From Nostoc sp. FACHB-152 (GTDB taxonomy: Bacteria > Cyanobacteriota > Cyanobacteriia > Cyanobacteriales > Nostocaceae): DNA of 64,000 nucleotides. Shown here piece after piece: positions 1 through 64,000 of the stretch. The stretch is from contig NZ_JACJRV010000015.1 in NCBI RefSeq assembly GCF_014697475.1, forward strand, positions 1-64,000, given 5' to 3'. The stretch's first letter is position 1, and every line of letters starts with the position of its first letter. The translations under genes and the position numbers were made by a program. Under the pieces are notes generated by a model. The model ran no database searches, had not been told where the DNA came from, and saw only the letters and a list, made by a program, of their open reading frames with translations.

Positions 1-74
1 CTGCAACTATTTTTTCGCGCAGATCGATTGAATATGCTTTCATAAAAAGATAATATTTTTATTCTTATTAACTG

Positions 75-148
75 TACCCCATAACAGCAGGAAGTGCTGT
101 AATATTTTGCTGTTTAACGGAACGTGAACCCTAGCCACCTATGGGGTA
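75..148. other. Candidate structured element upstream of sbtA
   Basis: A perfect 9-bp pairing (TACCCCATA at 75-83 with TATGGGGTA at 140-148) encloses a directly stacked 6-bp hairpin (ACAGCA 84-89 with TGCTGT 95-100, loop GGAAG). About 39 unpaired bases remain between them, containing the GC-richer stretch 119-139. The nested helices suggest a folded RNA or a DNA-level palindrome. It lies upstream of the best promoter-like sequence for sbtA, so it need not be in the sbtA transcript. I do not recognise it as a known riboswitch class. Confidence 0.3.
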
Positions 149-198
149 AGAAAAAGTATTCAATGCTACTAATTTTGTCTTTTTACTTAGACACAGCA

Positions 199-229
199 TT
201 GACATACTATCTACACATTTTCTTAATAA
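199..229 (+). promoter_or_regulatory. Candidate sigma-70-type promoter for sbtA-sbtB
   Basis: A perfect -35 hexamer TTGACA is at 199-204 and an AT-rich -10-like TTAATA/TAATAA follows at 223-229 with a spacer of 18-19 bases. It would give a leader of roughly 100 bases before the sbtA ATG at 343. The spacing is slightly long. A GTA-N8-TAC sequence at 156-169 matches the NtcA consensus, but no suitable -10 box lies about 22 bases downstream of it, so that match is weak. Confidence 0.35.
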
Positions 230-252
230 TGTTGCAATACATTAACTTGGAA

Positions 253-284
253 TAGTTAACCATTATTTATATCAATGGTAACTA
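253..284. promoter_or_regulatory. Inverted repeat, possible LysR-type operator before sbtA
   Basis: TAGTTAACCATT (253-264) and AATGGTAACTA (274-284) form an interrupted inverted repeat with one unpaired base. It sits about 60 bases upstream of the sbtA start, just downstream of the candidate promoter. Inorganic-carbon transporter genes are commonly controlled by LysR-type proteins (CcmR/NdhR, CmpR) that bind such AT-rich dyads. That link is an inference. Confidence 0.3.
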
Positions 285-342
285 TAAATAAGTTCGCTAG
301 GTTTTTACTTCTGGTTCTTAATCAATTCCAAGGGTGTTGTGC

Positions 343-1320
343 ATGAATTCAAGCTTAATTCTGTCTAATATATTAAATCCGCCAGTGCTGTTTTTCTTTT
401 TGGGAATGCTGGCGATTTTTTTGAAATCTGATTTAGAAATTCCTCAGCCTTTACCCAAGTTATTCTCACTTTATCTACTACTAGCTATCGGATTTAAAGG
501 TGGATATGAAATTACAGAGAGTGGCATTAATCCCGAAATTGCTCTGACACTCCTAGCAGCTATATTTATGGCCTCTGCTGTACCTGTTTACTCTTTTTTC
601 TTATTAAGACTTAGACTAGACACATATAATGCCGCAGCAATAGCTGCAACTTATGGTTCTATCAGTGCTGTCACCTTTATTACCGCCCAGTCATTTCTCA
701 AAATTCTCAATATTTCTTCTGGCGGACACATGGTAGCTGCTTTAGCGTTAATGGAATCACCTGCAATTATTGTCGGTATTTTACTAGTGAGATTGTTTAG
801 TCAGAGTAAAGAAGGCGAAAAAGGAGAATTTTCTTGGGGTGAAGTTTTGCGAGAAGCTTTCTTAAATGGTTCTGTTTTTCTCCTCATCGGTAGCGTCATT
901 ATTGGCACTCTTACAGGCGAAAGAGGCTGGGAAAAATTACACCCATTCACACAAGACATTTTTTATGGAGTTTTAGCATTCTTTCTTCTAGATATGGGCA
1001 TGGTAGCTGCTAGAAGAATTCAAGATATGCGTAAGACAGGTTCTTTCCTGATTACCTTCTCTGTATTCATGCCTGTAGCTAATGCAATTGTAGGCATAAT
1101 CATTGCCAAATTAATTGGAATGTCTGAGGGAAATGCTTTACTATTTGCTGTTCTTTGCGCCAGTGCTTCTTACATAGCAGTTCCCGCAGCAATGAGAATG
1201 ACAGTTCCACAAGCTAATCCTAGTTTGTATGTATCTATGGCTTTAGCCTTGACTTTCCCTTTTAACATTATTATTGGCATTCCTTTGTATTTCAATATTA
1301 TCAAAGCTATAGGAATTTAA
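343..1320 (+). CDS. sbtA: Sodium-dependent bicarbonate transporter SbtA
   Basis: SbtA is a high-affinity Na+-dependent HCO3- importer of the plasma membrane and part of the CO2-concentrating mechanism. The protein (325 residues from the ATG at 343) is almost wholly hydrophobic, with about ten membrane segments and one charged cytoplasmic loop (SKEGEKGEF) near the middle, as expected for this family. An upstream in-frame GTG exists at 334, but AAGGG at 330-334 sits about 8 bases before the ATG at 343, so I chose that start. sbtB follows after 4 bases and a carbonic anhydrase gene lies further downstream. Together they form a carbon-acquisition cluster. The clear family pattern and the partner gene make the call secure. 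Confidence 0.93.
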   Translation: MNSSLILSNILNPPVLFFFLGMLAIFLKSDLEIPQPLPKLFSLYLLLAIGFKGGYEITESGINPEIALTLLAAIFMASAVPVYSFFLLRLRLDTYNAAAIAATYGSISAVTFITAQSFLKILNISSGGHMVAALALMESPAIIVGILLVRLFSQSKEGEKGEFSWGEVLREAFLNGSVFLLIGSVIIGTLTGERGWEKLHPFTQDIFYGVLAFFLLDMGMVAARRIQDMRKTGSFLITFSVFMPVANAIVGIIIAKLIGMSEGNALLFAVLCASASYIAVPAAMRMTVPQANPSLYVSMALALTFPFNIIIGIPLYFNIIKAIGI

Positions 1321-1324
1321 CAAA

Positions 1325-1618
1325 ATGGAAGCTATTAAGAAAGTTGAGATAGTAACCAACTCTTTAGAAATACCCAAGGTTTTAAAAATACTAGAACAAG
1401 CAGGTGTTTCTGGCTATACAGTCATTGAAGATGTGACAGGCAAAGGAGATAGAGGTAAAGTCTTCAATGACTTAGAAAGCCATGCCTTAACTAATGGATA
1501 TGTTATGAGTGTTTGCACAGCAGAACAAGAACAAGAATTAGTAACAGCAATTGAGCCAATTTTGAAAAAATATGGAGGTGTGTGTATTGTTTCTGATGCC
1601 AAATGGATTGCACATTAG
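1325..1618 (+). CDS. sbtB: PII-like regulator SbtB
   Basis: SbtB is a trimeric PII-like protein that binds adenine nucleotides (cAMP, ATP, ADP, AMP) and blocks or tunes SbtA. This 97-residue protein has the ferredoxin-like pattern of PII proteins: KKVEIVTNSLEIPKVL, then GVSGYTVIEDVTGKG, a flexible loop (GDRGKVFNDLESHAL), and a last strand GVCIVSDAKWIAH. It starts 4 bases after the sbtA stop, implying co-translation. The C-terminus stops soon after the last strand, so the CGPxGC redox loop known from the Synechocystis homologue is absent; some SbtB proteins naturally lack it. Confidence 0.9.
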   Translation: MEAIKKVEIVTNSLEIPKVLKILEQAGVSGYTVIEDVTGKGDRGKVFNDLESHALTNGYVMSVCTAEQEQELVTAIEPILKKYGGVCIVSDAKWIAH

Positions 1619-1628
1619 GTAAGCTCTG

Positions 1629-1657
1629 AGAGACGCATTGATAATATCAGCGTCTCT
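1629..1657 (+). promoter_or_regulatory. Hairpin between sbtB and carbonic anhydrase gene
   Basis: AGAGACGC (1629-1636) pairs perfectly with GCGTCTCT (1650-1657) across a 13-base loop. It is followed by A residues rather than a T run, so it is not a classic terminator. It may set differential expression within the cluster or stabilise the sbtAB transcript. Confidence 0.4.
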
Positions 1658-1696
1658 AAAAACCAAACTTATTTTATTAGTGAGGAGTATTTATCC

Positions 1697-2374
1697 GTGC
1701 CAATCAAACGAATAATTGAGGGACTGAACGAATTTCACGACAATTATTTTATTACACACCGGGAACTATTTGAGAATTTATCACAAGGTCAAAGTCCAGA
1801 AGTATTATTTATAACTTGTTCGGACTCTCGGATTGATCCTTGTTTAATTACTCAAAGTCAACCTGGAGAATTATTTGTTATCCGTAATATTGGTAACATT
1901 ATTCCACCTTATGGAACGGCTCATGGTGCTGAAGGTGCGGGTATAGAATACGCTGTTCAAGCTTTAAATATCAAAGATATTGTTATCTGTGGTCATTCTC
2001 ATTGTGGAGCCATGAGAGGGCTATTACAAATAGGTAATTTGGCTCATCAAATGCCTTTAGTTTACGATTGGTTGCGGCATTATGCGGAACCCACTCGGCG
2101 GCTAGTTTTAGATAATTATAAAGATTGCCCAAGTGATAAACTCTTAAAAATTGCAATTGAACAGAATGTTCTCACTCAGATAGAAAATTTAGAAACTCAT
2201 CCTATTATTCGCTCTCGACTACACAGTAGCGAACTTACTCTTCATGCTTGGATTTATGAAATTGAGAGCGGAGAAGTTTTTGCTTATGATGCTCAGTCTA
2301 GTCAGTTTAAGATTTTAGAGAATCGTCCATTTCCTGTGCCTAATCCATTGATTTCTGCCTATTCAGAACAGTAG
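1697..2374 (+). CDS. Beta-class carbonic anhydrase
   Basis: The enzyme interconverts CO2 and bicarbonate with a zinc ion. The signature is complete: Cys41, Asp43 and Arg45 in CSDSR, then His100 and Cys103 in CGHSHCGA. At 225 residues it is shorter than the carboxysomal IcfA/CcaA form, which carries a C-terminal extension of about 75 residues. No signal peptide is evident, so a cytoplasmic form is likely. The start is GTG at 1697, supported by GAGGAG at 1682-1687; no ATG fits. It lies 78 bases after sbtB on the same strand, which fits the CO2-concentrating mechanism. Whether it associates with carboxysomes cannot be read from the sequence. Confidence 0.9.
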   Translation: MPIKRIIEGLNEFHDNYFITHRELFENLSQGQSPEVLFITCSDSRIDPCLITQSQPGELFVIRNIGNIIPPYGTAHGAEGAGIEYAVQALNIKDIVICGHSHCGAMRGLLQIGNLAHQMPLVYDWLRHYAEPTRRLVLDNYKDCPSDKLLKIAIEQNVLTQIENLETHPIIRSRLHSSELTLHAWIYEIESGEVFAYDAQSSQFKILENRPFPVPNPLISAYSEQ

Positions 2375-2527
2375 ATTTTTGTTATTGGCGATAGGTATAT
2401 CATTACTTATCTACATTAGTAAAATAAAAAATATTGTAGCGATCGCCTGAGCAATAACTCTAACTCAACATCTAGCGATCGCTCATAAACATCATGGTTT
2501 TTCCATCCAGATAGTTTTGCCTAGTAA

Positions 2528-2710
2528 TCAATCCTCTTGCTGCCTTTTATCTCCATTTCCGCTAATAAGTATTTGCAGTATTTTATTGATAAATAAAACA
2601 ATAGTTGTACCTAATAACACCAGCATTAAACTTGCAAAAGCAGCAAAAGGCGAAAAAATAAATAAAATTAACATTAAAAAAATTACAACACTTATTAATG
2701 GATTATTCAT
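2528..2710 (-). CDS. Small two-helix membrane protein, hypothetical
   Basis: This 60-residue frame encodes two hydrophobic helices (ISVVIFLMLILFIFSP and LMLVLLGTTIVLFINKI) followed by a polar tail ending in GDKRQQED, a composition typical of a genuine small membrane protein. The opposite-strand frame over the same bases gives a less natural protein. No strong ribosome binding site precedes the ATG at 2710. It stands alone between the carbonic anhydrase gene and a repeat-rich gap. Function unknown. Confidence 0.45.
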   Translation of the reverse strand: MNNPLISVVIFLMLILFIFSPFAAFASLMLVLLGTTIVLFINKILQILISGNGDKRQQED

Positions 2711-3416
2711 ATTTTTAGATATTGATTAGATTTATATTCACATTATCTAAAAATTCACTGAATAGTCATATATCCAAAAGTAGGTGTTTGCTATTTTTTC
2801 CTAGCTAAGGGCGTATTTTCACACCGTAGTAATCCTATTTGATTGTTGCAAAAATCAGTAATTCGCGGCTATACAAACGTAGACGAATCTTCTCAGGCTT
2901 CGCGCAGGGTAAGGATTTGGGAGTTTAAGAAAATCAGGATGAGCCGTAACGCACTTCTTCTCTTGGTGCGTTAGAGGATGTTGGGAAAATCTAAATTAAT
3001 ACTAGCCTCGCTAGCCTCGGCGATTAAAAATCGCGGCTACACAGGCAAAACCAGCCTATCGCGTTTGCGCTGCGCTTGGCGCACCACGCGGGTTAAAAAC
3101 CTTAATTTTCTGTTAGTACGCGCAGGCGGACTTAGTTTGTGTTGTAGCGAATTATATTTGCCCAATACTTTTAAAACATCCTCTTAAGCTTGCTACGCCA
3201 TTAGTTTATAAATCATCTCTAATCAAACCAGATTCACATATAATACTCACCCATCTACGCAGTAGTTAGATTTCTCTAACTATAGATAGATTTTCAACTA
3301 TCTATAAAGGAAGAAAGGTAATTTCTCTAAACAGGGTAATATTTGCCTTGATCTTGATAATTGCTGTGTTTTTAGGATCTCGTGCAGTAAAGTTACTACA
3401 AAACTGCCGCAGATAT
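2711..3416. repeat. Repeat-rich intergenic region
   Basis: No convincing gene. The stretch carries pieces of a dispersed repeat containing TCGCGGCTAYACA: around 2862-2880, again around 3027-3045 followed by an inverted GC-rich block, and once more at about 41473. A palindromic 'TAACGCAC...GTGCGTTA' element lies at 2948-2973. These are scattered cyanobacterial intergenic repeats. A 69-codon open frame through 2978-3187 consists of repeat sequence and is not annotated as a gene. Confidence 0.6.
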
Positions 3417-3444
3417 AACCCCGTCTACTTTGCGGGGTTTTCTC
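3417..3444 (+). terminator. Orphan intrinsic terminator
   Basis: AACCCCG (3417-3423) pairs with CGGGGTT (3433-3439) around a 9-base loop and is followed by a T-rich tract. No coding gene lies within 200 bases upstream on this strand, so it may end a small non-coding RNA that begins after about 3190. Confidence 0.55.
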
Positions 3445-3484
3445 TTGCTGTATTTGGTAAGCCTACTTACTGAATTCTCGTCAA

Positions 3485-3635
3485 ATATAGCAATCTGATT
3501 TGATTATTGAAAAAATCTAAGTATATGTAGTGTTATGGCTTTAGCCTAACGCACTGTCTTCCAGTCCGTGGTGCGTTACACTTCGTGATGACACACCCTA
3601 CGTGTCTTTCATAAATCAAATATGAGTCCTATATT
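3485..3635 (+). repeat. MITE-like repeat, family A, copy 1 (variant interior)
   Basis: The left end resembles TATAGCAATCTGATTTGATT and the right end is AAATCAAATATGAGTCCTATA-like (reverse complement begins TATAGGACTCATATTTGATT), the terminal inverted repeats of family A seen again at 4647, 19076 and 39979. The interior differs from the other copies and contains a second palindromic motif around TAACGCACTG/GTGCGTTA, so it looks like a nested insertion. Confidence 0.5.
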
Positions 3636-3892
3636 TTAGTAAGTAAGTATATTTAAATCTTTAAAATACAGTAATTATGCTGATAATTTTTTTATTTAGA
3701 GTTTGAAGTTTACTTTTGTCACAAAATTAACCATATATACGGGTTAATATTTCCCAAATCTAAGTCTGTAGAACCATTGATGACGAACAAATTTAAAACA
3801 GTTAGACTAATTTGCAAAGAGATTAGGTAACTATCTGAAGTTAAAAAATACGGGATTGTTACCTATACATAGAGTTCAGTATTTTACTAAAG

Positions 3893-3924
3893 AAACCGTA
3901 GCTGTTCCCCTACGGTTTTTTATT
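3893..3924 (+). terminator. Second orphan intrinsic terminator
   Basis: AAACCGTA (3893-3900) pairs with TACGGTTT (3911-3918), loop of ten bases, followed by TTTTATTTT. No coding frame precedes it. With the terminator at 3417 this suggests one or two short non-coding transcripts in the 1-kb gap; the one ending here would cover roughly 3770-3925. The rest of the gap, 3925-4190, shows only AT-rich sequence upstream of the next gene. Confidence 0.6.
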
Positions 3925-4190
3925 TTCATAATAAAAGTCGTACGATTTGCCTTAGTGATTTGCCAAAATATAAATCATCTATAAAGGCCATACTGTCCAA
4001 GAATAATTGGACATTTTAAAGTACATTAAAATCCTATTTGGATAAAGTTAAATCTTGTAATTATTGTGCAGAATACTCGAATTTTTACCAAATATCAACT
4101 TTACATTAATCAAAGTTCCCGTGATTTTACTGCACCAAAATCAAGAAAATATGAATAAAAAAGAATATACAGTCAATCAATTTAAATCAT

Positions 4191-4583
4191 ATGTTTTTTA
4201 AAAGCTTTGGTAGCGTGATAGTAGCGATTACCCTATCAGTAGGCAGTACAGCTATTGGTCAGACAACTAATAATAAATTAGCTTTCCATATGCAAGTAGG
4301 TGCTGATCATGAAGGTAATCCGATAGTTTTAGATGCAGGATCAGTACAAGGAACTCAGTACACAATCTTAGAGAAACAGGGTGATGGAATAGTAAAAAAT
4401 ACATTTCGTGCTTCTTGTACTGAAGGTCGGTTGTTTTCGGAAAAATCTTCAGTCTACAACGCAACTGGAGAGTTAATTAGGGAACAACAAATCAAGCAAG
4501 AAATATCTCCTCAACCTGGAACACCTGAAGCTAATTCTATGAAGATTGTTTGTCAGTCAATAAATAATGGTGCGAGAAAGTAA
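4191..4583 (+). CDS. Small exported protein, hypothetical
   Basis: A 130-residue protein with a typical signal peptide: MFFK, a hydrophobic core through residue 20, and a cleavage context TAIG-Q near residues 23-24. The mature part is polar and mainly beta-like (DAGSVQGTQYTILEKQGDG, then NTFRASCTEGRLF), with two cysteines (in ASCTEG and KIVCQS) that could form a disulfide. The layout resembles small periplasmic or surface proteins of the adhesin-E/lipoprotein type, but this is a weak likeness. An ATG at 4151 is out of frame. No operon partner is close. Function unknown. Confidence 0.7.
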   Translation: MFFKSFGSVIVAITLSVGSTAIGQTTNNKLAFHMQVGADHEGNPIVLDAGSVQGTQYTILEKQGDGIVKNTFRASCTEGRLFSEKSSVYNATGELIREQQIKQEISPQPGTPEANSMKIVCQSINNGARK

Positions 4584-4646
4584 GCCTGATTAATGACTTT
4601 GAGGAGTACAAAATTTTGGTGTCTGCTGGTTGAGTTTTGAGGATGA

Positions 4647-4773
4647 TATAGGAATCTGGTTTGATTACTGGAATCTTTGTATAGTCTGGCAATAGGCAAT
4701 AGGGAATAGGCAATAGCAAAGAAGGCTGGTAACGGTGTACTGATTTTTTTTTAAATCAAATATGAGTCCTATA
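4647..4773 (+). repeat. MITE-like repeat, family A, copy 2 (most complete)
   Basis: A 127-bp element bounded by imperfect inverted repeats: left TATAGGAATCTGGTTTGATT, right end whose reverse complement is TATAGGACTCATATTTGATT. The interior carries CAATAGG-type heptamer repeats (4691-4716). No transposase is inside, so it would be a non-autonomous element. Other copies: 3485-3635, 19076-19179 (inverted), 21038-21110 (partial), 39979-40105 (inverted), and a lone end at 42119-42143. Confidence 0.65.
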
Positions 4774-4858
4774 GTTACATTTTTGGTAATTTCAGTAGTT
4801 TGAGAAACCTGTGTTAGATTTCATTAGTCTGAATTTCCAAATTATGTAAAAAACATCA

Positions 4859-6259
4859 ATGCTTTCTTCTAATCAGGGTATTCCAGGATTGCCCGATCTC
4901 ACACATCCAACAGAACTCATCCAGTTTGGCAGCCAAGTATTAAAAGCTTCACTTATATTAGTATTTTTAGTTTTAGCTTTGGGAGTAGCGATCGCACTTG
5001 TCAGTTTTGCCTTGCGTCGCCATCAGCCAGAAACCATGATTTCTCTTGGTGAATGGGCTTTTCGTTACTCCCAAATTCTCCGGGGTTTGCAGCATCTCGC
5101 CCTTGTATTAATTCTGTTAGTAGCCGGATTTTTCCTGTCTGCAACTTTAGGTAATCGCTATCACTACTGGGAACAAGCAAAAGTTATGCAAGTCGCACAG
5201 AGTGTCGCTGGCGACAAACTTGAACAAGTAGCACCCCAGGTTCGCTATGTAACTCCAGAACCGTATACTTATAACACCCAAGTCAATGGTAAGATAGTCA
5301 AAGTTAACGATACACAACAAGTTAACCGTTTCTTGCCTCTAGCTGGTTCCCAAGTTCAAGTCAAGCTAGAACAAAATACAGATGTTCAAGGTCGCAGCGC
5401 GATTTATCGCATAGACTATAGTGCAGATTACAAAGTCGTCAATCGACTCAATAATATTAAAAGTTTTTTCTTTGAAGCACCACCCCCCGATGGCTACTCA
5501 CTGCTAGCTAACTACAAAGTAGAACGTTCTGGAACTCGACTAGAACCTCTAAATGTAGGAGACTATCGGTTTGCTTTTAACTTACAACCAGGAGAAGAGA
5601 CTAACTTTCGCGTTACTTATCAAGCGCAAGCCGGCCCGCGTTGGGTTTATAATGCCACAGGACAGATGCTTGCTAACTTCCGTCTGACAGCAACTGCCAA
5701 CACTCCGGTTGACTTTGCCAGTGGTATTGTACCAAACGAAATTAAAACTGATCGCCGCAGTACTCAATATACTTGGGTATTTAATGACAACGTTTCTGTG
5801 AAAAATCCCTTTGGCGTATTTACTAATACTGCACCTATTCTTAACACTGGGATTATGCCGCGTTTGTTATTGCTAACACCAGCATTATTTTTGTGGTGGA
5901 TATTGCTGTTGTATTTGTCACTACCAATGAGTTTAAAAAATGTGGCGATCGCATCTGGGATCTTTTTTGCTTGTATGTTGACCTTAACCTATCTCTCCCG
6001 CTTCATGAATGCCGAGTTAGCTTGGACAATGCTTTCCCTAATCTTTTTGACCTTAAGTTGGGGCTTAGGCGCAAACCGCAGTGCTTCTCTAGCTGCTATT
6101 ATCTGTTCTATTGCTGGGGTCGTGTTACCTGTCTTTGGGTTGTTAGTCCCATTTAGCGGTCTTACCTTAAGCGTTGCAGGTTTACTCAGTGCGGTTTGGT
6201 TAGCAGTACGCCACTGGTATGGCTGGTATAGTTTGCCCATAGAAGACCGCGCAAAATAA
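4859..6259 (+). CDS. Large membrane protein of unknown function
   Basis: 466 residues. Two membrane helices lie near the N-terminus (about 29-51 and 78-97). A soluble, beta-rich domain of about 230 residues follows (VRYVTPEPYTYNTQVNGK, FRVTYQAQAGPRW), then five or six helices from about residue 330 to 455. The architecture, an extracytoplasmic beta domain between N-terminal helices and a C-terminal helical bundle, recalls CreD-like inner-membrane proteins, though I cannot confirm that family. The ATG at 4859 has no strong ribosome binding site but gives a sensible N-terminus. It ends 93 bases before the tRNA gene and has no obvious operon partner. Confidence 0.75.
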   Translation: MLSSNQGIPGLPDLTHPTELIQFGSQVLKASLILVFLVLALGVAIALVSFALRRHQPETMISLGEWAFRYSQILRGLQHLALVLILLVAGFFLSATLGNRYHYWEQAKVMQVAQSVAGDKLEQVAPQVRYVTPEPYTYNTQVNGKIVKVNDTQQVNRFLPLAGSQVQVKLEQNTDVQGRSAIYRIDYSADYKVVNRLNNIKSFFFEAPPPDGYSLLANYKVERSGTRLEPLNVGDYRFAFNLQPGEETNFRVTYQAQAGPRWVYNATGQMLANFRLTATANTPVDFASGIVPNEIKTDRRSTQYTWVFNDNVSVKNPFGVFTNTAPILNTGIMPRLLLLTPALFLWWILLLYLSLPMSLKNVAIASGIFFACMLTLTYLSRFMNAELAWTMLSLIFLTLSWGLGANRSASLAAIICSIAGVVLPVFGLLVPFSGLTLSVAGLLSAVWLAVRHWYGWYSLPIEDRAK

Positions 6260-6352
6260 ATCTTAACTATCTGCTGTCTCTATTAAAAATTTATTGCCGA
6301 AATACTTGACATTACCCCACCTGGGGCTGCTATATTAACAGAGGTGAATCGA

Positions 6353-6424
6353 TGGGGCGTCGCCAAGTGGTAAGGCAGCGGGTTTTGGTCCCGCCATCCC
6401 TAGGTTCGAATCCTAGCGCCCCAG
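6353..6424 (+). tRNA. trnQ: tRNA-Gln (UUG)
   Basis: A 72-base cloverleaf: acceptor TGGGGCG (6353-6359) pairs perfectly with CGCCCCA (6417-6423), the D-arm contains AAGTGGTAAGGC, and the anticodon stem GCGGG/CCCGC encloses the loop TTTTGGT, giving anticodon TTG (UUG), glutamine. The T-arm is CCTAG-GTTCGAAT-CCTAG. The CCA end is not encoded, as G6424 is followed by TAATAA. Confidence 0.96.
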
Positions 6425-6428
6425 TAAT

Positions 6429-6464
6429 AAAAAGAAGGGTAAGATACTTTATCCTTCTTTTTTT
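6429..6464 (+). terminator. Intrinsic terminator of tRNA-Gln
   Basis: AAAAGAAGG pairs with CCTTCTTTT around a short loop and runs into a stretch of T residues ending at 6464, immediately after the tRNA. Confidence 0.8.
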
Positions 6465-7015
6465 AGTAATTAGTAGCTCAGTTTATCTCCTCACAACCTA
6501 AAGCGACAGAAATTATTGATTTTCTTAATACCCCATTTGCTAGTTCTGAGGCTGTAATATCGTGTTCGCGCTTTGCCGACTTGTAGCGACTGGCGTAGGC
6601 AGGGGAGAATATTTTGCTGTTTATGCACAAATTGATCGAATTATCACTTATTAACCGGACTTGATATAAAGTCAGCAAAACCTATACACAGAATTTCAAC
6701 AACTAATTTTTATACACCAGTCCTGTTTGCTTGAACTGAGTTAGAAGTTAAATTTTCGTTATTCTTTACGTAAAAATTGTGTATAGCTTAGACTGAATAT
6801 ACAAAGCAGGGAACCAATTTCTTGGATGCAATGTTACTGTATTTGTACTGTGTAACCTTTTGACTAAGACTTATTTGCACAACTTTAACCACTTACAGAT
6901 TGTCTAGCTTATTGGTTAATTAGTCAATTTACTGGTTTGCCTGGGCATGGCAATAGACAAAGGTTAATTTTGCAGCTTTAACTGTGTAGAACTTAATCGT
7001 TCAATTTATAAATCT
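6465..7015. other. Intergenic region upstream of the first BY-kinase gene
   Basis: I see no gene. Around 6572-6604 lies a fragment of a dispersed GC-rich repeat (TGTAGCGACTGGCGTAGGCA) that recurs near 62050 and 62398. The rest is AT-rich and presumably contains the promoter of the gene at 7016. Confidence 0.5.
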
Positions 7016-9232
7016 ATGCTGAATTCAGAAAAATATCCTTACCTGTCACAGCCTAAATTTGCTCACTTTAATAATAAAAATGAAGATGAACTGGATATCA
7101 GACAATTTTTTTCAGTCCTGCGTCGGCGAGTTTTATTAATATCAGGTGTTACTGCTGTAGTTGTTACAGTAGCAACCCCAAAAGAAGAAAAAACTTCTCC
7201 AGTTTATGTAGGCGCTTTTGAAATTTTAACCAAACCAATTACAAAAGAAAGTAAGGTTATAGCTAGTGCGCCTCAAACTATTCCTAGTGTTAATAAAACA
7301 TCTAGCCTAGAAATCAGCAATACTAATACTGAAACAGCGATTAAAGTTTTACGCAGTCCCCAAGTTATTCAGCCGATAGTTGACCAATTAAAGTCTAAAT
7401 ACAGATATATAGATTATGATGCACTGGTTGGTGATTTAGTGATTAAGTCTTCAGTGCCAAATATTTTAAATGTCCAATATGCTAGTTCAGACCAGAAACT
7501 AGCTGATGAGGTGTCAAAATTATTGGCTGATGCTTACTTACAATATAGTTTGAAAGAAACTCAGTTAAATGTTAACCAAGCAATTGAGTATGTTAATAAA
7601 AAAATAAAATCAACCCAATTACAAGTCAATAACTTACAAAAACAATTACACAATCTGCAAACAAAAAATAATTTAATTGCTCCTGCACAAAGATATCAAG
7701 AACTAACTAGTCAAGTTGCTAGTTTGCAACAGCAACAGAGAGAAAATCGCTTGCAACTAGAAGAATTAGTTGTTAGATACCAGGATTTGCAAAAAGAATT
7801 AGCAAAAAACCCAGGTGAAAGAGCAAGTAATTCATTACTGACGCAGAATGTACGTTATCAACAAATACTCGATCGCATTCAAGCAATAGATATTGAAATT
7901 GCCCAAAAGTCAGCCGTCTATTTAGAAACTCATCCAGAAATCATCATACTTAAAGAAAAGAAAGCCTACTTGCTTCCTTTGTTGACGGGAGAAGAAATTC
8001 GGGTGCAGGGGGAATTGCAAAGCCAAATTCGCAGCCTTTCAGCACGCGATCAGTTCTTTGATGAGCAAATTAAAACTCTCAATCAAGACATAAACAACTT
8101 AGTAAATGTTAGTCACGATTATGACAACATTCAGCAACAATTACAAATTGCTAAGAGTGGTCTAGCGCAATATACAGCCAAACAACAAGAACTAGAAATA
8201 GAAAAATCTCAAAAACAACAACCTTGGGTGTTACTTGATCAAAAATTAACTCCTGTTAATCAACCTGCTGCTACTTCAGAAAGTGGTCAGAGGAACTTAG
8301 CAATTGAAGGTGCTTTAGGATTACTATTGGGTATTGGAGCAGCTTTAGTGGTAGATAAACTGAGCAACATCTTCTATTCTGCCCAAGAACTGAAAAAGAA
8401 TATTAAGCTGCCATTACTAGGAACAGTACCTCTGAAAAAAGAGCTAAATGTGTCACCTCAAACCCATATTTCTAGAAGGTTACAAAAAACAAATCGCGCC
8501 TCCTTGTCGGAAATTTTTTATTCTCTCTACACCAAAATTATGTTTTTGGGTTCGGACGATCGCATTCGTTCTTTAGTGATCAGTTCAGCCGGACAAGGTG
8601 ATGGTAAGTCTACGGTAGCTGTACATCTAGCACAGGCCGCAGCTGCAATGGGACAAAGAGTATTATTAGTAGATGCTAATCTGCGTTGTCCTAGCTTGCA
8701 TCACCGCCTTGGGATTTTGAATGTTCAGGGTTTAACTGAGGTGATTAGCCAAGATTTAGACTGGCAAAATATAATTGAGCGATCGCCTATCGAAGAAAAC
8801 CTGTATGTAATGACTTCGGGAGTTATCCCTCCTGATTCTGTAAGGTTATTGGCTTCTCAAAAAATGCAGCATTTAATGTATGAACTGCAAGCCAATTTTG
8901 ATTTAGTAATTTATGACACTCCGTCTCTGTTAGGATTGCCAGATGCCCATTTGTTAGCATCTAATACCAACGGTATGCTACTAGTAGCAGGTTTAGGTCA
9001 ATTAAAACGTAATGCCCTCAAGCAAGTTTTGACGGATATTGAAATATCTGGCACTCCCTTATTAGGCATGATTGCGAATAAATCTAAAGATGCTACACCT
9101 GTTTCTTCTATCCAATATCAGCAACACCCCAAACAAAATATGAGTGTTGCAAAAGTAGATTTAGAAACCAAAAATACGTCTAAAGTTAACCCTGAATCAA
9201 CTGTTTCAGTAGGAGTTAGCGCAAATAATTAA
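7016..9232 (+). CDS. Wzc/CpsD-type tyrosine kinase (BY-kinase) with Wzz domain
   Basis: 738 residues. Such proteins control chain length and export of exopolysaccharide at the inner membrane, with autophosphorylation on tyrosine. An N-terminal Wzz segment (IRQFFSVLRRRVLLISGV, first membrane helix about 38-55) leads into a long coiled-coil region (about 180-400) and a second helix (NLAIEGALGLLLGIGAALVV, about 424-445). The C-terminal kinase has Walker A SAGQGDGKST (about 524-533), Walker A' VLLVDANLR (about 548-556) and Walker B LVIYDTPS (about 630). The C-terminal tail contains only one tyrosine, not the usual cluster. A second gene of the same class is encoded at 12783-14969 on the other strand. 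Confidence 0.9.
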   Translation: MLNSEKYPYLSQPKFAHFNNKNEDELDIRQFFSVLRRRVLLISGVTAVVVTVATPKEEKTSPVYVGAFEILTKPITKESKVIASAPQTIPSVNKTSSLEISNTNTETAIKVLRSPQVIQPIVDQLKSKYRYIDYDALVGDLVIKSSVPNILNVQYASSDQKLADEVSKLLADAYLQYSLKETQLNVNQAIEYVNKKIKSTQLQVNNLQKQLHNLQTKNNLIAPAQRYQELTSQVASLQQQQRENRLQLEELVVRYQDLQKELAKNPGERASNSLLTQNVRYQQILDRIQAIDIEIAQKSAVYLETHPEIIILKEKKAYLLPLLTGEEIRVQGELQSQIRSLSARDQFFDEQIKTLNQDINNLVNVSHDYDNIQQQLQIAKSGLAQYTAKQQELEIEKSQKQQPWVLLDQKLTPVNQPAATSESGQRNLAIEGALGLLLGIGAALVVDKLSNIFYSAQELKKNIKLPLLGTVPLKKELNVSPQTHISRRLQKTNRASLSEIFYSLYTKIMFLGSDDRIRSLVISSAGQGDGKSTVAVHLAQAAAAMGQRVLLVDANLRCPSLHHRLGILNVQGLTEVISQDLDWQNIIERSPIEENLYVMTSGVIPPDSVRLLASQKMQHLMYELQANFDLVIYDTPSLLGLPDAHLLASNTNGMLLVAGLGQLKRNALKQVLTDIEISGTPLLGMIANKSKDATPVSSIQYQQHPKQNMSVAKVDLETKNTSKVNPESTVSVGVSANN

Positions 9233-9328
9233 GATATACAAAAGGCAAAAGACAGAGCTTTTACCTTTTGACTCCTCAGATCCTTGACTTCTTTGAGAGG
9301 TCGAGGATTTGTCTATTCACTAATGATT

Positions 9329-9410
9329 TAGGACATCAACCGATGATAAAACTTAGATAGGAAAAGGCTTTTAACTCTTTCACCTGTCACCTGTCACCTG
9401 TCACCTCCTA
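9329..9410 (+). repeat. Dispersed repeat family D, copy 1
   Basis: Contains TTAGGACATCA, then AAAACTTAGA, then CTTTTAACTCT and three tandem CACCTGT units. The same ordered blocks occur at 45277-45340 (same strand), 50271-50358 (inverted) and 60018-60066 (inverted, partial). It fills the space between the BY-kinase stop and the next gene. Confidence 0.6.
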
Positions 9411-9413
9411 TAC

Positions 9414-9896
9414 TCATTCCTTTTCCGGCGATTTCAGAGCTTGATCTAAAACTTGCCGAGCCTGTTCCGCTTTAGCACGTGCTTCTAGGTAACGCAGATT
9501 TGCTTGGGCGAAGCTTTTGAGAACTTTAAAACCTTCTTTTAGGCGTGTAATTTCTTCTTCGGTGACAGACTGATCTGAAAACAAAACATCAACAGCTTTG
9601 CGAATCTCCAATGCTTCACTACGTGATTCCTGGACTTTCAGTTTGAGAGTAGCCAAGTTGCTGAGTACCTGGACAGCTTGAGTGATAGCATCTTCACCGC
9701 TAGCACTATCAAGAGTTGTTTCCTTAACTTCAATTAATTGTTGAGGGCTAAATCCTTCTTCTAATTCTGTGGGGAGTTTACCCGCATCCATCAGTTCCAT
9801 TAACTGATCCATTGCTTTATCACGGGCTTTAGCTGAATCTTTGCCAGGAACAGTGAGAATAATTTCTGGGCTTTGGGCAAGAGTATACTGAACCAT
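9414..9896 (-). CDS. Conserved helical protein, hypothetical
   Basis: A 160-residue acidic, soluble protein. After a short N-terminal strand region (YTLAQSPEIILTVPGK) it is largely alpha-helical with heptad-like spacing, e.g. AVQVLSNLATLKLKVQESR and SFAQANLRYLEARAKAEQA, suggesting a coiled coil. There is no signal peptide, membrane segment or catalytic motif that I recognise. It is divergent from the gene at 10103 with a 206-base spacer and convergent with the BY-kinase. The base composition and clean codon pattern support a real gene. Function unknown. Confidence 0.75.
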   Translation of the reverse strand: MVQYTLAQSPEIILTVPGKDSAKARDKAMDQLMELMDAGKLPTELEEGFSPQQLIEVKETTLDSASGEDAITQAVQVLSNLATLKLKVQESRSEALEIRKAVDVLFSDQSVTEEEITRLKEGFKVLKSFAQANLRYLEARAKAEQARQVLDQALKSPEKE

Positions 9897-10102
9897 ATTT
9901 TAAGGCAGAAAATTTGCTGGATAACCAAGCATAGGCAAATAATTTTAACACGTGCAGATGAGGTATTGATATTTTCAGTAATTAAAAAATAATTATTCTT
10001 GTTGCTGCACAATTTAGGAATTTATCAGTACCTTTTCCTGTCATCTAAAATAAAACTTTATACTAGATAAAGATAGGTCAACTTCAATAGGAGGGGCGAG
10101 CA

Positions 10103-11398
10103 ATGGCTCCCAATCCCACTATCATGCGTACAGTGGAACAACTGGGCTACCGAGTCACTGTTGGTGATGTGGCAACCCAGGCAGGATTAAATATTGCAGA
10201 GGCAGGGCAAGGGTTATTAACTTTGGCTGCTGATGCGGGTGGACATTTACAAGTAGCAGAATCAGGTGATATTGTTTACCAATTTCCGCAGAATTTCAGA
10301 GCAATTTTACGTAATAAATATTTTCAGTTAAAATTGCAAGAATGGTGGCAAAAGGTTTGGGGAATTATTTTCTACCTAATTCGTATTTCTTTTGGCATCT
10401 TTTTAGTTCTTTCAATCGCCCTAATTACTATTACCATTTTTATCATTATTACTGCTGCTAATTCTGACCGTGACAGTGACAATAGAGGTGGTAGCTTTAG
10501 CGGTGGAGGCTTCTTTTTTTTCCCGGATTTATTTTGGTATTTTAGTCCGAACTACTACGATACTCGCCACCAACAACGACGACAAGAAAGCCGTCAAACC
10601 AGCGAATTAAATTTTTTCGAGGCTGTCTTTTCATTTTTATTTGGTGATGGTAATCCTAATGCCAAGCTAGAAGAACGCCGTTGGCAAGAAATCGCGGCTG
10701 TAATTCGCAATCAGCGTGGTGCAGTTGTCGCAGAACAAATTGCTCCCTATTTGGATGACCTTGGCCCAGGGTATAAACAAGAATACGAAGACTATATGCT
10801 GCCTGTATTGCTCCGATTCAATGGGCAACCAAGAGTTAGTTCTGAAGGACAAATTGTTTATTACTTCCCAGAATTACAAATAAGAGCTAGCAAAAAAGGT
10901 CGTCAGTCAATACAAGCTTACCTAGAAGAATTCCCTTGGCGTTTTAGTATGGCGAGTTCTGGGCAAAATATGTTAAGTGCAGGGCTGGGCGTACTGAATT
11001 TTGTTGGTGCTTTAGTTCTCGGAAACTTATTAAGAGATGGTGTTGTAGCTGCACAGTTGGGAGGATTAGTAGCTTTTGTTCAAGGAATTTATTGGCTGTT
11101 GCTGGCTTACGGTATAGGTTTCTTGGGTGTACCATTGGTGCGTTATTTCTGGATTCAATGGCGTAATCAAAAAATTGCTCAACGCAACCGCGATCGCCTG
11201 TCCCGCGCTAGATTATTAACTGAACCAGATGCAACCTTACAGCAAAAAATTGACTTCGCCCATCAATTCGCCGCAGAAACAGTCATAGAAAACAAAGATT
11301 TAGTCTATTCCACTGAAACGGATTTATTAGACCAAGAAATCGAGCGTTCTGCACAAATTGAAGCGGAATGGCACAAGCGGCTGCAAAGTGGAGAATAA
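10103..11398 (+). CDS. Conserved membrane protein with duplicated domain
   Basis: 431 residues; start ATG at 10103 preceded by AGGAGGGG. The N-terminus (MRTVEQLGYRVTVGDVATQA) looks like a winged-helix fold. One membrane helix follows (about 91-116), then a low-complexity linker rich in Gly, Phe and Arg (RGGSFSGGGFFFFPDL). A second copy of the N-terminal pattern appears around 200-262: 'GDIVYQFPQNFRA' in the first copy matches 'GQIVYYFPELQIRA' in the second. Two more hydrophobic segments follow (about 295-350) and then a charged helical tail. I recall similar proteins in cyanobacteria and plastids without a defined role. Function unknown. Confidence 0.75.
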   Translation: MAPNPTIMRTVEQLGYRVTVGDVATQAGLNIAEAGQGLLTLAADAGGHLQVAESGDIVYQFPQNFRAILRNKYFQLKLQEWWQKVWGIIFYLIRISFGIFLVLSIALITITIFIIITAANSDRDSDNRGGSFSGGGFFFFPDLFWYFSPNYYDTRHQQRRQESRQTSELNFFEAVFSFLFGDGNPNAKLEERRWQEIAAVIRNQRGAVVAEQIAPYLDDLGPGYKQEYEDYMLPVLLRFNGQPRVSSEGQIVYYFPELQIRASKKGRQSIQAYLEEFPWRFSMASSGQNMLSAGLGVLNFVGALVLGNLLRDGVVAAQLGGLVAFVQGIYWLLLAYGIGFLGVPLVRYFWIQWRNQKIAQRNRDRLSRARLLTEPDATLQQKIDFAHQFAAETVIENKDLVYSTETDLLDQEIERSAQIEAEWHKRLQSGE

Positions 11399-11413
11399 AA
11401 AGAAAAAAGTATA

Positions 11414-11447
11414 AAGTCTGAAGTATGAAGTTTAAAATTTCAGACTT
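11414..11447. terminator. Bidirectional terminator-like inverted repeat
   Basis: AAGTCTGAA (11414-11422) pairs with TTCAGACTT (11439-11447) inside a longer AT-rich dyad. It separates two convergent genes (ending at 11398 and 11471), so it could stop transcription from both sides. Confidence 0.45.
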
Positions 11448-11470
11448 CACACTTCATCCTTCATACTTTC

Positions 11471-12625
11471 TTACTTCGCCTTAATCGGTGTTAAAGCTAC
11501 ACCTTTGTAATAATGTCCCAAAATTTGTAGGTGGTTGATACCGCGTCGAGCCAAATTATATGCTCCCCACTGGCTCATCCCTAAAGCATGACCAAAGCCT
11601 AAGCCTTGTAGTACAAAACTGCCATCTGCACCTTTGGTAACATTAAAGCGGGTACTCCTCAGTTTCAGTGCGGTACGTACCTCCTCACCTTGTAGTACCT
11701 TTGTGCCTCTGTCTCCGACAATTTTTAAAGCTTTAACACTGCGAAAAGGCGAGTATTTTTCGGGAATCATTTCCTTAACATTGCCCACACCAGAAATTCT
11801 GGCACTAATTTCCGCAGGAGAGAAGGTTTTAACCCAATTGCACTCCTTGATGTCTTGATCGAAGTCTTGAACAGCACGCAAATAAGGCAAACTATTTCCC
11901 CAGACATCTTCTACATTCTCGGTATGTCCGCCAGAACAAGCGTGAAAGACAGAGAGAATAATTTTGTTGTTATAAGTTAGTACCTGTCCTGCGGTCTTAT
12001 CAACAGCAGCGTAGGTAGCCGGAGATTCACTGGTCACGCCTTTATAAATTTGCCAGCGATCTGGACTGTCGCCTAAATCGTAAATAGGATTATTGCGTTG
12101 TTTTTCCCGCTCGTAGAGAGCGTAGGTACGAGCCGCGATCGCTTGGGCTTTGAGGGCTTCTTGCGGCCAGCTGGTATTCATTTCGCCACCAATCACGCTG
12201 TAGAGGTATTCTTCAGCATCCACCCAGTTAACCGCCGTTACACCTTTGTCTGAGGGAACAACTAAAGTTCTACCTCGATACCAGCGATCGCCAATGTAAA
12301 CAAATCCTTTACCTGTTGGCTCAATCCAAAATAAACCAGACTGCCACTTATCTAAAGCCACACCACCAGGAATGGCTTGAGCATAATACGCACTCATCCC
12401 TGGTAACTGCCCCAGAGTGCGCCCAGTACTATCCTTGACCAATGCAGTCGTAGAACTACCGACCTTTACTTGATTAACTCCCCTCTCAATAGCTACGCGT
12501 AAAATCACAGATGCTTGAGCGGGTGCAACCAAAACAATCCACAAGAGGATACCCATCCACCAATGACGGAATTTAACCTGAGAAAATAAAGAGCCTAAAA
12601 ACAGTTGGAATTTCATGCTGATCAT
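11471..12625 (-). CDS. SpoIID/LytB-domain protein (amidase enhancer-like)
   Basis: SpoIID-family proteins act on glycan strands stripped of peptides or enhance peptidoglycan amidases in the cell wall. This 384-residue protein has a basic start, a hydrophobic segment (about 24-36) and a signal-peptidase context AQA-S at 37-40. The hallmark block is at about 143-170: SVIGGEMNTSWPQEALKAQA followed by IAARTYAL. The C-terminal GLGFGHALGMSQWGA is also diagnostic. The ATG at 12625 or one three codons later (12616) could be the start. It is preceded on the same strand by the second BY-kinase gene (157 bases away), so the two may be co-expressed in envelope or polysaccharide biology. Confidence 0.88.
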   Translation of the reverse strand: MISMKFQLFLGSLFSQVKFRHWWMGILLWIVLVAPAQASVILRVAIERGVNQVKVGSSTTALVKDSTGRTLGQLPGMSAYYAQAIPGGVALDKWQSGLFWIEPTGKGFVYIGDRWYRGRTLVVPSDKGVTAVNWVDAEEYLYSVIGGEMNTSWPQEALKAQAIAARTYALYEREKQRNNPIYDLGDSPDRWQIYKGVTSESPATYAAVDKTAGQVLTYNNKIILSVFHACSGGHTENVEDVWGNSLPYLRAVQDFDQDIKECNWVKTFSPAEISARISGVGNVKEMIPEKYSPFRSVKALKIVGDRGTKVLQGEEVRTALKLRSTRFNVTKGADGSFVLQGLGFGHALGMSQWGAYNLARRGINHLQILGHYYKGVALTPIKAK

Positions 12626-12782
12626 CTAAAAAAACTAGTATCTGCTTGACGCTTTGGAATATGGCATCTACCACTCAAGATGAGACAGTTCTCCAACATA
12701 GGAGGTTGCCGCCTCCTATCAATTATGCATTGTATTTTTAGAAGAGTAACTAATCACTAATAAGCGATGACAAATGACAAAA

Positions 12783-14969
12783 TTAAACCTGTTGGTAATT
12801 TCTCACCCCATTAGCAATTATCCCAATTAAATTCCAATGGCTCAGAATTTCTTGAGCTTGCATTAAATCACTTTGCGTTAACTGTCCCATGCGCCCTACC
12901 ATCACAATTTCATGGCAATACGCAGCTAAAATTCTTGCATCTGCTGTACCTAAAATGGGTGGAGCATCTACTAATACTAAATCGTAGGTTTGCTCAAATC
13001 GCTTGAGCAATTCTTTCATCCGCAGAGAACTGAGTAGCTTAATTGTATCTTCTGGTCTAGGCCCCGCAGTTAAAACATCAATTAACGGATGAACTGGCTG
13101 GATGTAATTATGAATGTGGTTATTTGTTTCATCTAACAATAGTAGAGATAAACCCCAATCATTGGATAATTGCAAGGTTTTATGCAAGCTAGGATAACGC
13201 AGGTTAGCATCAATTAAAAGAATGCGCCGATGCATTCGCGCTGCACTAGCAGCCAGCCCCAACAACAAAGTAGTTTTACCTTCACCAGATAAAGCTGAAG
13301 TAAACATCAAAGACTTAAAAGGCAAAGGATTCTTTGATATATGAAGGTTCTGGTAGAGGATGTCTAAGGTTTCATGGCATGGCAACCAAGTATCAGTTTC
13401 TACAAAAGAAGCTGTTTTGCGCTTATTGCCCAAAATAATAGGCAGCCATTTTTTAAAACCACGTGGTGGTAGTTTTGGCACAGATCCTAGTAATCGTAAA
13501 TTGCTTAACTGCTGTAATTCTTTTGTGGAATAAATAGTGCGAGTGAATATTCCCCAACTTAAGGCTACTGCAATGCCTAAAATTGGACTAATTAGTAAAC
13601 CTCCTAACAATACTGATAATCTATCAATCCCTACTAGCTTTCCTAAAGCTGGTTCTTCTAAGACTTGCCAGTCAATACCTCCTTGGGCAATTTTTAATCC
13701 CAAAGACTGTTGTGCTTGCAGCAGTTGTTCTAGTTGTTTGCGCTTAGTTTGTACTTCTGGCAGAAGACGGTTATATTCTGCTATCAAACTAGGATATTTA
13801 CTAAATTCAAAACGCAGTTGTTGTTCTGTCTGGGCTAAACTCTTTTCGTTAGCAAGTAATCCTAAAGCAATTGTTTGTAGTTGAGTTCGCTCTTGCAATA
13901 GTTGTGGGTCAACGCCTTCTGTCTGCTGTTGAGCCGAAGGAGCGTGTTGCATATCTCTTATTAATTGATTGACCTCTCTTTTTAAGAGAACTAATTGATT
14001 TTGGCGTTGCTCTTTCAGTTGCTCTATGATTGGAGACTCATCTGTGTAGCGTTGCTGTTCCCTAGCTAAAATTAGTTCTGTCTTTTTAAACTCACTTAAT
14101 AAAGATTGGTAGCTATCTGACTGATTTAAACGCGAAGAAAATCTAGCTTGATGAGATGAACTAGCTATTTCTTGCTCTAAATTACTATAGCGAGCCTGTA
14201 CATCTTGTAGTTGGGCGCGGGTAGTTTGTAGCTGATTTTGTACTTCAGCCAGAGATTCTAAGAGAATTTTACTTTGTGATTCTGGCTCAAGAAGATTATG
14301 TTTGCGACGAAAATATTCTAAGTTTTTTTCTGCTTGTCTTACTTCTTTTTGTGTCTGAGATAACCGGACGTTAATAAATGCTAGACCTTTATTTAAACGT
14401 TCTTTTTGGTACTGGTTATTATAATCTTGATAAACTTTTTGCAGTGCTAATAGTACTCTTTGGCTTTTAACCGGATTCTCATCATTAAACGAAATTTTTA
14501 ATACTTGTAAAGGAAGATGATTGGCTCCTATTTTATTTTCTAATTGCACTATTGATAGCCGTGCTTGCTGTTCATCAGATGTTTTTCCTTTGATATCTTC
14601 TACCGTAATATTTGGATAATATGGACGTAGCAAAACCACAGCTTTATCGATAATTTTAGGACTTAACATCAGCCTTACCTGTGCTGAGTAATCTACAACT
14701 GATAGATTAATATCAGATATTTCGCTCCCAATCCAGTTGGGAATATTATTTGCTCTAGTTCCTGTATTAGTATAGGAACTAACAAGTAATTGCATAGAGC
14801 TTTGATAAGTAGATTTAGTATTGAGAGCTATAAAGCCAGCAACGGACATAACTACACAAGAAACACCCAATACTAAAAAGCGTCGCCGTCGCAAAGTTAT
14901 TGATAATTGTTTGATATTAAGTTTGTGCAGTAGCGAGTTATTCATTGGTTGCTGTTGATTCCTAGTCAT
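12783..14969 (-). CDS. Second Wzc/CpsD-type tyrosine kinase (BY-kinase)
   Basis: 728 residues, same architecture as the protein at 7016: an N-terminal Wzz segment with a membrane helix (about 33-50), a long coiled coil (about 200-430), a second helix (VLLGGLLISPILGIAVAL, about 455-475), then a kinase domain. Walker A is SALSGEGKTT (about 556-565), Walker A' is ILLIDANLR and Walker B is LVLVDAPP. The tail is very short (NGVRNYQQV) with a single tyrosine, so the usual tyrosine cluster is lacking. It probably acts in exopolysaccharide chain-length control and export. It ends 157 bases before the SpoIID-like gene, with which it shares orientation. Confidence 0.9.
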   Translation of the reverse strand: MTRNQQQPMNNSLLHKLNIKQLSITLRRRRFLVLGVSCVVMSVAGFIALNTKSTYQSSMQLLVSSYTNTGTRANNIPNWIGSEISDINLSVVDYSAQVRLMLSPKIIDKAVVLLRPYYPNITVEDIKGKTSDEQQARLSIVQLENKIGANHLPLQVLKISFNDENPVKSQRVLLALQKVYQDYNNQYQKERLNKGLAFINVRLSQTQKEVRQAEKNLEYFRRKHNLLEPESQSKILLESLAEVQNQLQTTRAQLQDVQARYSNLEQEIASSSHQARFSSRLNQSDSYQSLLSEFKKTELILAREQQRYTDESPIIEQLKEQRQNQLVLLKREVNQLIRDMQHAPSAQQQTEGVDPQLLQERTQLQTIALGLLANEKSLAQTEQQLRFEFSKYPSLIAEYNRLLPEVQTKRKQLEQLLQAQQSLGLKIAQGGIDWQVLEEPALGKLVGIDRLSVLLGGLLISPILGIAVALSWGIFTRTIYSTKELQQLSNLRLLGSVPKLPPRGFKKWLPIILGNKRKTASFVETDTWLPCHETLDILYQNLHISKNPLPFKSLMFTSALSGEGKTTLLLGLAASAARMHRRILLIDANLRYPSLHKTLQLSNDWGLSLLLLDETNNHIHNYIQPVHPLIDVLTAGPRPEDTIKLLSSLRMKELLKRFEQTYDLVLVDAPPILGTADARILAAYCHEIVMVGRMGQLTQSDLMQAQEILSHWNLIGIIANGVRNYQQV

Positions 14970-15835
14970 ATTAGGTGCTATTCAGTCTCTTAAATATTTA
15001 AACAATCTGCCATCATCAAAACCAGAAAGTTTCAATTAATTCAATATTTTGGGCAAGCTGGCAAAAATAAATACACCATTTAACTCATGGGCATACATTC
15101 AATCTCATGAGTTTATTTTCTATATAAAAATATCTTTAGAGATTAAAATAATTTTATTGCGATCGTCAATATTCTCTAAAAATCTTTATTATCTTATTTT
15201 AAAATGTTTTTTTACATGACTAAATAATTTAGTTGAAAATACACTGAGAGTTACAAATAATGCCAGTGTTATAAAAAGAAATGATATTGGATTATTTTAA
15301 AAAAAATATATGTATATAAATTAACTCAAGCAAATATAGAACGTCAGCTATATTTTAGATATAGGACTAGGCTAAATCAGGCAAATATTGATAAATCGTA
15401 TCTGCCATAACTCAGTGAATTAACGAAAAAAATTAATATTGAATGTTTATCAGATTCATTAGTTTTGAATTGATAAAACCGAATATATATGTATACAATA
15501 AACTTTGACACTTACTAGCAAAGTTTATAATAGAATAAGCACCTAATAATACCTGATTTTATTTTTTACATCCAGGAAGCTTTGAGAGCGAATTTTTAAT
15601 CTATATTGGCGATTGCCTAATTTTAAAAATTCGTGAAATTATGAGATTTTTCCTGTTAAACCCTTAAATTGATTGTATACAGCGTTTTTCGCTTGAGTGC
15701 AGTACAAGTAGAGGAATTTACCTCATTGGGATTAAAACTGCTGTAAGGATAATTTTAGTTATTATGTGGTGCGTTAGGCTAACGCCATAACACGCCACTA
15801 CTGGACTGACACGGATAAAAGAGCTACCTAATTTA
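14970..15835. other. AT-rich intergenic region
   Basis: No gene is visible in 866 bases. Most is very AT-rich and probably includes the promoter of the divergent BY-kinase gene. Around 15767-15805 there is a palindromic repeat (GTGCGTTAGGCTAACGCC, then a CCAC-rich arm) related to the one inside 3530-3590. Confidence 0.5.
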
Positions 15836-16708
15836 TCAGAATTTTGCTATTGCTTCTAATTCTTCTTTTATCGATAAAGGTTGATAACCTAGTTTGAAGG
15901 CTTGAGAACTGTCTAAAGAGACATCTGCTGGTCTGGGTGCTGACATTTTTATATCTTGTTGTCGGCAGCCTTTTAGTTTTGTAGAGGGCAGATTAAATAC
16001 TTCTACTAATACTTTGCCAAAATCATAACGTGAAATCCGCTCTTTTCCCCCCAGATGAATGATGCCGCTCACTTTTTCTAAGGCTAATAATAATCCTTTA
16101 GCTGCTGTTGTTCCACTAACTGGAGTGCGAACTTCATCAATAAATAAGTTTAATTCTTTATCTTCTTTTAAAGTCTGAATAAATGGTTGAATAAAACTTG
16201 TAGCTGTGGGGGTTTCTCTGCCAAACATTAAAGGCATTCGGCACACTGCTGTCATGGGATATCGCTCTAGCATACCTATTTCTCCCATAACTTTTTGTTC
16301 CCCGTAAATATTTACAGGACATACAGGAGCAGTTTCTTTATAGGGTGCATTTAAACCATTAAATACTAAATCGGTTGATGTAAAAACGCAGGGGATAGAA
16401 TAATCTGCACACAACCCAGCTATATTGCATGATGTGGTGACGTTAATTGTGTGTGATTGTTGTGGATAGGTTTGACAAAAGTTTGGTTGTGATTGTGCTG
16501 CTGTATGAATAACTGCGGCTGGATTAATTTGACTAAATATCTGCTTGAGGTCTTGAAAGTTGTTGAGTTTGACCTTAAGCGTTTTGACTCCCGGAATTTC
16601 GATAAAATGGGAGTAATAAGTGCCATAAACTTCCCATTCTTGTTTTGCAAGTTGGCAAAGATGCCATCCTAAAAAACCACTGGCTCCGGTAATCAATAAT
16701 TTTTTCAT
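15836..16708 (-). CDS. RmlD-like dTDP-sugar reductase (SDR family)
   Basis: A 290-residue extended short-chain dehydrogenase of the RmlD/RfbD type, which reduces NDP-4-keto-6-deoxysugars for polysaccharide or O-antigen synthesis. The Rossmann motif is GASGFLGWH (residues 8-16); the catalytic pair is in YGEQK (YxxxK); STDLVFNG is typical of the family, and the C-terminus has PRPADVSLDSSQA. I chose the ATG at 16708, which gives MKKLLITGASGFLG. A 24-codon upstream extension would be read from a repeat element and is unlikely. The exact sugar substrate is unknown. It stands alone between the BY-kinase and a pseudogene. Confidence 0.82.
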   Translation of the reverse strand: MKKLLITGASGFLGWHLCQLAKQEWEVYGTYYSHFIEIPGVKTLKVKLNNFQDLKQIFSQINPAAVIHTAAQSQPNFCQTYPQQSHTINVTTSCNIAGLCADYSIPCVFTSTDLVFNGLNAPYKETAPVCPVNIYGEQKVMGEIGMLERYPMTAVCRMPLMFGRETPTATSFIQPFIQTLKEDKELNLFIDEVRTPVSGTTAAKGLLLALEKVSGIIHLGGKERISRYDFGKVLVEVFNLPSTKLKGCRQQDIKMSAPRPADVSLDSSQAFKLGYQPLSIKEELEAIAKF

Positions 16709-16709
16709 A

Positions 16710-16798
16710 TATAGCAAGCTTCCATGAGACCCACACAAAAACCTATTGCCTATTGCCTGCCCCCACGAGTAGTTGGTCAATCCAATAGGATTGCTATA
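16710..16798 (-). repeat. MITE-like element with TATAGCAA ends
   Basis: An 89-bp element starting TATAGCAAGCTTCC (16710) and ending GGATTGCTATA (to 16798), i.e. TATAGCAA terminal inverted repeats, with CTATTGCC heptamers inside. It abuts the start codon of the reductase gene and would supply its untranslated leader. Confidence 0.5.
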
Positions 16799-16956
16799 TG
16801 ATTTACGATCGCGGCAAGCAATGCAATAGAATCATCCTTAATATAAATGAAATGGGATAATAAAAAGCTTGAGTAAAAATTATCTCTAGAGAATATGACG
16901 AGTACCTTGGTAAGAATTGAGTCACATCCCCTCTGTATCCTTAGGCCCAAAGAGTA

Positions 16957-17257
16957 TCAAACCTCTAGCTGTTTAATATCTGCGTCTATTGCTTGGTCTA
17001 TTTCGATAAACTTTGGCCCAGCAATGATAACTATCACCATCATTAATAAACTCGTCACCCTGATAATGCTTACTACATTAGGGTCTTCAAAATTACTCGT
17101 CCCGACTAATAATGCTGCGGCAAAATTACGCTGGGCTGTGCCAACTCCTAATACTCTTTGGGTATCAATACCAGGCCCACCTAGTTGTTGTCAAAGCTTA
17201 CGAATTACGCGTCTCACAGGACGGATAATTCTTGATATTTCGTTGATTTGGATAATT
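16957..17257 (-). pseudogene. Remnant of a bile acid:sodium symporter-family transporter
   Basis: Read on the minus strand, 17190-16957 encodes about 77 codons: QQLGGPGIDTQRVLGVGTAQ, RNFAAALLVGTSNF, then a hydrophobic segment MMVIVIIAGPKF and a stop at 16957-16959. 'LGxGTAQRNxxAAL' is typical of the C-terminal half of SBF-type sodium-coupled transporters. A TGA at 17191-17193 interrupts the frame, but recognisable frame continues upstream (IIRPVRRVIRKL) to about 17257. At least two thirds of the gene is missing. It lies directly before the chemosensory cluster. The plus-strand frame over it is only its antisense shadow. Confidence 0.6.
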
Positions 17258-17341
17258 TATATCAGACGTGAATTGGTATTACAGAATAGTAAGGCTATCT
17301 TAAGAAAGAACCCTTGTTATCAGGCTGGGTGAGGTGGACTG

Positions 17342-17797
17342 ATGTTACTATTACTCTTCTACATAAATAATCAGCGTTATGCTCTAGCTAGTCAGCAGGT
17401 TATAGAAGTTTTACCACTTGTTAGCCTCAATATCCTTCCTCATGCACCTGATTATTTTGCGGGTGTGTTTAACTATCGAGGACAGGTTGTTCCTGTATTA
17501 GATTTATGTCAGTTGATGTCGGGTAAACCTTGCTCTCAACACTTAAGTTCTCGAATTATTCTGGTGAACTATTGGGGAGGGGATGTTGCGAAGTCTTCTG
17601 TTGTTGGTTTAATGGCAGAGCGAGTTGTAGAAACATTGCATAAATCAAATACAGAGTTAGTAGATACCAATGTCCAGATAGGTGCAGCCCCATATCTGGG
17701 TAAAATGATTTTAGACGAGCAAGGCATGATTCAATGTCTGCGGATTGAATATTTGTTATCAGAGTCCGAACAGGTGTATCTTTTGCCAGCAAACTAA
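17342..17797 (+). CDS. CheW-like adaptor (WspB-like)
   Basis: A 151-residue single CheW domain that would couple chemoreceptor and CheA kinase. Typical features: LFYINNQRYALASQQVIEVL at the N-terminus and GVFNYRGQVVPVLDL (about 41-55), where the RGQ/P-V-x-D core is diagnostic. The start ATG at 17342 is preceded by GAGGTGG. It is the first gene of a same-strand cluster and lies 32 bases before the CheR-TPR gene, the order expected for a Wsp-type locus (WspB then WspC), although here the receptor comes third. Confidence 0.9.
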   Translation: MLLLLFYINNQRYALASQQVIEVLPLVSLNILPHAPDYFAGVFNYRGQVVPVLDLCQLMSGKPCSQHLSSRIILVNYWGGDVAKSSVVGLMAERVVETLHKSNTELVDTNVQIGAAPYLGKMILDEQGMIQCLRIEYLLSESEQVYLLPAN

Positions 17798-17829
17798 ATA
17801 ATGCTTTTGGAGCATCCATCGTTGAACAA

Positions 17830-19044
17830 ATGACATATTCTGATGGTGAAGCTTTACTGAGACTAAAAATTGGTTTAGATGCAAGTTCAATAGGCTCGGC
17901 TAACATTGCTAGAGCGATTGACCAGAGGATGGCAGATAGCAAAATTACAGATATAGCCTGCTATTTGGAACGGGTGCAGGAATCTACATCTGAATGGGAA
18001 GCATTAATTGATAATGTGATTGTTCCGGAAACTTGGTTTTTTCGGGAGCGAGAATCATTTAAGTTTTTGCAAAAATATATTCAATCGGAATGGTTGAAAA
18101 ATCGCACTACTAAAGTATTGCGGATTTTAAGCGTACCATGTTCTACTGGGGAAGAGCCTTATTCAATTGCGATCGCTCTTTTAGAAGCTGGGTTAAATCC
18201 AGCTAACTTTCACATTGATGCTATTGATATTAGTAAAAAATGTTTGTTAGCCGCTCAAAAAGCAATTTACGACAAATATTCTTTTCGTAGCAATACTTTA
18301 TCTTTTCAAGAACGCTATTTTCAACCAACCCAGACGGGATATAAACTGTGTGAACAGATCAGAAATTTAGTGCATTTTCGCCAAGCTAATTTAGCAGCTC
18401 CCGATTTTATGGTTGCTGCCGCATCCTATGATGTTGTCTTTTGCCGCAACTTGTTAATTTATTTTGACCGCAGTACCAAAGAACGCACTATCCGCACCTT
18501 AGAACGATTAATTGTTCCGGATGGTTTGTTATTTGTGGGTCATGCAGAAACAGGTTTATTGCTAAATTCGCGCTTTACATTAGTGCCGCACTCTATGGCA
18601 TTTGCCTATCGCAAGACAAATGTTTCTCGAACTGTAGCAAAATATAGTAGCCCAGGCGATCGCAAAAAGCACCGTTTCATTCAACCAAGACAGCGCATCG
18701 CTCACCATCCCAAATCGCAGCAGCAACAAATTCAGCAGACAAGCTTGCTAGATACTGCTAAAACTTTAGCTGACCAAGGCTCTTTGCAGCAAGCTTGCCA
18801 ACTTTGCCAAGACTATCTCAACAAAAATTTGGTGAACGTTGAAGCCTATGTACTGCTTGGTCAAGTGCAACAAGCGATGGGACAAAATGAACAAGCTGCA
18901 ACATCCTTTCAAAAAGCAATTTATCTGCAACCAAATCACGAAGAAGCTTTAATTCATTTAGCATTGCTGCGAGAACATCAGGGCGACATGACAAATGCTC
19001 ATTTGCTGTGGCAACGCATTCACCGACTTCATCATAAACAATAA
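17830..19044 (+). CDS. CheR methyltransferase with C-terminal TPR (WspC-like)
   Basis: This would methylate glutamates of the neighbouring chemoreceptor using S-adenosylmethionine. The family hallmark VPETWFFRE is at residues 65-73, the SAM-binding SVPCSTGEEPYS at 101-112 and the VFCRNLLIYF block near 200. A linker rich in Gln (about 270-310) leads into tetratricopeptide-like repeats (about 315-395, e.g. VEAYVLLGQVQQAMGQNEQA). A CheR with a TPR tail is characteristic of WspC rather than classical CheR. It follows the CheW gene closely. The TPR part probably docks the enzyme on the receptor array. Confidence 0.92.
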   Translation: MTYSDGEALLRLKIGLDASSIGSANIARAIDQRMADSKITDIACYLERVQESTSEWEALIDNVIVPETWFFRERESFKFLQKYIQSEWLKNRTTKVLRILSVPCSTGEEPYSIAIALLEAGLNPANFHIDAIDISKKCLLAAQKAIYDKYSFRSNTLSFQERYFQPTQTGYKLCEQIRNLVHFRQANLAAPDFMVAAASYDVVFCRNLLIYFDRSTKERTIRTLERLIVPDGLLFVGHAETGLLLNSRFTLVPHSMAFAYRKTNVSRTVAKYSSPGDRKKHRFIQPRQRIAHHPKSQQQQIQQTSLLDTAKTLADQGSLQQACQLCQDYLNKNLVNVEAYVLLGQVQQAMGQNEQAATSFQKAIYLQPNHEEALIHLALLREHQGDMTNAHLLWQRIHRLHHKQ

Positions 19045-19075
19045 ATATGATTTGTGGTGTAATAGATATTTCTGC

Positions 19076-19179
19076 TATAGGACTCATATTTAATTTTTGA
19101 AAAAATCAGTACATTTCCATCTGCTATCTTTCCTATTGCCTTACTACACCTGTATGTTCAGTAATCAAACCGGATTCCT
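19076..19179 (-). repeat. MITE-like repeat, family A, copy 3 (inverted)
   Basis: Begins TATAGGACTCATATTTAATT and ends with the complement of AGGAATCCGGTTTGATTAC, matching the copy at 4647-4773 in reverse. It sits between the CheR and receptor genes, inside the 313-base spacer of the cluster. The remainder, up to 19357, shows no gene. Confidence 0.6.
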
Positions 19180-19357
19180 CCAGGTAACAAATTATTAATT
19201 TTCATATCTTTTACTTACAACTTGTTTGTCTGCTTGCTGACATGGGAAAGCTTGCACTTACAAGATATTTTGTATGTCTTGATTATCTTTCTATAGCTAG
19301 AGAATTTCGAGAAGTTAATTAAATTCTGTTTGCATCATTTGAGGACAAGGTAAAGAT

Positions 19358-21034
19358 ATGCGGCAAGGGCTAAGACTGAACCAATTTGTAGTAGCTGGAT
19401 GTGGGCTAATAGTAATATTAGCTAGTATTACAGCTTTTATTACTAAAAAAACTAATGAAGAATTAGTAGATAATGCCAATTTAGTCACCAAAAATTACCA
19501 AATAAAAGGAAACTTAAACCAATTAGAAAAGCTTTTAGTAGATTCAGAAACTGGGCAGCGAGGATTTATTATTACCAATAGACCAGAATATTTAGAACCT
19601 TTTAATAAAGCAAAAGAACAGATAATTGCAATTTTTGATGAACTAGAGTTAGAGTTAAAAAATGACGATTTAAAAATAGCTAGTTTAAATAAAATTCAAG
19701 AATTATCAGAACAAAAAAATAAAATATCTGAAGAAACCATCCAACTTAAAAAGTTAAATAAACAACAAGAGTTACTAAATTACTTTTATGCCAACAAAGG
19801 CAAAAATGTAATGGATAATCTTAGAAAAGAAATTGAAAGAATGCTGCTAGTTGAAGATGAGGAGTTAAAAGAAAGACAACAGCAAGTTAATCAACTGCAA
19901 AATTTTTCTAACTTAGTTATTTGGTCAACTTATGTAATGCTTGTAATAACGGTAATAGCAGTTTGTCTTGCTATTATTCTGATTCCAAGCCGAGCTTTGA
20001 GCAGTTCTTTACAAAATGCTTTTAATTTAGCAGAAAAGGTGTCTGATGGTGATTTAACAGTTGAGGTAGAAGCAACTTCCAATGATGTGATTGGTAAGCT
20101 GATGGTGACTTTGAAAAACATGGCCCAAAACCTTAGTAATCTGATCCGAAAAGTACAACAATCTGGTATTCAGGCAACTTCTTCAGCAACGCAAATAGCA
20201 GCATCTGGTAAACAATTAGAAGCTACACTAACAGAACAAGTAGCTTCAACAAATGAAGTTGCAGCCGCCGCGAAAGAAATTTCTGCTACTTCCAGAGAAC
20301 TTGTAAAAACAATGGAAGAAGTTGCTGCTATGTCGCAAAGTACAACAATTGCAGCTAGCGATAGTCAAAAAGATTTGTTGCGGATGGAAGCTACCATGCG
20401 TCAATTAGCAGAAGCGACCAACTCAATTGCAGCTAGGCTAGGAGTAATTAGCGAAAAAGCTAACAATATTAATAATATTGTGGTCACCATCACTAAAGTC
20501 GCAGACCAAACAAATTTGCTGTCTTTGAATGCAGCTATTGAAGCCGAAAAAGCTGGGGAATATGGCTTAGGTTTTGCTGTAGTGGCTAGGGAAATTCGCC
20601 GTTTAGCAGACCAAACCGCAGTCGCTACTTTAGATATTGAACAGATGGTTAAACAAATGCAATCTTCTGTGTCTACAGGCGTAATGGAAATGGATAAGTT
20701 CGCCACAGAAGTAGGACGCAGTGTAGAAGATGTGGCTAATATTAGCACTCAGGTAGGTCAAATTATCGAACAAGTACAAGAGTTATCACCTCGATTTGAA
20801 TCGGTTAATCAAGGTATGGAAACTCAATCTCAAGGCGCGTTGCAAATTAGCGAGGCGATGACTCAGTTAAGCAATACTTCTGCTCAAACGGCTGGTTCTT
20901 TAAGAGAAATTAATAATGCTATTTCTCAACTTAGTCAAGTTGCTCAAGTTTTGCGACAAGAGATTTCTCGCTTCAAACTCAAAGGTGAAAACTCAATTTC
21001 TAATTTTGCTGAATCTAGCTCATCACATTTGTAA
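19358..21034 (+). CDS. Methyl-accepting chemotaxis protein with CHASE3-type sensor (WspA-like)
   Basis: 558 residues. A first membrane helix (about 9-27) is followed by an extracytoplasmic helical domain with the CHASE3 signature DSETGQRGFIITNRPEYL (about 60-77), then a second helix (about 191-213), a HAMP domain (about 213-265) and a long coiled-coil signalling domain. The hairpin tip reads DQTNLLSLNAAIEAEKAGE, followed by GFAVVAREIRRLADQT, the highly conserved CheA/CheW contact region. CHASE3-like sensors are also found in receptors that respond to surface contact or envelope stress. It sits in the middle of the Wsp-like cluster and is the presumed input of the pathway. Confidence 0.93.
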   Translation: MRQGLRLNQFVVAGCGLIVILASITAFITKKTNEELVDNANLVTKNYQIKGNLNQLEKLLVDSETGQRGFIITNRPEYLEPFNKAKEQIIAIFDELELELKNDDLKIASLNKIQELSEQKNKISEETIQLKKLNKQQELLNYFYANKGKNVMDNLRKEIERMLLVEDEELKERQQQVNQLQNFSNLVIWSTYVMLVITVIAVCLAIILIPSRALSSSLQNAFNLAEKVSDGDLTVEVEATSNDVIGKLMVTLKNMAQNLSNLIRKVQQSGIQATSSATQIAASGKQLEATLTEQVASTNEVAAAAKEISATSRELVKTMEEVAAMSQSTTIAASDSQKDLLRMEATMRQLAEATNSIAARLGVISEKANNINNIVVTITKVADQTNLLSLNAAIEAEKAGEYGLGFAVVAREIRRLADQTAVATLDIEQMVKQMQSSVSTGVMEMDKFATEVGRSVEDVANISTQVGQIIEQVQELSPRFESVNQGMETQSQGALQISEAMTQLSNTSAQTAGSLREINNAISQLSQVAQVLRQEISRFKLKGENSISNFAESSSSHL

Positions 21035-21037
21035 AAT

Positions 21038-21110
21038 ATAATAATTTGGTTTGATTACTGAGCATACTTGTTTACTCAGGCAATAGGCAATAGCAAAGAA
21101 GACAGCTAAG
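21038..21110 (+). repeat. MITE-like repeat, family A, partial copy
   Basis: Contains ATTTGGTTTGATTACTGA and the CAATAGG heptamers of family A in the same order as at 4650-4716, but the right terminal repeat is missing. It lies directly after the receptor stop codon. Confidence 0.5.
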
Positions 21111-21243
21111 AATTCCTGGATGTTTTTATAATATTTACAAGCCAGGATAATCTATTAATCTATCGAAAAATAATACATTAAAAATGCAAGCCGAAAGTTT
21201 AAATTATAAATCTTTGATTTATTCAAATTATTAATTAGCTGCC

Positions 21244-21936
21244 ATGAATACTACTGATTATATCAACCAAGAGTATTGTTACAAAATCATCGGGATTGGC
21301 GGCGATCGCTCTTGTCAAGAGTTAACGAATTTTATTCATTGTCGTAATTGTCCTGTTTACTCAAAGATTGGACGCAATTTACTTGAACGCACTGTACCAG
21401 AAAATTATCGCCATGAGTGGAGTAAGTTATTTATAGAACAAAGACGCGAGTCTGAGAATTTAACCACCACAGCAACTTTAACAGTAGTTATATTTCGTTT
21501 GCAGCGAGAATGGCTAGCGTTGTCTACAGGAGTTTTTCAAGAAACTATATCTCCTAGTTTGATTCATACCGTACCCCATCGTAGTAACCAAATATTACGG
21601 GGATTGGTTAATATTCGGGGCGAATTACAATTGTGTATCTCGTTAACCCATCTGCTGAATTTAGAAATTGCTGACACCACAGTAGAAGCTTTCAGCCCTA
21701 TAGTATATCCCCGCATGGTAGTAGTAGAAAAAGGCGGTAGTGTTTGGGTATTTCCTGTAGATGAACTCTACGGTGTACAGCGATTTCATCAACATGAATT
21801 ACGAGATACACCAAATAGTATGACGGCGACAACTCAAAACTTCACCAAAGGATTTTTTTATTGGCAGGATAAAAGTCTGAGCTATTTGGATGAAGAATTA
21901 TTATTCACCACTTTAAATAGGAAGGTATGGCGATGA
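21244..21936 (+). CDS. CheW-like adaptor with Cys-rich N-terminus (WspD-like)
   Basis: 230 residues. The C-terminal two thirds form a CheW domain (VVIFRLQREWLALSTGVFQE, then GLVNIRGELQLCISL). The N-terminal about 75 residues hold four cysteines, C12, C24, C33 and C36, in the pattern YCYKIIGIGGDRSC...HCRNCPVYS. This matches, from memory, the N-terminus of Pseudomonas WspD, so it is a strong marker of a Wsp-type system. The cysteine set could bind a metal or cofactor; that is inference. Its stop overlaps the next gene's ATG (ATGA at 21933), so the two are translationally coupled. Confidence 0.9.
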   Translation: MNTTDYINQEYCYKIIGIGGDRSCQELTNFIHCRNCPVYSKIGRNLLERTVPENYRHEWSKLFIEQRRESENLTTTATLTVVIFRLQREWLALSTGVFQETISPSLIHTVPHRSNQILRGLVNIRGELQLCISLTHLLNLEIADTTVEAFSPIVYPRMVVVEKGGSVWVFPVDELYGVQRFHQHELRDTPNSMTATTQNFTKGFFYWQDKSLSYLDEELLFTTLNRKVWR

Positions 21937-24206
21937 CAAAACAACCAGATTATAGCCAATTTTCCTTGCTAGATTTATTTAGCATGGAGGTGAAAACCCA
22001 GTGTGCTGTCTTAAACCATAGCCTGTTGGTACTAGAAACTCAATCCCACTCCCAGGAAGAATTAGCAGCTTTAATGCGTGCAGCACATTCTATTAAAGGT
22101 GCAGCCAGAATTGTCGAACTAGATTCTGTTGTCACCCTGGCGCATGGGATGGAAGACTGCTTTGTAGCAGCGCAGGCGGAAAAAATTCGGCTAACTGCGG
22201 CTGATATTGATGTGCTGCTGGCGGCTGTAGATATGTTGCTGCATATCGGCCAAGCTTGTGAAGGTAACTCTAATCCTCAATTTCCAGATGCAGCCAGCAT
22301 TCAATATTTAGTAACTGCGATCGCTAATATTGGCAATTCTCCAGCTGTCAGTCAACCACTACCAGTAATTTTAGAACCAACCTCTAAAGAATCACCTTGG
22401 GTTATGCCGCCATCTCAGGTTTTTAACTCAGGGGAAAAACCCGAACCTGTACAAAATCGAGTTGTGCGGGTAGGGGCAGAAAATCTCAACTGCTTGATGG
22501 GATTAGCTGGAGAGTCGTTGGTTGAGGCCAAGTGGTTGGAAAATTTTACCGACTCGCTATTAAAATTAAAAACTACTCACACACAGTTATTTGGCTTATT
22601 AGAAGGATTACAAGAACTATTAGGTAATAAGCATTCTCGACATTTGATAGACCGTCAGATACAAGAACAAATGAGTGCGGTAAGTCAAACAGCTAGTGAA
22701 TGCCGCCAGCTATTAGGCGATCGCCATAATGAACTCCAGTTATATTGTCAGCGATCGACTAACCTTGCAGACCGCCTATATCGGCAAGTCATCGCCACTC
22801 ACATGAGTCCCTTTGGCGAAGGCGGACAAGGCTTTCCTCGCATGGTGCGGGACATGGCTAGACAATTAGATAAACGCATCAAACTCGAAATTATTGGCAA
22901 ATCCACCCTAGTAGACAGGGACATTCTCGAACGGTTAGAAGCACCTTTAACTCATCTTCTGCGTAACGCCATAGACCACGGTATCGAGACACCCCAAGAA
23001 CGTTTAGCCGCAGGTAAACCCGAAACCGGCACAATTCGGATCGAAGTTGTGCATCGTGCCGGAATGTTATTAATTACCGTGTCAGATGATGGTCGCGGAA
23101 TAAATATAGAATTTTTGCGTCAAGAGATTGTCAATAAAAACCTGACTACTCCAGAAATGGCAGCAAAACTCACTGAAGCCGAATTAATGGATTTCTTATT
23201 TTTACCTGGATTTTCCACAGCCAAGACAGTTACAGAAATTTCTGGTCGGGGCGTAGGTTTGGATGTGGCACACAGCACAGTCCGGGAAGTTGGCGGCAAT
23301 TTACGGGCGGTTTCTCAGTTTGGGATGGGTATGAGCTTTTACTTACAGCTACCCCTCACACTGTCAGTATTGCGGACTCTAGTAGTTGAAATCGCTAATG
23401 AACCTTACGCCTTTGGTTTGGCACGTATTGATCAGGTGCTGATGGTTCCCAGGTCAGCAATTGTAGTGTCTGAGAATCAACCATTTTTCATGGTCAACGA
23501 CCAAGCGGTAGCATTAATTGCAGCCCATCAAGTTCTAGAATTGCCAGCGTCGGTAGGAAATTCTGAATTTTTGCCAGTGGTGATTGTGAGCGATCGCTTC
23601 AGCCGCTATGGTGTAGTTGTAGATAAATTTATTGGTGAATGCAGTTTAGTTGTTCGTCCTCTCGACCCGCGTTTAGGCAAAGTTCCCAATATCAGTGCCG
23701 CCGCGCTATTAGATGATGGTTCACCAGTGTTAATTATCGATATTGAAGATTTAGTCCGTTCCATTGCCAAACTACTTTCTAGTGGACAACTCAGCCAAGT
23801 CAATCATTCCTCTCAGCAAGAAGTTGCCAAAACTTACAAGCGTGTTTTGGTGGTAGATGATTCGATTACAGTCCGCGAAATGGAGCGTAAACTGTTAGAA
23901 AACAAGGGTTATAAAGTCGAAGTTGCAGTTAATGGAATGGATGGATGGAACGCCATCCGCAGTAGTGATTACAATTTGGTAATTACCGATATTGATATGC
24001 CGAGAATGAATGGTTTTGAATTTACCACTAAAATCAAAACCCATGACAAATTAAAGCAGACACCTGTAATTATCGTTTCTTACAAAGACCGAGAAGAAGA
24101 TAGAATTCGTGGCTTAGAAGCAGGGGCAAATTACTATCTAACTAAGAGCAGTTTTCATGATGACACTTTGTTAAACGCCGTACTCGACCTAATTGGCGAG
24201 GCGTAG
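21933..24206 (+). CDS. Hybrid CheA kinase with C-terminal receiver (WspE-like)
   Basis: Histidine kinase of the array. Domain order: Hpt with AAHSIKGAARIV (phospho-His near residue 52), dimerisation segment, ATPase domain (HLLRNAIDHGIETP as N box, SDDGRGIN, GRGVGLDV), CheW-like regulatory domain, then a receiver domain (VLVVDDSITVREMERKLLE, TDIDMPRMNGFEF with the acceptor Asp) at about residues 635-755. A CheA-REC fusion is the WspE layout. Two ATGs are possible; I chose 21933 because GAAGG at 21921-21925 is well spaced from it and it overlaps the upstream stop as ATGA, whereas 21927 is too close to that site. Confidence 0.93.
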   Translation: MTKQPDYSQFSLLDLFSMEVKTQCAVLNHSLLVLETQSHSQEELAALMRAAHSIKGAARIVELDSVVTLAHGMEDCFVAAQAEKIRLTAADIDVLLAAVDMLLHIGQACEGNSNPQFPDAASIQYLVTAIANIGNSPAVSQPLPVILEPTSKESPWVMPPSQVFNSGEKPEPVQNRVVRVGAENLNCLMGLAGESLVEAKWLENFTDSLLKLKTTHTQLFGLLEGLQELLGNKHSRHLIDRQIQEQMSAVSQTASECRQLLGDRHNELQLYCQRSTNLADRLYRQVIATHMSPFGEGGQGFPRMVRDMARQLDKRIKLEIIGKSTLVDRDILERLEAPLTHLLRNAIDHGIETPQERLAAGKPETGTIRIEVVHRAGMLLITVSDDGRGINIEFLRQEIVNKNLTTPEMAAKLTEAELMDFLFLPGFSTAKTVTEISGRGVGLDVAHSTVREVGGNLRAVSQFGMGMSFYLQLPLTLSVLRTLVVEIANEPYAFGLARIDQVLMVPRSAIVVSENQPFFMVNDQAVALIAAHQVLELPASVGNSEFLPVVIVSDRFSRYGVVVDKFIGECSLVVRPLDPRLGKVPNISAAALLDDGSPVLIIDIEDLVRSIAKLLSSGQLSQVNHSSQQEVAKTYKRVLVVDDSITVREMERKLLENKGYKVEVAVNGMDGWNAIRSSDYNLVITDIDMPRMNGFEFTTKIKTHDKLKQTPVIIVSYKDREEDRIRGLEAGANYYLTKSSFHDDTLLNAVLDLIGEA

Positions 24207-24236
24207 TGTCGTCTCAGTTGAAAGTCTTATCATGAA

Positions 24237-24305
24237 GACCGCAGAGGGTTTTGTACTTTCTGCACCTATGCCTTGAATCACAACTGATTAGTCGGATATG
24301 ATGTA
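24237..24305 (+). repeat. Dispersed repeat family B, copy 1
   Basis: Blocks GACCGCAGAGGGTTTT, CTTTCTGCAC and ACTGATTAGTCGGATATGAT occur in the same order at 38481-38579 and 57737-57812, with a partial copy at 38692-38738. It lies between the CheA and CheB genes. Confidence 0.5.
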
Positions 24306-24347
24306 AGGTTTGGAAAGGATACTACCTCTTCCAACTGGGTGCAAATG

Positions 24348-25325
24348 ATGAGAATTGCCATTGTTAACGATATGGGTATAGCCGTAGAGGTCATCCGGCG
24401 TACCATTGCCAAAATCCCAGATTATGATGTGGCTTGGGTTGCTTATGATGGCGCGGAAGCTGTCACCAAATGTGCAGTAGATACCCCCGACTTAATTTTG
24501 ATGGATGTGCTGATGCCAAATATGGATGGAGCTGAAGCCACCAAGCAAATCATGAACCAATCTCCCTGTGCAATTATGATGGTAACTGCCAGTGTTAATC
24601 GTTACGCTGGCAAAGTTTTTGAAGCAATGGCTTATGGTGCTTTAGATGCCATCAATACACCTATGGAAGGTAGTAGTGGACTACTAAAAAAAATCTCTAC
24701 TATTGCCAAATTAATTGATAAATCTCCTCGCCAAAGCATCCCAAACAAACACAATAATTTACCTTCTTTGATTGCGATTGGTGCTTCTACAGGTGGGCCG
24801 CAAGCATTAGTCAAAATTATCTCGCAATTTCCGCAAGATTTGTCTGCTGCTATAGTTATTGTGCAACATTTAGATGCTCAGTTTACTCCTAGTTTTGCCA
24901 GTTGGTTAAACGAACAAACTCCTTTGTCTGTGGAAGTAGCCAGTGCTAATTCTTACCTCCAACCAGGGAAGATTTTTCTGGCGGGGACAAATAATCATTT
25001 GGTGTTGCGTTCTAACCAAACCCTGGGCTATGAGCAAGAACCATCGGATTGTTCTTATCATCCGTCGATTGATGTCTTTTTTAAAAGTGCGGTTAAAAAC
25101 TGGGCTGGAAAAGGTGTCGGAGTCTTACTCACAGGTATGGGGCGGGATGGCGCTCAAGGTTTAAAAATGATGCGAGATGCGCGTTGGCATACCATCGCTC
25201 AAGACCGCAGCACTAGTATTATTTACGGTATGCCGAAAGCGGCGGCGGAATTGAATGCGGCTGTAGAAATTTTACCAGTTGAGGCGATCGCATCAGCTTG
25301 CGCTCACTCCTTATCAGCTTGGTAA
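24348..25325 (+). CDS. CheB-type methylesterase response regulator (WspF-like)
   Basis: 325 residues. An N-terminal receiver (MRIAIVNDMGIAVEVIRRTI, acceptor Asp in LILMDVLMPNMDG) is joined to a methylesterase domain whose catalytic Ser, His and Asp sit in IGASTGGPQA, IVQHLDAQF and LTGMGRDGAQG. It would remove methyl groups from the receptor and reset the array, opposing the CheR-TPR protein. Start choice is open: GTG 24339, ATG 24345 and ATG 24348 are all in frame; the last gives the usual MRIAIVND. It follows the CheA gene after about 140 bases that carry a repeat. Confidence 0.92.
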   Translation: MRIAIVNDMGIAVEVIRRTIAKIPDYDVAWVAYDGAEAVTKCAVDTPDLILMDVLMPNMDGAEATKQIMNQSPCAIMMVTASVNRYAGKVFEAMAYGALDAINTPMEGSSGLLKKISTIAKLIDKSPRQSIPNKHNNLPSLIAIGASTGGPQALVKIISQFPQDLSAAIVIVQHLDAQFTPSFASWLNEQTPLSVEVASANSYLQPGKIFLAGTNNHLVLRSNQTLGYEQEPSDCSYHPSIDVFFKSAVKNWAGKGVGVLLTGMGRDGAQGLKMMRDARWHTIAQDRSTSIIYGMPKAAAELNAAVEILPVEAIASACAHSLSAW

Positions 25326-25567
25326 TAAAATGTGTTTTTATTACATAAGAATATCGTAAAATTACTTATTTTTTCTTGTTTGGTTTCTTCCGGATATTAA
25401 TTATTAGAAAAATTACTAATAATCTAGTTCAATAAAATCAGAATATATATTATTTAAATGTGGCAGATATACTGAATTTTTACAAAATAATACAAAAATA
25501 GAAAAGTTTTAAAAGCAAGATAATATTGTATTAATTAAATTTTTTATTAAATTAATGCAATAGAACA

Positions 25568-26941
25568 ATGCAAGTAGAAACTCTTACACAATTAACAAAT
25601 ACGCAAAAGATATTACCTAATTATATGGCTGCAAAAGTGCCTGAATCTATGTCCGCTTTAGGAAATGTAGATTCAGATCAGGCCAGGGTAATATTAATTG
25701 ACGACCAAGTAATTATTGGTGAAGCAGTTTGCAGACTGCTCTCTACTGCTTCAGATATTTCCTTTCATTATATAAATGATCCGACCCAAGCAATCCAAAA
25801 GGCGATCGCATTTTCGCCAACGGTAATTCTTCTAGATATGGTTATGCCAGATTTAGATGGAATCATGCTGTTGCGCTGGTTTCGTTCTCACCCCGCAACT
25901 CGTGACATTCCTATTGTCATGCTATCTAGTAAAGAAGAAGCAAAATTAAAAGCAGATGCCTTTTCTGAAGGTGCAAATGACTATCTAATTAAGTTACCCG
26001 ACCCAATTGAGTTGATTGCTCGGATTCGCTATCATTCTAAAGCCTACAATAACCTTAAAGCCCTCACCAACGCCACCATTACTGCTCAACTACAAACACA
26101 GAAATTAGAACATACACTCCGGCAATTACAAACAACACAAGTACAATTAGTTCAGACAGAAAAAATGTCGGGTTTAGGGCGAATGGTTGCAGGTTTAGCC
26201 CACGAAATTAATAACCCGCTAAACTTTATTAATGGTAATTATAAATATATAAATAGCTATATTGAATCTTTAGTAGAATTAATTAAACTTTATCAGCAAG
26301 AGCATCCAGAATTAACAGATGCGCTGCAAGAAAAAATTGCAGATATTAATCTGGAATTTATTTTAGATGATATACATAAAGTTCTCGGCTCGATGCAACT
26401 AGGTACTGAGCGTATTAGCGAAATAGTTTTATCATTAAGAAACTTTTCTCGGTTAGACCAAGCTGGCAAAAAAAACGTTAATATCCACGATGGAATTGAA
26501 AGTACCTTATTACTCTTAAAACATCGCCTCAGGCAGGATATTCAAATTATTAAGGAGTATGGTAATTTACCACAAATTGAATGTTATCCTGCTGACTTGA
26601 ATCAAGTATTCATGAATATTTTAAACAATGCGATCGATGCTGTTTTAGAACCACAAAATAAATCTCAAGAAAAACAAATTGTAATTAAAACTGAAATTAC
26701 TGCTTCGCAAATAGCCAAAATTATTATCAGTGATAACGGAGTGGGCATTCATCCAGAAATCCAGCCTAAAATATTTGATCCCTTCTTTACCACTAAACCA
26801 GTTAATAAAGGAACTGGCTTAGGATTATCAATTAGCTATCAAATCATTGAAGATCATCAGGGACACATTAGTTTAAAATCCGCTCCAGGTCAAGGTACAG
26901 AATTTATCATTGAGATTCCGGTTAAATTAAATAAAGAATAA
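25568..26941 (+). CDS. WspR-like receiver fused to a histidine kinase (Wsp output protein)
   Basis: 457 residues. The receiver (about 35-170) contains ILIDDQVIIGEAVCRLL, the acceptor Asp in ILLDMVMPDLDG, and KLPDPIELIARIRYHSKAYN. These are, from memory, the distinctive features of the WspR receiver (DDQxMIGEAV, KLPDxIELIARIRYHS). In WspR a GGDEF diguanylate cyclase follows. Here a coiled linker (about 170-195) leads into a HisKA domain (GRMVAGLAHEINNPLNFING, phospho-His near 215) and an ATPase domain with N box NQVFMNILNNAIDAV, SDNGVGI, DPFFTTKP and GTGLGLSISYQ. It lies at the end of the cluster, where wspR would be, so it is probably the phosphorylation target of the CheA kinase with phosphorelay output. 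Confidence 0.9.
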   Translation: MQVETLTQLTNTQKILPNYMAAKVPESMSALGNVDSDQARVILIDDQVIIGEAVCRLLSTASDISFHYINDPTQAIQKAIAFSPTVILLDMVMPDLDGIMLLRWFRSHPATRDIPIVMLSSKEEAKLKADAFSEGANDYLIKLPDPIELIARIRYHSKAYNNLKALTNATITAQLQTQKLEHTLRQLQTTQVQLVQTEKMSGLGRMVAGLAHEINNPLNFINGNYKYINSYIESLVELIKLYQQEHPELTDALQEKIADINLEFILDDIHKVLGSMQLGTERISEIVLSLRNFSRLDQAGKKNVNIHDGIESTLLLLKHRLRQDIQIIKEYGNLPQIECYPADLNQVFMNILNNAIDAVLEPQNKSQEKQIVIKTEITASQIAKIIISDNGVGIHPEIQPKIFDPFFTTKPVNKGTGLGLSISYQIIEDHQGHISLKSAPGQGTEFIIEIPVKLNKE

Positions 26942-26996
26942 AATTCTAAATTGCGTAAATCTGTAGGCAAGCAAATAAATATCTTACGATGATTTA

Positions 26997-27660
26997 TTGC
27001 CTGACTCTGAGGCAATTAAAACTCACTTTTTTAGTGCTATCCGTGCCTTCACACAACTAGAATTAATGCGAACCAAGGAGTTAATTGAAAACTGGTATGA
27101 AGTCCAGAGAAATTTGTCTCTTCAGGTGGCTCGTGACTTCATTCTGGAACATCTTGAACAAAAGATGGGCTTGATTACACATAGTCAGATTCCTGTCAAT
27201 GCGTACGTTCTGATCATGAGGAAAGATGCGGGCGTTGATGGTGACGCGCAACGCATCAGCCAGTTAGTTTGGATGATTTTCCTCAAAGTCTTTGATGCTC
27301 GTGAAGAAGAACGAAATTTACGAGAAAATTCTTAAAGATTTGCAGAGTGCGGGAAATGCCGGAGAATATTATACTCCCCGTGCGGTGACAAAGTTCATTG
27401 TAGATAGAATCAAGCCGCAATTAGGCGAAATTGTATTTGATCCAGCTTGCGGTACAGGTGGCTTTTTAACAGCAGCTATTGATTACATTCGCCAACATTT
27501 TCAAAGTGCTGATGTTCCAGAAATTCTGCAACAGACGATTCGCGGGACTGAGAAAAAGCCGTTACCTTTTAACCTTTGCGTGACGAATCTGATTTTACAT
27601 GGTATTGATGTGCCATCAGCAGAACATGATAATACTTTGGCACGACCATTGCGCGATTGA
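26997..27660 (+). pseudogene. Broken type I restriction-modification methylase (hsdM) remnant
   Basis: Two frames carry parts of one HsdM. The first (to 27335) includes RKDAGVDGDAQRISQLVWMI and FLKVFDAREEE, typical of the N-terminal methylase region. The second (from about 27304) includes NEIYEKILKDLQSAGNAGEY, YTPRAVTKFIVDRI and the SAM-binding FDPACGTGGFL. The join at about 27300 is out of frame and lacks roughly 100 residues normally found between these parts, so an internal deletion is likely. The frame stops at 27660, before the catalytic NPPF/NPPY motif. The methylase is therefore dead. The first 55 residues, starting at a TTG, are of unclear origin. Confidence 0.8.
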
Positions 27661-27735
27661 AGCATTGGAGAGAGACGAGTGATAGAAAAATGCGGTTAAA
27701 ATTGATTTATATTCCCTAGATAAAAGGAATTAAAT

Positions 27736-27951
27736 ATGCTAAATGCAATTGAATTTCAAGCAAAGATTCAAAATGGTTTAATTCAGATTCCTGATGAGTA
27801 CAAACAAGAACTCGGTGAAGGAGATGATATTAAGGTAATTGTTTTGGTAAAGCAAAAGTCATCTCGAAAAAGAGACATAATTGATGAATTGACAGAGAAC
27901 CCTGTGCAGGTGGATGGATTTCTCAGCCGTGAAGAAATTTACAATCGCTAA
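27736..27951 (+). CDS. VapB-type antitoxin (AbrB-like)
   Basis: A 71-residue protein whose N-terminal half (MLNAIEFQAKIQNGLIQIPD, EYKQELGEGDDIKVIVLV) has the swapped-hairpin DNA-binding pattern of AbrB/VapB antitoxins. A flexible, charged C-terminal tail (NPVQVDGFLSREEIYNR) is suited to wrapping the toxin. It starts 75 bases after the dead methylase and ends two bases before the toxin ATG, the classic antitoxin-first arrangement. It probably neutralises the toxin and represses the operon. Both genes are intact, unlike the restriction genes on either side. Confidence 0.82.
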   Translation: MLNAIEFQAKIQNGLIQIPDEYKQELGEGDDIKVIVLVKQKSSRKRDIIDELTENPVQVDGFLSREEIYNR

Positions 27952-27953
27952 TT

Positions 27954-28385
27954 ATGACATCTGGTGCATCATTCGTTGATACAAATGTTTGGCTTTATCG
28001 TTTGTTTGACGACCAAAAAATAGAAGTTGCAGAAAGAGAAAGAAAGCGTAATCTTGCTATTTCTATTACGGACGCTGAAGGAATAATTATCAGTACACAG
28101 GTTATCAATGAAATTTCTAGCAATTTACTGAAAAAAGCAGCCTTTAATGAGGAGCAAGTGAAAGCGGTGATTCAGTCGCTTTATCGTCGTTGCACTGTGG
28201 TAGAGTTTAACCTATCTATTTTTGAATCTGCTTCTAACCTCCGCAGTCGATTTAATTTCTCTTTTTGGGATAGTTTAATTGTTGCTTGTGCTTTAGCTGC
28301 GGGAGCAAGTATTCTCTATTCTGAAGATATGCAGGATGGGTTAGTGGTAGATAGTCAATTACAAATTGTGAATCCGTTTAAATGA
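27954..28385 (+). CDS. VapC-type PIN-domain ribonuclease toxin
   Basis: 143 residues with the full PIN acidic set: Asp9 in FVDTNVWLY, Glu53 in QVINEISSNL, Asp106 in FSFWDSLIVACA, and Asp125 in LYSEDMQDG, as needed for Mg2+-dependent RNA cleavage. VapC toxins usually cut tRNA or rRNA. It begins two bases after the antitoxin stop, so the pair is translationally coupled. Its TGA overlaps the ATG that starts the hsdS remnant (ATGA at 28382), so the pair was built into the restriction operon rather than dropped at random. No truncation is visible, so it may still be active. Confidence 0.9.
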   Translation: MTSGASFVDTNVWLYRLFDDQKIEVAERERKRNLAISITDAEGIIISTQVINEISSNLLKKAAFNEEQVKAVIQSLYRRCTVVEFNLSIFESASNLRSRFNFSFWDSLIVACALAAGASILYSEDMQDGLVVDSQLQIVNPFK

Positions 28386-28748
28386 AAGTAGATACATTTT
28401 TTCAAAATTTTGAATTGTTGACTGATGCGCATAATTCCAGCTAATATGCTAAAAATAACACTTCATCCACAAGTGAATAAAAAATTTATTTTATATTTTC
28501 TGAAAAGCCCAATATTTAAAGAACAATTAGACAAAATTGTAAAATTTACTGCACAACCTGCTTTTAACGTGACAGCTTTCAAAAAGTTGTTTTTACCTTT
28601 TCCTCCACTGGAAGAACAAAAACGGATTGTAGAGAAGTGCGATCGCCTGATGTCACTCTGCGATACCCTAGAAGCCAAATTGAAACAAGGACGAGATAGC
28701 AGTGAGAAACTGATGGAAGTCGCAGCAAAGCAAGTTTTAACAGCCTGA
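28382..28748 (+). pseudogene. Broken type I specificity subunit (hsdS) remnant
   Basis: The ATG at 28382 begins MKVDTFFQNFELLTDA, the usual start of an HsdS chain (MKVETFF-type). After about 16 codons the frame shifts and the sequence continues in another frame from 28425: MRIIPANMLKITLHPQVNKK, FNVTAFKKLFLPFPPLEEQK, RIVEKCDRLMSLCDTLEAKL, the last conserved segment and coiled coil of HsdS. Nearly all of both target recognition domains is lost. With the dead methylase and no visible hsdR this locus cannot restrict DNA. Confidence 0.8.
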
Positions 28749-28921
28749 TAACTTCCTAGCGTTTCGCATTCAATCAGCTTGCAGGCGATCGCTGAATACT
28801 GTTAACTCCAATTGTGGAAAATTGCGATCGTACTCTCCCAACTTTTGACAACCCATCAAGATGCGTTGGCGTAGCCCGCCGCAGGCATTGCTTCTTCAAG
28901 CAACTACAAATTATTTTGGTG

Positions 28922-29071
28922 TCATTGTCCCTCATTCTGAGCTTGTTTAATCGCTCGTTTCAAAATTAACACCGCCATTTGAGACAAAGAACGCTCCTCT
29001 GCATCAGCCAATTTTTGCAGGGCTTCTTTGTCTTTTTCTTCCATGTAAATAGTTACAGTTACTTTTCCCAT
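28922..29071 (-). CDS. Small ribbon-helix-helix (CopG/Arc-like) protein
   Basis: A 49-residue protein reading MGKVTVTIYMEEKDKEALQK, LADAEERSLSQMAVLILKRA, IKQAQNEGQ. The short N-terminal strand with alternating polar residues (KVTVTIYM), then two helices with 'SLSQMAVLILKRAIKQ', is the classic ribbon-helix-helix DNA-binding fold. The ATG is at 29071. It is divergent from the genes at 29244 and 29798, and the 17-bp perfect inverted repeat at 29088-29130 lies between them, a natural operator. It could be an antitoxin-like or autoregulatory repressor. Confidence 0.75.
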   Translation of the reverse strand: MGKVTVTIYMEEKDKEALQKLADAEERSLSQMAVLILKRAIKQAQNEGQ

Positions 29072-29087
29072 ATCACTATCATAAGCA

Positions 29088-29130
29088 AATTAGTGTGTTT
29101 TTATATTTATTACATAAAAACACACTAATT
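29088..29130. promoter_or_regulatory. Perfect 17-bp inverted repeat, candidate operator
   Basis: AATTAGTGTGTTTTTAT (29088-29104) is exactly repeated in reverse complement at 29114-29130 across a 9-base spacer. It lies 17 bases upstream of the ribbon-helix-helix gene start and also upstream of the divergent gene. A dimeric or tetrameric RHH repressor binding here could control both directions. A terminator role is less likely because it lies ahead of both genes. Confidence 0.6.
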
Positions 29131-29172
29131 AACATAAAAATACTTCGTTATTGCGTATAATTACTTATAAGT

Positions 29173-29216
29173 CAAAAGCCAGCCATCAACTTTCTCAGGG
29201 CGGATGCTGGCTTTTG
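29173..29216 (+). promoter_or_regulatory. Leader hairpin upstream of unknown gene pair
   Basis: CAAAAGCCAGC (29173-29183) pairs perfectly with GCTGGCTTTTG (29206-29216), 11 bp with a 22-base loop. It sits 27 bases before the ATG at 29244 and would fold in the untranslated leader of that gene, perhaps affecting translation or RNA stability. Confidence 0.45.
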
Positions 29217-29243
29217 GCCCCCATATCACAGGAGACATATACA

Positions 29244-29795
29244 ATGTTAAAGCCTGTTAGCTATAAAACAGATCAACACCGAGCTTATCAACAAGCTTTA
29301 GATGATTTCGGCATCACCGAATTACTAGCAAAGCTCAAAAACTACTCTGACGCAGACTTTGAGAGCATCTGGATGCAACTCCAGCAGCCAGAAATAGAAA
29401 CTCTAGCGGCAATTCTGATTTCTGCGTTAACTCACAGCATCAATGGTAAATTGCTTGGGGCTTATGTCCATCTCATCCGGCACAATCACCAAGATATAGC
29501 CCTAGATTTGATTAACCTCAAATACCCAAACGCATCTATCGAGCTTCCCACTAACTTTCCTGATGTCGCCAAAACACCCAGATTTTTATATGGCGATCGC
29601 TTGCGTTGGCTTTCTCATGAAAGCGATACTGACTGGGGTATTGTCATTGGTAGATTTTATAGCTTTGCAAGCGATCGCTGCTGCTGGAGTTGGTGCTATC
29701 TGATTTGGTTAAGCAAAGAGAGCCAGAGTGCAGCTTGGTCATCTGCGGATATTGCTTGGGAGGAAGATTTAGAACCAATGGGTGAGGAGTCATAG
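29244..29795 (+). CDS. Protein of unknown function, accessory region
   Basis: 183 residues from the ATG at 29244, chosen because CAGGAGA at 29230-29236 precedes it; a longer reading from 29151 would translate the leader hairpin. The N-terminal half is helical (YQQALDDFGITELLAKLKNY, SDADFESIWMQLQQPEIETL). The C-terminal half has a tryptophan-rich block (CCWSWCYLIWLSKES, AAWSSADIAWEEDLE) reminiscent of a small beta-domain, preceded by RFLYGDRLRWL...TDWGIVIGRFYSF. I do not recognise the family. It is 2 bases ahead of the next gene, which it accompanies as a pair. Confidence 0.65.
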   Translation: MLKPVSYKTDQHRAYQQALDDFGITELLAKLKNYSDADFESIWMQLQQPEIETLAAILISALTHSINGKLLGAYVHLIRHNHQDIALDLINLKYPNASIELPTNFPDVAKTPRFLYGDRLRWLSHESDTDWGIVIGRFYSFASDRCCWSWCYLIWLSKESQSAAWSSADIAWEEDLEPMGEES

Positions 29796-29797
29796 TT

Positions 29798-30133
29798 ATG
29801 AATCCTCATCCACTCAAGCAGCGAGAGCAAGATTTGATGCAATTCTACAGTTATTGTCAATTAGGTATGACTCCCAAGCAGTTTTACACCAAGTGGCAAG
29901 TGAGTTATGAAGAAATGGCGCAGATTTGCGTAGACACGAAGTGGCTTGTCGTCAGACATCGTTCCCTGTCCACTGTTCGGCGTTGGTTTGCGAGAGGTAA
30001 AAACTACCGCCGCCCCATGCCAGCCGATTTACGCCACCTTGCACTGATGAACTTTCTGCTGGAACACTTTGAGGAGATTCCCCAAGAACTGTTGCAGAAA
30101 CTACCAAGAAATAATGTAATACCTTTTGAATAG
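29798..30133 (+). CDS. Protein of unknown function with HTH-like helices
   Basis: 111 basic residues; the ATG at 29798 is preceded by GAGGAG within the end of the upstream gene, so they are co-translated. The middle (MTPKQFYTKWQVSYEEMAQI, CVDTKWLVVRHRSLSTVRRW) has spacing like a helix-turn-helix followed by a basic recognition segment, and the C-terminus is helical (LRHLALMNFLLEHFEEIPQE). It may bind nucleic acid, but no family is recognised. The pair sits beside toxin-antitoxin and decayed restriction genes, an accessory context. Confidence 0.65.
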   Translation: MNPHPLKQREQDLMQFYSYCQLGMTPKQFYTKWQVSYEEMAQICVDTKWLVVRHRSLSTVRRWFARGKNYRRPMPADLRHLALMNFLLEHFEEIPQELLQKLPRNNVIPFE

Positions 30134-30468
30134 CTAAAACTCTTGCTGTACAAGCATTTAATAAATGACAATAATTTGTCACGACGACAAACAATTAGTC
30201 ACTGTACAGGAAAAAGCCCTAACTTATCCTGTAAAAATAAGTTTTACCAATAGGTGTTCAAGTTATTTTGGCGCGGTTCTTAGGAAACTCCAAAAGTACA
30301 GAGCTACCTTGCTAAGATGCTATCATTACCTCTGCATACTGAAAGTAAATATTGCTAGAGAAGCTGATGTCTAAGGACAAGCCCTCTGGGTGACGCTCCT
30401 GTGTCGCTAAAGCTGCGCTAACACCTCTGCTTGTCTACGCATATTTACACTGCAACGAATAGTTATTT
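30134..30468. other. Intergenic region upstream of pyrB
   Basis: No gene that I can support. 30381-30440 holds a GC-rich dispersed fragment (GTGTCGCTAAAGCTGCGCTA) of a type common in cyanobacterial spacers. The remainder is the presumed pyrB promoter region. Confidence 0.4.
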
Positions 30469-31473
30469 ATGCCTACTACCACCTGGAATCGTCATCACGT
30501 AATTTCCCTAGCTGACTTTACTACAGCTGAATATAATACTGTTTTGCAAACTGCTGCTTCTTTTCAAGAAGTTTTATCACGGCGGACAAAGAAAGTACCA
30601 ACTTTGCAAGGACAGGTGGTGGCGAATTTATTTTTTGAGCCTTCTACCCGCACTCGTAGCAGTTTTGAATTAGCTGCTAAACGTTTAAGCGCGGATACCT
30701 TAAATTTCGCGGCTTCTACTTCTTCGATGACGAAAGGAGAGACAATTCTCGATACAGCCAAGACTTATTTAGCGATGGGTACTGATATTATGGTAATCCG
30801 CCATAAGGAAGCTGGTGTACCAAATGCGATCGCTCAAGAAATGGATAATTTAGGAGTACGAGTTAGCGTCCTCAATGCTGGCGATGGTCAACACGAACAT
30901 CCTTCTCAAGCACTACTCGATTTATTTACCATCTGTAGTTTAGTCGATCACGAAAATCCTCGTATAGAACTGTTACAAGGGAAAAAGATTGCGATCGTTG
31001 GAGATATTTTACATTCTCGTGTAGCGCGATCAAATATTTGGAGTTTAATTGCGAGTGGCGCACAAGTGCATCTTGCTGCACCACCTACCCTGTTACCAAA
31101 ATTATTTGCTGAGTATATATTTGGGGAAAAAACAGATACACTTAACGGTCAACTATTTTTACATTGGCAATTAGAACCAGCCTTACAAGATGCTGATTTT
31201 GTGATGACTTTACGCCTGCAAAAAGAACGGATGACAGCGCATTTATTACCTAGTTTGCGAGAATATCATCAGTTATTTGGTATTACCCGACAAAAGTTGC
31301 AATTGTGCAAGCCTAATGTCAAAGTATTACATCCTGGCCCTGTTAACCGTGGCGTGGAAATTAGTTCTGATTTAATGGATGACCCAGAGTTTAGTCTAAT
31401 TCAGTCGCAAGTCACCAGTGGTGTCGCCGTGCGGATGGCACTGCTGTATTTGATTGGTAGCGGTAAGACTTAA
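30469..31473 (+). CDS. pyrB: Aspartate carbamoyltransferase catalytic subunit
   Basis: PyrB joins carbamoyl phosphate to aspartate in the first committed step of pyrimidine synthesis in the cytoplasm. The 334-residue protein has the carbamoyl-phosphate loop [13 protein letters not shown] (about 56-68; STRTR), the catalytic Lys segment SSMTKGET (Lys89), [11 protein letters not shown] and the aspartate loop [10 protein letters not shown]. The C-terminal [11 protein letters not shown] is also typical. Length and motifs match bacterial PyrB. It has no operon partner: the following gene is convergent, 40 bases away. Confidence 0.95.
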
Positions 31474-31513
31474 TATAGGGGTGTAGGGAGAATTAATGAC
31501 AAATGACCATTGA

Positions 31514-33784
31514 CTATTGACCAACTTCGTTGAGAATCTCCTGCAAACTGAGCAATAATTCATTGATAGTGTAGGGCTTGGACAAAAATTTCTTGACACC
31601 AGTTTTCATAATTTCACCTAACTTAGCTTTAGACAAAAGTCCACTGGTAGCGATAATTTTGACTTGGGGATTGATTTTTTGTAAGGTGTAGATAGCAGTT
31701 ATGCCATCCAACGAAGGCAGCATAATATCCATTAGCACCACACTAATTTTATTTGCGTGTTTGGCATATTGTGCGATCGCCTCAATGCCATCACTCGCGA
31801 TCAAAGTTTTATAGTGATAGGTTTCTAGTGATGTTTTCGTAATTTCCTGAATCGGTACTTCGTCATCAACTACCAGAATTAACTCACCATGTCCTGTTTG
31901 GGGTCTAGTTTCTTCTTGGCTAAAGGTTTCGGTTTCCCCAACAGCTGGCAAGTAAACCCTAAAGCAGGTACCATTTCCTACTTGGCTTTCTACACTCACA
32001 AAGCCACCGTGACTTTTAATAATTCCCAGAACAGTAGAAAGTCCTAACCCTGTACCTTGCCCTACTGCTTTAGTAGTGAAGAATGGCTCAAAAATTCTAT
32101 CTAAAATTTCCTCTGGAATGCCAATACCTGTATCGCAGACACTAATCACGATGTAGGGGCCTACTTTAGCATCCAAATTCATTCGGGCATAGTTTTCATC
32201 AATTAATAAATTCTCAGCAATAATAGTTAAACTACCGCCATTGGGCATAGCATCACGGGCGTTGACGCAGAGGTTCATCAGAACTTGGTGGAGTTGGGTA
32301 CTATCTCCAGAGACTATCCACAATTCATGGGGTAAGTCCATGCGAACCTCAATAGATTTTGGGAGTGTCTCTTTTAAAATTTTGGCAACTTCCACAATTA
32401 AATGTTTAGGTTGCAAATTGATTCGCTGACCTTCAACACCCCGTGCAAACGATAATACCTGTTTAACTAAGTCTGCTCCTCGTCTAGCATTAATTTCTAA
32501 AATTTCTAACAGATGCAGTGTTCGCTCATCAGCATCTGGGAATTTTAGTGGTAATAGTTGCGCCCCCGCTAAAATCGGCGTGAGGATATTGTTGAGGTCG
32601 TGGGCGATACCACTGGCTAAAGTCCCGATGCTTTCTAGGCGTTGGGCGCGAAATAGTTGCGCTTCTAAGCGTTTTTTCTCGGTAATATCTGTATCAACTG
32701 TCAGGATTGATTGTGGTCTTCCTTGAGAATCACATACTAAACTCCAGCGACTAGCAACTAATACTTCTTTACCAGTTTTTGTCCGTTTCGTTAACTCACC
32801 TTGCCATTGACCTTTCCTGATGACATTTAACCAAGCTGCTTCAAATTCTGGGCAAGATTCATCAAACAACAATTTACTAGCATCTTTGCCCCAAGCCTCT
32901 TGCGTTTGCCAGCCATAAAGTTTTTCTGCACCTTTATTCCAAAAAAGAATTTTATTTTCTAAATCACGCACACAAATAGCATCAGTGGCAATGTCTAATA
33001 ATGCTGCTTGTTCGCGGATTTTTTCTTCAGCTTGTTGGCGTTCACTAATGTCGATGCTGGCGCAAGTTATGCCCACAATATCTTGCGCCTCATTGCGTAA
33101 TGGCTCGACAGTCAAATCATAATATCGAATGCCTTGAGGCGTATTTAATGATATTTCTGCTCTTGTACCTATACCCGTAGCCAGCACACTATTTTTAATG
33201 TTGCTAAGATTTTGGGCATCTTCTCCTGGAATGAGTTCTGAGTCATGTTTACCCAACATTTCTTCAGTTGTCCATCCAGAAATCGAGTTATAAACCCAGG
33301 TGTAACGTAACTCTTTATCTTGATTAAAAACAAAAATCGGGGAATTTTTGAGTGCTACTCGAAATCGCTCTTCACTCTGGCGTAGTGCATCTTCGATGCG
33401 TTGACGCTCAATAGCATAGCGCATAGAACGCACTAGTAAGTCACCAGTTACTTGTCCCTTGACCAAGTAATCTTGCGCTCCTTCTTGCATGGCGCGTAAT
33501 GCTAAAGTTTCATCATCCAAACCTGTTAACACAATAATCGGAGTAGCTTTGGCTTGGCGGTTAGCACTAAGGAAGGTGCTAATACCTTGGCTATCAGGTA
33601 GAGAAAGGTCTAACAACATCACATCAAAACTATCATGTGCTAACAAATTGAGTGCTTCTGACAGTCGCTCAACGGGACGCAACTCTACCTTCGTGGTGTT
33701 GACTTCCTTTAATAACTCCTGTAAGAGAAAGACATCCCCAGGGTTATCTTCTACTAAGAGGACTTTAATTAATTTTCCTGCCAT
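31514..33784 (-). CDS. Hybrid sensor kinase: REC-PAS-PAS-HisKA-HATPase-REC
   Basis: 756 residues, cytoplasmic. It starts with a receiver ([20 protein letters not shown], acceptor in [13 protein letters not shown]; about 5-125), then two PAS domains (about 140-255 and 260-375). The HisKA H box reads [20 protein letters not shown] (phospho-His near 391). The ATPase domain (about 500-615) has [12 protein letters not shown] and the N box [16 protein letters not shown]-terminal receiver ([33 protein letters not shown]) ends the protein. It starts 5 bases after the stop of the single-domain regulator upstream, so the three genes here form one operon. The signal is unknown. Confidence 0.92.
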
Positions 33785-33789
33785 GTCGA

Positions 33790-34215
33790 TTACTCCGGTG
33801 GCAGTTTTACGATCGCAAACCAGAAATTTTCTATAGATTGTACAATTTTAACGAACTGATCAAAATCAACTGGTTTGGTGATATAACAATTAGCTGCCAA
33901 GTTATAGGCTTTGAGAATATCTTCTTCTGATTGGGAAGTTGTGAGGACAACCACAGGAATTCGCTTGAGTTTCTCGTCAGATTTAATTTCTGCTAATACC
34001 TCCCGTCCATCCTTTCTGGGTAAGTTTAAATCTAACAATACAATATCAGGATGAGGTTTTTTGGCATAGTTATCTTGTTTGCGTAAAAATGCCATTGCCT
34101 CTACACCATCTTCTACAATATTCAAGTTAATTGAGATTTTGCTATCTTGTAGAGCGATGCGTGTGAGTTCAGCATCACCAGGATTATCTTCTACTAACAA
34201 AACCTCAATTGGCAT
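33790..34215 (-). CDS. Single-domain response regulator (Rcp1-like)
   Basis: 141 residues from the ATG at 34215, which gives [20 protein letters not shown]; a 37-codon N-terminal extension is not expected in this family. The acceptor Asp is in DIVLLDLNLPRKDG and the late Lys in CYITKPVD. This is the small Rcp1-type receiver that partners multi-domain kinases such as phytochromes. It lies 13 bases after the kinase gene at 34229-36523 and 5 bases before the next hybrid kinase, so it is likely phosphorylated by one of them. Confidence 0.92.
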   Translation of the reverse strand: MPIEVLLVEDNPGDAELTRIALQDSKISINLNIVEDGVEAMAFLRKQDNYAKKPHPDIVLLDLNLPRKDGREVLAEIKSDEKLKRIPVVVLTTSQSEEDILKAYNLAANCYITKPVDFDQFVKIVQSIENFWFAIVKLPPE

Positions 34216-34228
34216 AATTCTTGACGTA

Positions 34229-36523
34229 TTATTCACGATTGTTAACCTGTTCTGGAATGGTGAAGTAGAAGATTGAGCCTTGACCCGGTTTTGACTCAAC
34301 CCAGATACGTCCACTGTGGCGTTCAATAATTTTCTTACAAATTGCTAAACCAATACCAGTACCTGGATACTTACTTCTACCATGCAATCGCTGAAAGATT
34401 ACAAAAACACGTTCAGCATACTGTGCTTCTAAACCAATTCCATTATCACTTACCCAGAACAACCATTCGTTGGGAGTAGGGTGTGGGAACTGGGGGGTGT
34501 GGGGTGTAGGGTGTGGGGTGTGGGGGTTAAGATACTCCTCTGCTCCTCTGCTCCCCTGCTCCTCTGCTCCCCTGCTCCCCTGCTCCCCTGCTCCCCCGCT
34601 CCCCTGCTCCCCCGCTCCCCTGCTCCTCTGCTCCTCATCTCTCCTGACTGCGCCAATATGAATCTGTGGCGGTAGTTCTCCACGGAATTTGATGGCGTTA
34701 CCAATGAGGTTTTGAAATACTTGTGTTAGTTGTATAGGATCGGCTTTGATTACAGGTAGAGGATCATAAGTAATGGTTGCACCACTATCTTCTATCGCAA
34801 ATTTTAGGTTAGCGATCGCCTGCTGTAAAATCTCTGCACAATCAACTTGAACAAAAGGTTGTCCGCGTGTAGTTACCCGTGAATAATTCAACAAATCGTT
34901 GATGAGGTTTTGCATCCGTCGCGCCCCATCTACCGCATAGTTAATAAATTGATCCGCAGTTGCATCTAGTTGGCTGTTATATTTCCGCTCTAGTAGCTGT
35001 AAATAACTTGTCACCATCCGCAACGGCTCTTGCAAATCATGGGAAGCAACATAGGCAAACTGTTCTAATTCTGAATTAGAACGTGCTAATTCTTGAGCAT
35101 GGTGGTTCGCTTTTTCTAAAAGTTGCGCCTGAGATAAAGCTATGCCAATTTGGTTGGCTATCTGTAGCAATAGTTCAGTTTCAAAGTTCTTCCAGTGGCG
35201 GGGGTGAGCGCACTGATGGGCAACTAATAAACCCCAAATTCCTTCTCGAATCAGAATTGGGACTACGAGGTTAGCCTTGACACCAAACTGTCGCAAGAAT
35301 TCTCGATGGCATTCTTGAATGTCAGCTTTTTCAATGTCGAAAATTGCACTGATGCGTCCTTGACGATATTTCTCTACGTAGTCTTGTTGAAAGCAAGGAT
35401 CAAGAATGTTTTGTCCTAAAACTACAGGCCAACCTGGTAGGACGGCTTCTTTGACTACTGTGCCTGAACCATCAGGACAAAGTCGAAAAATGAGAACTCG
35501 GTCAGCGTGCAAGAGTTTTTGGACTTCTTGAACTGTAGTTTGGAGAATGTCTTCTAATTGTAAGGATTCTCGAATTTTTAAGGTGATTTCGGCAAATAAT
35601 TGCGATCGCAAGTTCTGCCGTTTTAATTCTTCTTCTGCTTGCCTGCGTTCAGTTACATCCAGTGTCACACCGCTCATCCGCACTGGCTGATTATCTGCAT
35701 CACAGATAACAACACCACGTGCTAATATCCAATGAATACTGCCATCAGTCCAAATACAGCGATATTCTGCTTCATAATCGCCACGATTTTCTATGGCTTG
35801 TCTGACACACTCTAGAACATAAGAGCGATCGTCAGGATGAATGCATTCCAACAACTTACTATAGGTAAACTCCGTTTCTGGCAACAGACCAAAATTGATA
35901 TGGCACTGACTAGATGAAGACAATTCTTTTGTTTTGATGTCGAGTTGCCAAGAACCCAGTTTAGCAGCTTGTAATGCCAGCCTCAGTCTTTGGTCACTCT
36001 CCCGCAAGAAAGCCTCAGTTCGCTGTTTCTCGGCTAAATTCCGCCGCAATTCCAACTGGCTAATTACCTGACGAGCCAAAGCCAGCAGTGCTTCTATTTG
36101 CTGTTGATTGAGTTCTCGTGGTGATGGGTCAATTGCACAGAGTGTGCCTAATATCTGACCATCTGGAGAAATTAGCGGCACACCTGCATAAAAACGCACA
36201 TAAGGATAGCCTTTGACTACTGGATTTGTGGCATATTCTTCGTGTTCTAGTGCATCCTTGATCACCACAATATCCTTGCGTTCTAAGCAAAGATAAGATA
36301 ACCCAACACTACGAGGCATTTCTGGCACATCTATACCTAGTTTGGCTTTGAACCACTGACGGTTTTCATCAATGAAATTCACCAAAGCTATAGAAGTACC
36401 ACATATAAATGCCGCTAATTGAGCAAGATTGTCGTAAGCTTGCTCTGGTTGAGTGTCTAAAATTTGATATCGGCGTAGAGCTGCTAGCCTCGCCTGTTCA
36501 TAATTATTCGATTCTGCTGGCAT
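34229..36523 (-). CDS. Sensor kinase: GAF-PAS-GAF-HisKA-HATPase with repeat insertion
   Basis: 764 residues. Domains: GAF (about 25-155, LAQLAAFICGTSIALVNFID), PAS (about 175-295, with VTLDVTERRQAEEEL), phytochrome-type GAF (about 305-455, ILQTTVQEVQKLLHADRVLI), HisKA (FAYVASHDLQEPLRMVTSYL, phospho-His near 493), and ATPase (VFQNLIGNAIKFRG N box; SDNGIGL; TGIGLAICKKI). Between the N box and the SDNGIGL box lies an insertion of about 60 residues (about 622-684) made of repeating 'RGAGEQGS' units and a His/Pro-Thr tail. It derives from an intergenic repeat (see 34472-34650). The rest of the ATPase is intact, so activity may persist. First gene of the three-gene operon. Confidence 0.88.
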   Translation of the reverse strand: MPAESNNYEQARLAALRRYQILDTQPEQAYDNLAQLAAFICGTSIALVNFIDENRQWFKAKLGIDVPEMPRSVGLSYLCLERKDIVVIKDALEHEEYATNPVVKGYPYVRFYAGVPLISPDGQILGTLCAIDPSPRELNQQQIEALLALARQVISQLELRRNLAEKQRTEAFLRESDQRLRLALQAAKLGSWQLDIKTKELSSSSQCHINFGLLPETEFTYSKLLECIHPDDRSYVLECVRQAIENRGDYEAEYRCIWTDGSIHWILARGVVICDADNQPVRMSGVTLDVTERRQAEEELKRQNLRSQLFAEITLKIRESLQLEDILQTTVQEVQKLLHADRVLIFRLCPDGSGTVVKEAVLPGWPVVLGQNILDPCFQQDYVEKYRQGRISAIFDIEKADIQECHREFLRQFGVKANLVVPILIREGIWGLLVAHQCAHPRHWKNFETELLLQIANQIGIALSQAQLLEKANHHAQELARSNSELEQFAYVASHDLQEPLRMVTSYLQLLERKYNSQLDATADQFINYAVDGARRMQNLINDLLNYSRVTTRGQPFVQVDCAEILQQAIANLKFAIEDSGATITYDPLPVIKADPIQLTQVFQNLIGNAIKFRGELPPQIHIGAVRRDEEQRSRGAGEQGSGGAGEQGSRGAEEQGSRGAEEYLNPHTPHPTPHTPQFPHPTPNEWLFWVSDNGIGLEAQYAERVFVIFQRLHGRSKYPGTGIGLAICKKIIERHSGRIWVESKPGQGSIFYFTIPEQVNNRE
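34472..34650 (-). repeat. G-rich intergenic-type repeat inserted in a coding sequence
   Basis: On the minus strand this region is a run of GGAGCAGGGGAGCAG-type units followed by a TGGGGTGTGGG-like block. The same G-rich units occur in spacers at 45113-45140 and 62350-62440. Here they stay in frame and encode the low-complexity insertion in the sensor kinase. The insertion interrupts a normally uninterrupted stretch of the ATPase fold. Confidence 0.75.
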
Positions 36524-36826
36524 AAATTTTTTTGAAAAACTGAAAAAAATAATTTATAAAGAGTCTTGGCTATTTAATATTTTGTTGAATCTTTTTTCAC
36601 TTTACTGAATGATGTACCTGAGTCTAAATGTACATAGGAGCTTTTCGATTCTGGAAGTGAAAAACCTAAATAGCGATCGCCCTAACTTTTGGTATACTTC
36701 TAGTCTAGACAAGATTATCTATCTTGAGCAGGATGTAACCTAAGCTCAAGTCAGATTCTCTTGAAAAAGACTAAAAATATTTTAAATAATAGCGATCGCA
36801 GCATCAAAGATTTAGACCATTTATAC
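36524..36826. other. Intergenic region between divergent/convergent genes
   Basis: About 300 bases with no gene; two HIP1 sites (GCGATCGC at 36675 and 36792). A minimal coding frame from 36761 overlaps hisG antisense and is not a gene. It holds the promoter of the two-component operon. Confidence 0.4.
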
Positions 36827-36853
36827 GGGAATCATGGCAAGCTGATGATTCCC
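36827..36853 (-). terminator. Terminator-like hairpin after hisG
   Basis: GGGAATCAT (36827-36835) pairs perfectly with ATGATTCCC (36845-36853) around a 9-base loop, 7 bases after the hisG stop on the minus strand. The T tract is weak (GTATAAA), so it may stabilise the end rather than terminate strongly. Confidence 0.5.
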
Positions 36854-36860
36854 CACAACG

Positions 36861-37505
36861 TTAAACTGTTACCAAAGCTTTCTCCCGCAACTTGGCAATC
36901 AACTGGTTCAAATTCCCTGAATTCAGACGATAACTTAAAGGATGAGCAATTAACCGTGCTGTGCTGTGATATAAAGTTTCAATTTCAACTAAGCCATTTT
37001 CACGCAAAGTCCGTCCTGTAGAAACCAAATCTACAATTGCTTCTGACATTCCTGTAATTGGCCCCAGTTCCACTGACCCATAAAGCGGTACTATTTCCAC
37101 AGGTAAATCTAGACTATGGAAATATTCACGAGCGCAATTAACATACTTAGAAGCAACTCGACTGTGAGGCGGTAAATCTAAAGGTGACTTGTAAGGACTT
37201 AATTCTTTAACTGCTACTGACATTCGACAGTAACCAAACTGCAAGTCCATCAGTTGGGCAACTTGTGGCTGTTTCTCCCGTAACACATCGTAACCAATTA
37301 TCCCCAACTGTGCCTGACCGTATTCTACATAGACAGGCACATCTTGTCCTCGTACCAACAATCCCTTTGCTTGTCCGCTAGCATCAAGAATCTGAAGTTG
37401 GCGATTTCCAGAATCTAAAAATGCACTAAAATCCAAGCCTATAGATTGTAGCAGGCGGATGCTATTTTTCAGGAGTTCCCCTTTCGGTAGTGCAACAGTC
37501 AACAT
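36861..37505 (-). CDS. hisG: ATP phosphoribosyltransferase, short form
   Basis: HisG catalyses the first step of histidine synthesis, joining PRPP and ATP. The protein has 214 residues, the short form that lacks the C-terminal ACT-like regulatory domain and needs HisZ as partner. Family markers: [19 protein letters not shown] at the start, [14 protein letters not shown] in the middle, the PRPP loop [16 protein letters not shown] near 165-180 and [11 protein letters not shown] near the end. The start is ATG 37505, with AAAGAGA a few bases upstream. It stands alone, as histidine genes usually do in cyanobacteria. Confidence 0.93.
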
Positions 37506-37559
37506 TCTCTTTCTTGATATCCTTAGCGTGTTAGCAGTTCATTTATTATTGAGAATAGC

Positions 37560-37735
37560 TCGATTAGACCTCTTGCAAAACTAGTTTTGCAAGAGAGGGG
37601 AAAGGGAAAAGGTTAAGTGCTTCGCCCAGGGGAAAGGATAAAGGCTTTGCCTTGGGAAAAGTTTAAAAAACAACGGTTTCTTCTTCCTCTTTCCCCTTTT
37701 CCCCTTACCCTTTTCCCACTTCTGCAAGAAGGCTA
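37560..37735. repeat. Inverted repeat and G/C-rich heptamer block
   Basis: GACCTCTTGCAAAACTAGTT and its mirror TTTGCAAGAG form a palindrome around 37569-37592, followed by GGGAAAGG units (37594-37660) and, near 37683-37720, the complementary TTTCCCCTTTTCCCC units. The whole segment, ending CTGCAAGAAGG, can fold into a large hairpin. It is a common interspersed repeat and lies between hisG and the next gene. Confidence 0.5.
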
Positions 37736-37753
37736 TTGCTTACCTCAAGCAGC

Positions 37754-38449
37754 ATGAGAATTTTATTAGTTGATGATGAAGCTGAATTAACCGATCCCTT
37801 GAGTCGGGTGTTAACGCGTGAAGGTTATACCGTCGATGCGGTTTATGATGGGACAAATGGTAGTGAACTAGCTACAGCTAGTAGTTATGACTTATTAATT
37901 TTAGATTGGATGCTACCAGGAAAAACGGGTCTAGAGATTTGCCAAGAATTACGCCAACAAGGTAAAACTACGCCAGTGTTGTTTCTGACTGCCAAAGATA
38001 CTTTAGACGATCGCGTGGAAGGTTTAGACGCAGGTGCAGATGATTATTTAGTCAAACCGTTTGAATTGCGAGAGTTACTAGCTAGAGTTCGCGCTTTATT
38101 GCGTCGTTCCGGTTCGCAAACCCCTGAAACTACTACCGTAAGGTTAGTTGTTGCTGACTTAGAACTTGATTGTGACAATCAAGTTGCTTACCGTCAAGGA
38201 CGCGTGATTGAGCTATCGCAAAAAGAAAGCCAACTGCTGCAATACTTTATGGAACATACTGGACAGCTATTAACTCACGCTCAAATTATGGAACATCTGT
38301 GGCAAGATGAGGAACAACCCAGTAGCAATGTGATAGCAGCATTAATTCGCTTATTGCGTCGAAAAATTGAGGTAGGTAAAGAAACTACCTTGATTCATAC
38401 AGTGTACGGTAAAGGCTATCGTTTTGGTGCTGCTCCTGTAGAGGCATAA
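37754..38449 (+). CDS. OmpR-family response regulator (RppA-like)
   Basis: 231 residues: a receiver (MRILLVDDEAELTDPLSRVL, acceptor Asp in LLILDWMLPGKTG, Lys in YLVKPFELREL) joined to a winged-helix DNA-binding domain (about 130-225, LTHAQIMEHLWQDEEQPSSN, TVYGKGYRFG). The N-terminal sequence resembles the cyanobacterial redox/nickel-responsive regulator RppA (MRILLVDDExELTDPLSRVL), a likeness from memory. The start is ATG 37754; the upstream TTG at 37736 would add six residues and is unlikely. No histidine kinase gene is adjacent, so its partner must be elsewhere. Confidence 0.88.
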   Translation: MRILLVDDEAELTDPLSRVLTREGYTVDAVYDGTNGSELATASSYDLLILDWMLPGKTGLEICQELRQQGKTTPVLFLTAKDTLDDRVEGLDAGADDYLVKPFELRELLARVRALLRRSGSQTPETTTVRLVVADLELDCDNQVAYRQGRVIELSQKESQLLQYFMEHTGQLLTHAQIMEHLWQDEEQPSSNVIAALIRLLRRKIEVGKETTLIHTVYGKGYRFGAAPVEA

Positions 38450-38480
38450 TATCGTATTTGTTGAAAGACTTGTTATTAAG

Positions 38481-38579
38481 GGCCGCAGGGGGGCAGGGGG
38501 AGAAAAGAGTTTTATTAAATCTTCTGCACAGATGTACCGAATCATAACTGAATCAGCCGGACATAATATAACAATTCAG
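38481..38579 (+). repeat. Dispersed repeat family B, copy 2
   Basis: GGCCGCAGGGGGGCAGGG, CTTCTGCACAGATG and ATCATAACTGAATCAGCC-GGACATAATAT occur in the same order as at 24237-24305 and 57737-57812. The final block is duplicated at 38692-38738. Confidence 0.55.
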
Positions 38580-38585
38580 AGAATA

Positions 38586-38668
38586 GTAGGTTGGGTGTAG
38601 CGATAGCGCAACCCAACAAAGTATGTGTGAATGTTGGGTTCCGTTCCTCCACCCAACCTACACTAGTC
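38586..38668. repeat. Long inverted repeat of the GTTGGGT type
   Basis: AGTAGGTTGGGTGTAG near 38586 is mirrored by CCACCCAACCTACACT near 38651-38666, and inner arms carry CAACCCAAC and GTTGGGTT. This is a palindromic interspersed element seen widely in filamentous cyanobacteria. Confidence 0.5.
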
Positions 38669-38691
38669 TAGGTTGTTAGCCTTAACTGAAC

Positions 38692-38738
38692 TGTATTGAA
38701 TCATAACTGAATCAGCCGGACATGATATGACAATTCAG
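38692..38738 (+). repeat. Repeat family B, partial copy 3
   Basis: Repeats ATCATAACTGAATCAGCC, GGACATGATATGA and CAATTCAG of the copy at 38531-38579, only 160 bases away, flanking the long inverted repeat as direct repeats. Confidence 0.5.
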
Positions 38739-38755
38739 TTTTTGGGTTTGGATAA

Positions 38756-38780
38756 AAAAATGGGCAGGCTTTCCAGCCCA
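38756..38780 (-). terminator. Intrinsic terminator downstream of htpX-like gene
   Basis: On the minus strand TGGGCTGGAAAGCCTGCCCA folds into a short GC-rich stem with one mismatch and is followed by seven T residues. It would end the minus-strand transcript coming from 39774-38908. Confidence 0.6.
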
Positions 38781-38801
38781 CCACACAAGACTTTTATTTA
38801 A

Positions 38802-38882
38802 TTAGTGAGTACGAGGAGCGTTAAAGGCTTCCCAGGCGGTTTTAGCTTGCAAAGTGCAGCTAAAGCCAAAATCAGCGACTTC
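38802..38882 (-). pseudogene. Possible 3' remnant of a lost gene
   Basis: The minus-strand frame encodes EVADFGFSCTLQAKTAWEAF then NAPRTH and a stop at 38802-38804, just before a terminator. It has no start codon and is closed upstream by a TAG. Such an ending looks like a genuine C-terminus that has lost its gene, but I cannot name it. It could also be chance. Confidence 0.2.
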
Positions 38883-38907
38883 ACTCTAGACTTTTGACTC
38901 TGAACAA

Positions 38908-39774
38908 TTAATATGTTGTTGACAGTTGCCTTTCTAGCTTCAGCAATTGTTCTACTCTCGCTTCTGTGTCAGGGTGACTAGAAAACAAGTTCCCCAAAAA
39001 CTTTCCAGAGATAGGATTAATAATTAATAACGGTTCAAAAGATGGGTTGGCATCTAAAGGTAATTGCCGTGCTGTCGCTTCTAATCTTTGTAGGGCGCGG
39101 GCTAAGGCGCGGGGATTACCAGTTAATCTTGCAGAACCAGCATCAGCAGAGAATTCACGTGTGCGAGAGATACCTAACTGAATTACTGTTGCTGCTAATG
39201 GTGCTAACAATACAGTTAACAACAGTCCTAAAGGATTACCACCTCTATCATCATCGCGTGAACCACCACCAAACCACAAACCATAACTTACCATTTGTGC
39301 CAAGAAGGAGATAGCACCAGCAATGGTAGCAGCTACCGCTTGAGTTAAGGTGTCACGATTAATAATGTGAGTCAGTTCGTGGGCAATTACGCCTTCAAGT
39401 TCATCTTCTGGGAGGAGATGCAAAATACCTTCAGTAACAGCCACAGCCGCGTGTTCGGGATCGCGTCCTGTAGCAAAAGCATTAGCCGTTTGACTTGGAA
39501 CGATGTAAACTCCTGGCATGGGGATGTTAGCGCGTGCGGCTAATTTCTCCACAATCTGATAAAGTCCTGGTGCTTGTGCTGCACTCACAGGTTGGGCGCG
39601 GTATACTGCCAGTGCAATTTTATCTGATTGATACCAGGAAAATAAGTTTGTAGCTGCTGCTAAACCAATTCCTATAATCAAACCACCAGTACCACCAATT
39701 ACCCAATAACTAATAGCAATCAATAAGCCGCTAAGTGCAGCAAGCAAGGCAAGTGTTTTAAATTGATTTCCCAT
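38908..39774 (-). CDS. htpX: HtpX-like M48 family membrane metalloprotease
   Basis: HtpX-type proteases degrade misfolded membrane proteins. This 288-residue protein has two N-terminal membrane helices (about 8-25 and 28-45), the zinc motif HELTH (His132, Glu133, His136) and the third ligand region in SRTREFSADAGSARLTG. Further hydrophobic segments lie around 145-200. A ribosome binding site GGAG lies 7-8 bases upstream of the ATG at 39774. Length and layout fit HtpX. No neighbour is obviously linked; it ends before a terminator at 38756. Confidence 0.9.
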   Translation of the reverse strand: MGNQFKTLALLAALSGLLIAISYWVIGGTGGLIIGIGLAAATNLFSWYQSDKIALAVYRAQPVSAAQAPGLYQIVEKLAARANIPMPGVYIVPSQTANAFATGRDPEHAAVAVTEGILHLLPEDELEGVIAHELTHIINRDTLTQAVAATIAGAISFLAQMVSYGLWFGGGSRDDDRGGNPLGLLLTVLLAPLAATVIQLGISRTREFSADAGSARLTGNPRALARALQRLEATARQLPLDANPSFEPLLIINPISGKFLGNLFSSHPDTEARVEQLLKLERQLSTTY

Positions 39775-39978
39775 ATTTTTGCTCTCCTAATAATGCTGTA
39801 TTGATGTTGTTTAGCTTTGCTAAATAACAGCATTACTTAAGCCACACTTAAATTTTATCCACCCAAACACATATTCATCAGGTAGAAATTGCGCTAAAAT
39901 TCAGTACGGTTTTCACACTTAAGTTAGTAAATAATGACTTATTTTGTTTTAGATCAACAATTACTATTGAAAAAACTT

Positions 39979-40105
39979 ATACAGCAATAAGATTTGATTT
40001 TAAAAAAATCAGTACACTTTACCTGCCTTTTTTGCTGTTGCCTATCGCCTATTGCCTATTGCCTTTCTACACAAGTATGTTCAGTAATCAAACCAGCTTC
40101 CTATA
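39979..40105 (-). repeat. MITE-like repeat, family A, copy 4, abutting crcB
   Basis: In reverse orientation it matches the copy at 4647: the right part CAGTAATCAAACCAGCTTCC and TATA end at 40105, and the left end TACAGCAATAAGATTTGATT. CTATTGC heptamers lie inside. Its terminal A is the first base of the crcB start codon. Confidence 0.6.
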
Positions 40106-40503
40106 TGTTAAAAGACCCAAATTTACGTTATCCACTCGCCATTAGTTTAGGTGCGATCGCCGGAGCTTTAAGCCGTTACTATATTACATTATGGTTCGCT
40201 AACCGCTTTGGGATTAATTTTCCCTACGGTACATTTTTTATTAATATCAGTGGTTGTTTAGCTATGGGTTTTTTCACTACTTTAGCTGTAGAGAAAATGG
40301 CAATTATCTCTCCAGAAATCCGCTTAATGGTAGCCACAGGATTTTTAGGGGCTTACACAACTTTTTCGACTTACGGTTTAGATACTATTAATTTATTCCG
40401 TAGTCGGGCGTTTTTATTAGCAGTTAGTTATTGGCTTGGTAGTGCCTTACTAGGAATTATTGGTGTGCAGTTAGGTATAGTTTTAGCTAAAATGTGGCGT
40501 TAG
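40105..40503 (+). CDS. crcB: Fluoride ion channel CrcB (Fluc)
   Basis: CrcB/Fluc exports fluoride and gives fluoride tolerance. The 132-residue protein starts [16 protein letters not shown] and has four membrane helices, with GALSRYY, the [20 protein letters not shown] channel segment and [15 protein letters not shown] (with the conserved Phe and Asn/Ser-Thr track). The frame is open further upstream to 39994, but that part is a repeat translated in frame. I chose the ATG at 40105. No fluoride riboswitch is visible because the repeat directly abuts the gene. A DUF190 remnant lies 1.3 kb downstream; DUF190 genes are often paired with crcB. Confidence 0.9.
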
Positions 40504-41057
40504 ATGTTTACTATTCAAGATATTCAGCAGCTTGTTTAATAAGTGTTTTCTCAGAAATTATCTATAATTTTTAAATTTAAGAATGTATTAAATTTTATTG
40601 TTAACAGTCACTTGTTAATGTTTCTCAAGTTATTCAAAGAATTGTTATCTTAGCCTTTGCTTTAGAGGATGTTTAAAAATTTATCTTGTCAGTAAATAGA
40701 ACGGTGTAAATATTTGTAGTTCGCAAAAAGCATGAGGGAAGAGGGTTTCAGCTTTATTGATTTTTATTAACATAGTTTTTTTCCCACCTACTTACTTATC
40801 AAAGGTTATATTCCCCACTAAATTTCTCTATTTAAGGGGGATTTTTATTCCGATTCTACCCATCAAACAAAGGGTTAGGGGAAATCTATAAAACCCGATT
40901 TTAAGATTCTGGAGGCTGATTTTGCCTGTCTAAGTGCGGCTTCCAGCAGACTCAATTATTCTTTTTACAAAGTCATTTAAATAGTATTAATGATGATGGA
41001 CAAAATTATTGTATTGCAACACAATGAAGATGGTATGTAGCATTTTGGAACCTCGTT
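40504..41057. repeat. Spacer with dispersed repeat family C, copy 1
   Basis: 40693-40801 contains TAGAACGGTGTAAATATTTG, GGGAAGAGGGTTTC, TTAACATAG and CCCACCTACTTACTTA. These blocks recur inverted and in the same order at 59316-59437. The rest of the spacer shows no gene and probably includes the promoter of the gene at 41058. Confidence 0.6.
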
Positions 41058-41441
41058 ATGCTAAACAAAAAATTTCAACCAGAAAAATATTCTTTTTCTG
41101 GTAAATTGGATAGCCTTGATGAAAGTTTATTTTCTGAATTAAGCTCTGATGAATGCTCGGAAATTGTTGGAGGTTTTACGGTTAGGAATGATTCGGGAAT
41201 TACGAAAAGGTTTTATACTTTTGGAGCATCTGTAAATCCACAACTCCAAATCTTACAACCTAATGAAACGGGTAATTATGTTGGAGTTGGAGAATATATT
41301 TTATATAATTCTTCAAGCACCACATTTCAACCAACATTATCATCACCAATTGGCGCAAATGACGCAGTAAGCTTTAAACTTCAGGGAAATAGTGTAGTTA
41401 TTGGTACTGCATTTCTCTTTAGCCCCAATCCCAACCCCTAA
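41058..41441 (+). CDS. Small protein with double-glycine-type leader
   Basis: 127 residues. The N-terminal part is polar and ends with LSSDECSEIVGGF (about 28-40), which fits the LSxxExxxIxGG leader seen in double-glycine peptides processed by C39-peptidase transporters. The predicted mature part (about 88 residues from FTVRNDSG) is Ser/Asn/Thr-rich with a beta pattern and no cysteines, so it is not an obvious lanthipeptide. It could be a secreted structural or bacteriocin-like peptide. No transporter, modification enzyme or immunity gene is near. Upstream sequence shows no strong ribosome binding site. Confident as a gene; function inferred only. Confidence 0.65.
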   Translation: MLNKKFQPEKYSFSGKLDSLDESLFSELSSDECSEIVGGFTVRNDSGITKRFYTFGASVNPQLQILQPNETGNYVGVGEYILYNSSSTTFQPTLSSPIGANDAVSFKLQGNSVVIGTAFLFSPNPNP

Positions 41442-41469
41442 AACTGGTGTAGGTTAGTGAGCCAGCATG

Positions 41470-41577
41470 AATAGAATTCGCGGCTACACAAACAAGAGCT
41501 ACAAGTTCGTGGGCTAAAATACGCTTTTTGAAACCCGCGTAGGCGGGGTTTGGGTGTGTAGACGCGATTTCTTTTTA
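41470..41577. repeat. Inverted-repeat element with TCGCGGCTACACA arm
   Basis: ATTCGCGGCTACACAAAC near 41472-41489 is roughly mirrored by GTGTGTAGACGCGATTTC near 41555-41573, with a central AAACCCGCGTAGGCGGGGTT palindrome. It is the same family as fragments at 2862 and 3027. A MITE-like palindromic element without coding capacity. Confidence 0.5.
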
Positions 41578-41762
41578 ACCGCCGATTTAAGGTTAAGTTG
41601 ATACGTATGACAGTTGTACACCCCTACAACGTGATCTATTTACTTGGATAATTATTACCTCTGCGTTAGGCAATCAAGTAATCATCTTCTCTAAGAAATT
41701 TTTCTTTCAATCACCTTATAAAATCCCCTTGACAACCGCCTCTCAAGCTTAAGTTTTGACCA

Positions 41763-41981
41763 ATGGCGCGACGGCAACAAGAGCGATCGCTGGATATGGA
41801 AAACACAGTACAATTCACACAACTGTGGGAATTATCTTCAGATTTGCCAATTGTCGTGACCATTATAGACCGTGAAGCAGCGATCGCAGATTTTGTTCCT
41901 TTGGTCAAAGTGATGGTCAAAGATGGCTTAGTAACACTATTGAATTTTAGATTGGAGCTAATCTACCCTATCGACCACTAA
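41763..41981 (+). pseudogene. DUF190 (PII-like) remnant
   Basis: A 72-codon frame whose middle reads LWELSSDLPIVVTIIDREAA, IADFVPLVKVMVKDGLVTL. This matches the C-terminal half of DUF190 proteins (typically about 110 residues, often encoded beside crcB). The N-terminal half, with its usual KxLxIYVSExD start, is missing and replaced by unrelated residues (MARRQQERSLDMENTVQF). I consider it a truncated relic, though a short expressed protein cannot be excluded. Confidence 0.6.
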
Positions 41982-42118
41982 TTTTACTGAACCAATAGGA
42001 TAAAGAAGCCATTAATTAATAATTAATGAGACTTCTTGCCTTTAATTATGAAAAGCAGAGAACTATAAATTGGCAATTGCTTTAGTCATTGTATATCAGG
42101 ATTTTTAGCAGCTTTTTT

Positions 42119-42143
42119 TCAGAAATCAAATATGAATCCTATA
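42119..42143 (+). repeat. Solo terminal repeat of family A
   Basis: AATCAAATATGAATCCTATA matches the right terminal inverted repeat of family A (one mismatch), with no left end in the vicinity. It lies 58 bases before the peroxidase gene. Confidence 0.45.
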
Positions 42144-42200
42144 TAGCATTCCCACACCATAAATTGCCTGTTTTGAGATATCAGAATAAGGAGAAAAATA

Positions 42201-43520
42201 ATGGGTAGAAAAAAAACTTGGTTGTACGCAACTTTCGTTTGCATAGTTGTACTTTTGAGCAGCTGGATGGGGAATGTTATGGCCCATCCCTTTTTCAACA
42301 GACAAAATTTGACTCCCAAAGAACAGTTAGGCAAATCTATATTCTTTGATCAACAACTCTCCATCAAGCAACCCCAAGCGTGTGCAGTATGCCACGATCC
42401 TAAAGTAGGCTGGACAGGGCCAAACCAAGATATTAATCGGTTGGGATCAGTTTACGAAGGTTCTATTCAAGGCCGCTTTGGAAATCGCAAGCCACCTAGT
42501 TCAGCTTATGCAACCCTCAGTCCGATTTTGCACTTTTCAGAAAAAAATGGGAAGCGAGTATTTTCTGGCGGTAATTTTTGGGATGGTCGCGCTACAGGTG
42601 AAAAATTGGGACATCCGGCTGCTGACCAAGCACAAGGCCCTTTCTTGAACCCAGTGGAACAAGCTCTTCCAGATAGTGCTTGCGTCGTTTACAAGGTTTG
42701 CACAACCGCATCCTATCCTGTGGCTTTTACTGATATTTGGGGATATGATGCGTGTAATATTGACTGGCCTGCCAATGTCAGAAAAATCTGTAAACAAGAA
42801 GGTGTAAATGTCCGGTTGTCTTCTACAGATAGAGGCAAAGTAAATCAAGTTTACGGCAAGATAGCACTTTCTATAGCTGCTTTTGAAGGATCTGCCCAAT
42901 CGAACGCTTTCACATCTAAGTATGATAAGTACATAGCAAGGAAAGTAGACTTCACGCCTGAAGAAAAAAAAGGTCTTAACCTATTCCAAGGTAAAGCGCG
43001 ATGTAGCCAGTGCCACATCTTAGACCGGGGAGCCAATGGCGAACCACCTGTATTTACTGACTTTACTTACGAAAACATTGGTGTACCTAAAAACCCTGAT
43101 AATCCTTGGTACACTTCGCCATTTAACTCTTTGGGCAAGGAGTGGGTTGATTTGGGATTAGGCGGCTTCTTAGCCTCAAAACCTAATTATCAAGCCTTTG
43201 CTGAGTCGAACAAAGGCAAACAAAAAGTTCCCACTCTACGCAATGTGGACAAGCGACCCAATCCTAATTTTGTCAAGGCATATATGCACAACGGCTACTT
43301 CAAAACTCTGAAGCAAGTGGTGCATTTTTACAATACACGAGATATCAAACCTCTCTGTGCAGATCCTTTTACCCGTGTAGAAGATGCTTTATCTAACAAC
43401 TGCTGGCCCAAACCAGAAGTGACCAAGAACGTCAATAAGACTGAACTTGGTAATCTTCTACTTACTAATAAGGAAGAAGATGATCTTGTTGCCTTTTTGA
43501 AAACTCTCAATGACGACTAA
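42201..43520 (+). CDS. Periplasmic diheme cytochrome c peroxidase (CcpA/MauG family)
   Basis: 439 residues. A signal peptide (KKTWLYATFVCIVVLLSSW, cleavage probably after VMA at 28) sends it to the periplasm. Two heme-c sites are present: CAVCH (Cys61, Cys64, His65) and CSQCH (about 268-272). LGKSIFFDQQLS is the typical opening of diheme peroxidases, and KVPTLRNVDKRPNPNFVKAYMHNG is the second conserved block. It reduces hydrogen peroxide with c-type electron donors, or, if MauG-like, oxidises a partner protein. The C-terminal heme domain contains extra cysteines (DSACVVYKVCTT). A GGAG site precedes the ATG at 42201. It stands alone. Confidence 0.9.
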   Translation: MGRKKTWLYATFVCIVVLLSSWMGNVMAHPFFNRQNLTPKEQLGKSIFFDQQLSIKQPQACAVCHDPKVGWTGPNQDINRLGSVYEGSIQGRFGNRKPPSSAYATLSPILHFSEKNGKRVFSGGNFWDGRATGEKLGHPAADQAQGPFLNPVEQALPDSACVVYKVCTTASYPVAFTDIWGYDACNIDWPANVRKICKQEGVNVRLSSTDRGKVNQVYGKIALSIAAFEGSAQSNAFTSKYDKYIARKVDFTPEEKKGLNLFQGKARCSQCHILDRGANGEPPVFTDFTYENIGVPKNPDNPWYTSPFNSLGKEWVDLGLGGFLASKPNYQAFAESNKGKQKVPTLRNVDKRPNPNFVKAYMHNGYFKTLKQVVHFYNTRDIKPLCADPFTRVEDALSNNCWPKPEVTKNVNKTELGNLLLTNKEEDDLVAFLKTLNDD

Positions 43521-43567
43521 AAACCTTTCTACTCCACCCGATTGATTTTGATAGATTGCGGGTATTC

Positions 43568-43600
43568 AGATCCCCGACTTTTAAAAAAAGTCGGGGATCT
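43568..43600. terminator. Strong bidirectional terminator
   Basis: A perfect 15-bp stem of AGATCCCCGACTTTT against AAAAGTCGGGGATCT with a 3-base loop sits between two convergent genes. Its right arm overlaps the stop codon of the gene at 43599. T and A tracts on both sides allow function in both directions. Confidence 0.85.
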
Positions 43601-45074
43601 ATGACCTATCATAATTTGCGTGGTGGACTACTACTTTTAGAGTTTGTAAGCTAGTATCTGCACAGCCACTGATAAACCCGCCCATTGCTTGAATTTGTTG
43701 TAGATATGCTATTGCTGCGTTAGTAATGATTTCTCCTGGCATTAAAATCGGGATTCCGGGAGGGTAGGGACAAACAATTTCGGCACAGATGCGATCGCTA
43801 GTTTGTTGGAGTGGTAAAGTTTCACTAGCAGCAAAAAAAGCTTCGCGCGGTGATATCTGCACAGAATACTCGCAATTGTTTACAAGATTTAGGTTATTTA
43901 CTATCAATTTGGCACCACGATACTTCTCGGCAAGAATCGTAAAACCTTCTACTAATTGTTCAATATCTGCCAGAGTGTTACCCAAACTAATAATAAAAGT
44001 TAGGTTGTGTAATGAAGAGAATTCCGCAGTGACACCCAACTTCTCATCTAAAATTTCCTCGGCTGCAAATCCCGTTAAACCTAAGCCAGCAACGTTAACA
44101 GTTAATCGGGTTTTATCTAACTCTTTAAACCCTGGTGATATTGTTGGTTGCAAAATTGATAAACCATAAATTTGGCTGATTTTGGTTTTGGCTATATCTG
44201 CAAGTTGCAAAGTGCGAAACATCAAATTTTCTCCATCCACCGCCATTTGCTGACGCGCTGCATCTAAGGAAGCTAAAAGTATATAACTAGGACTAGTAGA
44301 CTGGACGAGTTGCAAAGCTTTATTCACACGGTCGCTATTTATTCTCTCTCCCTGGATGTGCAGCATTGATGCTTGCGTCATTGCACCAAGTACCTTGTGA
44401 ATAGACTGGACAGTTAAATCTGCACCTGCTTTTAAAGCTGGGGTAGGTAGTTCGGGATGAAAGGCGAAGTGTGCGCCGTGAGCTTCGTCAACGAGTAAAG
44501 GAATATTATATTGATGGGTGATTTGGGAGATCGCTTGTAAATCACCGCAGACACCGTAATATGTGGGGTAAACTGTCAACACTGCCTTAGCATCAGGATG
44601 CTGTTGTAATGCAGCTTTTACAGCATAGGGTGTAATACTATGAGCAATATCAAAAACTGGGTCATATTCAGGATTAATAAAAATTGGCATTGCACCAGAG
44701 AGAATTAAACCAGCGATCGCAGAAGAATGCACATTTCGAGGCAGAATAATTTTATCGCCTGTACCGCAGGTAGCCAGAATTGCCGCTTCTATGCCACAGG
44801 TAGAACCGTTGACAAGAAACCATGTTTGTGAAGCACCAAACGCCGCCGCCGCCAGTGCTTGGGCTTGTTGAATTACACCTTGGGGTGAAAATAAACTATC
44901 TAACTGTGCTAATTCCGTCAAATCTGCCTTAAATAAGCTTGCGCCCAGTAAATCAGCCAATGGCTGCGGAATTCCTTGTCCTCGCTTGTGACCTGGAGTA
45001 TAAAAAGGGGCGTGGCGATGGTTGACACAAGCTTTTATCGCATCTAATAAAGGCGTTTGGTGTTGGTTAAGCAT
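43599..45074 (-). CDS. Orn/Lys/Arg decarboxylase family protein (PLP)
   Basis: 491 residues, fold type I PLP enzyme. The PLP Lys is Lys227 in QSIHKVLGAM, with Asp196 in LLVDEAHGAHF contacting the cofactor. FYTPGHKRGQGIP and NGSTCGIEAAILA are typical of the ornithine/lysine/arginine decarboxylase family, and the C-terminal block PYPPGIPILMPGEII is diagnostic. Such enzymes make cadaverine, putrescine or agmatine; the substrate here cannot be read. The short length (no wing domain) matches cyanobacterial and Gram-positive versions. It starts at ATG 45074 and has no same-strand neighbour within 250 bases. Confidence 0.88.
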   Translation of the reverse strand: MLNQHQTPLLDAIKACVNHRHAPFYTPGHKRGQGIPQPLADLLGASLFKADLTELAQLDSLFSPQGVIQQAQALAAAAFGASQTWFLVNGSTCGIEAAILATCGTGDKIILPRNVHSSAIAGLILSGAMPIFINPEYDPVFDIAHSITPYAVKAALQQHPDAKAVLTVYPTYYGVCGDLQAISQITHQYNIPLLVDEAHGAHFAFHPELPTPALKAGADLTVQSIHKVLGAMTQASMLHIQGERINSDRVNKALQLVQSTSPSYILLASLDAARQQMAVDGENLMFRTLQLADIAKTKISQIYGLSILQPTISPGFKELDKTRLTVNVAGLGLTGFAAEEILDEKLGVTAEFSSLHNLTFIISLGNTLADIEQLVEGFTILAEKYRGAKLIVNNLNLVNNCEYSVQISPREAFFAASETLPLQQTSDRICAEIVCPYPPGIPILMPGEIITNAAIAYLQQIQAMGGFISGCADTSLQTLKVVVHHANYDRS

Positions 45075-45107
45075 TATAAGCTGTTAAGCACCTAATTTGC
45101 AGTTTAG

Positions 45108-45216
45108 ACCGCAGGGGGGCAGGGGAGCAAGGGAGCAGGGGAGAGGGTTTGAAGTGTTTAGCCACAGTCTCAATAGGGCAACTTGTATGCACAATAGCTT
45201 ACCAATTCGCAATGAC
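45108..45216 (+). repeat. Dispersed repeat family E, copy 1
   Basis: GACCGCAGGGG, GGAGCAGGGGAGAGGGTTTG and CAACTTGTATGCACAATAGC occur in the same order in 62353-62492. This is the G-rich repeat whose units also appear inside the kinase at 34472. Following it, 45216-45276 holds a GC-rich hairpin (CTTCTCCCAAAGGGAGACGC). Confidence 0.55.
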
Positions 45217-45276
45217 GCTCCTTCTCCCAAAGGGAGACGCTACGCGAACGTCGCTAACGCTGCGCTAACGCAATTA

Positions 45277-45340
45277 AAAAATAGATGAGAAAACTTAGAC
45301 ACTCAAAGACTTTTAACCCTATCACCTGTCCCCTGCTATA
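45277..45340 (+). repeat. Dispersed repeat family D, copy 2
   Basis: GATGAGAAAACTTAGACACT, CAAAGACTTTTAACCCTATC, ACCTGTCCCCTGCTATA. Same blocks as 9329-9410 and inverted at 50271-50358. Confidence 0.6.
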
Positions 45341-45343
45341 AAA

Positions 45344-48300
45344 CTACTTCACAAACTCAGTCAAGAACCTAAAGGCTTTGAGAATGTAAGTTGCACAATC
45401 TCTAGGAGAAGTATTGTAGAACGATCGCCACGCATTTGCTTTATCTTCATCATAGCGATCGCCGCGTTCTGGGTGTGTATCTAACCAGGCCAAGCGCACA
45501 GCATGACCAATTAACACATCTAATACAATATATTCTTCGATTTGCAAGCTGGGGTTTTTAGATGCGATTTCGCCTAATTCTATTAGTGCTTCAAGATTAA
45601 CTTGGCGATATTCTGGGGCTTCGATTTTATTTAATAAATGCTCAACCCGCAGAGCAAAATTCTTTTCACCAGCCGTCATTTCTGATAACATTAATTCGCT
45701 ATCTAAACGATTGCGACGCTCTAGTTTGTCACCAATAACTAAGCCTTTGCAATGTTTCATTAATAACCAAACTTGCTGGAAAAAGTTTTTGGGTACCCGG
45801 TTCAACGCCCCTTCTGCTTGGCGGTAGCGTCGCCAACCTCCTGGCGGTACGTCGATTTCTTCTGTAATTGTTGGTGGCACAACCCAGTTAATATCACTTT
45901 CTTTTTGCTTAACGTGCAGTGATTCCTGCTGGCGCAACAGGTTACTCATACCTGTATAACCAGTTAACACTTGACGCAAGCGCATTTTGATTTCAAAGGG
46001 TGAACGTTCCATTAATTGTTCGTAGGCTTCATCTTGAGTAGCACGTAACTCTCGCGCTAGTTCGCTGGTAATTAATAGGATGAGATAGCCAACTCTTAAA
46101 GTTAACAGCCCTTGGAATAATTCAGATTCCGAGCGAATCAGAGTACCAAGATAAAGTAAGATTTCTTGTGTAAGAACGCGATCGCGAATATCCTCACGAC
46201 AGAAATTATTTATCTTCTCGGCAATTTCATTGTGAGGCATCGGCACAGTAATCAATGAGGCTTCGCTATACGCCCTACCCACAGCTATTTGCTTGCCACG
46301 CACCAAAATACTCGTAACTGCATCTGATAAGGCAATATCAACCATCTGGCGCAACCCTGCAGCCCGACGCACTACTGCCCAGAGGCCTAAGTCTCCGGCT
46401 TTGGTGTACACTTCATCCAGCAAATCACCTACAGTTACGCGAGTAGTTGGGCCACCAAACCCAGTATCAAATTCTAATCCTTGCAAGCGGGTTAAAGCCT
46501 GCAATAACTCTATTTGCTCGTAAAGATTTTCTGATGCGCGTAAAGCAGAAAGCAATAATCCCAAATTAGTTTCGCACTCCATTTGGAATTCTTGGGTATG
46601 CCCCAAACGCCAACTTTTACCCGGATGATAAGCCAAGTAATAACAATGTGGTGCCGCATCTTGCATGGCTGACTGATAAAATTTGGCATCTTGCAGAAAA
46701 TCAATTCTTTGAATAGCACCTGTTAGCATTAACTGATTCAGCCTGCCTAGTTTGACACGCACACCGTTGCAAATCCCATCTTTGAGTTCTTGCATCAGTT
46801 CTAATAATGCCTCAGCACCAATTTCTAACATGGTGTGAGTTAACATTAAAGTTAAGATAGGACGACCTAAATCACTCCAATATTGTTGAATATAAGCAAG
46901 TTCGCTTCTAATTTGATCGAGTAAAAAATGGTAATCAAGAGTTAAATAAAACTGTTGGGCATCAAGAAATGAGGGCAAAAACACTACCTTTTCACCACAA
47001 ATACGAAAGATGCGTGATGTAGTTAAACTTCGCAATCTACGCACTGGCCGACCAGTTAAACCTAGTTTATCGTTGCGTCCTATTTGGGTGTAAATAGTTG
47101 AAAGTTCCCCAGCTTGCCTAACTTGAATTGGCTCTACTTGCTTGGGTGTTTGTGTTTCAATGCCGTAAACTTTTAGTTTTGCTTGTAAGTCATCATCTTC
47201 GGCTAACAGCGCAATTTGTACTAGGGCTTCGCGGTTTTTCCCTACAGATAAATGCCTACCTAACGGGTCAATATCACCAACCGCCAACAACCCTTCACTT
47301 AACATTTGTCCGAGAAAATATAAACTTTGCGCCCACACTAAGGGAATATTTTCATTAGGTAATCGAGGTTGACTTTGGGGTGCTAATTTTTCTGCTTCTA
47401 TATTTTCTGCTGGCACATAATAAAGTTCTGGCAATAAACCATAACCATCACGTTCTACTAATAGCCCTGCTAAAAGTTCTTGATATTGTTGAACTTGCTC
47501 TTGGTTGTTCCGAAATAAGCCATCAAGCAGTAAATAAGTGAAAAATAACGGCCATTCACATTCAATATGTTCAAATTGTTTTAATTCCCAAGGTTCGTAG
47601 TGCAAACGTTGATTATCTTCTAATACGGTTTGATGTCCATCACGCAAGAAGCGTTTGCAGCCGTATTTGCCTTGGAGTTTGTTGATGATATCGTTAAAAG
47701 TGCGATCGCGCAGCGTCTCCTTTGGAGAATCGCGCAGCTGTACATTCTCCACCGCAAAGGCAGGATAGCTAATAATACTCAACAGTGCTGCATCAATTTC
47801 TTTAGAAGCAGATTCTCTCGGTAACAAAGATTCTAAGGTACTTCTGGCACGGGCAATCTCATCCGGTAGCACGTGAATTACTGAAGCTTGACTCCCGCGC
47901 ACGCCAAATAAATCTAATTCATTCATGGCTTCTAACGCTGCTTTCGCCATCCCGACAGAACTGGCGTTTAACTCAGCATTACCATGATTAATTTTGTTAC
48001 CTCGTTCCCAAATACCATAATCTGGTGTGCGGTAAGCGCGTCCAATGTAGTAAACCAAGTTCTGCACAAAGTTTACTTCATCAATGGTATAAATAATCTG
48101 CAATCCTGAAGCGGTCATTTGCGCCAGCATCAGTAAAAATATAGATGTGGCATCAAGTTGTAAATGTCCCCACTCATCATCACCAACTACAATGTCACCA
48201 GTAGCGGTATTGTATTTAGCGTGTAAACCGTCTAAAGGTGACTGAGTATGTTTAAATTGCTCTACTTTATGCGCTTGTCGCATCATCGCAAACAGTAACC

Positions 48301-48568
48301 CACGCATCAGCTTAATCACACTGTGTTCTAGTTCGTAAGTACGTCCCTTGTCTTCATCAACTTTGCGGTACGCCAAAGCTAAACCCCAAACCGCCAAGAT
48401 GCTGTAAACATTGTCTCTGACCCAAGCATCTGTATAATCACCGTGGGCAGTAATTGCTGTACTCGCAGGTAGCAAACCAGTAATTGGATTTTGACGGGAT
48501 AGGATAATGGTTTTGATTTGCTGGTAGTAATGCTCCAGTCGAGTTTGTAATTCGGTAGCTGTTTTCAT
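45344..48568 (-). CDS. GH15/phosphorylase-b-kinase alpha-subunit-like protein
   Basis: 1074 residues from ATG 48568. A GTG ten codons upstream (48598) is also in frame, but the ATG start is more usual. The N-terminal half is an (alpha/alpha)6-barrel of the glycosyl hydrolase 15 / phosphorylase kinase alpha family: GLLPASTAITAHGDYTDAWV, RDNVYSILAVWGLALAY, and GDIVVGDDEWGHLQLDATSI are diagnostic. A C-terminal half of about 450 residues (EFQMECETNLGLLLSALRAS and LTRLQGLEFDTGF) matches the large C-terminal part of the same family. Such cyanobacterial proteins are uncharacterised. It may bind or process glucans. It stands alone between two repeat-rich spacers. Confidence 0.85.
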   Translation of the reverse strand: MKTATELQTRLEHYYQQIKTIILSRQNPITGLLPASTAITAHGDYTDAWVRDNVYSILAVWGLALAYRKVDEDKGRTYELEHSVIKLMRGLLFAMMRQAHKVEQFKHTQSPLDGLHAKYNTATGDIVVGDDEWGHLQLDATSIFLLMLAQMTASGLQIIYTIDEVNFVQNLVYYIGRAYRTPDYGIWERGNKINHGNAELNASSVGMAKAALEAMNELDLFGVRGSQASVIHVLPDEIARARSTLESLLPRESASKEIDAALLSIISYPAFAVENVQLRDSPKETLRDRTFNDIINKLQGKYGCKRFLRDGHQTVLEDNQRLHYEPWELKQFEHIECEWPLFFTYLLLDGLFRNNQEQVQQYQELLAGLLVERDGYGLLPELYYVPAENIEAEKLAPQSQPRLPNENIPLVWAQSLYFLGQMLSEGLLAVGDIDPLGRHLSVGKNREALVQIALLAEDDDLQAKLKVYGIETQTPKQVEPIQVRQAGELSTIYTQIGRNDKLGLTGRPVRRLRSLTTSRIFRICGEKVVFLPSFLDAQQFYLTLDYHFLLDQIRSELAYIQQYWSDLGRPILTLMLTHTMLEIGAEALLELMQELKDGICNGVRVKLGRLNQLMLTGAIQRIDFLQDAKFYQSAMQDAAPHCYYLAYHPGKSWRLGHTQEFQMECETNLGLLLSALRASENLYEQIELLQALTRLQGLEFDTGFGGPTTRVTVGDLLDEVYTKAGDLGLWAVVRRAAGLRQMVDIALSDAVTSILVRGKQIAVGRAYSEASLITVPMPHNEIAEKINNFCREDIRDRVLTQEILLYLGTLIRSESELFQGLLTLRVGYLILLITSELARELRATQDEAYEQLMERSPFEIKMRLRQVLTGYTGMSNLLRQQESLHVKQKESDINWVVPPTITEEIDVPPGGWRRYRQAEGALNRVPKNFFQQVWLLMKHCKGLVIGDKLERRNRLDSELMLSEMTAGEKNFALRVEHLLNKIEAPEYRQVNLEALIELGEIASKNPSLQIEEYIVLDVLIGHAVRLAWLDTHPERGDRYDEDKANAWRSFYNTSPRDCATYILKAFRFLTEFVK

Positions 48569-48902
48569 ACTTATTAAGGGATGCTTGCGAAATTTCACCC
48601 TGTGGCTGTGAAGTATATTATGTAAGGAAAAATGAGTTTACAGCTTAGGGTACTAGGGAATACTTATTATCTCGCGTTAGTAGCCATTTGTTACACAGTT
48701 GTTGGCGAAGTCTTACCGACAATGTAGATTTGTTGAAATCTTTATATACACGGTGGTCATTTTATACTAAATTTCATCATTTGTTTGTTAGTAATAGAAT
48801 CAACAAACATATAAAAGATGTACAGTTTGCCAAGAACATATTAAGTACATTCAAAATATTCAATCGTTTGAAAAAATAAATATGTAATCAAGGAGATGTA
48901 TT
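48569..48902. other. Spacer upstream of the 44-residue gene
   Basis: AT-rich. A 63-codon frame at 48688-48879 has no ribosome binding site and an unnatural composition, so I see no gene. It should hold promoters for the two flanking divergent genes. Confidence 0.4.
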
Positions 48903-49037
48903 ATGTCTTTGCGATACAACGAAAATCATGCTCAGTTAGTGAAAGTAGTTTATTCTCAAGTTAAAGTTAACGGCAAAATCGAATTAGTTCCGCTTGAACT
49001 TTATGCTGATGGTTCACTCAAACGTTCTATTATTTGA
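48903..49037 (+). CDS. Very small protein (44 residues), hypothetical
   Basis: MSLRYNENHAQLVKVVYSQV then KVNGKIELVPLELYADGSLK, RSII, stop. Start ATG 48903 is preceded by AAGGAGATGTATT, a near-ideal Shine-Dalgarno site, and a strong terminator follows at 49137-49174, so this is a complete single-gene unit. The sequence alternates strand-like hydrophobic and charged residues, with no cysteine and no membrane segment, and looks like a folded or DNA/RNA-binding beta peptide. I do not recognise the family. Confidence 0.75.
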   Translation: MSLRYNENHAQLVKVVYSQVKVNGKIELVPLELYADGSLKRSII

Positions 49038-49136
49038 GGCAGAGTTACAAAAAAAATTTCATTTTCTGCCTATTTACTGACTATTAACCAAAAACTAACT
49101 CTTTCTACTTAAGTAGGAACTCCGCAATCATTTGCA

Positions 49137-49174
49137 GTCCAGATTCCCAAAACTAGGTTGGAATCTGGACTTTT
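49137..49174 (+). terminator. Intrinsic terminator of the 44-residue gene
   Basis: GTCCAGATTCC (49137-49147) pairs perfectly with GGAATCTGGAC (49160-49170), 11 bp with a 12-base loop, followed by TTTT. It lies 100 bases after the stop at 49037. The remaining spacer up to 49380 has only promoter-like AT-rich sequence for the next operon. Confidence 0.8.
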
Positions 49175-49380
49175 GACTATGAAGAAATTTTGCGAGTCAA
49201 TGTGTAATGAGAACTCGTTATAACTGAGGGAAGAGGTCTTTTCTATGACTTAAGAGATACTCCTTTAGGGTCAAAATTTTAGTTTATACAGAGTCTTCAG
49301 TATAACTCCAAGGGTCGAAGTACGATTAAGAGTGATATCATAGAAGTCGTCACTGAAGACATCAAAATAATCATCACTAC

Positions 49381-49653
49381 ATGAAAGCCGAATCCGTTCG
49401 CACAACACTAGCTATACCACGGGAGCTTTTAGAAGCCACTGATCAGGCAGTTTTAGAAGGCAAAGCAAGAAGTCGTAATGATTTTATGGTGCAAGCGTTA
49501 CGTCGAGAATTAGCAGCACAAAAACGAGCAGCGATTGATGCTGCTTTGACAGAAATGGTCAGCGACCCTGACTATCAGGCAGAGGTACTGAAATTAGAAA
49601 CTGAATTTGCCGCAGCTCAGTGGGAGGCTTTTCTGTTAGAGGAAGCTCTGTAA
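49381..49653 (+). CDS. Antitoxin of a MazEF-type pair (ribbon-helix-helix)
   Basis: 90 residues. The N-terminus has a ribbon-helix-helix pattern (VRTTLAIPRELLEATDQAVL, ARSRNDFMVQALRRELAAQK) that binds DNA as a dimer; the acidic tail (LTEMVSDPDYQAEVLKLETE) would wrap the toxin. Antitoxins with RHH folds are common partners of MazF/PemK toxins. Its stop TAA shares bases with the toxin start ATG (TAATG at 49651-49655), so the pair is translationally coupled. It probably autoregulates the operon. Confidence 0.85.
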   Translation: MKAESVRTTLAIPRELLEATDQAVLEGKARSRNDFMVQALRRELAAQKRAAIDAALTEMVSDPDYQAEVLKLETEFAAAQWEAFLLEEAL

Positions 49654-50009
49654 TGAGAAGGGGTGAGGTCTATGATGCTCGCCTAGAATCAACTGAAGGT
49701 TCAGAGCAAGGAGGGACTCGCCCAGTAATTATTGTTAGCCGTGATGCAATTAATTCGTCGAGTCCGGTTGTTCTAGCAGTTCCTTGCACTACCTATCAAT
49801 CAGGAAAGCGAGTTTATCCGACCCAAGTGTTAATTTTAGCACCCGATGGTGGACTCAAAAACGATTCGATCGCAATGGCAGATCAGGTGCGGGTGTTATC
49901 TAAAACCCGCTTTTTGCGTTTAAGAGGCGCAGTTTCTTATTCAGTAATGGCTCATTTGTCTCAAGCGTTGTTGATAGCGTTAGATTTACCAATCCCAGAC
50001 GAAGAATAA
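49653..50009 (+). CDS. MazF/PemK-family mRNA interferase toxin
   Basis: 118 residues from the ATG at 49653; an upstream in-frame start at 49620 would overlap the antitoxin by 33 bases and is unlikely. The toxin core is clear: MRRGEVYDARL, TRPVIIVSRDAINSSSPVVL, VPCTTYQSGKRVYPTQVLI and SIAMADQVRVLSKTRFLRLRGA, with the DQ-RVLSK segment typical of MazF. It cleaves RNA at short sequence motifs, giving growth arrest when the antitoxin is lost. It follows its antitoxin with a 1-base overlap. No other gene is tightly linked. Confidence 0.88.
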   Translation: MRRGEVYDARLESTEGSEQGGTRPVIIVSRDAINSSSPVVLAVPCTTYQSGKRVYPTQVLILAPDGGLKNDSIAMADQVRVLSKTRFLRLRGAVSYSVMAHLSQALLIALDLPIPDEE

Positions 50010-50270
50010 AGCAGGCAAAATACAGGGTGAAAGCTAGTAGCTAGTAGGTTGAGTGAAGGCGCATGAGAGATAGTAACAGCAACAAGGTAAATCTCTATGC
50101 GCCGTAACCCGACACCAAAATATGACAGAACTTACGCAAGTTTCATCAGCAACTGCGGGTTTGCGCCGAGCCGAATGCCAAGAAGCTAAACTGATGTTTT
50201 AATCCTTAATGAGCTATTAAATACTAGTGTTTAAAATTACAGTATTTTACTAAAAAAAATTTAGACAGGT

Positions 50271-50358
50271 ATAGCAGGGGACAGGTGATAGCTGACAGGT
50301 GACAGAGTTAAAAGTCTTTGAGTGTCTAAGTTTTCTCGTCTACTGATGTCCTAACACT
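50271..50358 (-). repeat. Dispersed repeat family D, copy 3 (inverted)
   Basis: Reverse complement contains TTAGGACATCAGTAGACGAG, AAAACTTAGACACTCAAAGA and CTTTTAACTCTGTCACCTGT in the order seen at 9329 and 45277. Confidence 0.6.
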
Positions 50359-50494
50359 ACTGGCTATCGCTATATTTGGAAAAGAGCGATAGCAAAAATT
50401 TTTGCTCTCCTGTCTGTTCAGTTCAAAAGTTGCGTCATGCGCTCTATCTAAATAGCTCTACATTGCTTGAGGAAATTTTTTTAGCACGTTTCAT

Positions 50495-50536
50495 ATTAGC
50501 AGATGAGAGTTGGGGGTTCAACTCTCATCTGCTAAT
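50495..50536. repeat. Perfect 18-bp hairpin
   Basis: ATTAGCAGATGAGAGTTG (50495-50512) and its exact complement at 50519-50536 with the loop GGGGTT. A 13-base piece of the arm (CAGATGAGAGTTG) also occurs at 56139-56151. It lacks a T tail, so it is not a standard terminator. The spotless pairing suggests a recent palindromic element. Confidence 0.6.
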
Positions 50537-50708
50537 AGGGATATGTATTATAGCATACTCACTATTTTCTCTGGCTTTATCACCTATTTATTCTAAACTC
50601 CAGTCATACAAAGAGATAAGAATTATTAGGACAAAATTGCTTAAGACCAAAGAACCAGTGAATTTAATGTATATTTTTAAGTGTGAATAAAATGACACCA
50701 AAAGTTAT

Positions 50709-52082
50709 ATGATCTGCTGTTTAAACCCAGATTGTTTAAATCCGCAAAATCCTGACGGTACAAACTTTTGCCTCAGTTGTGAAACAGAGTTGGTGTCGCT
50801 ACTAAGAAATCGTTACCGCATTATTCAACCACTCGGTAGAGGAGGTTTTGCGTGTACCTATCTGGCAGAGGATGTAGACAAGCTAAATGAACAATGTGTT
50901 GTGAAACAGCTAGTTCGTAGTCAATTTTATGGTAGTGGCAGTAGTAAAAGCCCAAAGAAAGCAACTGAATTATTTGAGCAAGAGGCAAAACGCCTGCAAG
51001 AATTAGGAAAACATGACCAAATTCCTACGCTATTTGCCTATTTTAAAGAAAATAACTATTTATATTTAGTGCAAGAATTTATCGAAGGGCAAAATTTATT
51101 GCAGGAGTTAAAACAACAGGGAATATTTGATGAAACTAAAATTAGGCAATTACTGAATGATTTGTTGCCTGTGTTGGAATTAATACATCAGCAACAAATC
51201 ATTCATCGAGATATTAAGCCAGAAAACATAATTCACCGTCAACGTGATGGTAAGTATGTGCTGATTGATTTTGGTATATCTAAACAAAAGACCGAACTAA
51301 TCAAAACTACACCAGGAACCATTATTGGCTCTTTAGGGTATGGGGCGATGGAACAAATTCAATTTGGTGAAGCTTATCCTTCTAGCGATCTCTACAGTTT
51401 AGGGATAACTTGTTTTGATCTGCTTACCAATATTCCACCATTTCAACTATGGAGTAAACAAGGCTTTAGCTGGACTAGTAATTGGCACAGTCAATTGACG
51501 CAAGTAATAAGTCCAGAATTAAGGCAAATTATGGATAAGTTATTGCAAGAAAATCATGAACAGCGTTATCAATCAGCGAGAGAAGTTTTACAGGAATTGA
51601 CATTTTTAAGGGCTTCACATAGTAATATACCACACACAATCATTTCAAGTCAGCAAATATTACAGCCACAGCTACAAATTCAAAAATCTAATTCATCTCC
51701 TACTTCCTTACAGTTATCGATGCAAAAATTAATGCCTGGAGTTTTAACGGTAGGTTCGGGAGGTTCGTTATTAGCTATTGCTTTAATCAGTTTTATCGGA
51801 ACTAGTTTAATTAGCTATGGATTATGGTTGCTAGTTTTAGGAATTTTACTATTTACTCAATCTCGCTCTTTATTTGAAAAAACATATTTACTTATTGTCG
51901 CTATAATTACGAATTTATTTCTTATATATATATTCCACGTATGGCAAATCAATAATCCTTTTAACTTTGGAATTAATGGATTGATAGTTATAGTTTTACT
52001 AGTCATACTTGGCGGTGTCTTGGGCTTTATGCTTTTGATGCTATCCCAAATTTTTGATAAGCTAATTAATAAATATTTTTAG
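50709..52082 (+). CDS. Ser/Thr protein kinase with zinc ribbon and membrane tail
   Basis: 457 residues. The N-terminal cysteine cluster (C3, C4, C9, C21, C24: 'CCLNPDCLNPQNPDG' then 'NFCLSC') is a zinc ribbon typical of cyanobacterial kinases. The kinase domain follows: GRGGFACTYLAED glycine loop, CVVKQLV (Lys), HRDIKPENII catalytic loop, LIDFGISKQ (Asp), and GTIIGSLGYGAMEQ activation region. From about residue 345 three or four hydrophobic helices (e.g. LISFIGTSLISYGLWLLVLG) anchor the tail. It is a Hanks-type kinase. It lies 72 bases before a binding-protein-like gene on the same strand, likely one unit. Confidence 0.92.
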   Translation: MICCLNPDCLNPQNPDGTNFCLSCETELVSLLRNRYRIIQPLGRGGFACTYLAEDVDKLNEQCVVKQLVRSQFYGSGSSKSPKKATELFEQEAKRLQELGKHDQIPTLFAYFKENNYLYLVQEFIEGQNLLQELKQQGIFDETKIRQLLNDLLPVLELIHQQQIIHRDIKPENIIHRQRDGKYVLIDFGISKQKTELIKTTPGTIIGSLGYGAMEQIQFGEAYPSSDLYSLGITCFDLLTNIPPFQLWSKQGFSWTSNWHSQLTQVISPELRQIMDKLLQENHEQRYQSAREVLQELTFLRASHSNIPHTIISSQQILQPQLQIQKSNSSPTSLQLSMQKLMPGVLTVGSGGSLLAIALISFIGTSLISYGLWLLVLGILLFTQSRSLFEKTYLLIVAIITNLFLIYIFHVWQINNPFNFGINGLIVIVLLVILGGVLGFMLLMLSQIFDKLINKYF

Positions 52083-52154
52083 TTCTAAAATTTATTTAAT
52101 TTTTATATAAATTTTAATAAATGCTCGTGAATGAATAGAGGGGGTTATTATAAG

Positions 52155-53618
52155 ATGCTTAAAGATGAGAATATTCGGTTGCTTATCTCTCTAGGGCTTG
52201 CTGGATTGACAGTAGCAGTGATTTTATGGTTGGTCAGCAAACTATCGCGTCAACCGATAGTAGTTCAGGAAAATAATTCAGATAATTCAAAAAATATTGT
52301 TAGACTACCTTTGCCAGAATGGATGAGTATAGGTGACAAGTTGTTAGTCACAGCAGACAAGACAGATGAAAAAGAAGCTGGAGTCAACGCTTTCAGATCT
52401 GGTGACTTTAGCACTGCTACTATCAAATTCCAAGCATCCTTGCAAAGCCAGCCGAATGATCCAGAGGCATTAATTTATTTAAATAATTCTAAAATTAGTG
52501 ATTCAAATGCTCTCAAAGTAGCTGTAATTGCACCAATTGGTAGTAGTTTGAATGAAGCGAAAGAGACTTTACGCGGTGTAGCCCAAGCCCAAGATGAAGT
52601 TAATAAAAGCGGAGGTATTAATGGACTACCTTTACAACTGCAAATTGCTAGTTTGAATAACTTTGGACAACTTAATAAGATAGACGAGGAGTTGGTAAAA
52701 GACTCTAATCTTTTAGCAGTAGTAGGTTTTGGTCGTAACAAGAAACTTTATGAACAAAATAGTTTAGTAAGAGTTTCTCCGGGAAGTTCTCGTAATCAAT
52801 CTGAAGAAAACTATGCACAAGATTTGAAAGAAAAAAAATATTTATTTAATGTAAGTCCTAATCAGAAAATTTTCAATCAAGTCTTAGCTGAATATATTGT
52901 CCAAAAAGAACGTCGTACTAATGTGGCTATTTGTAGAGATTCATCATTTAGAACAAATCAAAATACATCTAGTACGGAAAGAACAAATCAAGAAGTTTTC
53001 AAAGAATATATTACGTTGCTCAACAAAGCGGGGGGCAGAGTTATTAATACAGATTGCGATTTAGGGGCTGCCAATTTTAGAGCTAGTGATTTTATTGCTA
53101 GGGCAACAAGCGATGGTGCAGAAGCCATTCTTCTCCTGGCAAGACCTACTAATATTAATCCAGTCCTTGATGTGGCAAGAGAGAACAAAGGTAGAATGGC
53201 ACTTTTTGGTTCTCAACAGCTCTACAGTGAAAGAATTTTAAAGTTTGGGCAAGGGGATGTCAAAGGTTTGGTGATTTCTGTACCTTGGCATCGTGATGCT
53301 AACCGTAGTATTAGTCAAGAAAAATCTTTTGCAGAGAAAGCCGCTCAACTTTGGGGTGGAGATGTAAGTCCGCGAACTGCTACAGCTTATGATGCAATGC
53401 AAGTGATTATCGCTGGGTTAAAAGAGGATCGTACTCGCCAAGGATTACCAAAGGTGCTATCTAATCCAAATTTTTCCACTACGGGAGCGACAGGTGAGAT
53501 TAAATTTTCATCATTAGGCGATCGCCAGGGTGGAGTCTTTTTAGCCAAAATCCAGCCTTGTGAGTCAGGTAAGCGTTGTGCTTCTAGTACTGGCTACTAT
53601 TTTGAACTGGTGCAGTAG
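52155..53618 (+). CDS. Substrate-binding-protein-like (branched-chain/LIVM type) with TPR-like linker
   Basis: 487 residues from ATG 52155. An upstream ATG at 52131 gives 8 more residues, but GAGGGGG (52138-52144) sits at the right distance from 52155. A single membrane helix is near the N-terminus (LLISLGLAGLTVAVILWLVS). A short tetratricopeptide-like segment (about 80-110, AFRSGDFSTATIKFQASLQS) leads into a periplasmic-binding fold: VAVIAPIGSSLNEAKETLRG, QDEVNKSGGINGLPLQLQI and GSQQLYSERILKFGQGDVKG. It is anchored, so it is more likely a sensor than a free transport component. It probably works with the kinase just upstream. Confidence 0.85.
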   Translation: MLKDENIRLLISLGLAGLTVAVILWLVSKLSRQPIVVQENNSDNSKNIVRLPLPEWMSIGDKLLVTADKTDEKEAGVNAFRSGDFSTATIKFQASLQSQPNDPEALIYLNNSKISDSNALKVAVIAPIGSSLNEAKETLRGVAQAQDEVNKSGGINGLPLQLQIASLNNFGQLNKIDEELVKDSNLLAVVGFGRNKKLYEQNSLVRVSPGSSRNQSEENYAQDLKEKKYLFNVSPNQKIFNQVLAEYIVQKERRTNVAICRDSSFRTNQNTSSTERTNQEVFKEYITLLNKAGGRVINTDCDLGAANFRASDFIARATSDGAEAILLLARPTNINPVLDVARENKGRMALFGSQQLYSERILKFGQGDVKGLVISVPWHRDANRSISQEKSFAEKAAQLWGGDVSPRTATAYDAMQVIIAGLKEDRTRQGLPKVLSNPNFSTTGATGEIKFSSLGDRQGGVFLAKIQPCESGKRCASSTGYYFELVQ

Positions 53619-53696
53619 AAAGTCAGTAGACCGAAAATTATGAGTGCAGTCAATCTAAAATCTAAAATTGGTTGACTTTAACTTAACGTTTTGAAG

Positions 53697-53724
53697 AAGA
53701 ATTCTGACTCCTGAATTCTTTTTT
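53697..53724 (+). terminator. Intrinsic terminator after the binding-protein gene
   Basis: AAGAATTC (53697-53704) pairs with GAATTCTT (53713-53720) around TGACTCCT and runs into TTTT. The same GAATTC-GGAGTCA palindrome is a common interspersed repeat. Minus-strand frames over it (53655-53865) are its translation and not annotated. Between this and 54020 no gene is visible. Confidence 0.6.
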
Positions 53725-54020
53725 GTTAATTTCAACCACTCTACCCTTGATTTTACTGGAAATACCCAGGCTATCTGTAAATATTTTGACTTTGTGAAGT
53801 TTGCCAGCAAATCCCCACATTTGCTTGACACAAATTTTTGCAATAGTAAAATCGTGAGTAATCAAAAGAAAATCAGGGTAATCAATAGAGTGTTTGTATG
53901 GAAAATTACTAATTCTCCTATTTGCACTCGAAATTGATCAGATCGCAAGATTCCACGTTAAGATGATCACTTAGCGATGCCTTGATTAGGTTATCGATGT
54001 TGAGTTTTTAGGATTTTATG

Positions 54021-54103
54021 GACAAAAGTCCACAAGACGGCAGTACGAACCTCCTCTAAGCTAGTGAGCGTGTCTCTCGGCGCGGGGGAGGCACATAGGA
54101 GGT
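54021..54103 (+). promoter_or_regulatory. Structured leader that can mask the mgtE ribosome binding site
   Basis: ACCTCCT (54049-54055) is the exact complement of the Shine-Dalgarno AGGAGGT (54097-54103), which lies 4 bases before the mgtE ATG. Between them GTGTCTC (54070-54076) pairs with GAGGCAC (54088-54094; one G-U pair), ending two bases from the Shine-Dalgarno. A small hairpin GGACAAAAGTCC is at 54020-54031. The leader is more GC-rich than its surroundings. It could switch between masked and open states, plausibly with Mg2+ level, but it does not match the M-box class that I know. Confidence 0.5.
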
Positions 54104-54106
54104 ATT

Positions 54107-55459
54107 ATGCTTATAGAAGACATTCGTGATTCACTGTTTGCTGTCAGTGATTTAAATCAGCTTAAATGTGATTTAAATCGCTTACAACCCGTTGATGTCG
54201 GGGAATATATTACACAATTACCAGAAAAACAAAGGGCGATCGCTTTCCGCCTGTTAAATAAAGCTCAAGCAATTGATGTATTTGAATATCTACCAACAGA
54301 CTTACAAGAAGAGTTAATTAATTCTCTCCATGATGTTCAGGTAGTACAAATTGTTGAGGCGATGAGTCCCGATGAACGCGCAGAATTATTTGATGAATTA
54401 CCGGCTAAAGTAGTCAAAAAATTATTACAACAGTTAAGTCCAGAACAAAGGCAAGCCACAGCCACAATTCTTGGTTATCCTGAAGGCACCGCTGGCCGGG
54501 TGATGACTACAGAATATGTGCGGTTGCAAGAAGGATTGACGGTAGGTGAAGCCTTAAGTAAAATTCGCCGTCAAGACGAAGATAAAGAGTCAATTTACTA
54601 CGCTTACGTTACGGACAATAACCGCAAACTGGTAAGAGTAGTTTCACTGCGTCAGTTATTGTTTACTTTTCCCGATGTATATATCCGAGATATTTCTAGC
54701 GATCGCGTCATTAAGGTAAAAACAGAAACACCTCAAGAAGAAGTTGCCCAAATCATGAAACGTTACGACTTAATCGCTATTCCTGTGGTTGACAGGGAAG
54801 AGAGATTAGTCGGGATCATCACGATTGATGATGTGATCGATATCTTAGAAGAAGAAGCTACCGAAGATATTCAAAAGTTAGCTGGTGTCAGTGGTGATGA
54901 AGAGGCTTTGTCACCTCCTTTGGTCACCATGCGTAAGCGTCTACCTTGGTTGTTAGCAATCATGGCATTGTATATAGGCGCAGCAAGTGCGATCGCCCCT
55001 TTTCAATCAGTAATTGCAGCTGTCCCAGTGTTAGCAGTTATCATGCCGATTTTTTCTAATACAGGTGGTACTGTTGGGATTCAAGCGTTAACTGTGACTA
55101 TCCGGGGATTAGGAGTAGGTGAAGTCACATCAAAAGATACTTTGAAAATTCTCCGTAAAGAAATTCTGGCTGGTTTAGGTACAGCCTTGGTTCTAGGGAT
55201 AACCATGACAGGACTATCAATGATTTGGGCTAAACCCGAAGAACGATGGGTAGGTTTAATTGCCGGTACAGTTATGGCTACTAATACAATGGTGGCTGTT
55301 ACTCTCGGTACCCTTTTACCAATGGGTTTAAAACGCCTGAAACTAGACCCAGCTTTAGTAAGTGGCCCGTTAGTTACCACTATGTTAGATACTATTGGAT
55401 TTTTGACCTTCTTAACCTTAATTTCTATAGCTTTACGGGTTTTACATTTACCACAGTAA
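54107..55459 (+). CDS. mgtE: Magnesium transporter MgtE
   Basis: MgtE is a Mg2+-gated channel in the plasma membrane. The 450-residue protein has an N-terminal helical superfamily domain (about 10-130; LLNKAQAIDVFEYLPTDLQE, MSPDERAELFDELPAKVVKK), a pair of CBS domains (about 135-255, e.g. YAYVTDNNRKLVRVVSLRQL, LIAIPVVDREERLVGIITID), a linking helix and five membrane helices (about 280-448) containing NTGGTVGIQALTVTIRGLG and the pore stretch GPLVTTMLDTIGFLTFL. The ATG at 54107 is preceded by the strong AGGAGGT. It stands alone, ended by a long perfect hairpin. Confidence 0.93.
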   Translation: MLIEDIRDSLFAVSDLNQLKCDLNRLQPVDVGEYITQLPEKQRAIAFRLLNKAQAIDVFEYLPTDLQEELINSLHDVQVVQIVEAMSPDERAELFDELPAKVVKKLLQQLSPEQRQATATILGYPEGTAGRVMTTEYVRLQEGLTVGEALSKIRRQDEDKESIYYAYVTDNNRKLVRVVSLRQLLFTFPDVYIRDISSDRVIKVKTETPQEEVAQIMKRYDLIAIPVVDREERLVGIITIDDVIDILEEEATEDIQKLAGVSGDEEALSPPLVTMRKRLPWLLAIMALYIGAASAIAPFQSVIAAVPVLAVIMPIFSNTGGTVGIQALTVTIRGLGVGEVTSKDTLKILRKEILAGLGTALVLGITMTGLSMIWAKPEERWVGLIAGTVMATNTMVAVTLGTLLPMGLKRLKLDPALVSGPLVTTMLDTIGFLTFLTLISIALRVLHLPQ

Positions 55460-55481
55460 TTAGGTGCGCTGAGTCACAAAG

Positions 55482-55515
55482 ATTAAACCAATTCGCAATT
55501 GCGAATTGGTTTAAT
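55482..55515 (+). terminator. Perfect 34-base palindromic terminator of mgtE
   Basis: ATTAAACCAATTCGCAA (55482-55498) is followed immediately by its exact reverse complement through 55515, then TTATTTTG. A 17-bp palindrome without mismatch 23 bases after the mgtE stop. Confidence 0.75.
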
Positions 55516-55639
55516 TTATTTTGCAAATGTGAAGTTTTATCCTGATTTGCCACCGCAGATTTGAAGATCTTATGTAAACGCTGTAGGTTGCGTTATAACA
55601 CGCTGTTCAACAGTTAATATGTGCGTTGATGCCGCTTGT

Positions 55640-55735
55640 AAGTTACTGAAAAAGGAGAGCTACTTGGGCAGCTCTCCAGATCATCAGGGTGCATCTACTT
55701 AGCACATCATATCATTTTTGCCCTGAGGAGTATCA
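55640..55735 (+). repeat. Hairpin element G, copy 1
   Basis: GGAGAGCTACTTGGGCAGCTCTCC forms a hairpin (GGAGAGCT with AGCTCTCC), followed by GGGTGCATCTACTTAGCACA. The same two-part block occurs at 55990-56075, about 340 bases away, in the same orientation. The spacing and lack of a T tail suggest a conserved RNA or DNA element rather than terminators. Stretch 55736-55989 otherwise shows a GC-rich island at about 55910-55975 with short complementary segments (CCCTCCTGTGGGA). Confidence 0.5.
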
Positions 55736-55989
55736 CCCATTATTTAGTTTTTTGTATAAATATTGTTAAGAATTTTCCCTTAGACTACTTAGAAATAAAA
55801 AATTGTGTAAAGCTAGTAACTTTACTTACCGTGAGTAACCATCTGACATCATAGGCAAATTTCAGCTTAATAAACTGTTACTTGCTATATCCCTAGCTCA
55901 TAGAGACAGGCTAAGTTGTTAAACTATAGCCGTTTCCCAGCCGTCCCCTCCTGTGGGATAGCCAAGCCAGTAATCCTGAAATTTATCTA

Positions 55990-56075
55990 AAAAGACTACA
56001 AAAAAGAAAAAGGAGAGCTAGTTAGGTGGCTCTCCTCATTATTTGAGTGCATTTACTAAACACAGAATAGCGTTT
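55990..56075 (+). repeat. Hairpin element G, copy 2
   Basis: GAAAAAGGAGAGCTAGTTAG and GTGGCTCTCC form the hairpin; then GAGTGCATTTACTAAACACA matches the second part of copy 1. The stem sequence is kept while the loop differs, so the pairing is under selection or recently duplicated. Confidence 0.5.
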
Positions 56076-56191
56076 AAACTGTAATGAATGTTACCTACTA
56101 AACTATGCATTTAGTAAATATACTGTGAAGAAATTCATCAGATGAGAGTTGGCAGAATGTCTAACTTCTAATGAGTTTAATTTCACTCAAG

Positions 56192-57667
56192 TTAGGCATT
56201 CAGCTTTTTCTCTACTAGTTCGTTAGTTAACTTCGGATCAGCACGTTTGTTGGTCTTTTTCAGAACTTGCCCAACAAAGAAACCTTTCAGGTTGGTGTTA
56301 CCGCCACGATATTTTTCGAGTTCTTTGGGGTTAGCGGCAATCACTTCATCAACAATCGGTTCTAGTACACTGGGGTCAGAGATTAACTCTTGACCTGCAA
56401 AGGCTTTTTCTGGCGGTACGCCTTGGAGTAAGTCGGGCAATTTTTCTTTAGCTTGCGCGTTGCTGATTTTGCCTTTTTCAATGCGAGTGATGACATCCGC
56501 CAAGTTAGCAGGAGTTAAGCCAATCTCAGTAATACTCAATTTTTGTTTGTTGAGGTAGGCGGCGATGTCTTGCGTAATCCAGTTAGCGGCGGCTTTAGGA
56601 TTTGCACCAGATGCGATCGCAGCTTCAAAATACTCTGATACGTAACGCTCTTCTGTCAAGACTCGCGTATCGTAAGCCGAAAGCCCCAACTCGTTTTCAT
56701 AACGATGGCGTTTTTGGGCTGGGAGTTCTGGTAATTCGCTGCGCCAGTTTTCTAATTGCGTATCCGACACCTCGATAGGTGCTAAATCTGGTTCAGGGAA
56801 GTAACGATAATCGCTGGAACCTTCTTTAGTCCGCATACTAATTGTGCGTTGCGAACCTTCTTCCCATAAACGAGTTTCTTGGATAATGCGCTCACCTGCT
56901 TCAACGGCGGCAATTTGACGTTCAATTTCATATTCAATCGCCCGTTGAATAGCGTTGAAGGAGTTCATGTTTTTAATTTCTACCTTCGTGCCAAATTCTT
57001 TTTGCCCGACGGGACGCACAGAAATGTTGACATCGCAACGCAAAGATCCTTCTTGCATATTGCCATCACTCACGCCGAGATAGCGTAAAATTCGGCGCAA
57101 TTCTTGGGCATATTCGGCTGCTTCTTGTCCAGAACGGATATCTGGTTCAGAGACAATTTCAACTAAAGGTACACCTGCACGGTTGTAGTCTACCAAAGAA
57201 TAACTCGAACCAGAGAGGCGATCGCTACCTGCGTGGACTAATTTACCTGCATCTTCTTCCATATGCAGGCGGGTAATGCCAATGCGTTTGCGAACCGAAT
57301 TACCATCAGCATCGACCAATTCAATTTCTAACCAACCATGTTCGGCAATAGGTAGGTCATATTGAGAAATTTGGTAATTTTTCGGTAAATCAGGATAGAA
57401 ATACTGTTTACGGTCAAATTTACTATATTTAGCGATTTGACAATTTAGTGCTAAACCTGCTTTTACAGCGTACTCTAAAACTTTTTGGTTGAGTACGGGT
57501 AGAACCCCAGGTAATCCCATACAAACCGGGTCAATGTTAGTATTGGGATCAGCACCGAATGCCGTAGAGCTAGAGGAAAAGATTTTGGTATTCGTACTGA
57601 GCTGACAATGGGTTTCCAAACCAATAATCGCTTCATACTCTGTTTTGACTGGAGTAGCAGAAGTCAT
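56192..57667 (-). CDS. gatB: Aspartyl/glutamyl-tRNA amidotransferase subunit B
   Basis: GatB, with GatA and GatC, converts Glu-tRNA(Gln) to Gln-tRNA(Gln), the route used by cyanobacteria. The 491-residue protein has the GatB signature YEAIIGLETHCQLSTNTKIF and DPVCMGLPGVLPVLN near the N-terminus, FDRKQYFYPDLPKNYQISQY, REDVNI-like SLRCDVNISVRP, and a C-terminal YqeY-like tail (NYQIS..., AREK..., KGFFVGQVLKKTNKRADPKL). The start ATG 57667 gives a proper N-terminus. It stands alone; GatA and GatC are usually separate in cyanobacteria. The tRNA-Gln in this window is its substrate class. Confidence 0.95.
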   Translation of the reverse strand: MTSATPVKTEYEAIIGLETHCQLSTNTKIFSSSSTAFGADPNTNIDPVCMGLPGVLPVLNQKVLEYAVKAGLALNCQIAKYSKFDRKQYFYPDLPKNYQISQYDLPIAEHGWLEIELVDADGNSVRKRIGITRLHMEEDAGKLVHAGSDRLSGSSYSLVDYNRAGVPLVEIVSEPDIRSGQEAAEYAQELRRILRYLGVSDGNMQEGSLRCDVNISVRPVGQKEFGTKVEIKNMNSFNAIQRAIEYEIERQIAAVEAGERIIQETRLWEEGSQRTISMRTKEGSSDYRYFPEPDLAPIEVSDTQLENWRSELPELPAQKRHRYENELGLSAYDTRVLTEERYVSEYFEAAIASGANPKAAANWITQDIAAYLNKQKLSITEIGLTPANLADVITRIEKGKISNAQAKEKLPDLLQGVPPEKAFAGQELISDPSVLEPIVDEVIAANPKELEKYRGGNTNLKGFFVGQVLKKTNKRADPKLTNELVEKKLNA

Positions 57668-57736
57668 AATATGCTAAATTTCAACCAATTTACACGTAGA
57701 TTACTATTTTAGCCATTGCCGGATAGTTATTCATTC

Positions 57737-57812
57737 AGGCCGCAGGAGAGAGGGTTTTACCTTTCTGCACAGATGCGCCCCATAATAACTGATCAGCAGG
57801 ACATGATATTAG
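57737..57812 (+). repeat. Dispersed repeat family B, copy 4
   Basis: GGCCGCAGGAGAGAGGGTTT, TTTCTGCACAGATGC and ACTGATCAGCAGGACATGAT in the order seen at 24237 and 38481. It lies in the 239-base spacer between gatB and a divergent kinase. Confidence 0.55.
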
Positions 57813-57906
57813 TGAGTATGGGGTAGTAAAAACAATTTAAGTATCTTTTTTGTGTCAATTTTAGTAGTTGTGTCAAGATTAAGTTAAGGCTTGGACAAGT
57901 CATACA

Positions 57907-59286
57907 ATGTTAGGAACTCTATTAGCCGGGCGTTATCAAGTCCGCCAAATATTGGGTAGAGGCGGATTTGGTCAAACTTATATTGCCCTAGATACCCACC
58001 GCCCTGGTGATCCTAAATGTGTCGTTAAGCACTTTCACCCTGTCACCTATAACCCTGGGTTTATGGAAACTGCTAGACGACTCTTCAATAGTGAAGCAGA
58101 AATACTAGAAAAACTTGGCTACCATGATCAAATCCCCCGGCTTTTAGCATACTTTGAAGAAAACCGAGAGTTTTTCTTGGTGCAAGAGTTTATTGAAGGG
58201 CATTCTCTGAAACTAGAAATGCTACCAGATCAACCTTGGACAGAAGGCAAAGTTATACTATTTCTGCACCAAGTCTTAGATATTTTAAAATTTATTCACC
58301 TTCATCATGTTATCCATCGAGATATCAAACCAGACAATATTATTAGAAGACTGCAAGATAGTAAGTTAGTGCTAATTGACTTTGGCTCAGTCAAGCAAGT
58401 GCAAACTAAAATGGTGACTCTTGCTGAACAAACAGAGATAACTGTTGCTATTGGTACACCTGGATATATGCCCATAGAACAGGTAATGGGTAAACCACAT
58501 CCTAACAGTGATATTTATTCTTTGGGTATTGTTGCTATTCAAGCACTCACTGGTTTACATCCTAGAGAACTAGAAGTTAACGCATATCCAGGAGAGATTG
58601 TTTGGCAACACAAAGCAAAAGTAAGTCCAGAGTTAGCAAATTTATTGTCTAAGATGGTGTTAAATAACTGCAAAGAACGCTATCAGACTGCAATAGAAGT
58701 TTTAGAGGATTTACAACAAAATTTTCATCATCAAGCACATACTCAAAGCACCATAACATCAACTCCGACCCTGCCGCCTGAAATTTTACTAGCTCAACAA
58801 GAAGTAACACAAATAAATAATAGCTCTATTCTTTCTAAAGAAAAGTATAAAGCTATAGAACATCTATTTTTAAGATTTGTTGGGCCTATAGCCCAAACTT
58901 TGTTGCGACGCGCCGCTTCAGCACAGAGTTATCAAGAGTTAATAGATAATTTGATAGTTCATGTAGCACAGTCTCAACAAACTCAATTTAAACAAGAAGC
59001 AATGTTGCTACTTGAGCAATCAACTATTCCTACTACTAAAACTCCTACTCAGAAGTTGCCACAAAAGGTGCAACAAGTAATCACCTCAGATATTGACGAT
59101 GCCTTTGTGCTGCAATGTGAACGAGAATTAATAGATTTAATTGGGCCAATTGCTCGTTTGTTAATTCAAAAAGCTATAAAAACTTCTAATCTGACAATTT
59201 CTCGTGAGGAATTGGTGAAAATTTTAGCTGCACACGTTCCAGATACTCAAAAAGCTATACAGTTCCAGCAGCGTCTACTTTCTTAG
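57907..59286 (+). CDS. Ser/Thr protein kinase with duplicated C-terminal domain
   Basis: 459 residues. Kinase domain: GRGGFGQTYIALD loop, VVKHFH (Lys), HRDIKPDNIIR, LIDFGSVKQ and GTPGYMPIEQVMG. The C-terminal about 135 residues consist of two similar segments: FLRFVGPIAQTLLRRAASAQ (about 319-338) and ELIDLIGPIARLLIQKAIKT (about 411-430), each followed by a helical tail ending in QxxF. Such 'GPIAxxLxxxA' modules occur at the end of other bacterial kinases, so it may be a dimerisation or ligand domain. It has no N-terminal zinc ribbon, unlike the kinase at 50709. Confidence 0.9.
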   Translation: MLGTLLAGRYQVRQILGRGGFGQTYIALDTHRPGDPKCVVKHFHPVTYNPGFMETARRLFNSEAEILEKLGYHDQIPRLLAYFEENREFFLVQEFIEGHSLKLEMLPDQPWTEGKVILFLHQVLDILKFIHLHHVIHRDIKPDNIIRRLQDSKLVLIDFGSVKQVQTKMVTLAEQTEITVAIGTPGYMPIEQVMGKPHPNSDIYSLGIVAIQALTGLHPRELEVNAYPGEIVWQHKAKVSPELANLLSKMVLNNCKERYQTAIEVLEDLQQNFHHQAHTQSTITSTPTLPPEILLAQQEVTQINNSSILSKEKYKAIEHLFLRFVGPIAQTLLRRAASAQSYQELIDNLIVHVAQSQQTQFKQEAMLLLEQSTIPTTKTPTQKLPQKVQQVITSDIDDAFVLQCERELIDLIGPIARLLIQKAIKTSNLTISREELVKILAAHVPDTQKAIQFQQRLLS

Positions 59287-59315
59287 ATAAATTTTGAATG
59301 TTGATACCAATTTAA

Positions 59316-59437
59316 TGTAAGTAAGTAGGTGGGAAAAACCAAAACTATGTTAAGAAAGGTTAATCAGGCAGAAACCCTCTTTCCTCCTGCCTCCTGCCTT
59401 TTCCCAACTACAAATATTTACGCCGTTCTACTTAATG
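59316..59437 (-). repeat. Dispersed repeat family C, copy 2 (inverted)
   Basis: Reverse complement holds TAGAACGGCGTAAATATTTG, GGAAAGAGGGTTTCTGC, TTAACATAG and CCCACCTACTTACTTA in the order seen at 40693-40801. It fills the spacer between the kinase and the macrodomain gene. Confidence 0.6.
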
Positions 59438-59496
59438 TGCATCTTTACAGAGAATAGGTATGACAATTTGAAAAACAGCCTATAAATCTAAATATT

Positions 59497-60021
59497 ATGA
59501 AGCAAATAGAAATCATTCAAGGTGATATTACTCAGTTAGCTGTAGATGCAATTGTGAACGCTGCTAATAGTTCTTTATTGGGTGGTGGCGGTGTGGATGG
59601 TGCAATTCACCGTGCAGCAGGGTCAGAACTACTGGCAGAATGTCGGCAGTTAAGAGGTTGTGCCACTGGTGAAGCAAAGATTACAAAAGGTTACAACCTG
59701 CCTGCAAAATGGGTAATTCATACTGTTGGGCCAGTGTGGGAAGGTGGCAATGATGGAGAGGATGAGTTACTAGCTAATTGCTACCGCCATAGTTTAGCTT
59801 TAGCAGCACAATATCAAATTAAAACTATTGCTTTTCCTGCTATTAGCACGGGTGTTTATCGATTCCCGATGGAACGCGCCAGTAAAATTGCGATCGCAGA
59901 AGTTAAAAAGTTTTTTGCCCAGCCAAGCTCCCTACAACAAGTGATTTTTGTATGTTTTGGGCAAACTGCCTATGATTCGTACACCAAGGCAATGCAAGAA
60001 GTTACTGAAAATAGGGGATAG
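59497..60021 (+). CDS. Macrodomain ADP-ribose-binding hydrolase (YmdB-like)
   Basis: 174 residues. The macrodomain signature is complete: [40 protein letters not shown] and [19 protein letters not shown], with the later [20 protein letters not shown]. Such proteins hydrolyse O-acetyl-ADP-ribose or mono-ADP-ribosyl-proteins and modulate RNase III in E. coli (YmdB). The single-domain length fits this subfamily. The start ATG 59497 follows an AT-rich region without a strong ribosome binding site. It is 110 bases ahead of the DHS-like gene, with a repeat between them, so co-transcription is possible. Confidence 0.93.
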
Positions 60022-60066
60022 GTGACAGGGGACAGGTGAGAGGGAATAGAGTTAAAAGTCTTGTGG
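60018..60066 (-). repeat. Dispersed repeat family D, partial copy 4 (inverted)
   Basis: Reverse complement reads AAGACTTTTAACTCTATTCC, CTCACCTGTCCCCTGTCACC, the right-hand half of family D. It starts at the macrodomain stop codon. Confidence 0.5.
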
Positions 60067-60131
60067 CTGTCTTGCCGCCGTGATTGTTGCTATAACATAA
60101 GATTCGGCGTGTTACTGTTCGGGAGTGCAAA

Positions 60132-61307
60132 ATGTCAAAACAGCGTGGTCAAAAAATCGCACCTACACCCATAACATCTGATATTGGGGTAGTGGATTTA
60201 ATTAATAATTACTTCACAGCTTACAACTCAGCACGTTTGCGGGAAGCTTGCCAACTCCTGAGTAAAGATGTACTTCAGGATGGCGTGACTGTGGGTGTTA
60301 GTCTTTCTGGTGCGATGACACCAGCAGGATTTGGGGTTTCAGCACTAGCACCCTTAATTCGCAACGGTTTTATTGACTGGATGATTAGCACCGGGGCAAA
60401 CCTTTACCATGATATGCATTATGGGTTGGGCTTTGAACTATTCGCTGGTAATCCATTTGTGGATGATGTCAAACTGCGTGAAGAAGGTACTATCCGAATT
60501 TATGACATTGTTTTTGGCTACGATGTATTGTTAGAAACCGATGCTTTCATTCGCAAAATTTTGCAAGCTGAACCTTTCCAAAAGCGGATGGGAACAGCAG
60601 AATTTCATTATCTTTTAGGTAAGTATGTCCGGGAAGTAGAAAAGCAGTTGGGAGTGCAGCATTCTTGCTTGTTGGCGACAGCTTATGAATATGGCGTACC
60701 AATTTACACTTCTTCTCCTGGGGATAGTTCGATTGGGATGAACGTTGCAGCTTTGGCGTTAGAAGGTTCGCAATTAATCTTAGATCCGTCAATTGATGTG
60801 AATGAGACAGCTGCGATCGCCTACAATGCAAGAGAAGGAGACGGTAAAAGTGCAGCCGTGATTCTGGGCGGTGGTAGTCCTAAAAATTTCTTACTGCAAA
60901 CTCAACCGCAAATTCATGAGGTACTAGGATTAGAAGAACGCGGACATGATTTCTTTGTCCAGTTTACGGATGCACGTCCTGATACTGGCGGTTTGTCTGG
61001 GGCGACTCCATCAGAAGCAGTTAGCTGGGGTAAGATTGACCCAGAAGAATTGCCTAGCACAATTGTTTGTTATACCGATAGCACGATCGCTTTACCATTA
61101 GTGACAGCCTACGTGATGAATCAATGTTCACCTCGTCCCTTAAAGCGGTTGTACGATCAAAGAGAAGCAATGTTAGCCACCTTACAAAAAGATTATCTCG
61201 CAGCTAAAACGCAATCATCAGATAAAGTACCAGCCGTGATGGTTGAAGATGCAGCCCAAGGTGTTGCAACTTATCCCTGTGGTCGATTGATTCCTAATAA
61301 TTCTTAA
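60132..61307 (+). CDS. Deoxyhypusine synthase-family protein
   Basis: 391 residues with the fold of deoxyhypusine synthase: [20 protein letters not shown] and [16 protein letters not shown] at the NAD-binding part, and [14 protein letters not shown] with the Lys that in the eukaryotic enzyme carries the aminobutyl intermediate. Bacteria lack eIF5A, so bacterial members are thought to make homospermidine or another polyamine derivative, using NAD+ and spermidine or putrescine. An Orn/Lys/Arg decarboxylase is also in this window, so polyamine chemistry is plausible. The start ATG follows GAGTGCAAA, a weak site. No other polyamine gene is adjacent. Confidence 0.88.
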
Positions 61308-61374
61308 GTAGAGGCTAGGGGTTAGGGGTTAGGGGTTAGAGGCTAGGGGCTAGAGAAGAATTTATCTAACTTTT
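61308..61374 (+). repeat. GGGGTTA/GGGCTA heptamer repeats
   Basis: Seven-base repeats of the type GTTAGGG and GCTAGGG run from 61311 to about 61353, a short tandem repeated repetitive sequence common in heterocystous cyanobacteria. They follow the DHS-like gene directly and precede the MITE at 61375. Confidence 0.55.
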
Positions 61375-61529
61375 AACGTGAGTTCGACCGATGATAAAGA
61401 ACCCCTCTCCAAACCTCTCCCCGAAGCAGGGAGAGGCTTAGAAAGCTTAATTTTTTGTTCCTAACCAAGATATTAAAGCCCCTCTCCGTCTCGGAGAGGG
61501 GTTGGGGAGAGGTTCATCGAACTCACGTT
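61375..61529. mobile_element. Non-autonomous inverted-repeat element with 7-bp target duplication
   Basis: A 155-bp element. Terminal inverted repeats AACGTGAGTTCGA (61375-61387) and TCGAACTCACGTT (61517-61529) are exact complements. The bases AACTTTT flank it directly on both sides (61368-61374 and 61530-61536), a 7-bp target site duplication. Inside, CCCCTCTCCAAACCTCTCCC on the left is complementary to the GAGAGGGGTTGGGGAGAGG on the right, so it could fold into a long hairpin. No open frame is inside, so it needs a transposase in trans. Confidence 0.85.
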
Positions 61530-61613
61530 AACTTTTAATTCCTATTCCCCTTCTTCTTCCCAAGTTACAATTTTTTTGATTTAGAATCATCATTCCCGAA
61601 CTGTTCAACGCCA

Positions 61614-61993
61614 ATGCAAGGTCTTTGCCGTGACCATATTTCACAACAATGGGCTGGACTTAAGGCTTTTGTAGTCGTGGAAAGAACTGCTATCCGTAAT
61701 GGTCAACCTTGCCATGAACAACAGTTTTATATTGGTAGTTTAATTGAAGATGCACAGCAGTTACTGGCTGACACTGTGGGGCATTGGGGAATTGAAAATC
61801 GATTGCATTGGGTGAGAGAGGTACCATTTAAAGAAGACTTCCCGCTACGACGTGGCGGGAATGCACCCGTCAATTGGGCTATTCTGCACAACTTCTTGAT
61901 TACGAGCGCTCGTTTTTTGGTTTCCGTACTATTCCCCAAGCTCAACGTGCTTTGTCTAATCAACTCGATCTGGTTTTTTCTCTCTTTGTATGA
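61614..61993 (+). pseudogene. C-terminal fragment of an ISAs1-type transposase
   Basis: The frame carries GHWGIENRLHWVREVPFKED and GGNAPVNWAILHNFLITSAR, typical of the C-terminal half of ISAs1-family transposases (with the last catalytic Glu and the following block). It then shifts frame near 61905. The continuation RFFGFRTIPQAQRALSNQLD, LVFSLFV ends at the TGA 61991-61993. The N-terminal half with the DDE aspartates is absent. So this is a dead relic; it lies 84 bases after the MITE, but no transposon ends could be assigned to it. Confidence 0.75.
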
Positions 61994-61999
61994 AACCAC

Positions 62000-62090
62000 C
62001 CTGCTTTTTAAGGGGAGCCAGCGCCGTAGGCGGGTTTCCCGACTTGAGGCGACTGGCGTGGATTTAGGGGGATCAATACTAATGATGTTT
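62000..62090. repeat. GC-rich dispersed fragment
   Basis: Contains GGGGAGCCAGCGCCGTAGGC, GGGTTTCCCGACTTGAGGCG and ACTGGCGTGG, nearly the same string as 62365-62413. Together with the fragment at 6572 it marks a common interspersed repeat. No gene. Confidence 0.5.
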
Positions 62091-62321
62091 GCTTCAATCT
62101 TAAGCTTGAATATTGCAACTTTAACCATTAATGTTATCGCTTTAATCGTCAACATTGTCACTTAAAGGCTTAATGTGACGACTTTAATGGTTAACGTTGT
62201 AGCTTTAAGAGTCAACGTTATAACTTTAAGCCTTAATGTTGTAACTTTAATGGTTAACGTTGTAGCTTTAAGAGTTAACGTCATCACTTTAAGCCTTAAT
62301 GTTGTAACTTTAATGGTCAAC
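62091..62321 (+). repeat. Tandem array of eleven 21-bp units with a 63-bp super-period
   Basis: Eleven consecutive units of exactly 21 bases fill 62091-62321. Units of three kinds alternate strictly: one ending ATGGTTAAC, one ending AGAGTYAAC and one ending GCCTTAAT, so triplets of 63 bases repeat. The last seven units are nearly identical to each other and the first four more diverged. Both strands can encode a heptapeptide repeat (plus: VVALRVN, VITLSLN; minus: LTIKVTT, LRLKVMT), each interrupted by one stop in the fourth unit. No gene clearly owns the array; the transposase fragment merely runs into it. Confidence 0.9.
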
Positions 62322-62352
62322 CAATAAGCTAATAATCACTTAATTTGCTTGT

Positions 62353-62492
62353 TGAGACCGCAAGGGGAGCCAGCGCGTTGGGCGGGTTTCCCGACTTGAA
62401 GCGACTGGCGTGGCAGGGGAGCAGAGGAGCCGGGGAGAAGGTTTGAAGTTTTTCCCTAAAATTCCAATTGTGCAACTTGTAAGCACAAAAGC
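62353..62492 (+). repeat. Dispersed repeat family E, copy 2
   Basis: GACCGCAAGGGGAGCCAGCG, GGGAGCAGAGGAGCCGGGGA, GAAGGTTTGAAG and CAACTTGTAAGCACAAAAGC, matching the order at 45108-45216, with an extra GC-rich insertion near its start. The rest up to 62658 shows no gene. Confidence 0.5.
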
Positions 62493-62658
62493 TTACCTTT
62501 CGGTTAAGGGGGAAAGGGGAAACCCTCTTCGTACCCGTCGCTGGCTCACCTTTTCCCCAAACCAAATTCTTAGTTCAAAATGCTTATCCGTACCGTATTG
62601 GAGAGTGGGGAGTAAGAATACAGGATTAATTCATGATTTGAAAGATCATCAATTTCTA

Positions 62659-62685
62659 TAGAGACGTTGCATTGCAACATCTCTA
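62659..62685 (-). terminator. Hairpin downstream of the M16 gene
   Basis: TAGAGACGTTGC pairs with GCAACATCTCTA (one mismatch) around a 3-base loop, 7 bases after the minus-strand stop at 62692. It is a known type of cyanobacterial interspersed hairpin and may end this transcript. Confidence 0.5.
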
Positions 62686-62691
62686 CAAAGA

Positions 62692-64000
62692 TTAATTCTT
62701 GGCTTGTGGTTGTACGCCGGGAATTGTTACGTCTATTGGCGTGACCTGTGTTGCTAACCCTGTTAATGGTGGTTTAATTGTGGTTTGATTCCCCACAACC
62801 AGAGTTACCAGATTTTCTGGTTTGAGATATTTTTTGGCTACCCGTTGTACATCAGCTGCTGTGGTGGCTGCGACAGCTTTTTGATAGCGAAACAAAAAGT
62901 CTGAGGGGTAGCCGTAATATTCATATCGCATCAGCCGTGATAAGGTTTGGCTGGGATCTTGAAAGTTGAACACGAAAGAGTTGAGAGTAGAGTCTTTCGC
63001 ATAAGCAAGTTCTTGGGCTGATACTGGTTGTTCTTGGATGCGTTTAATTTGGTCTTGTATAGATTTGACAAACAGCACGGTAGCATCAGAACGGGTTTGT
63101 CCACCAGCTAAGAAAATGCCAGGGTAGTCAAAGCGAGGACTCCAGTAACCATATACAGAGTAAGCTAAACCTTGACGCGATCGCACTTCATTAAATAAGC
63201 GTCCGCCAAACCCATTCCACACTCCACTCAACACATCTAATGCGGCATAGTCGGGATTGTTAAATTGACCGCCTAAATGCCCTATCAGTACACTGCTTTG
63301 AGTAAGTTGCGGCTGGTTGACAAAGAATACTCCACCTTTATTAGCTGCTTGTACTTCTGGTAACTGCGACTTAGTGATTTTGGGGTTGCGTTGCCAATTA
63401 CCCAAATTCGCTTGAATGAGCGATCGCATTTTTTTGGAGTCAAAATCCCCAACAACCCCCAAAATCATATTATTGGGGTGAAAATATCGCTGGTAAAACT
63501 GTACCAAATCATCCCGGTTAATTTTATCCAAAGTGGCATATTCTACTGTCCGGGCGTAAGGGCTTTCTTTGCCATAAATCAATTTCTTGAATTCTCGATT
63601 TGCAATACTGTCAGGATCATCATTCCGCCGCGCAATGCCGCCTTTTACCTGCGTTTTCGCTAAGTCGAGTTTTTCTTGGGCAAAAACTGGCTCTCGTAGC
63701 ACTTTGGCAAACAGACCAAACACCGTTTCTACATCTTCAGTCAATGCTTCAAAGCTGGCACTACCTGAAGCTTCACCAATGCTAGTTTCTACAGATGCAG
63801 CTCGCTGTTCTAGAATTTCATTGAGTTCATCTGGCGAATGCTTTATAGTACCGCCAGTCCGCATCACTGTGCCTGTCAAACCAGCTAACCCAACTTTTTC
63901 GGCTGGTTCCCAACGGCTACCTGTACGCACCAACGCTGTACCACTAACTAACGGTAGTTCATGATCCTCCATTAAATACACAACCATACCGTTGCGTAAC
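62692..64000 (-). CDS. M16 family peptidase-like protein (partial, 5' end outside window)
   Basis: The frame is open to the window edge: reading continues past the ATG at 63987 as LRNGMVVYLMEDHELPLVSG, so the true start is beyond 64000. 436 residues are present. The first M16 domain lacks the zinc motif: where HxxEH is expected, after 'GLAGLTG' the sequence reads TVMRTGGT. R-Y-type residues for substrate closure are present in the second domain: RSRQGLAYSVYGYW and GGQTRSDATVLFV. So this resembles the non-catalytic subunit of a two-part M16 protease, which is typically paired with a catalytic partner. The adjacent gene upstream may be that partner. Confidence 0.85.
   Translation of the reverse strand, partial: LRNGMVVYLMEDHELPLVSGTALVRTGSRWEPAEKVGLAGLTGTVMRTGGTIKHSPDELNEILEQRAASVETSIGEASGSASFEALTEDVETVFGLFAKVLREPVFAQEKLDLAKTQVKGGIARRNDDPDSIANREFKKLIYGKESPYARTVEYATLDKINRDDLVQFYQRYFHPNNMILGVVGDFDSKKMRSLIQANLGNWQRNPKITKSQLPEVQAANKGGVFFVNQPQLTQSSVLIGHLGGQFNNPDYAALDVLSGVWNGFGGRLFNEVRSRQGLAYSVYGYWSPRFDYPGIFLAGGQTRSDATVLFVKSIQDQIKRIQEQPVSAQELAYAKDSTLNSFVFNFQDPSQTLSRLMRYEYYGYPSDFLFRYQKAVAATTAADVQRVAKKYLKPENLVTLVVGNQTTIKPPLTGLATQVTPIDVTIPGVQPQAKN

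What the first reader, a model, noticed from the sequence alone, without database searches (positions are those of the whole stretch)
25568..26941. WspR-type receiver whose output domain is a histidine kinase instead of GGDEF
The receiver carries the WspR-like stretches DDQVIIGEAV and KLPDPIELIARIRYHS and sits where wspR should be, but it is joined to HisKA and HATPase domains. The pathway would then end in a second kinase, i.e. a chemosensory array driving a phosphorelay instead of making c-di-GMP. I do not know of a described system of this design.
Basis: partly seen in the sequence, partly recalled or inferred. Interest (0 to 1): 0.75.

Follow-up and report, generated by a model that had tools for sequence, protein, structure and literature searches.

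The report
Cyanobacterial Wsp pathway ending in kinase
A surface-sensing-type signalling operon in a cyanobacterium ends not in the usual messenger-making enzyme but in a second protein kinase, an arrangement already known from Burkholderia that cyanobacteria appear to have built independently.

Summary
The gene at 25568-26941 encodes a WspR-type receiver fused to a histidine kinase with intact motifs. It is the last gene of a seven-gene wsp-like operon (17342-26941). The receiver scores 152-156 bits against two solved WspR-type (REC-GGDEF) chains; the next best, PleD, scores 72. Each of the seven proteins matches a Pseudomonas wsp operon. The fusion is conserved and under purifying selection.

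The novelty claim does not hold. A WspR-type receiver with a kinase output is published as WspH/WspHRR of Burkholderia cenocepacia (PMC4324302, PMC8552884). Rhodospirillum centenum CheA3-CheS3 is a biochemical precedent (PMC3868531). A cyanobacterial wsp operon with a class III cyclase in the wspR slot is also published (PMC4971617).

What I did not find in print is that the cyanobacterial kinase fusion is independent of WspH: kinase family, gene position and operon backbone differ (AU p = 3.75e-5). Across relatives the same receiver carries GGDEF, class III cyclase, SpoIIE phosphatase, kinase or hybrid-kinase outputs, and trees suggest at least two whole-gene replacements.

Most likely mechanism: the CheA phosphorylates Asp90, which controls a second His-Asp step to an unidentified regulator. 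That flow is inferred, not shown.

The parts
17342..17797 (+). CheW (WspB-like)
   Evidence: Pfam CheW 82 bits; 40% identity to CheW of Pseudomonas wsp operon L073
17830..19044 (+). CheR methyltransferase with C-terminal TPR (WspC-like)
   Evidence: Pfam CheR and TPR; 38% to L073 CheR
19358..21034 (+). MCP chemoreceptor with CHASE3 sensor (WspA-like signalling part)
   Evidence: Pfam CHASE3 and MCPsignal; 51% over residues 212-541 to L073 MCP; the sensor differs (4HB_MCP_1 in L073)
21244..21936 (+). second CheW (WspD-like)
   Evidence: Pfam CheW; 32% to L073
21927..24206 (+). CheA-REC hybrid kinase (WspE-like): Hpt, HATPase, CheW, REC
   Evidence: Pfam; core 47%/372 bits to one Pseudomonas CheA, which by coordinates is the one in the wsp operon L073, versus 34-35% (212 and 223 bits) to the two others found; other matches in its own genome score at most 179 bits
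24339..25325 (+). CheB methylesterase with receiver (WspF-like)
   Evidence: Pfam; NCBIfam CheB subfamily above cut-off; 51% to L073
25568..26941 (+). WspR-type receiver (residues ~40-155), helical stalk (~146-200), HisKA (His212) and HATPase: REC-HK output protein

Best explanation
This is a cyanobacterial Wsp-family chemosensory operon whose response regulator carries a histidine kinase in place of the diguanylate cyclase, so it is WspH-like in design but of separate origin. Proposed flow: the CHASE3 receptor array controls the CheA-REC kinase. CheA passes phosphate to Asp90 of the WspR-type receiver. The conserved helical stalk carries the change to the DHp/ATPase module and raises or lowers its autokinase or phosphatase activity at His212. 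His212 then serves a separate response regulator encoded elsewhere. Shown here: gene content, receiver type, intact catalytic residues, conservation, purifying selection and separate ancestry from WspH. Inferred: the CheA to Asp90 transfer (by homology to WspE-WspR), the sign of control, and the existence of a downstream regulator.
For: Receiver 152-156 bits to the WspR-type chains versus 72 for the next best. Each of the seven operon proteins matches a Pseudomonas wsp operon. The CheA is closer to the Pseudomonas CheA of the wsp operon than to any other CheA-like match in its own genome. REC, H-box and N-box residues are kept in 42 of 42 rows, and dN/dS is 0.10-0.16. The HK-type rows are one clade on the CheA+CheB tree (25 of 25, SH-aLRT 95), and 38 of 39 group on the receiver tree (support 85, not starred). 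Of 38 HK-type loci in the family, 35 have both CheA and CheB in the fetched stretch. The kinase half nests among 29 other kinases sampled from this genome, whereas the receivers of ten of those that are REC-HKs score at most 49.5 bits against this one. Precedents for a CheA controlling a fused kinase through its receiver: CheS3 (shown) and WspH (proposed).
Against: No phosphotransfer was tested. No dedicated partner regulator was found beside the gene in the window. One family locus (L182) has the REC-HK with no CheA or CheB in the 19.9 kb stretch, so the pair is not always linked. The structure model (six sequences) has mean pLDDT 68 and pTM 0.38, with residues 161-190 at 48-53 and 191-210 at 35-36, so coupling through a continuous helix is weakly supported. 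In CheS3 receiver phosphorylation inhibits the kinase, so the direction of control cannot be read from homology. On the kinase-domain tree three HK-type proteins (L042, L066, L069) fall outside the main 20-row clade, so the kinase may not have been gained once even in cyanobacteria.
Confidence: 0.68

Rival explanations
1. The receiver is a phosphate sink or is loaded by its own kinase; the kinase is the sensor-like input and CheA has no role in it.
For: Fused receivers act as sinks in CheA3 and in H. pylori CheAY2 (PMC3868531 discussion). Ten other REC-HK genes sampled from this genome have non-WspR receivers, so REC-HK is a common design here; their neighbourhoods were not examined. L182 has a REC-HK with no CheA or CheB nearby.
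Against: The receiver is WspR-type, and HK-type genes lie with CheA and CheB in 35 of 38 family loci. The HK label is one clade on the CheA+CheB tree.
Confidence: 0.15
2. The kinase is a decayed or structural output: the gene is kept as a scaffold and the kinase is inactive.
For: Two loci show decay (L206 truncated REC-HK with split CheB; L224 REC-HK in pieces).
Against: H212 and the N-box are intact in 42 of 42 rows and other ATP-site residues in 40-41 of 42; HK-part dN/dS is 0.08-0.15.
Confidence: 0.05
3. Same lineage as Burkholderia WspH, spread by horizontal transfer.
For: Same design: WspR-type receiver plus kinase in a Wsp pathway. A full-length blastp joins the window protein and L259 at 27% over residues 41-437.
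Against: The kinases of L259 and L260 lie on a very long branch apart from all 52 cyanobacterial kinases in the tree, and the window kinase alone gave no hit to them at E 1e-5. Their gene is upstream of the MCP, not after CheB. Their operon backbone is sister to a Burkholderia GGDEF operon (100), and holding them with the HK rows is rejected, p-AU 3.75e-5.
Confidence: 0.02
4. The REC-HK partner is the LuxR-type regulator that lies convergent to it in many relatives.
For: It lies 0.2-1.9 kb downstream in 19 of 35 family HK-type loci with at least 3.5 kb of sequence, and within 6 kb in 0 of 24 cyclase- or SpoIIE-type loci (my count from its list).
Against: The regulator is in 215 of 217 family genomes, while 63 of 217 have the receiver. 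In the window's genome it is on another contig (G000:C111). Shared descent of one insertion site explains the adjacency.
Confidence: 0.1

Closest known systems
WspH / WspHRR of Burkholderia cenocepacia (PMC4324302, PMC8552884; passages seen)
   Same: WspR-type receiver joined to a histidine kinase as output of a Wsp operon; c-di-GMP levels unchanged in wsp mutants; relay to a DNA-binding regulator (RowR) proposed.
   Different: Compared through L259 and L260, which I take as WspH by position and architecture: kinase of another family, no Pfam HisKA hit; gene upstream of the MCP; operon backbone sister to a Burkholderia WspR operon. Separate origin.
CheA3-CheS3-CheY3 of Rhodospirillum centenum (PMC3868531; abstract and part 1 of the discussion seen)
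   Same: CheA hybrid phosphorylates the N-terminal receiver of a second kinase and thereby controls it.
   Different: CheS3 has a REC1 domain, a PAS domain and a CheY3 partner. No CheS3 sequence was compared here.
Wsp operon of Phormidesmis priestleyi BC1401 (PMC4971617; passages seen)
   Same: Cyanobacterial wspB-wspC-wspA-wspD-wspE-wspF with a non-GGDEF protein in the wspR slot; same gene order as the window.
   Different: The slot holds a class III adenylate cyclase, not a kinase.
WspR of Pseudomonas
   Same: Receiver and into the stalk: 51% over residues 34-203; same operon slot.
   Different: GGDEF output making c-di-GMP.

Membership tests
Wsp chemosensory system | Seven-gene set CheW, CheR-TPR, MCP, CheW, CheA-REC, CheB, WspR-type regulator | tested here: met
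   MCP lies after CheR rather than first as in L073
Wsp chemosensory system | CheA orthologous to WspE | tested here: met
   372 bits to the Pseudomonas CheA that by coordinates lies in the wsp operon, versus 212 and 223 to the two others found; other matches in its own genome at most 179
Wsp chemosensory system | WspR-type receiver | tested here: met
Wsp chemosensory system | GGDEF output making c-di-GMP (R-system) | tested here: not met
   Pfam finds HisKA and HATPase, no GGDEF
Wsp chemosensory system | 4HB-type receptor sensor as in Pseudomonas | tested here: not met
   CHASE3 in the window, 4HB_MCP_1 in L073
WspH (H-system) | WspR-type receiver fused to histidine kinase | tested here: met
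WspH (H-system) | Kinase homologous at family level to the WspH kinase | tested here: not met
   tree; no hit of the window kinase alone to the L259/L260 kinases at E 1e-5; but full-length blastp aligns 41-437 at 27%
WspH (H-system) | Gene upstream of wspA; Burkholderia operon lineage | tested here: not met
WspH (H-system) | Downstream DNA-binding regulator (RowR) needed | not testable with these tools
   needs genetics
R. centenum Che3/CheS3 | PAS domain in the kinase protein; single-domain CheY3 partner in cluster | tested here: not met
   no PAS in Pfam scan; no single-domain receiver among the operon genes
CheR-TPR / ACF chemosensory clusters (PMC3447774) | CheR-TPR with a multidomain regulator | tested here: met

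The most novel reading that the evidence does not exclude
The Wsp array is a plug-in platform. One conserved CheA-receiver pair drives at least four output chemistries (GGDEF, class III cyclase, SpoIIE phosphatase, histidine kinase) plus a PAS-HK-REC-Hpt hybrid form. Kinases were captured independently at least twice, and in Nostocaceae the whole regulator gene was recently replaced between operons. The window is the kinase version, turning an array signal into a second phosphorelay.
Probability: 0.6. Interest if true: 0.55.

Novelty: new variant of a known kind. Interest (0 to 1): 0.42.

Why it matters
If the same receiver surface serves four kinds of output enzyme, specificity must lie mainly in the CheA-receiver contact, and output exchange becomes a natural experiment in rewiring. 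It also cautions against annotating cyanobacterial Wsp operons as c-di-GMP systems: by script labels, 0 of 67 places in the family census carry GGDEF.

Tried and rejected
Rejected: ordinary REC-HK beside the operon by chance (receiver type). Rejected: GGDEF partner downstream. Rejected: common origin with WspH. Weak: the convergent LuxR regulator as partner, since it is nearly universal in the family.

Led nowhere: promoter- and terminator-like sites are below and at the shuffled expectation (19 against 30.6; 7 against 7.3). A Burkholderiaceae draw of 200 genomes gave 23 hits, all GGDEF in my script, no WspH. NCBIfam gives the LuxR regulator no name above cut-off among the 25 families shown. 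The structure model is too weak for a fold search, so none was run.

Limits: the receiver tree has 124 columns and 61 of 117 inner branches open. Trees are 'quick' with SH-aLRT only. The receiver tree used 120 of 195 receivers, after a hand-picked list and removal of identical rows. The CheA+CheB tree used 80 of 104 after dropping rows at or above 94% identity; the 104 also came from a hand-picked list, five rows were skipped because CheB lay over 3 kb away, and rows lacking CheA or CheB were left out. Output labels come from phmmer to reference domains; Pfam was run on 33 of the 195 receiver proteins. The 195 hold some contigs twice. Supplementary tables of the papers could not be read, so HK-type cyanobacterial cases may already be listed in Table S2 of PMC3447774. 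Papers listed but not opened include PMC7063779 and PMC8846402.

Full report
What is there. The window is from an 8.6 Mb draft genome that I take to be a Nostocales cyanobacterium: its nearest named hits for the receiver are Nostoc and Calothrix. Seven co-directional genes at 17342-26941 encode CheW, CheR-TPR, a CHASE3 MCP, CheW, CheA-REC, CheB with a receiver, and the REC-HK of the finding. Against a named Pseudomonas wsp locus (L073), each of the seven window proteins has a match: CheW 40%, CheR 38%, MCP 51% over the signalling part, CheW 32%, CheA 47%, CheB 51%, regulator 51% over residues 34-203. The CheA core scores 372 bits against the Pseudomonas CheA that by coordinates is the one in L073. 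It scores 212 and 223 against the two other Pseudomonas matches, and at most 179 against the six other matches in its own genome.

The receiver. Two WspR-type chains (3i5a, 3bre) score 155.7 and 152.2 bits, PleD 72, an unnamed receiver 57, PhoB 55. The window genome has one such receiver at E <= 1e-25, and 23 of 386 cyanobacterial genomes have at least one. In the family, 63 of 217 genomes have one at E <= 1e-30.

The kinase. About forty matches in the same genome that cover just the kinase half are 48-58% identical to it; the later ones fall lower. The receivers of ten other REC-HK genes sampled from the same genome score at most 49.5 bits against this one. So the protein is a WspR receiver joined to a locally common kinase type. 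In 42 HK-type proteins the phosphorylation and ATP-binding residues are invariant or nearly so, and dN/dS is 0.10-0.16 for the whole gene and 0.02-0.11 for residues 161-200. The structure model shows helices 146-156 and 158-196 between receiver and DHp, but at low confidence (mean pLDDT 68, pTM 0.38).

What relatives carry in the slot. Among 25 places in the phylum search (window included), by script annotation with Pfam on ten of them: 8 REC-HK, 1 PAS-HK-REC-Hpt hybrid, 12 class III cyclase, 4 SpoIIE phosphatase, 0 GGDEF. In the family census, 67 places in 63 of 217 genomes: 38 HK, 19 cyclase, 9 SpoIIE, 1 broken, 0 GGDEF. Three of the 38 HK loci lack CheA or CheB or both in the stretch; one of these, L182, has neither. 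Among 80 named loci (the best 80 of 568 confirmed) one cyanobacterium, Pseudanabaena sp. 'Roaring Creek' (L064), does have GGDEF in the slot. Several deltaproteobacterial and other MAG loci have SpoIIE. In 43 of 43 HK-type loci with at least 3.5 kb downstream no GGDEF gene was detected within 6 kb.

Ancestry. On the CheA+CheB tree (80 rows, 851 columns) the 25 HK rows are one side of a branch (SH-aLRT 95). The two Burkholderia operons that I take as WspH are sister to a Burkholderia GGDEF operon (100) inside the proteobacterial set. Holding HK and WspH rows together costs 387 log units, p-AU 3.75e-5. On the receiver tree 38 of 39 HK rows group at 85 with the GGDEF of L064 as neighbour, and L042 falls outside; the WspH receivers sit among proteobacterial GGDEF ones. 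The WspH kinases stand on a very long branch away from the 52 cyanobacterial kinases, and their gene lies upstream of the MCP, not after CheB. Against this, a full-length blastp still aligns the window protein with L259 at 27% over 41-437. I conclude that the kinase output was gained at least twice. On the kinase tree L042, L066 and L069 fall outside the main 20-row clade (97), so there may be more events; this is unresolved.

Regulator replacement. L178 (SpoIIE) and L193 (cyclase) are sisters on the backbone tree (100), and L190 (SpoIIE) sits inside a cyclase clade (100). Yet the best receiver matches of L178 and L190 are SpoIIE-type receivers at 87-100% identity, and the SpoIIE receivers of this group form one clade (98). 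This is the pattern of replacement of the whole regulator gene.

What is known. WspHRR: PMC4324302 (passages) suggests that the DGC module was replaced by a histidine kinase and proposes phosphotransfer to a DNA-binding regulator; PMC8552884 (passages) reports unchanged c-di-GMP in its wsp mutants. CheS3: PMC3868531 (abstract and part 1 of the discussion). PMC3447774 (passages and section 9): about 40% of regulators in CheR-TPR clusters have a kinase module, with cyclases and phosphatases also listed. PMC4971617 (passages): a cyanobacterial wsp operon with a class III cyclase in the wspR slot. I found no paper on a cyanobacterial Wsp operon with a kinase output in searches of an open-licence library. 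That is weak evidence of absence.

Partner. A LuxR-type regulator lies convergent 0.2-1.9 kb downstream in 19 of 35 family HK-type loci with room, and within 6 kb in 0 of 24 others. But it is in 215 of 217 family genomes and on another contig in the window's genome, so it is only a lead. It may be Rre1; that name is recalled and comes from no call.

Noticed in passing
window 26997-28748: Directly downstream lie pieces of a type I restriction system (a weak HsdM_N match below cut-off and an N6_Mtase fragment; an HsdS-like end by eye) with a PIN-domain-like ORF at 27954-28385 by eye. It looks broken; described only.
   Followed up: partly
window 34229-36523 (-): A histidine kinase ORF carries a run of near-identical repeats (RGAGEQGS-like) inside its ATPase part, by eye.
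   Followed up: no
L249 and L259 (NZ_CP156686.1): One Burkholderia stagnalis replicon holds both a WspR (GGDEF) operon and a WspH-type operon, against the statement in PMC8552884 that organisms have only one H- or R-system.
   Followed up: partly
L178, L190 versus L193, L194: Regulator genes of the Wsp operon appear to have been replaced whole between operons in the window's family.
   Followed up: partly
L072, L133: Methylococcales-type MAGs have a WspR-GGDEF operon plus a second, divergent WspR-type receiver with SpoIIE about 9 kb away: possibly two outputs for one CheA.
   Followed up: no
L206, L224: Decayed copies: split CheB with truncated REC-HK, and a REC-HK in pieces.
   Followed up: no
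L066: Laspinema locus with two WspR-type receiver proteins facing each other (hybrid kinase and REC-HK) and no CheA or CheB detected in the stretch held.
   Followed up: no
L182, L184: A REC-HK (L182) and a REC-cyclase (L184) with no CheA or CheB detected in the 19.9 kb stretch: orphan Wsp regulators.
   Followed up: no
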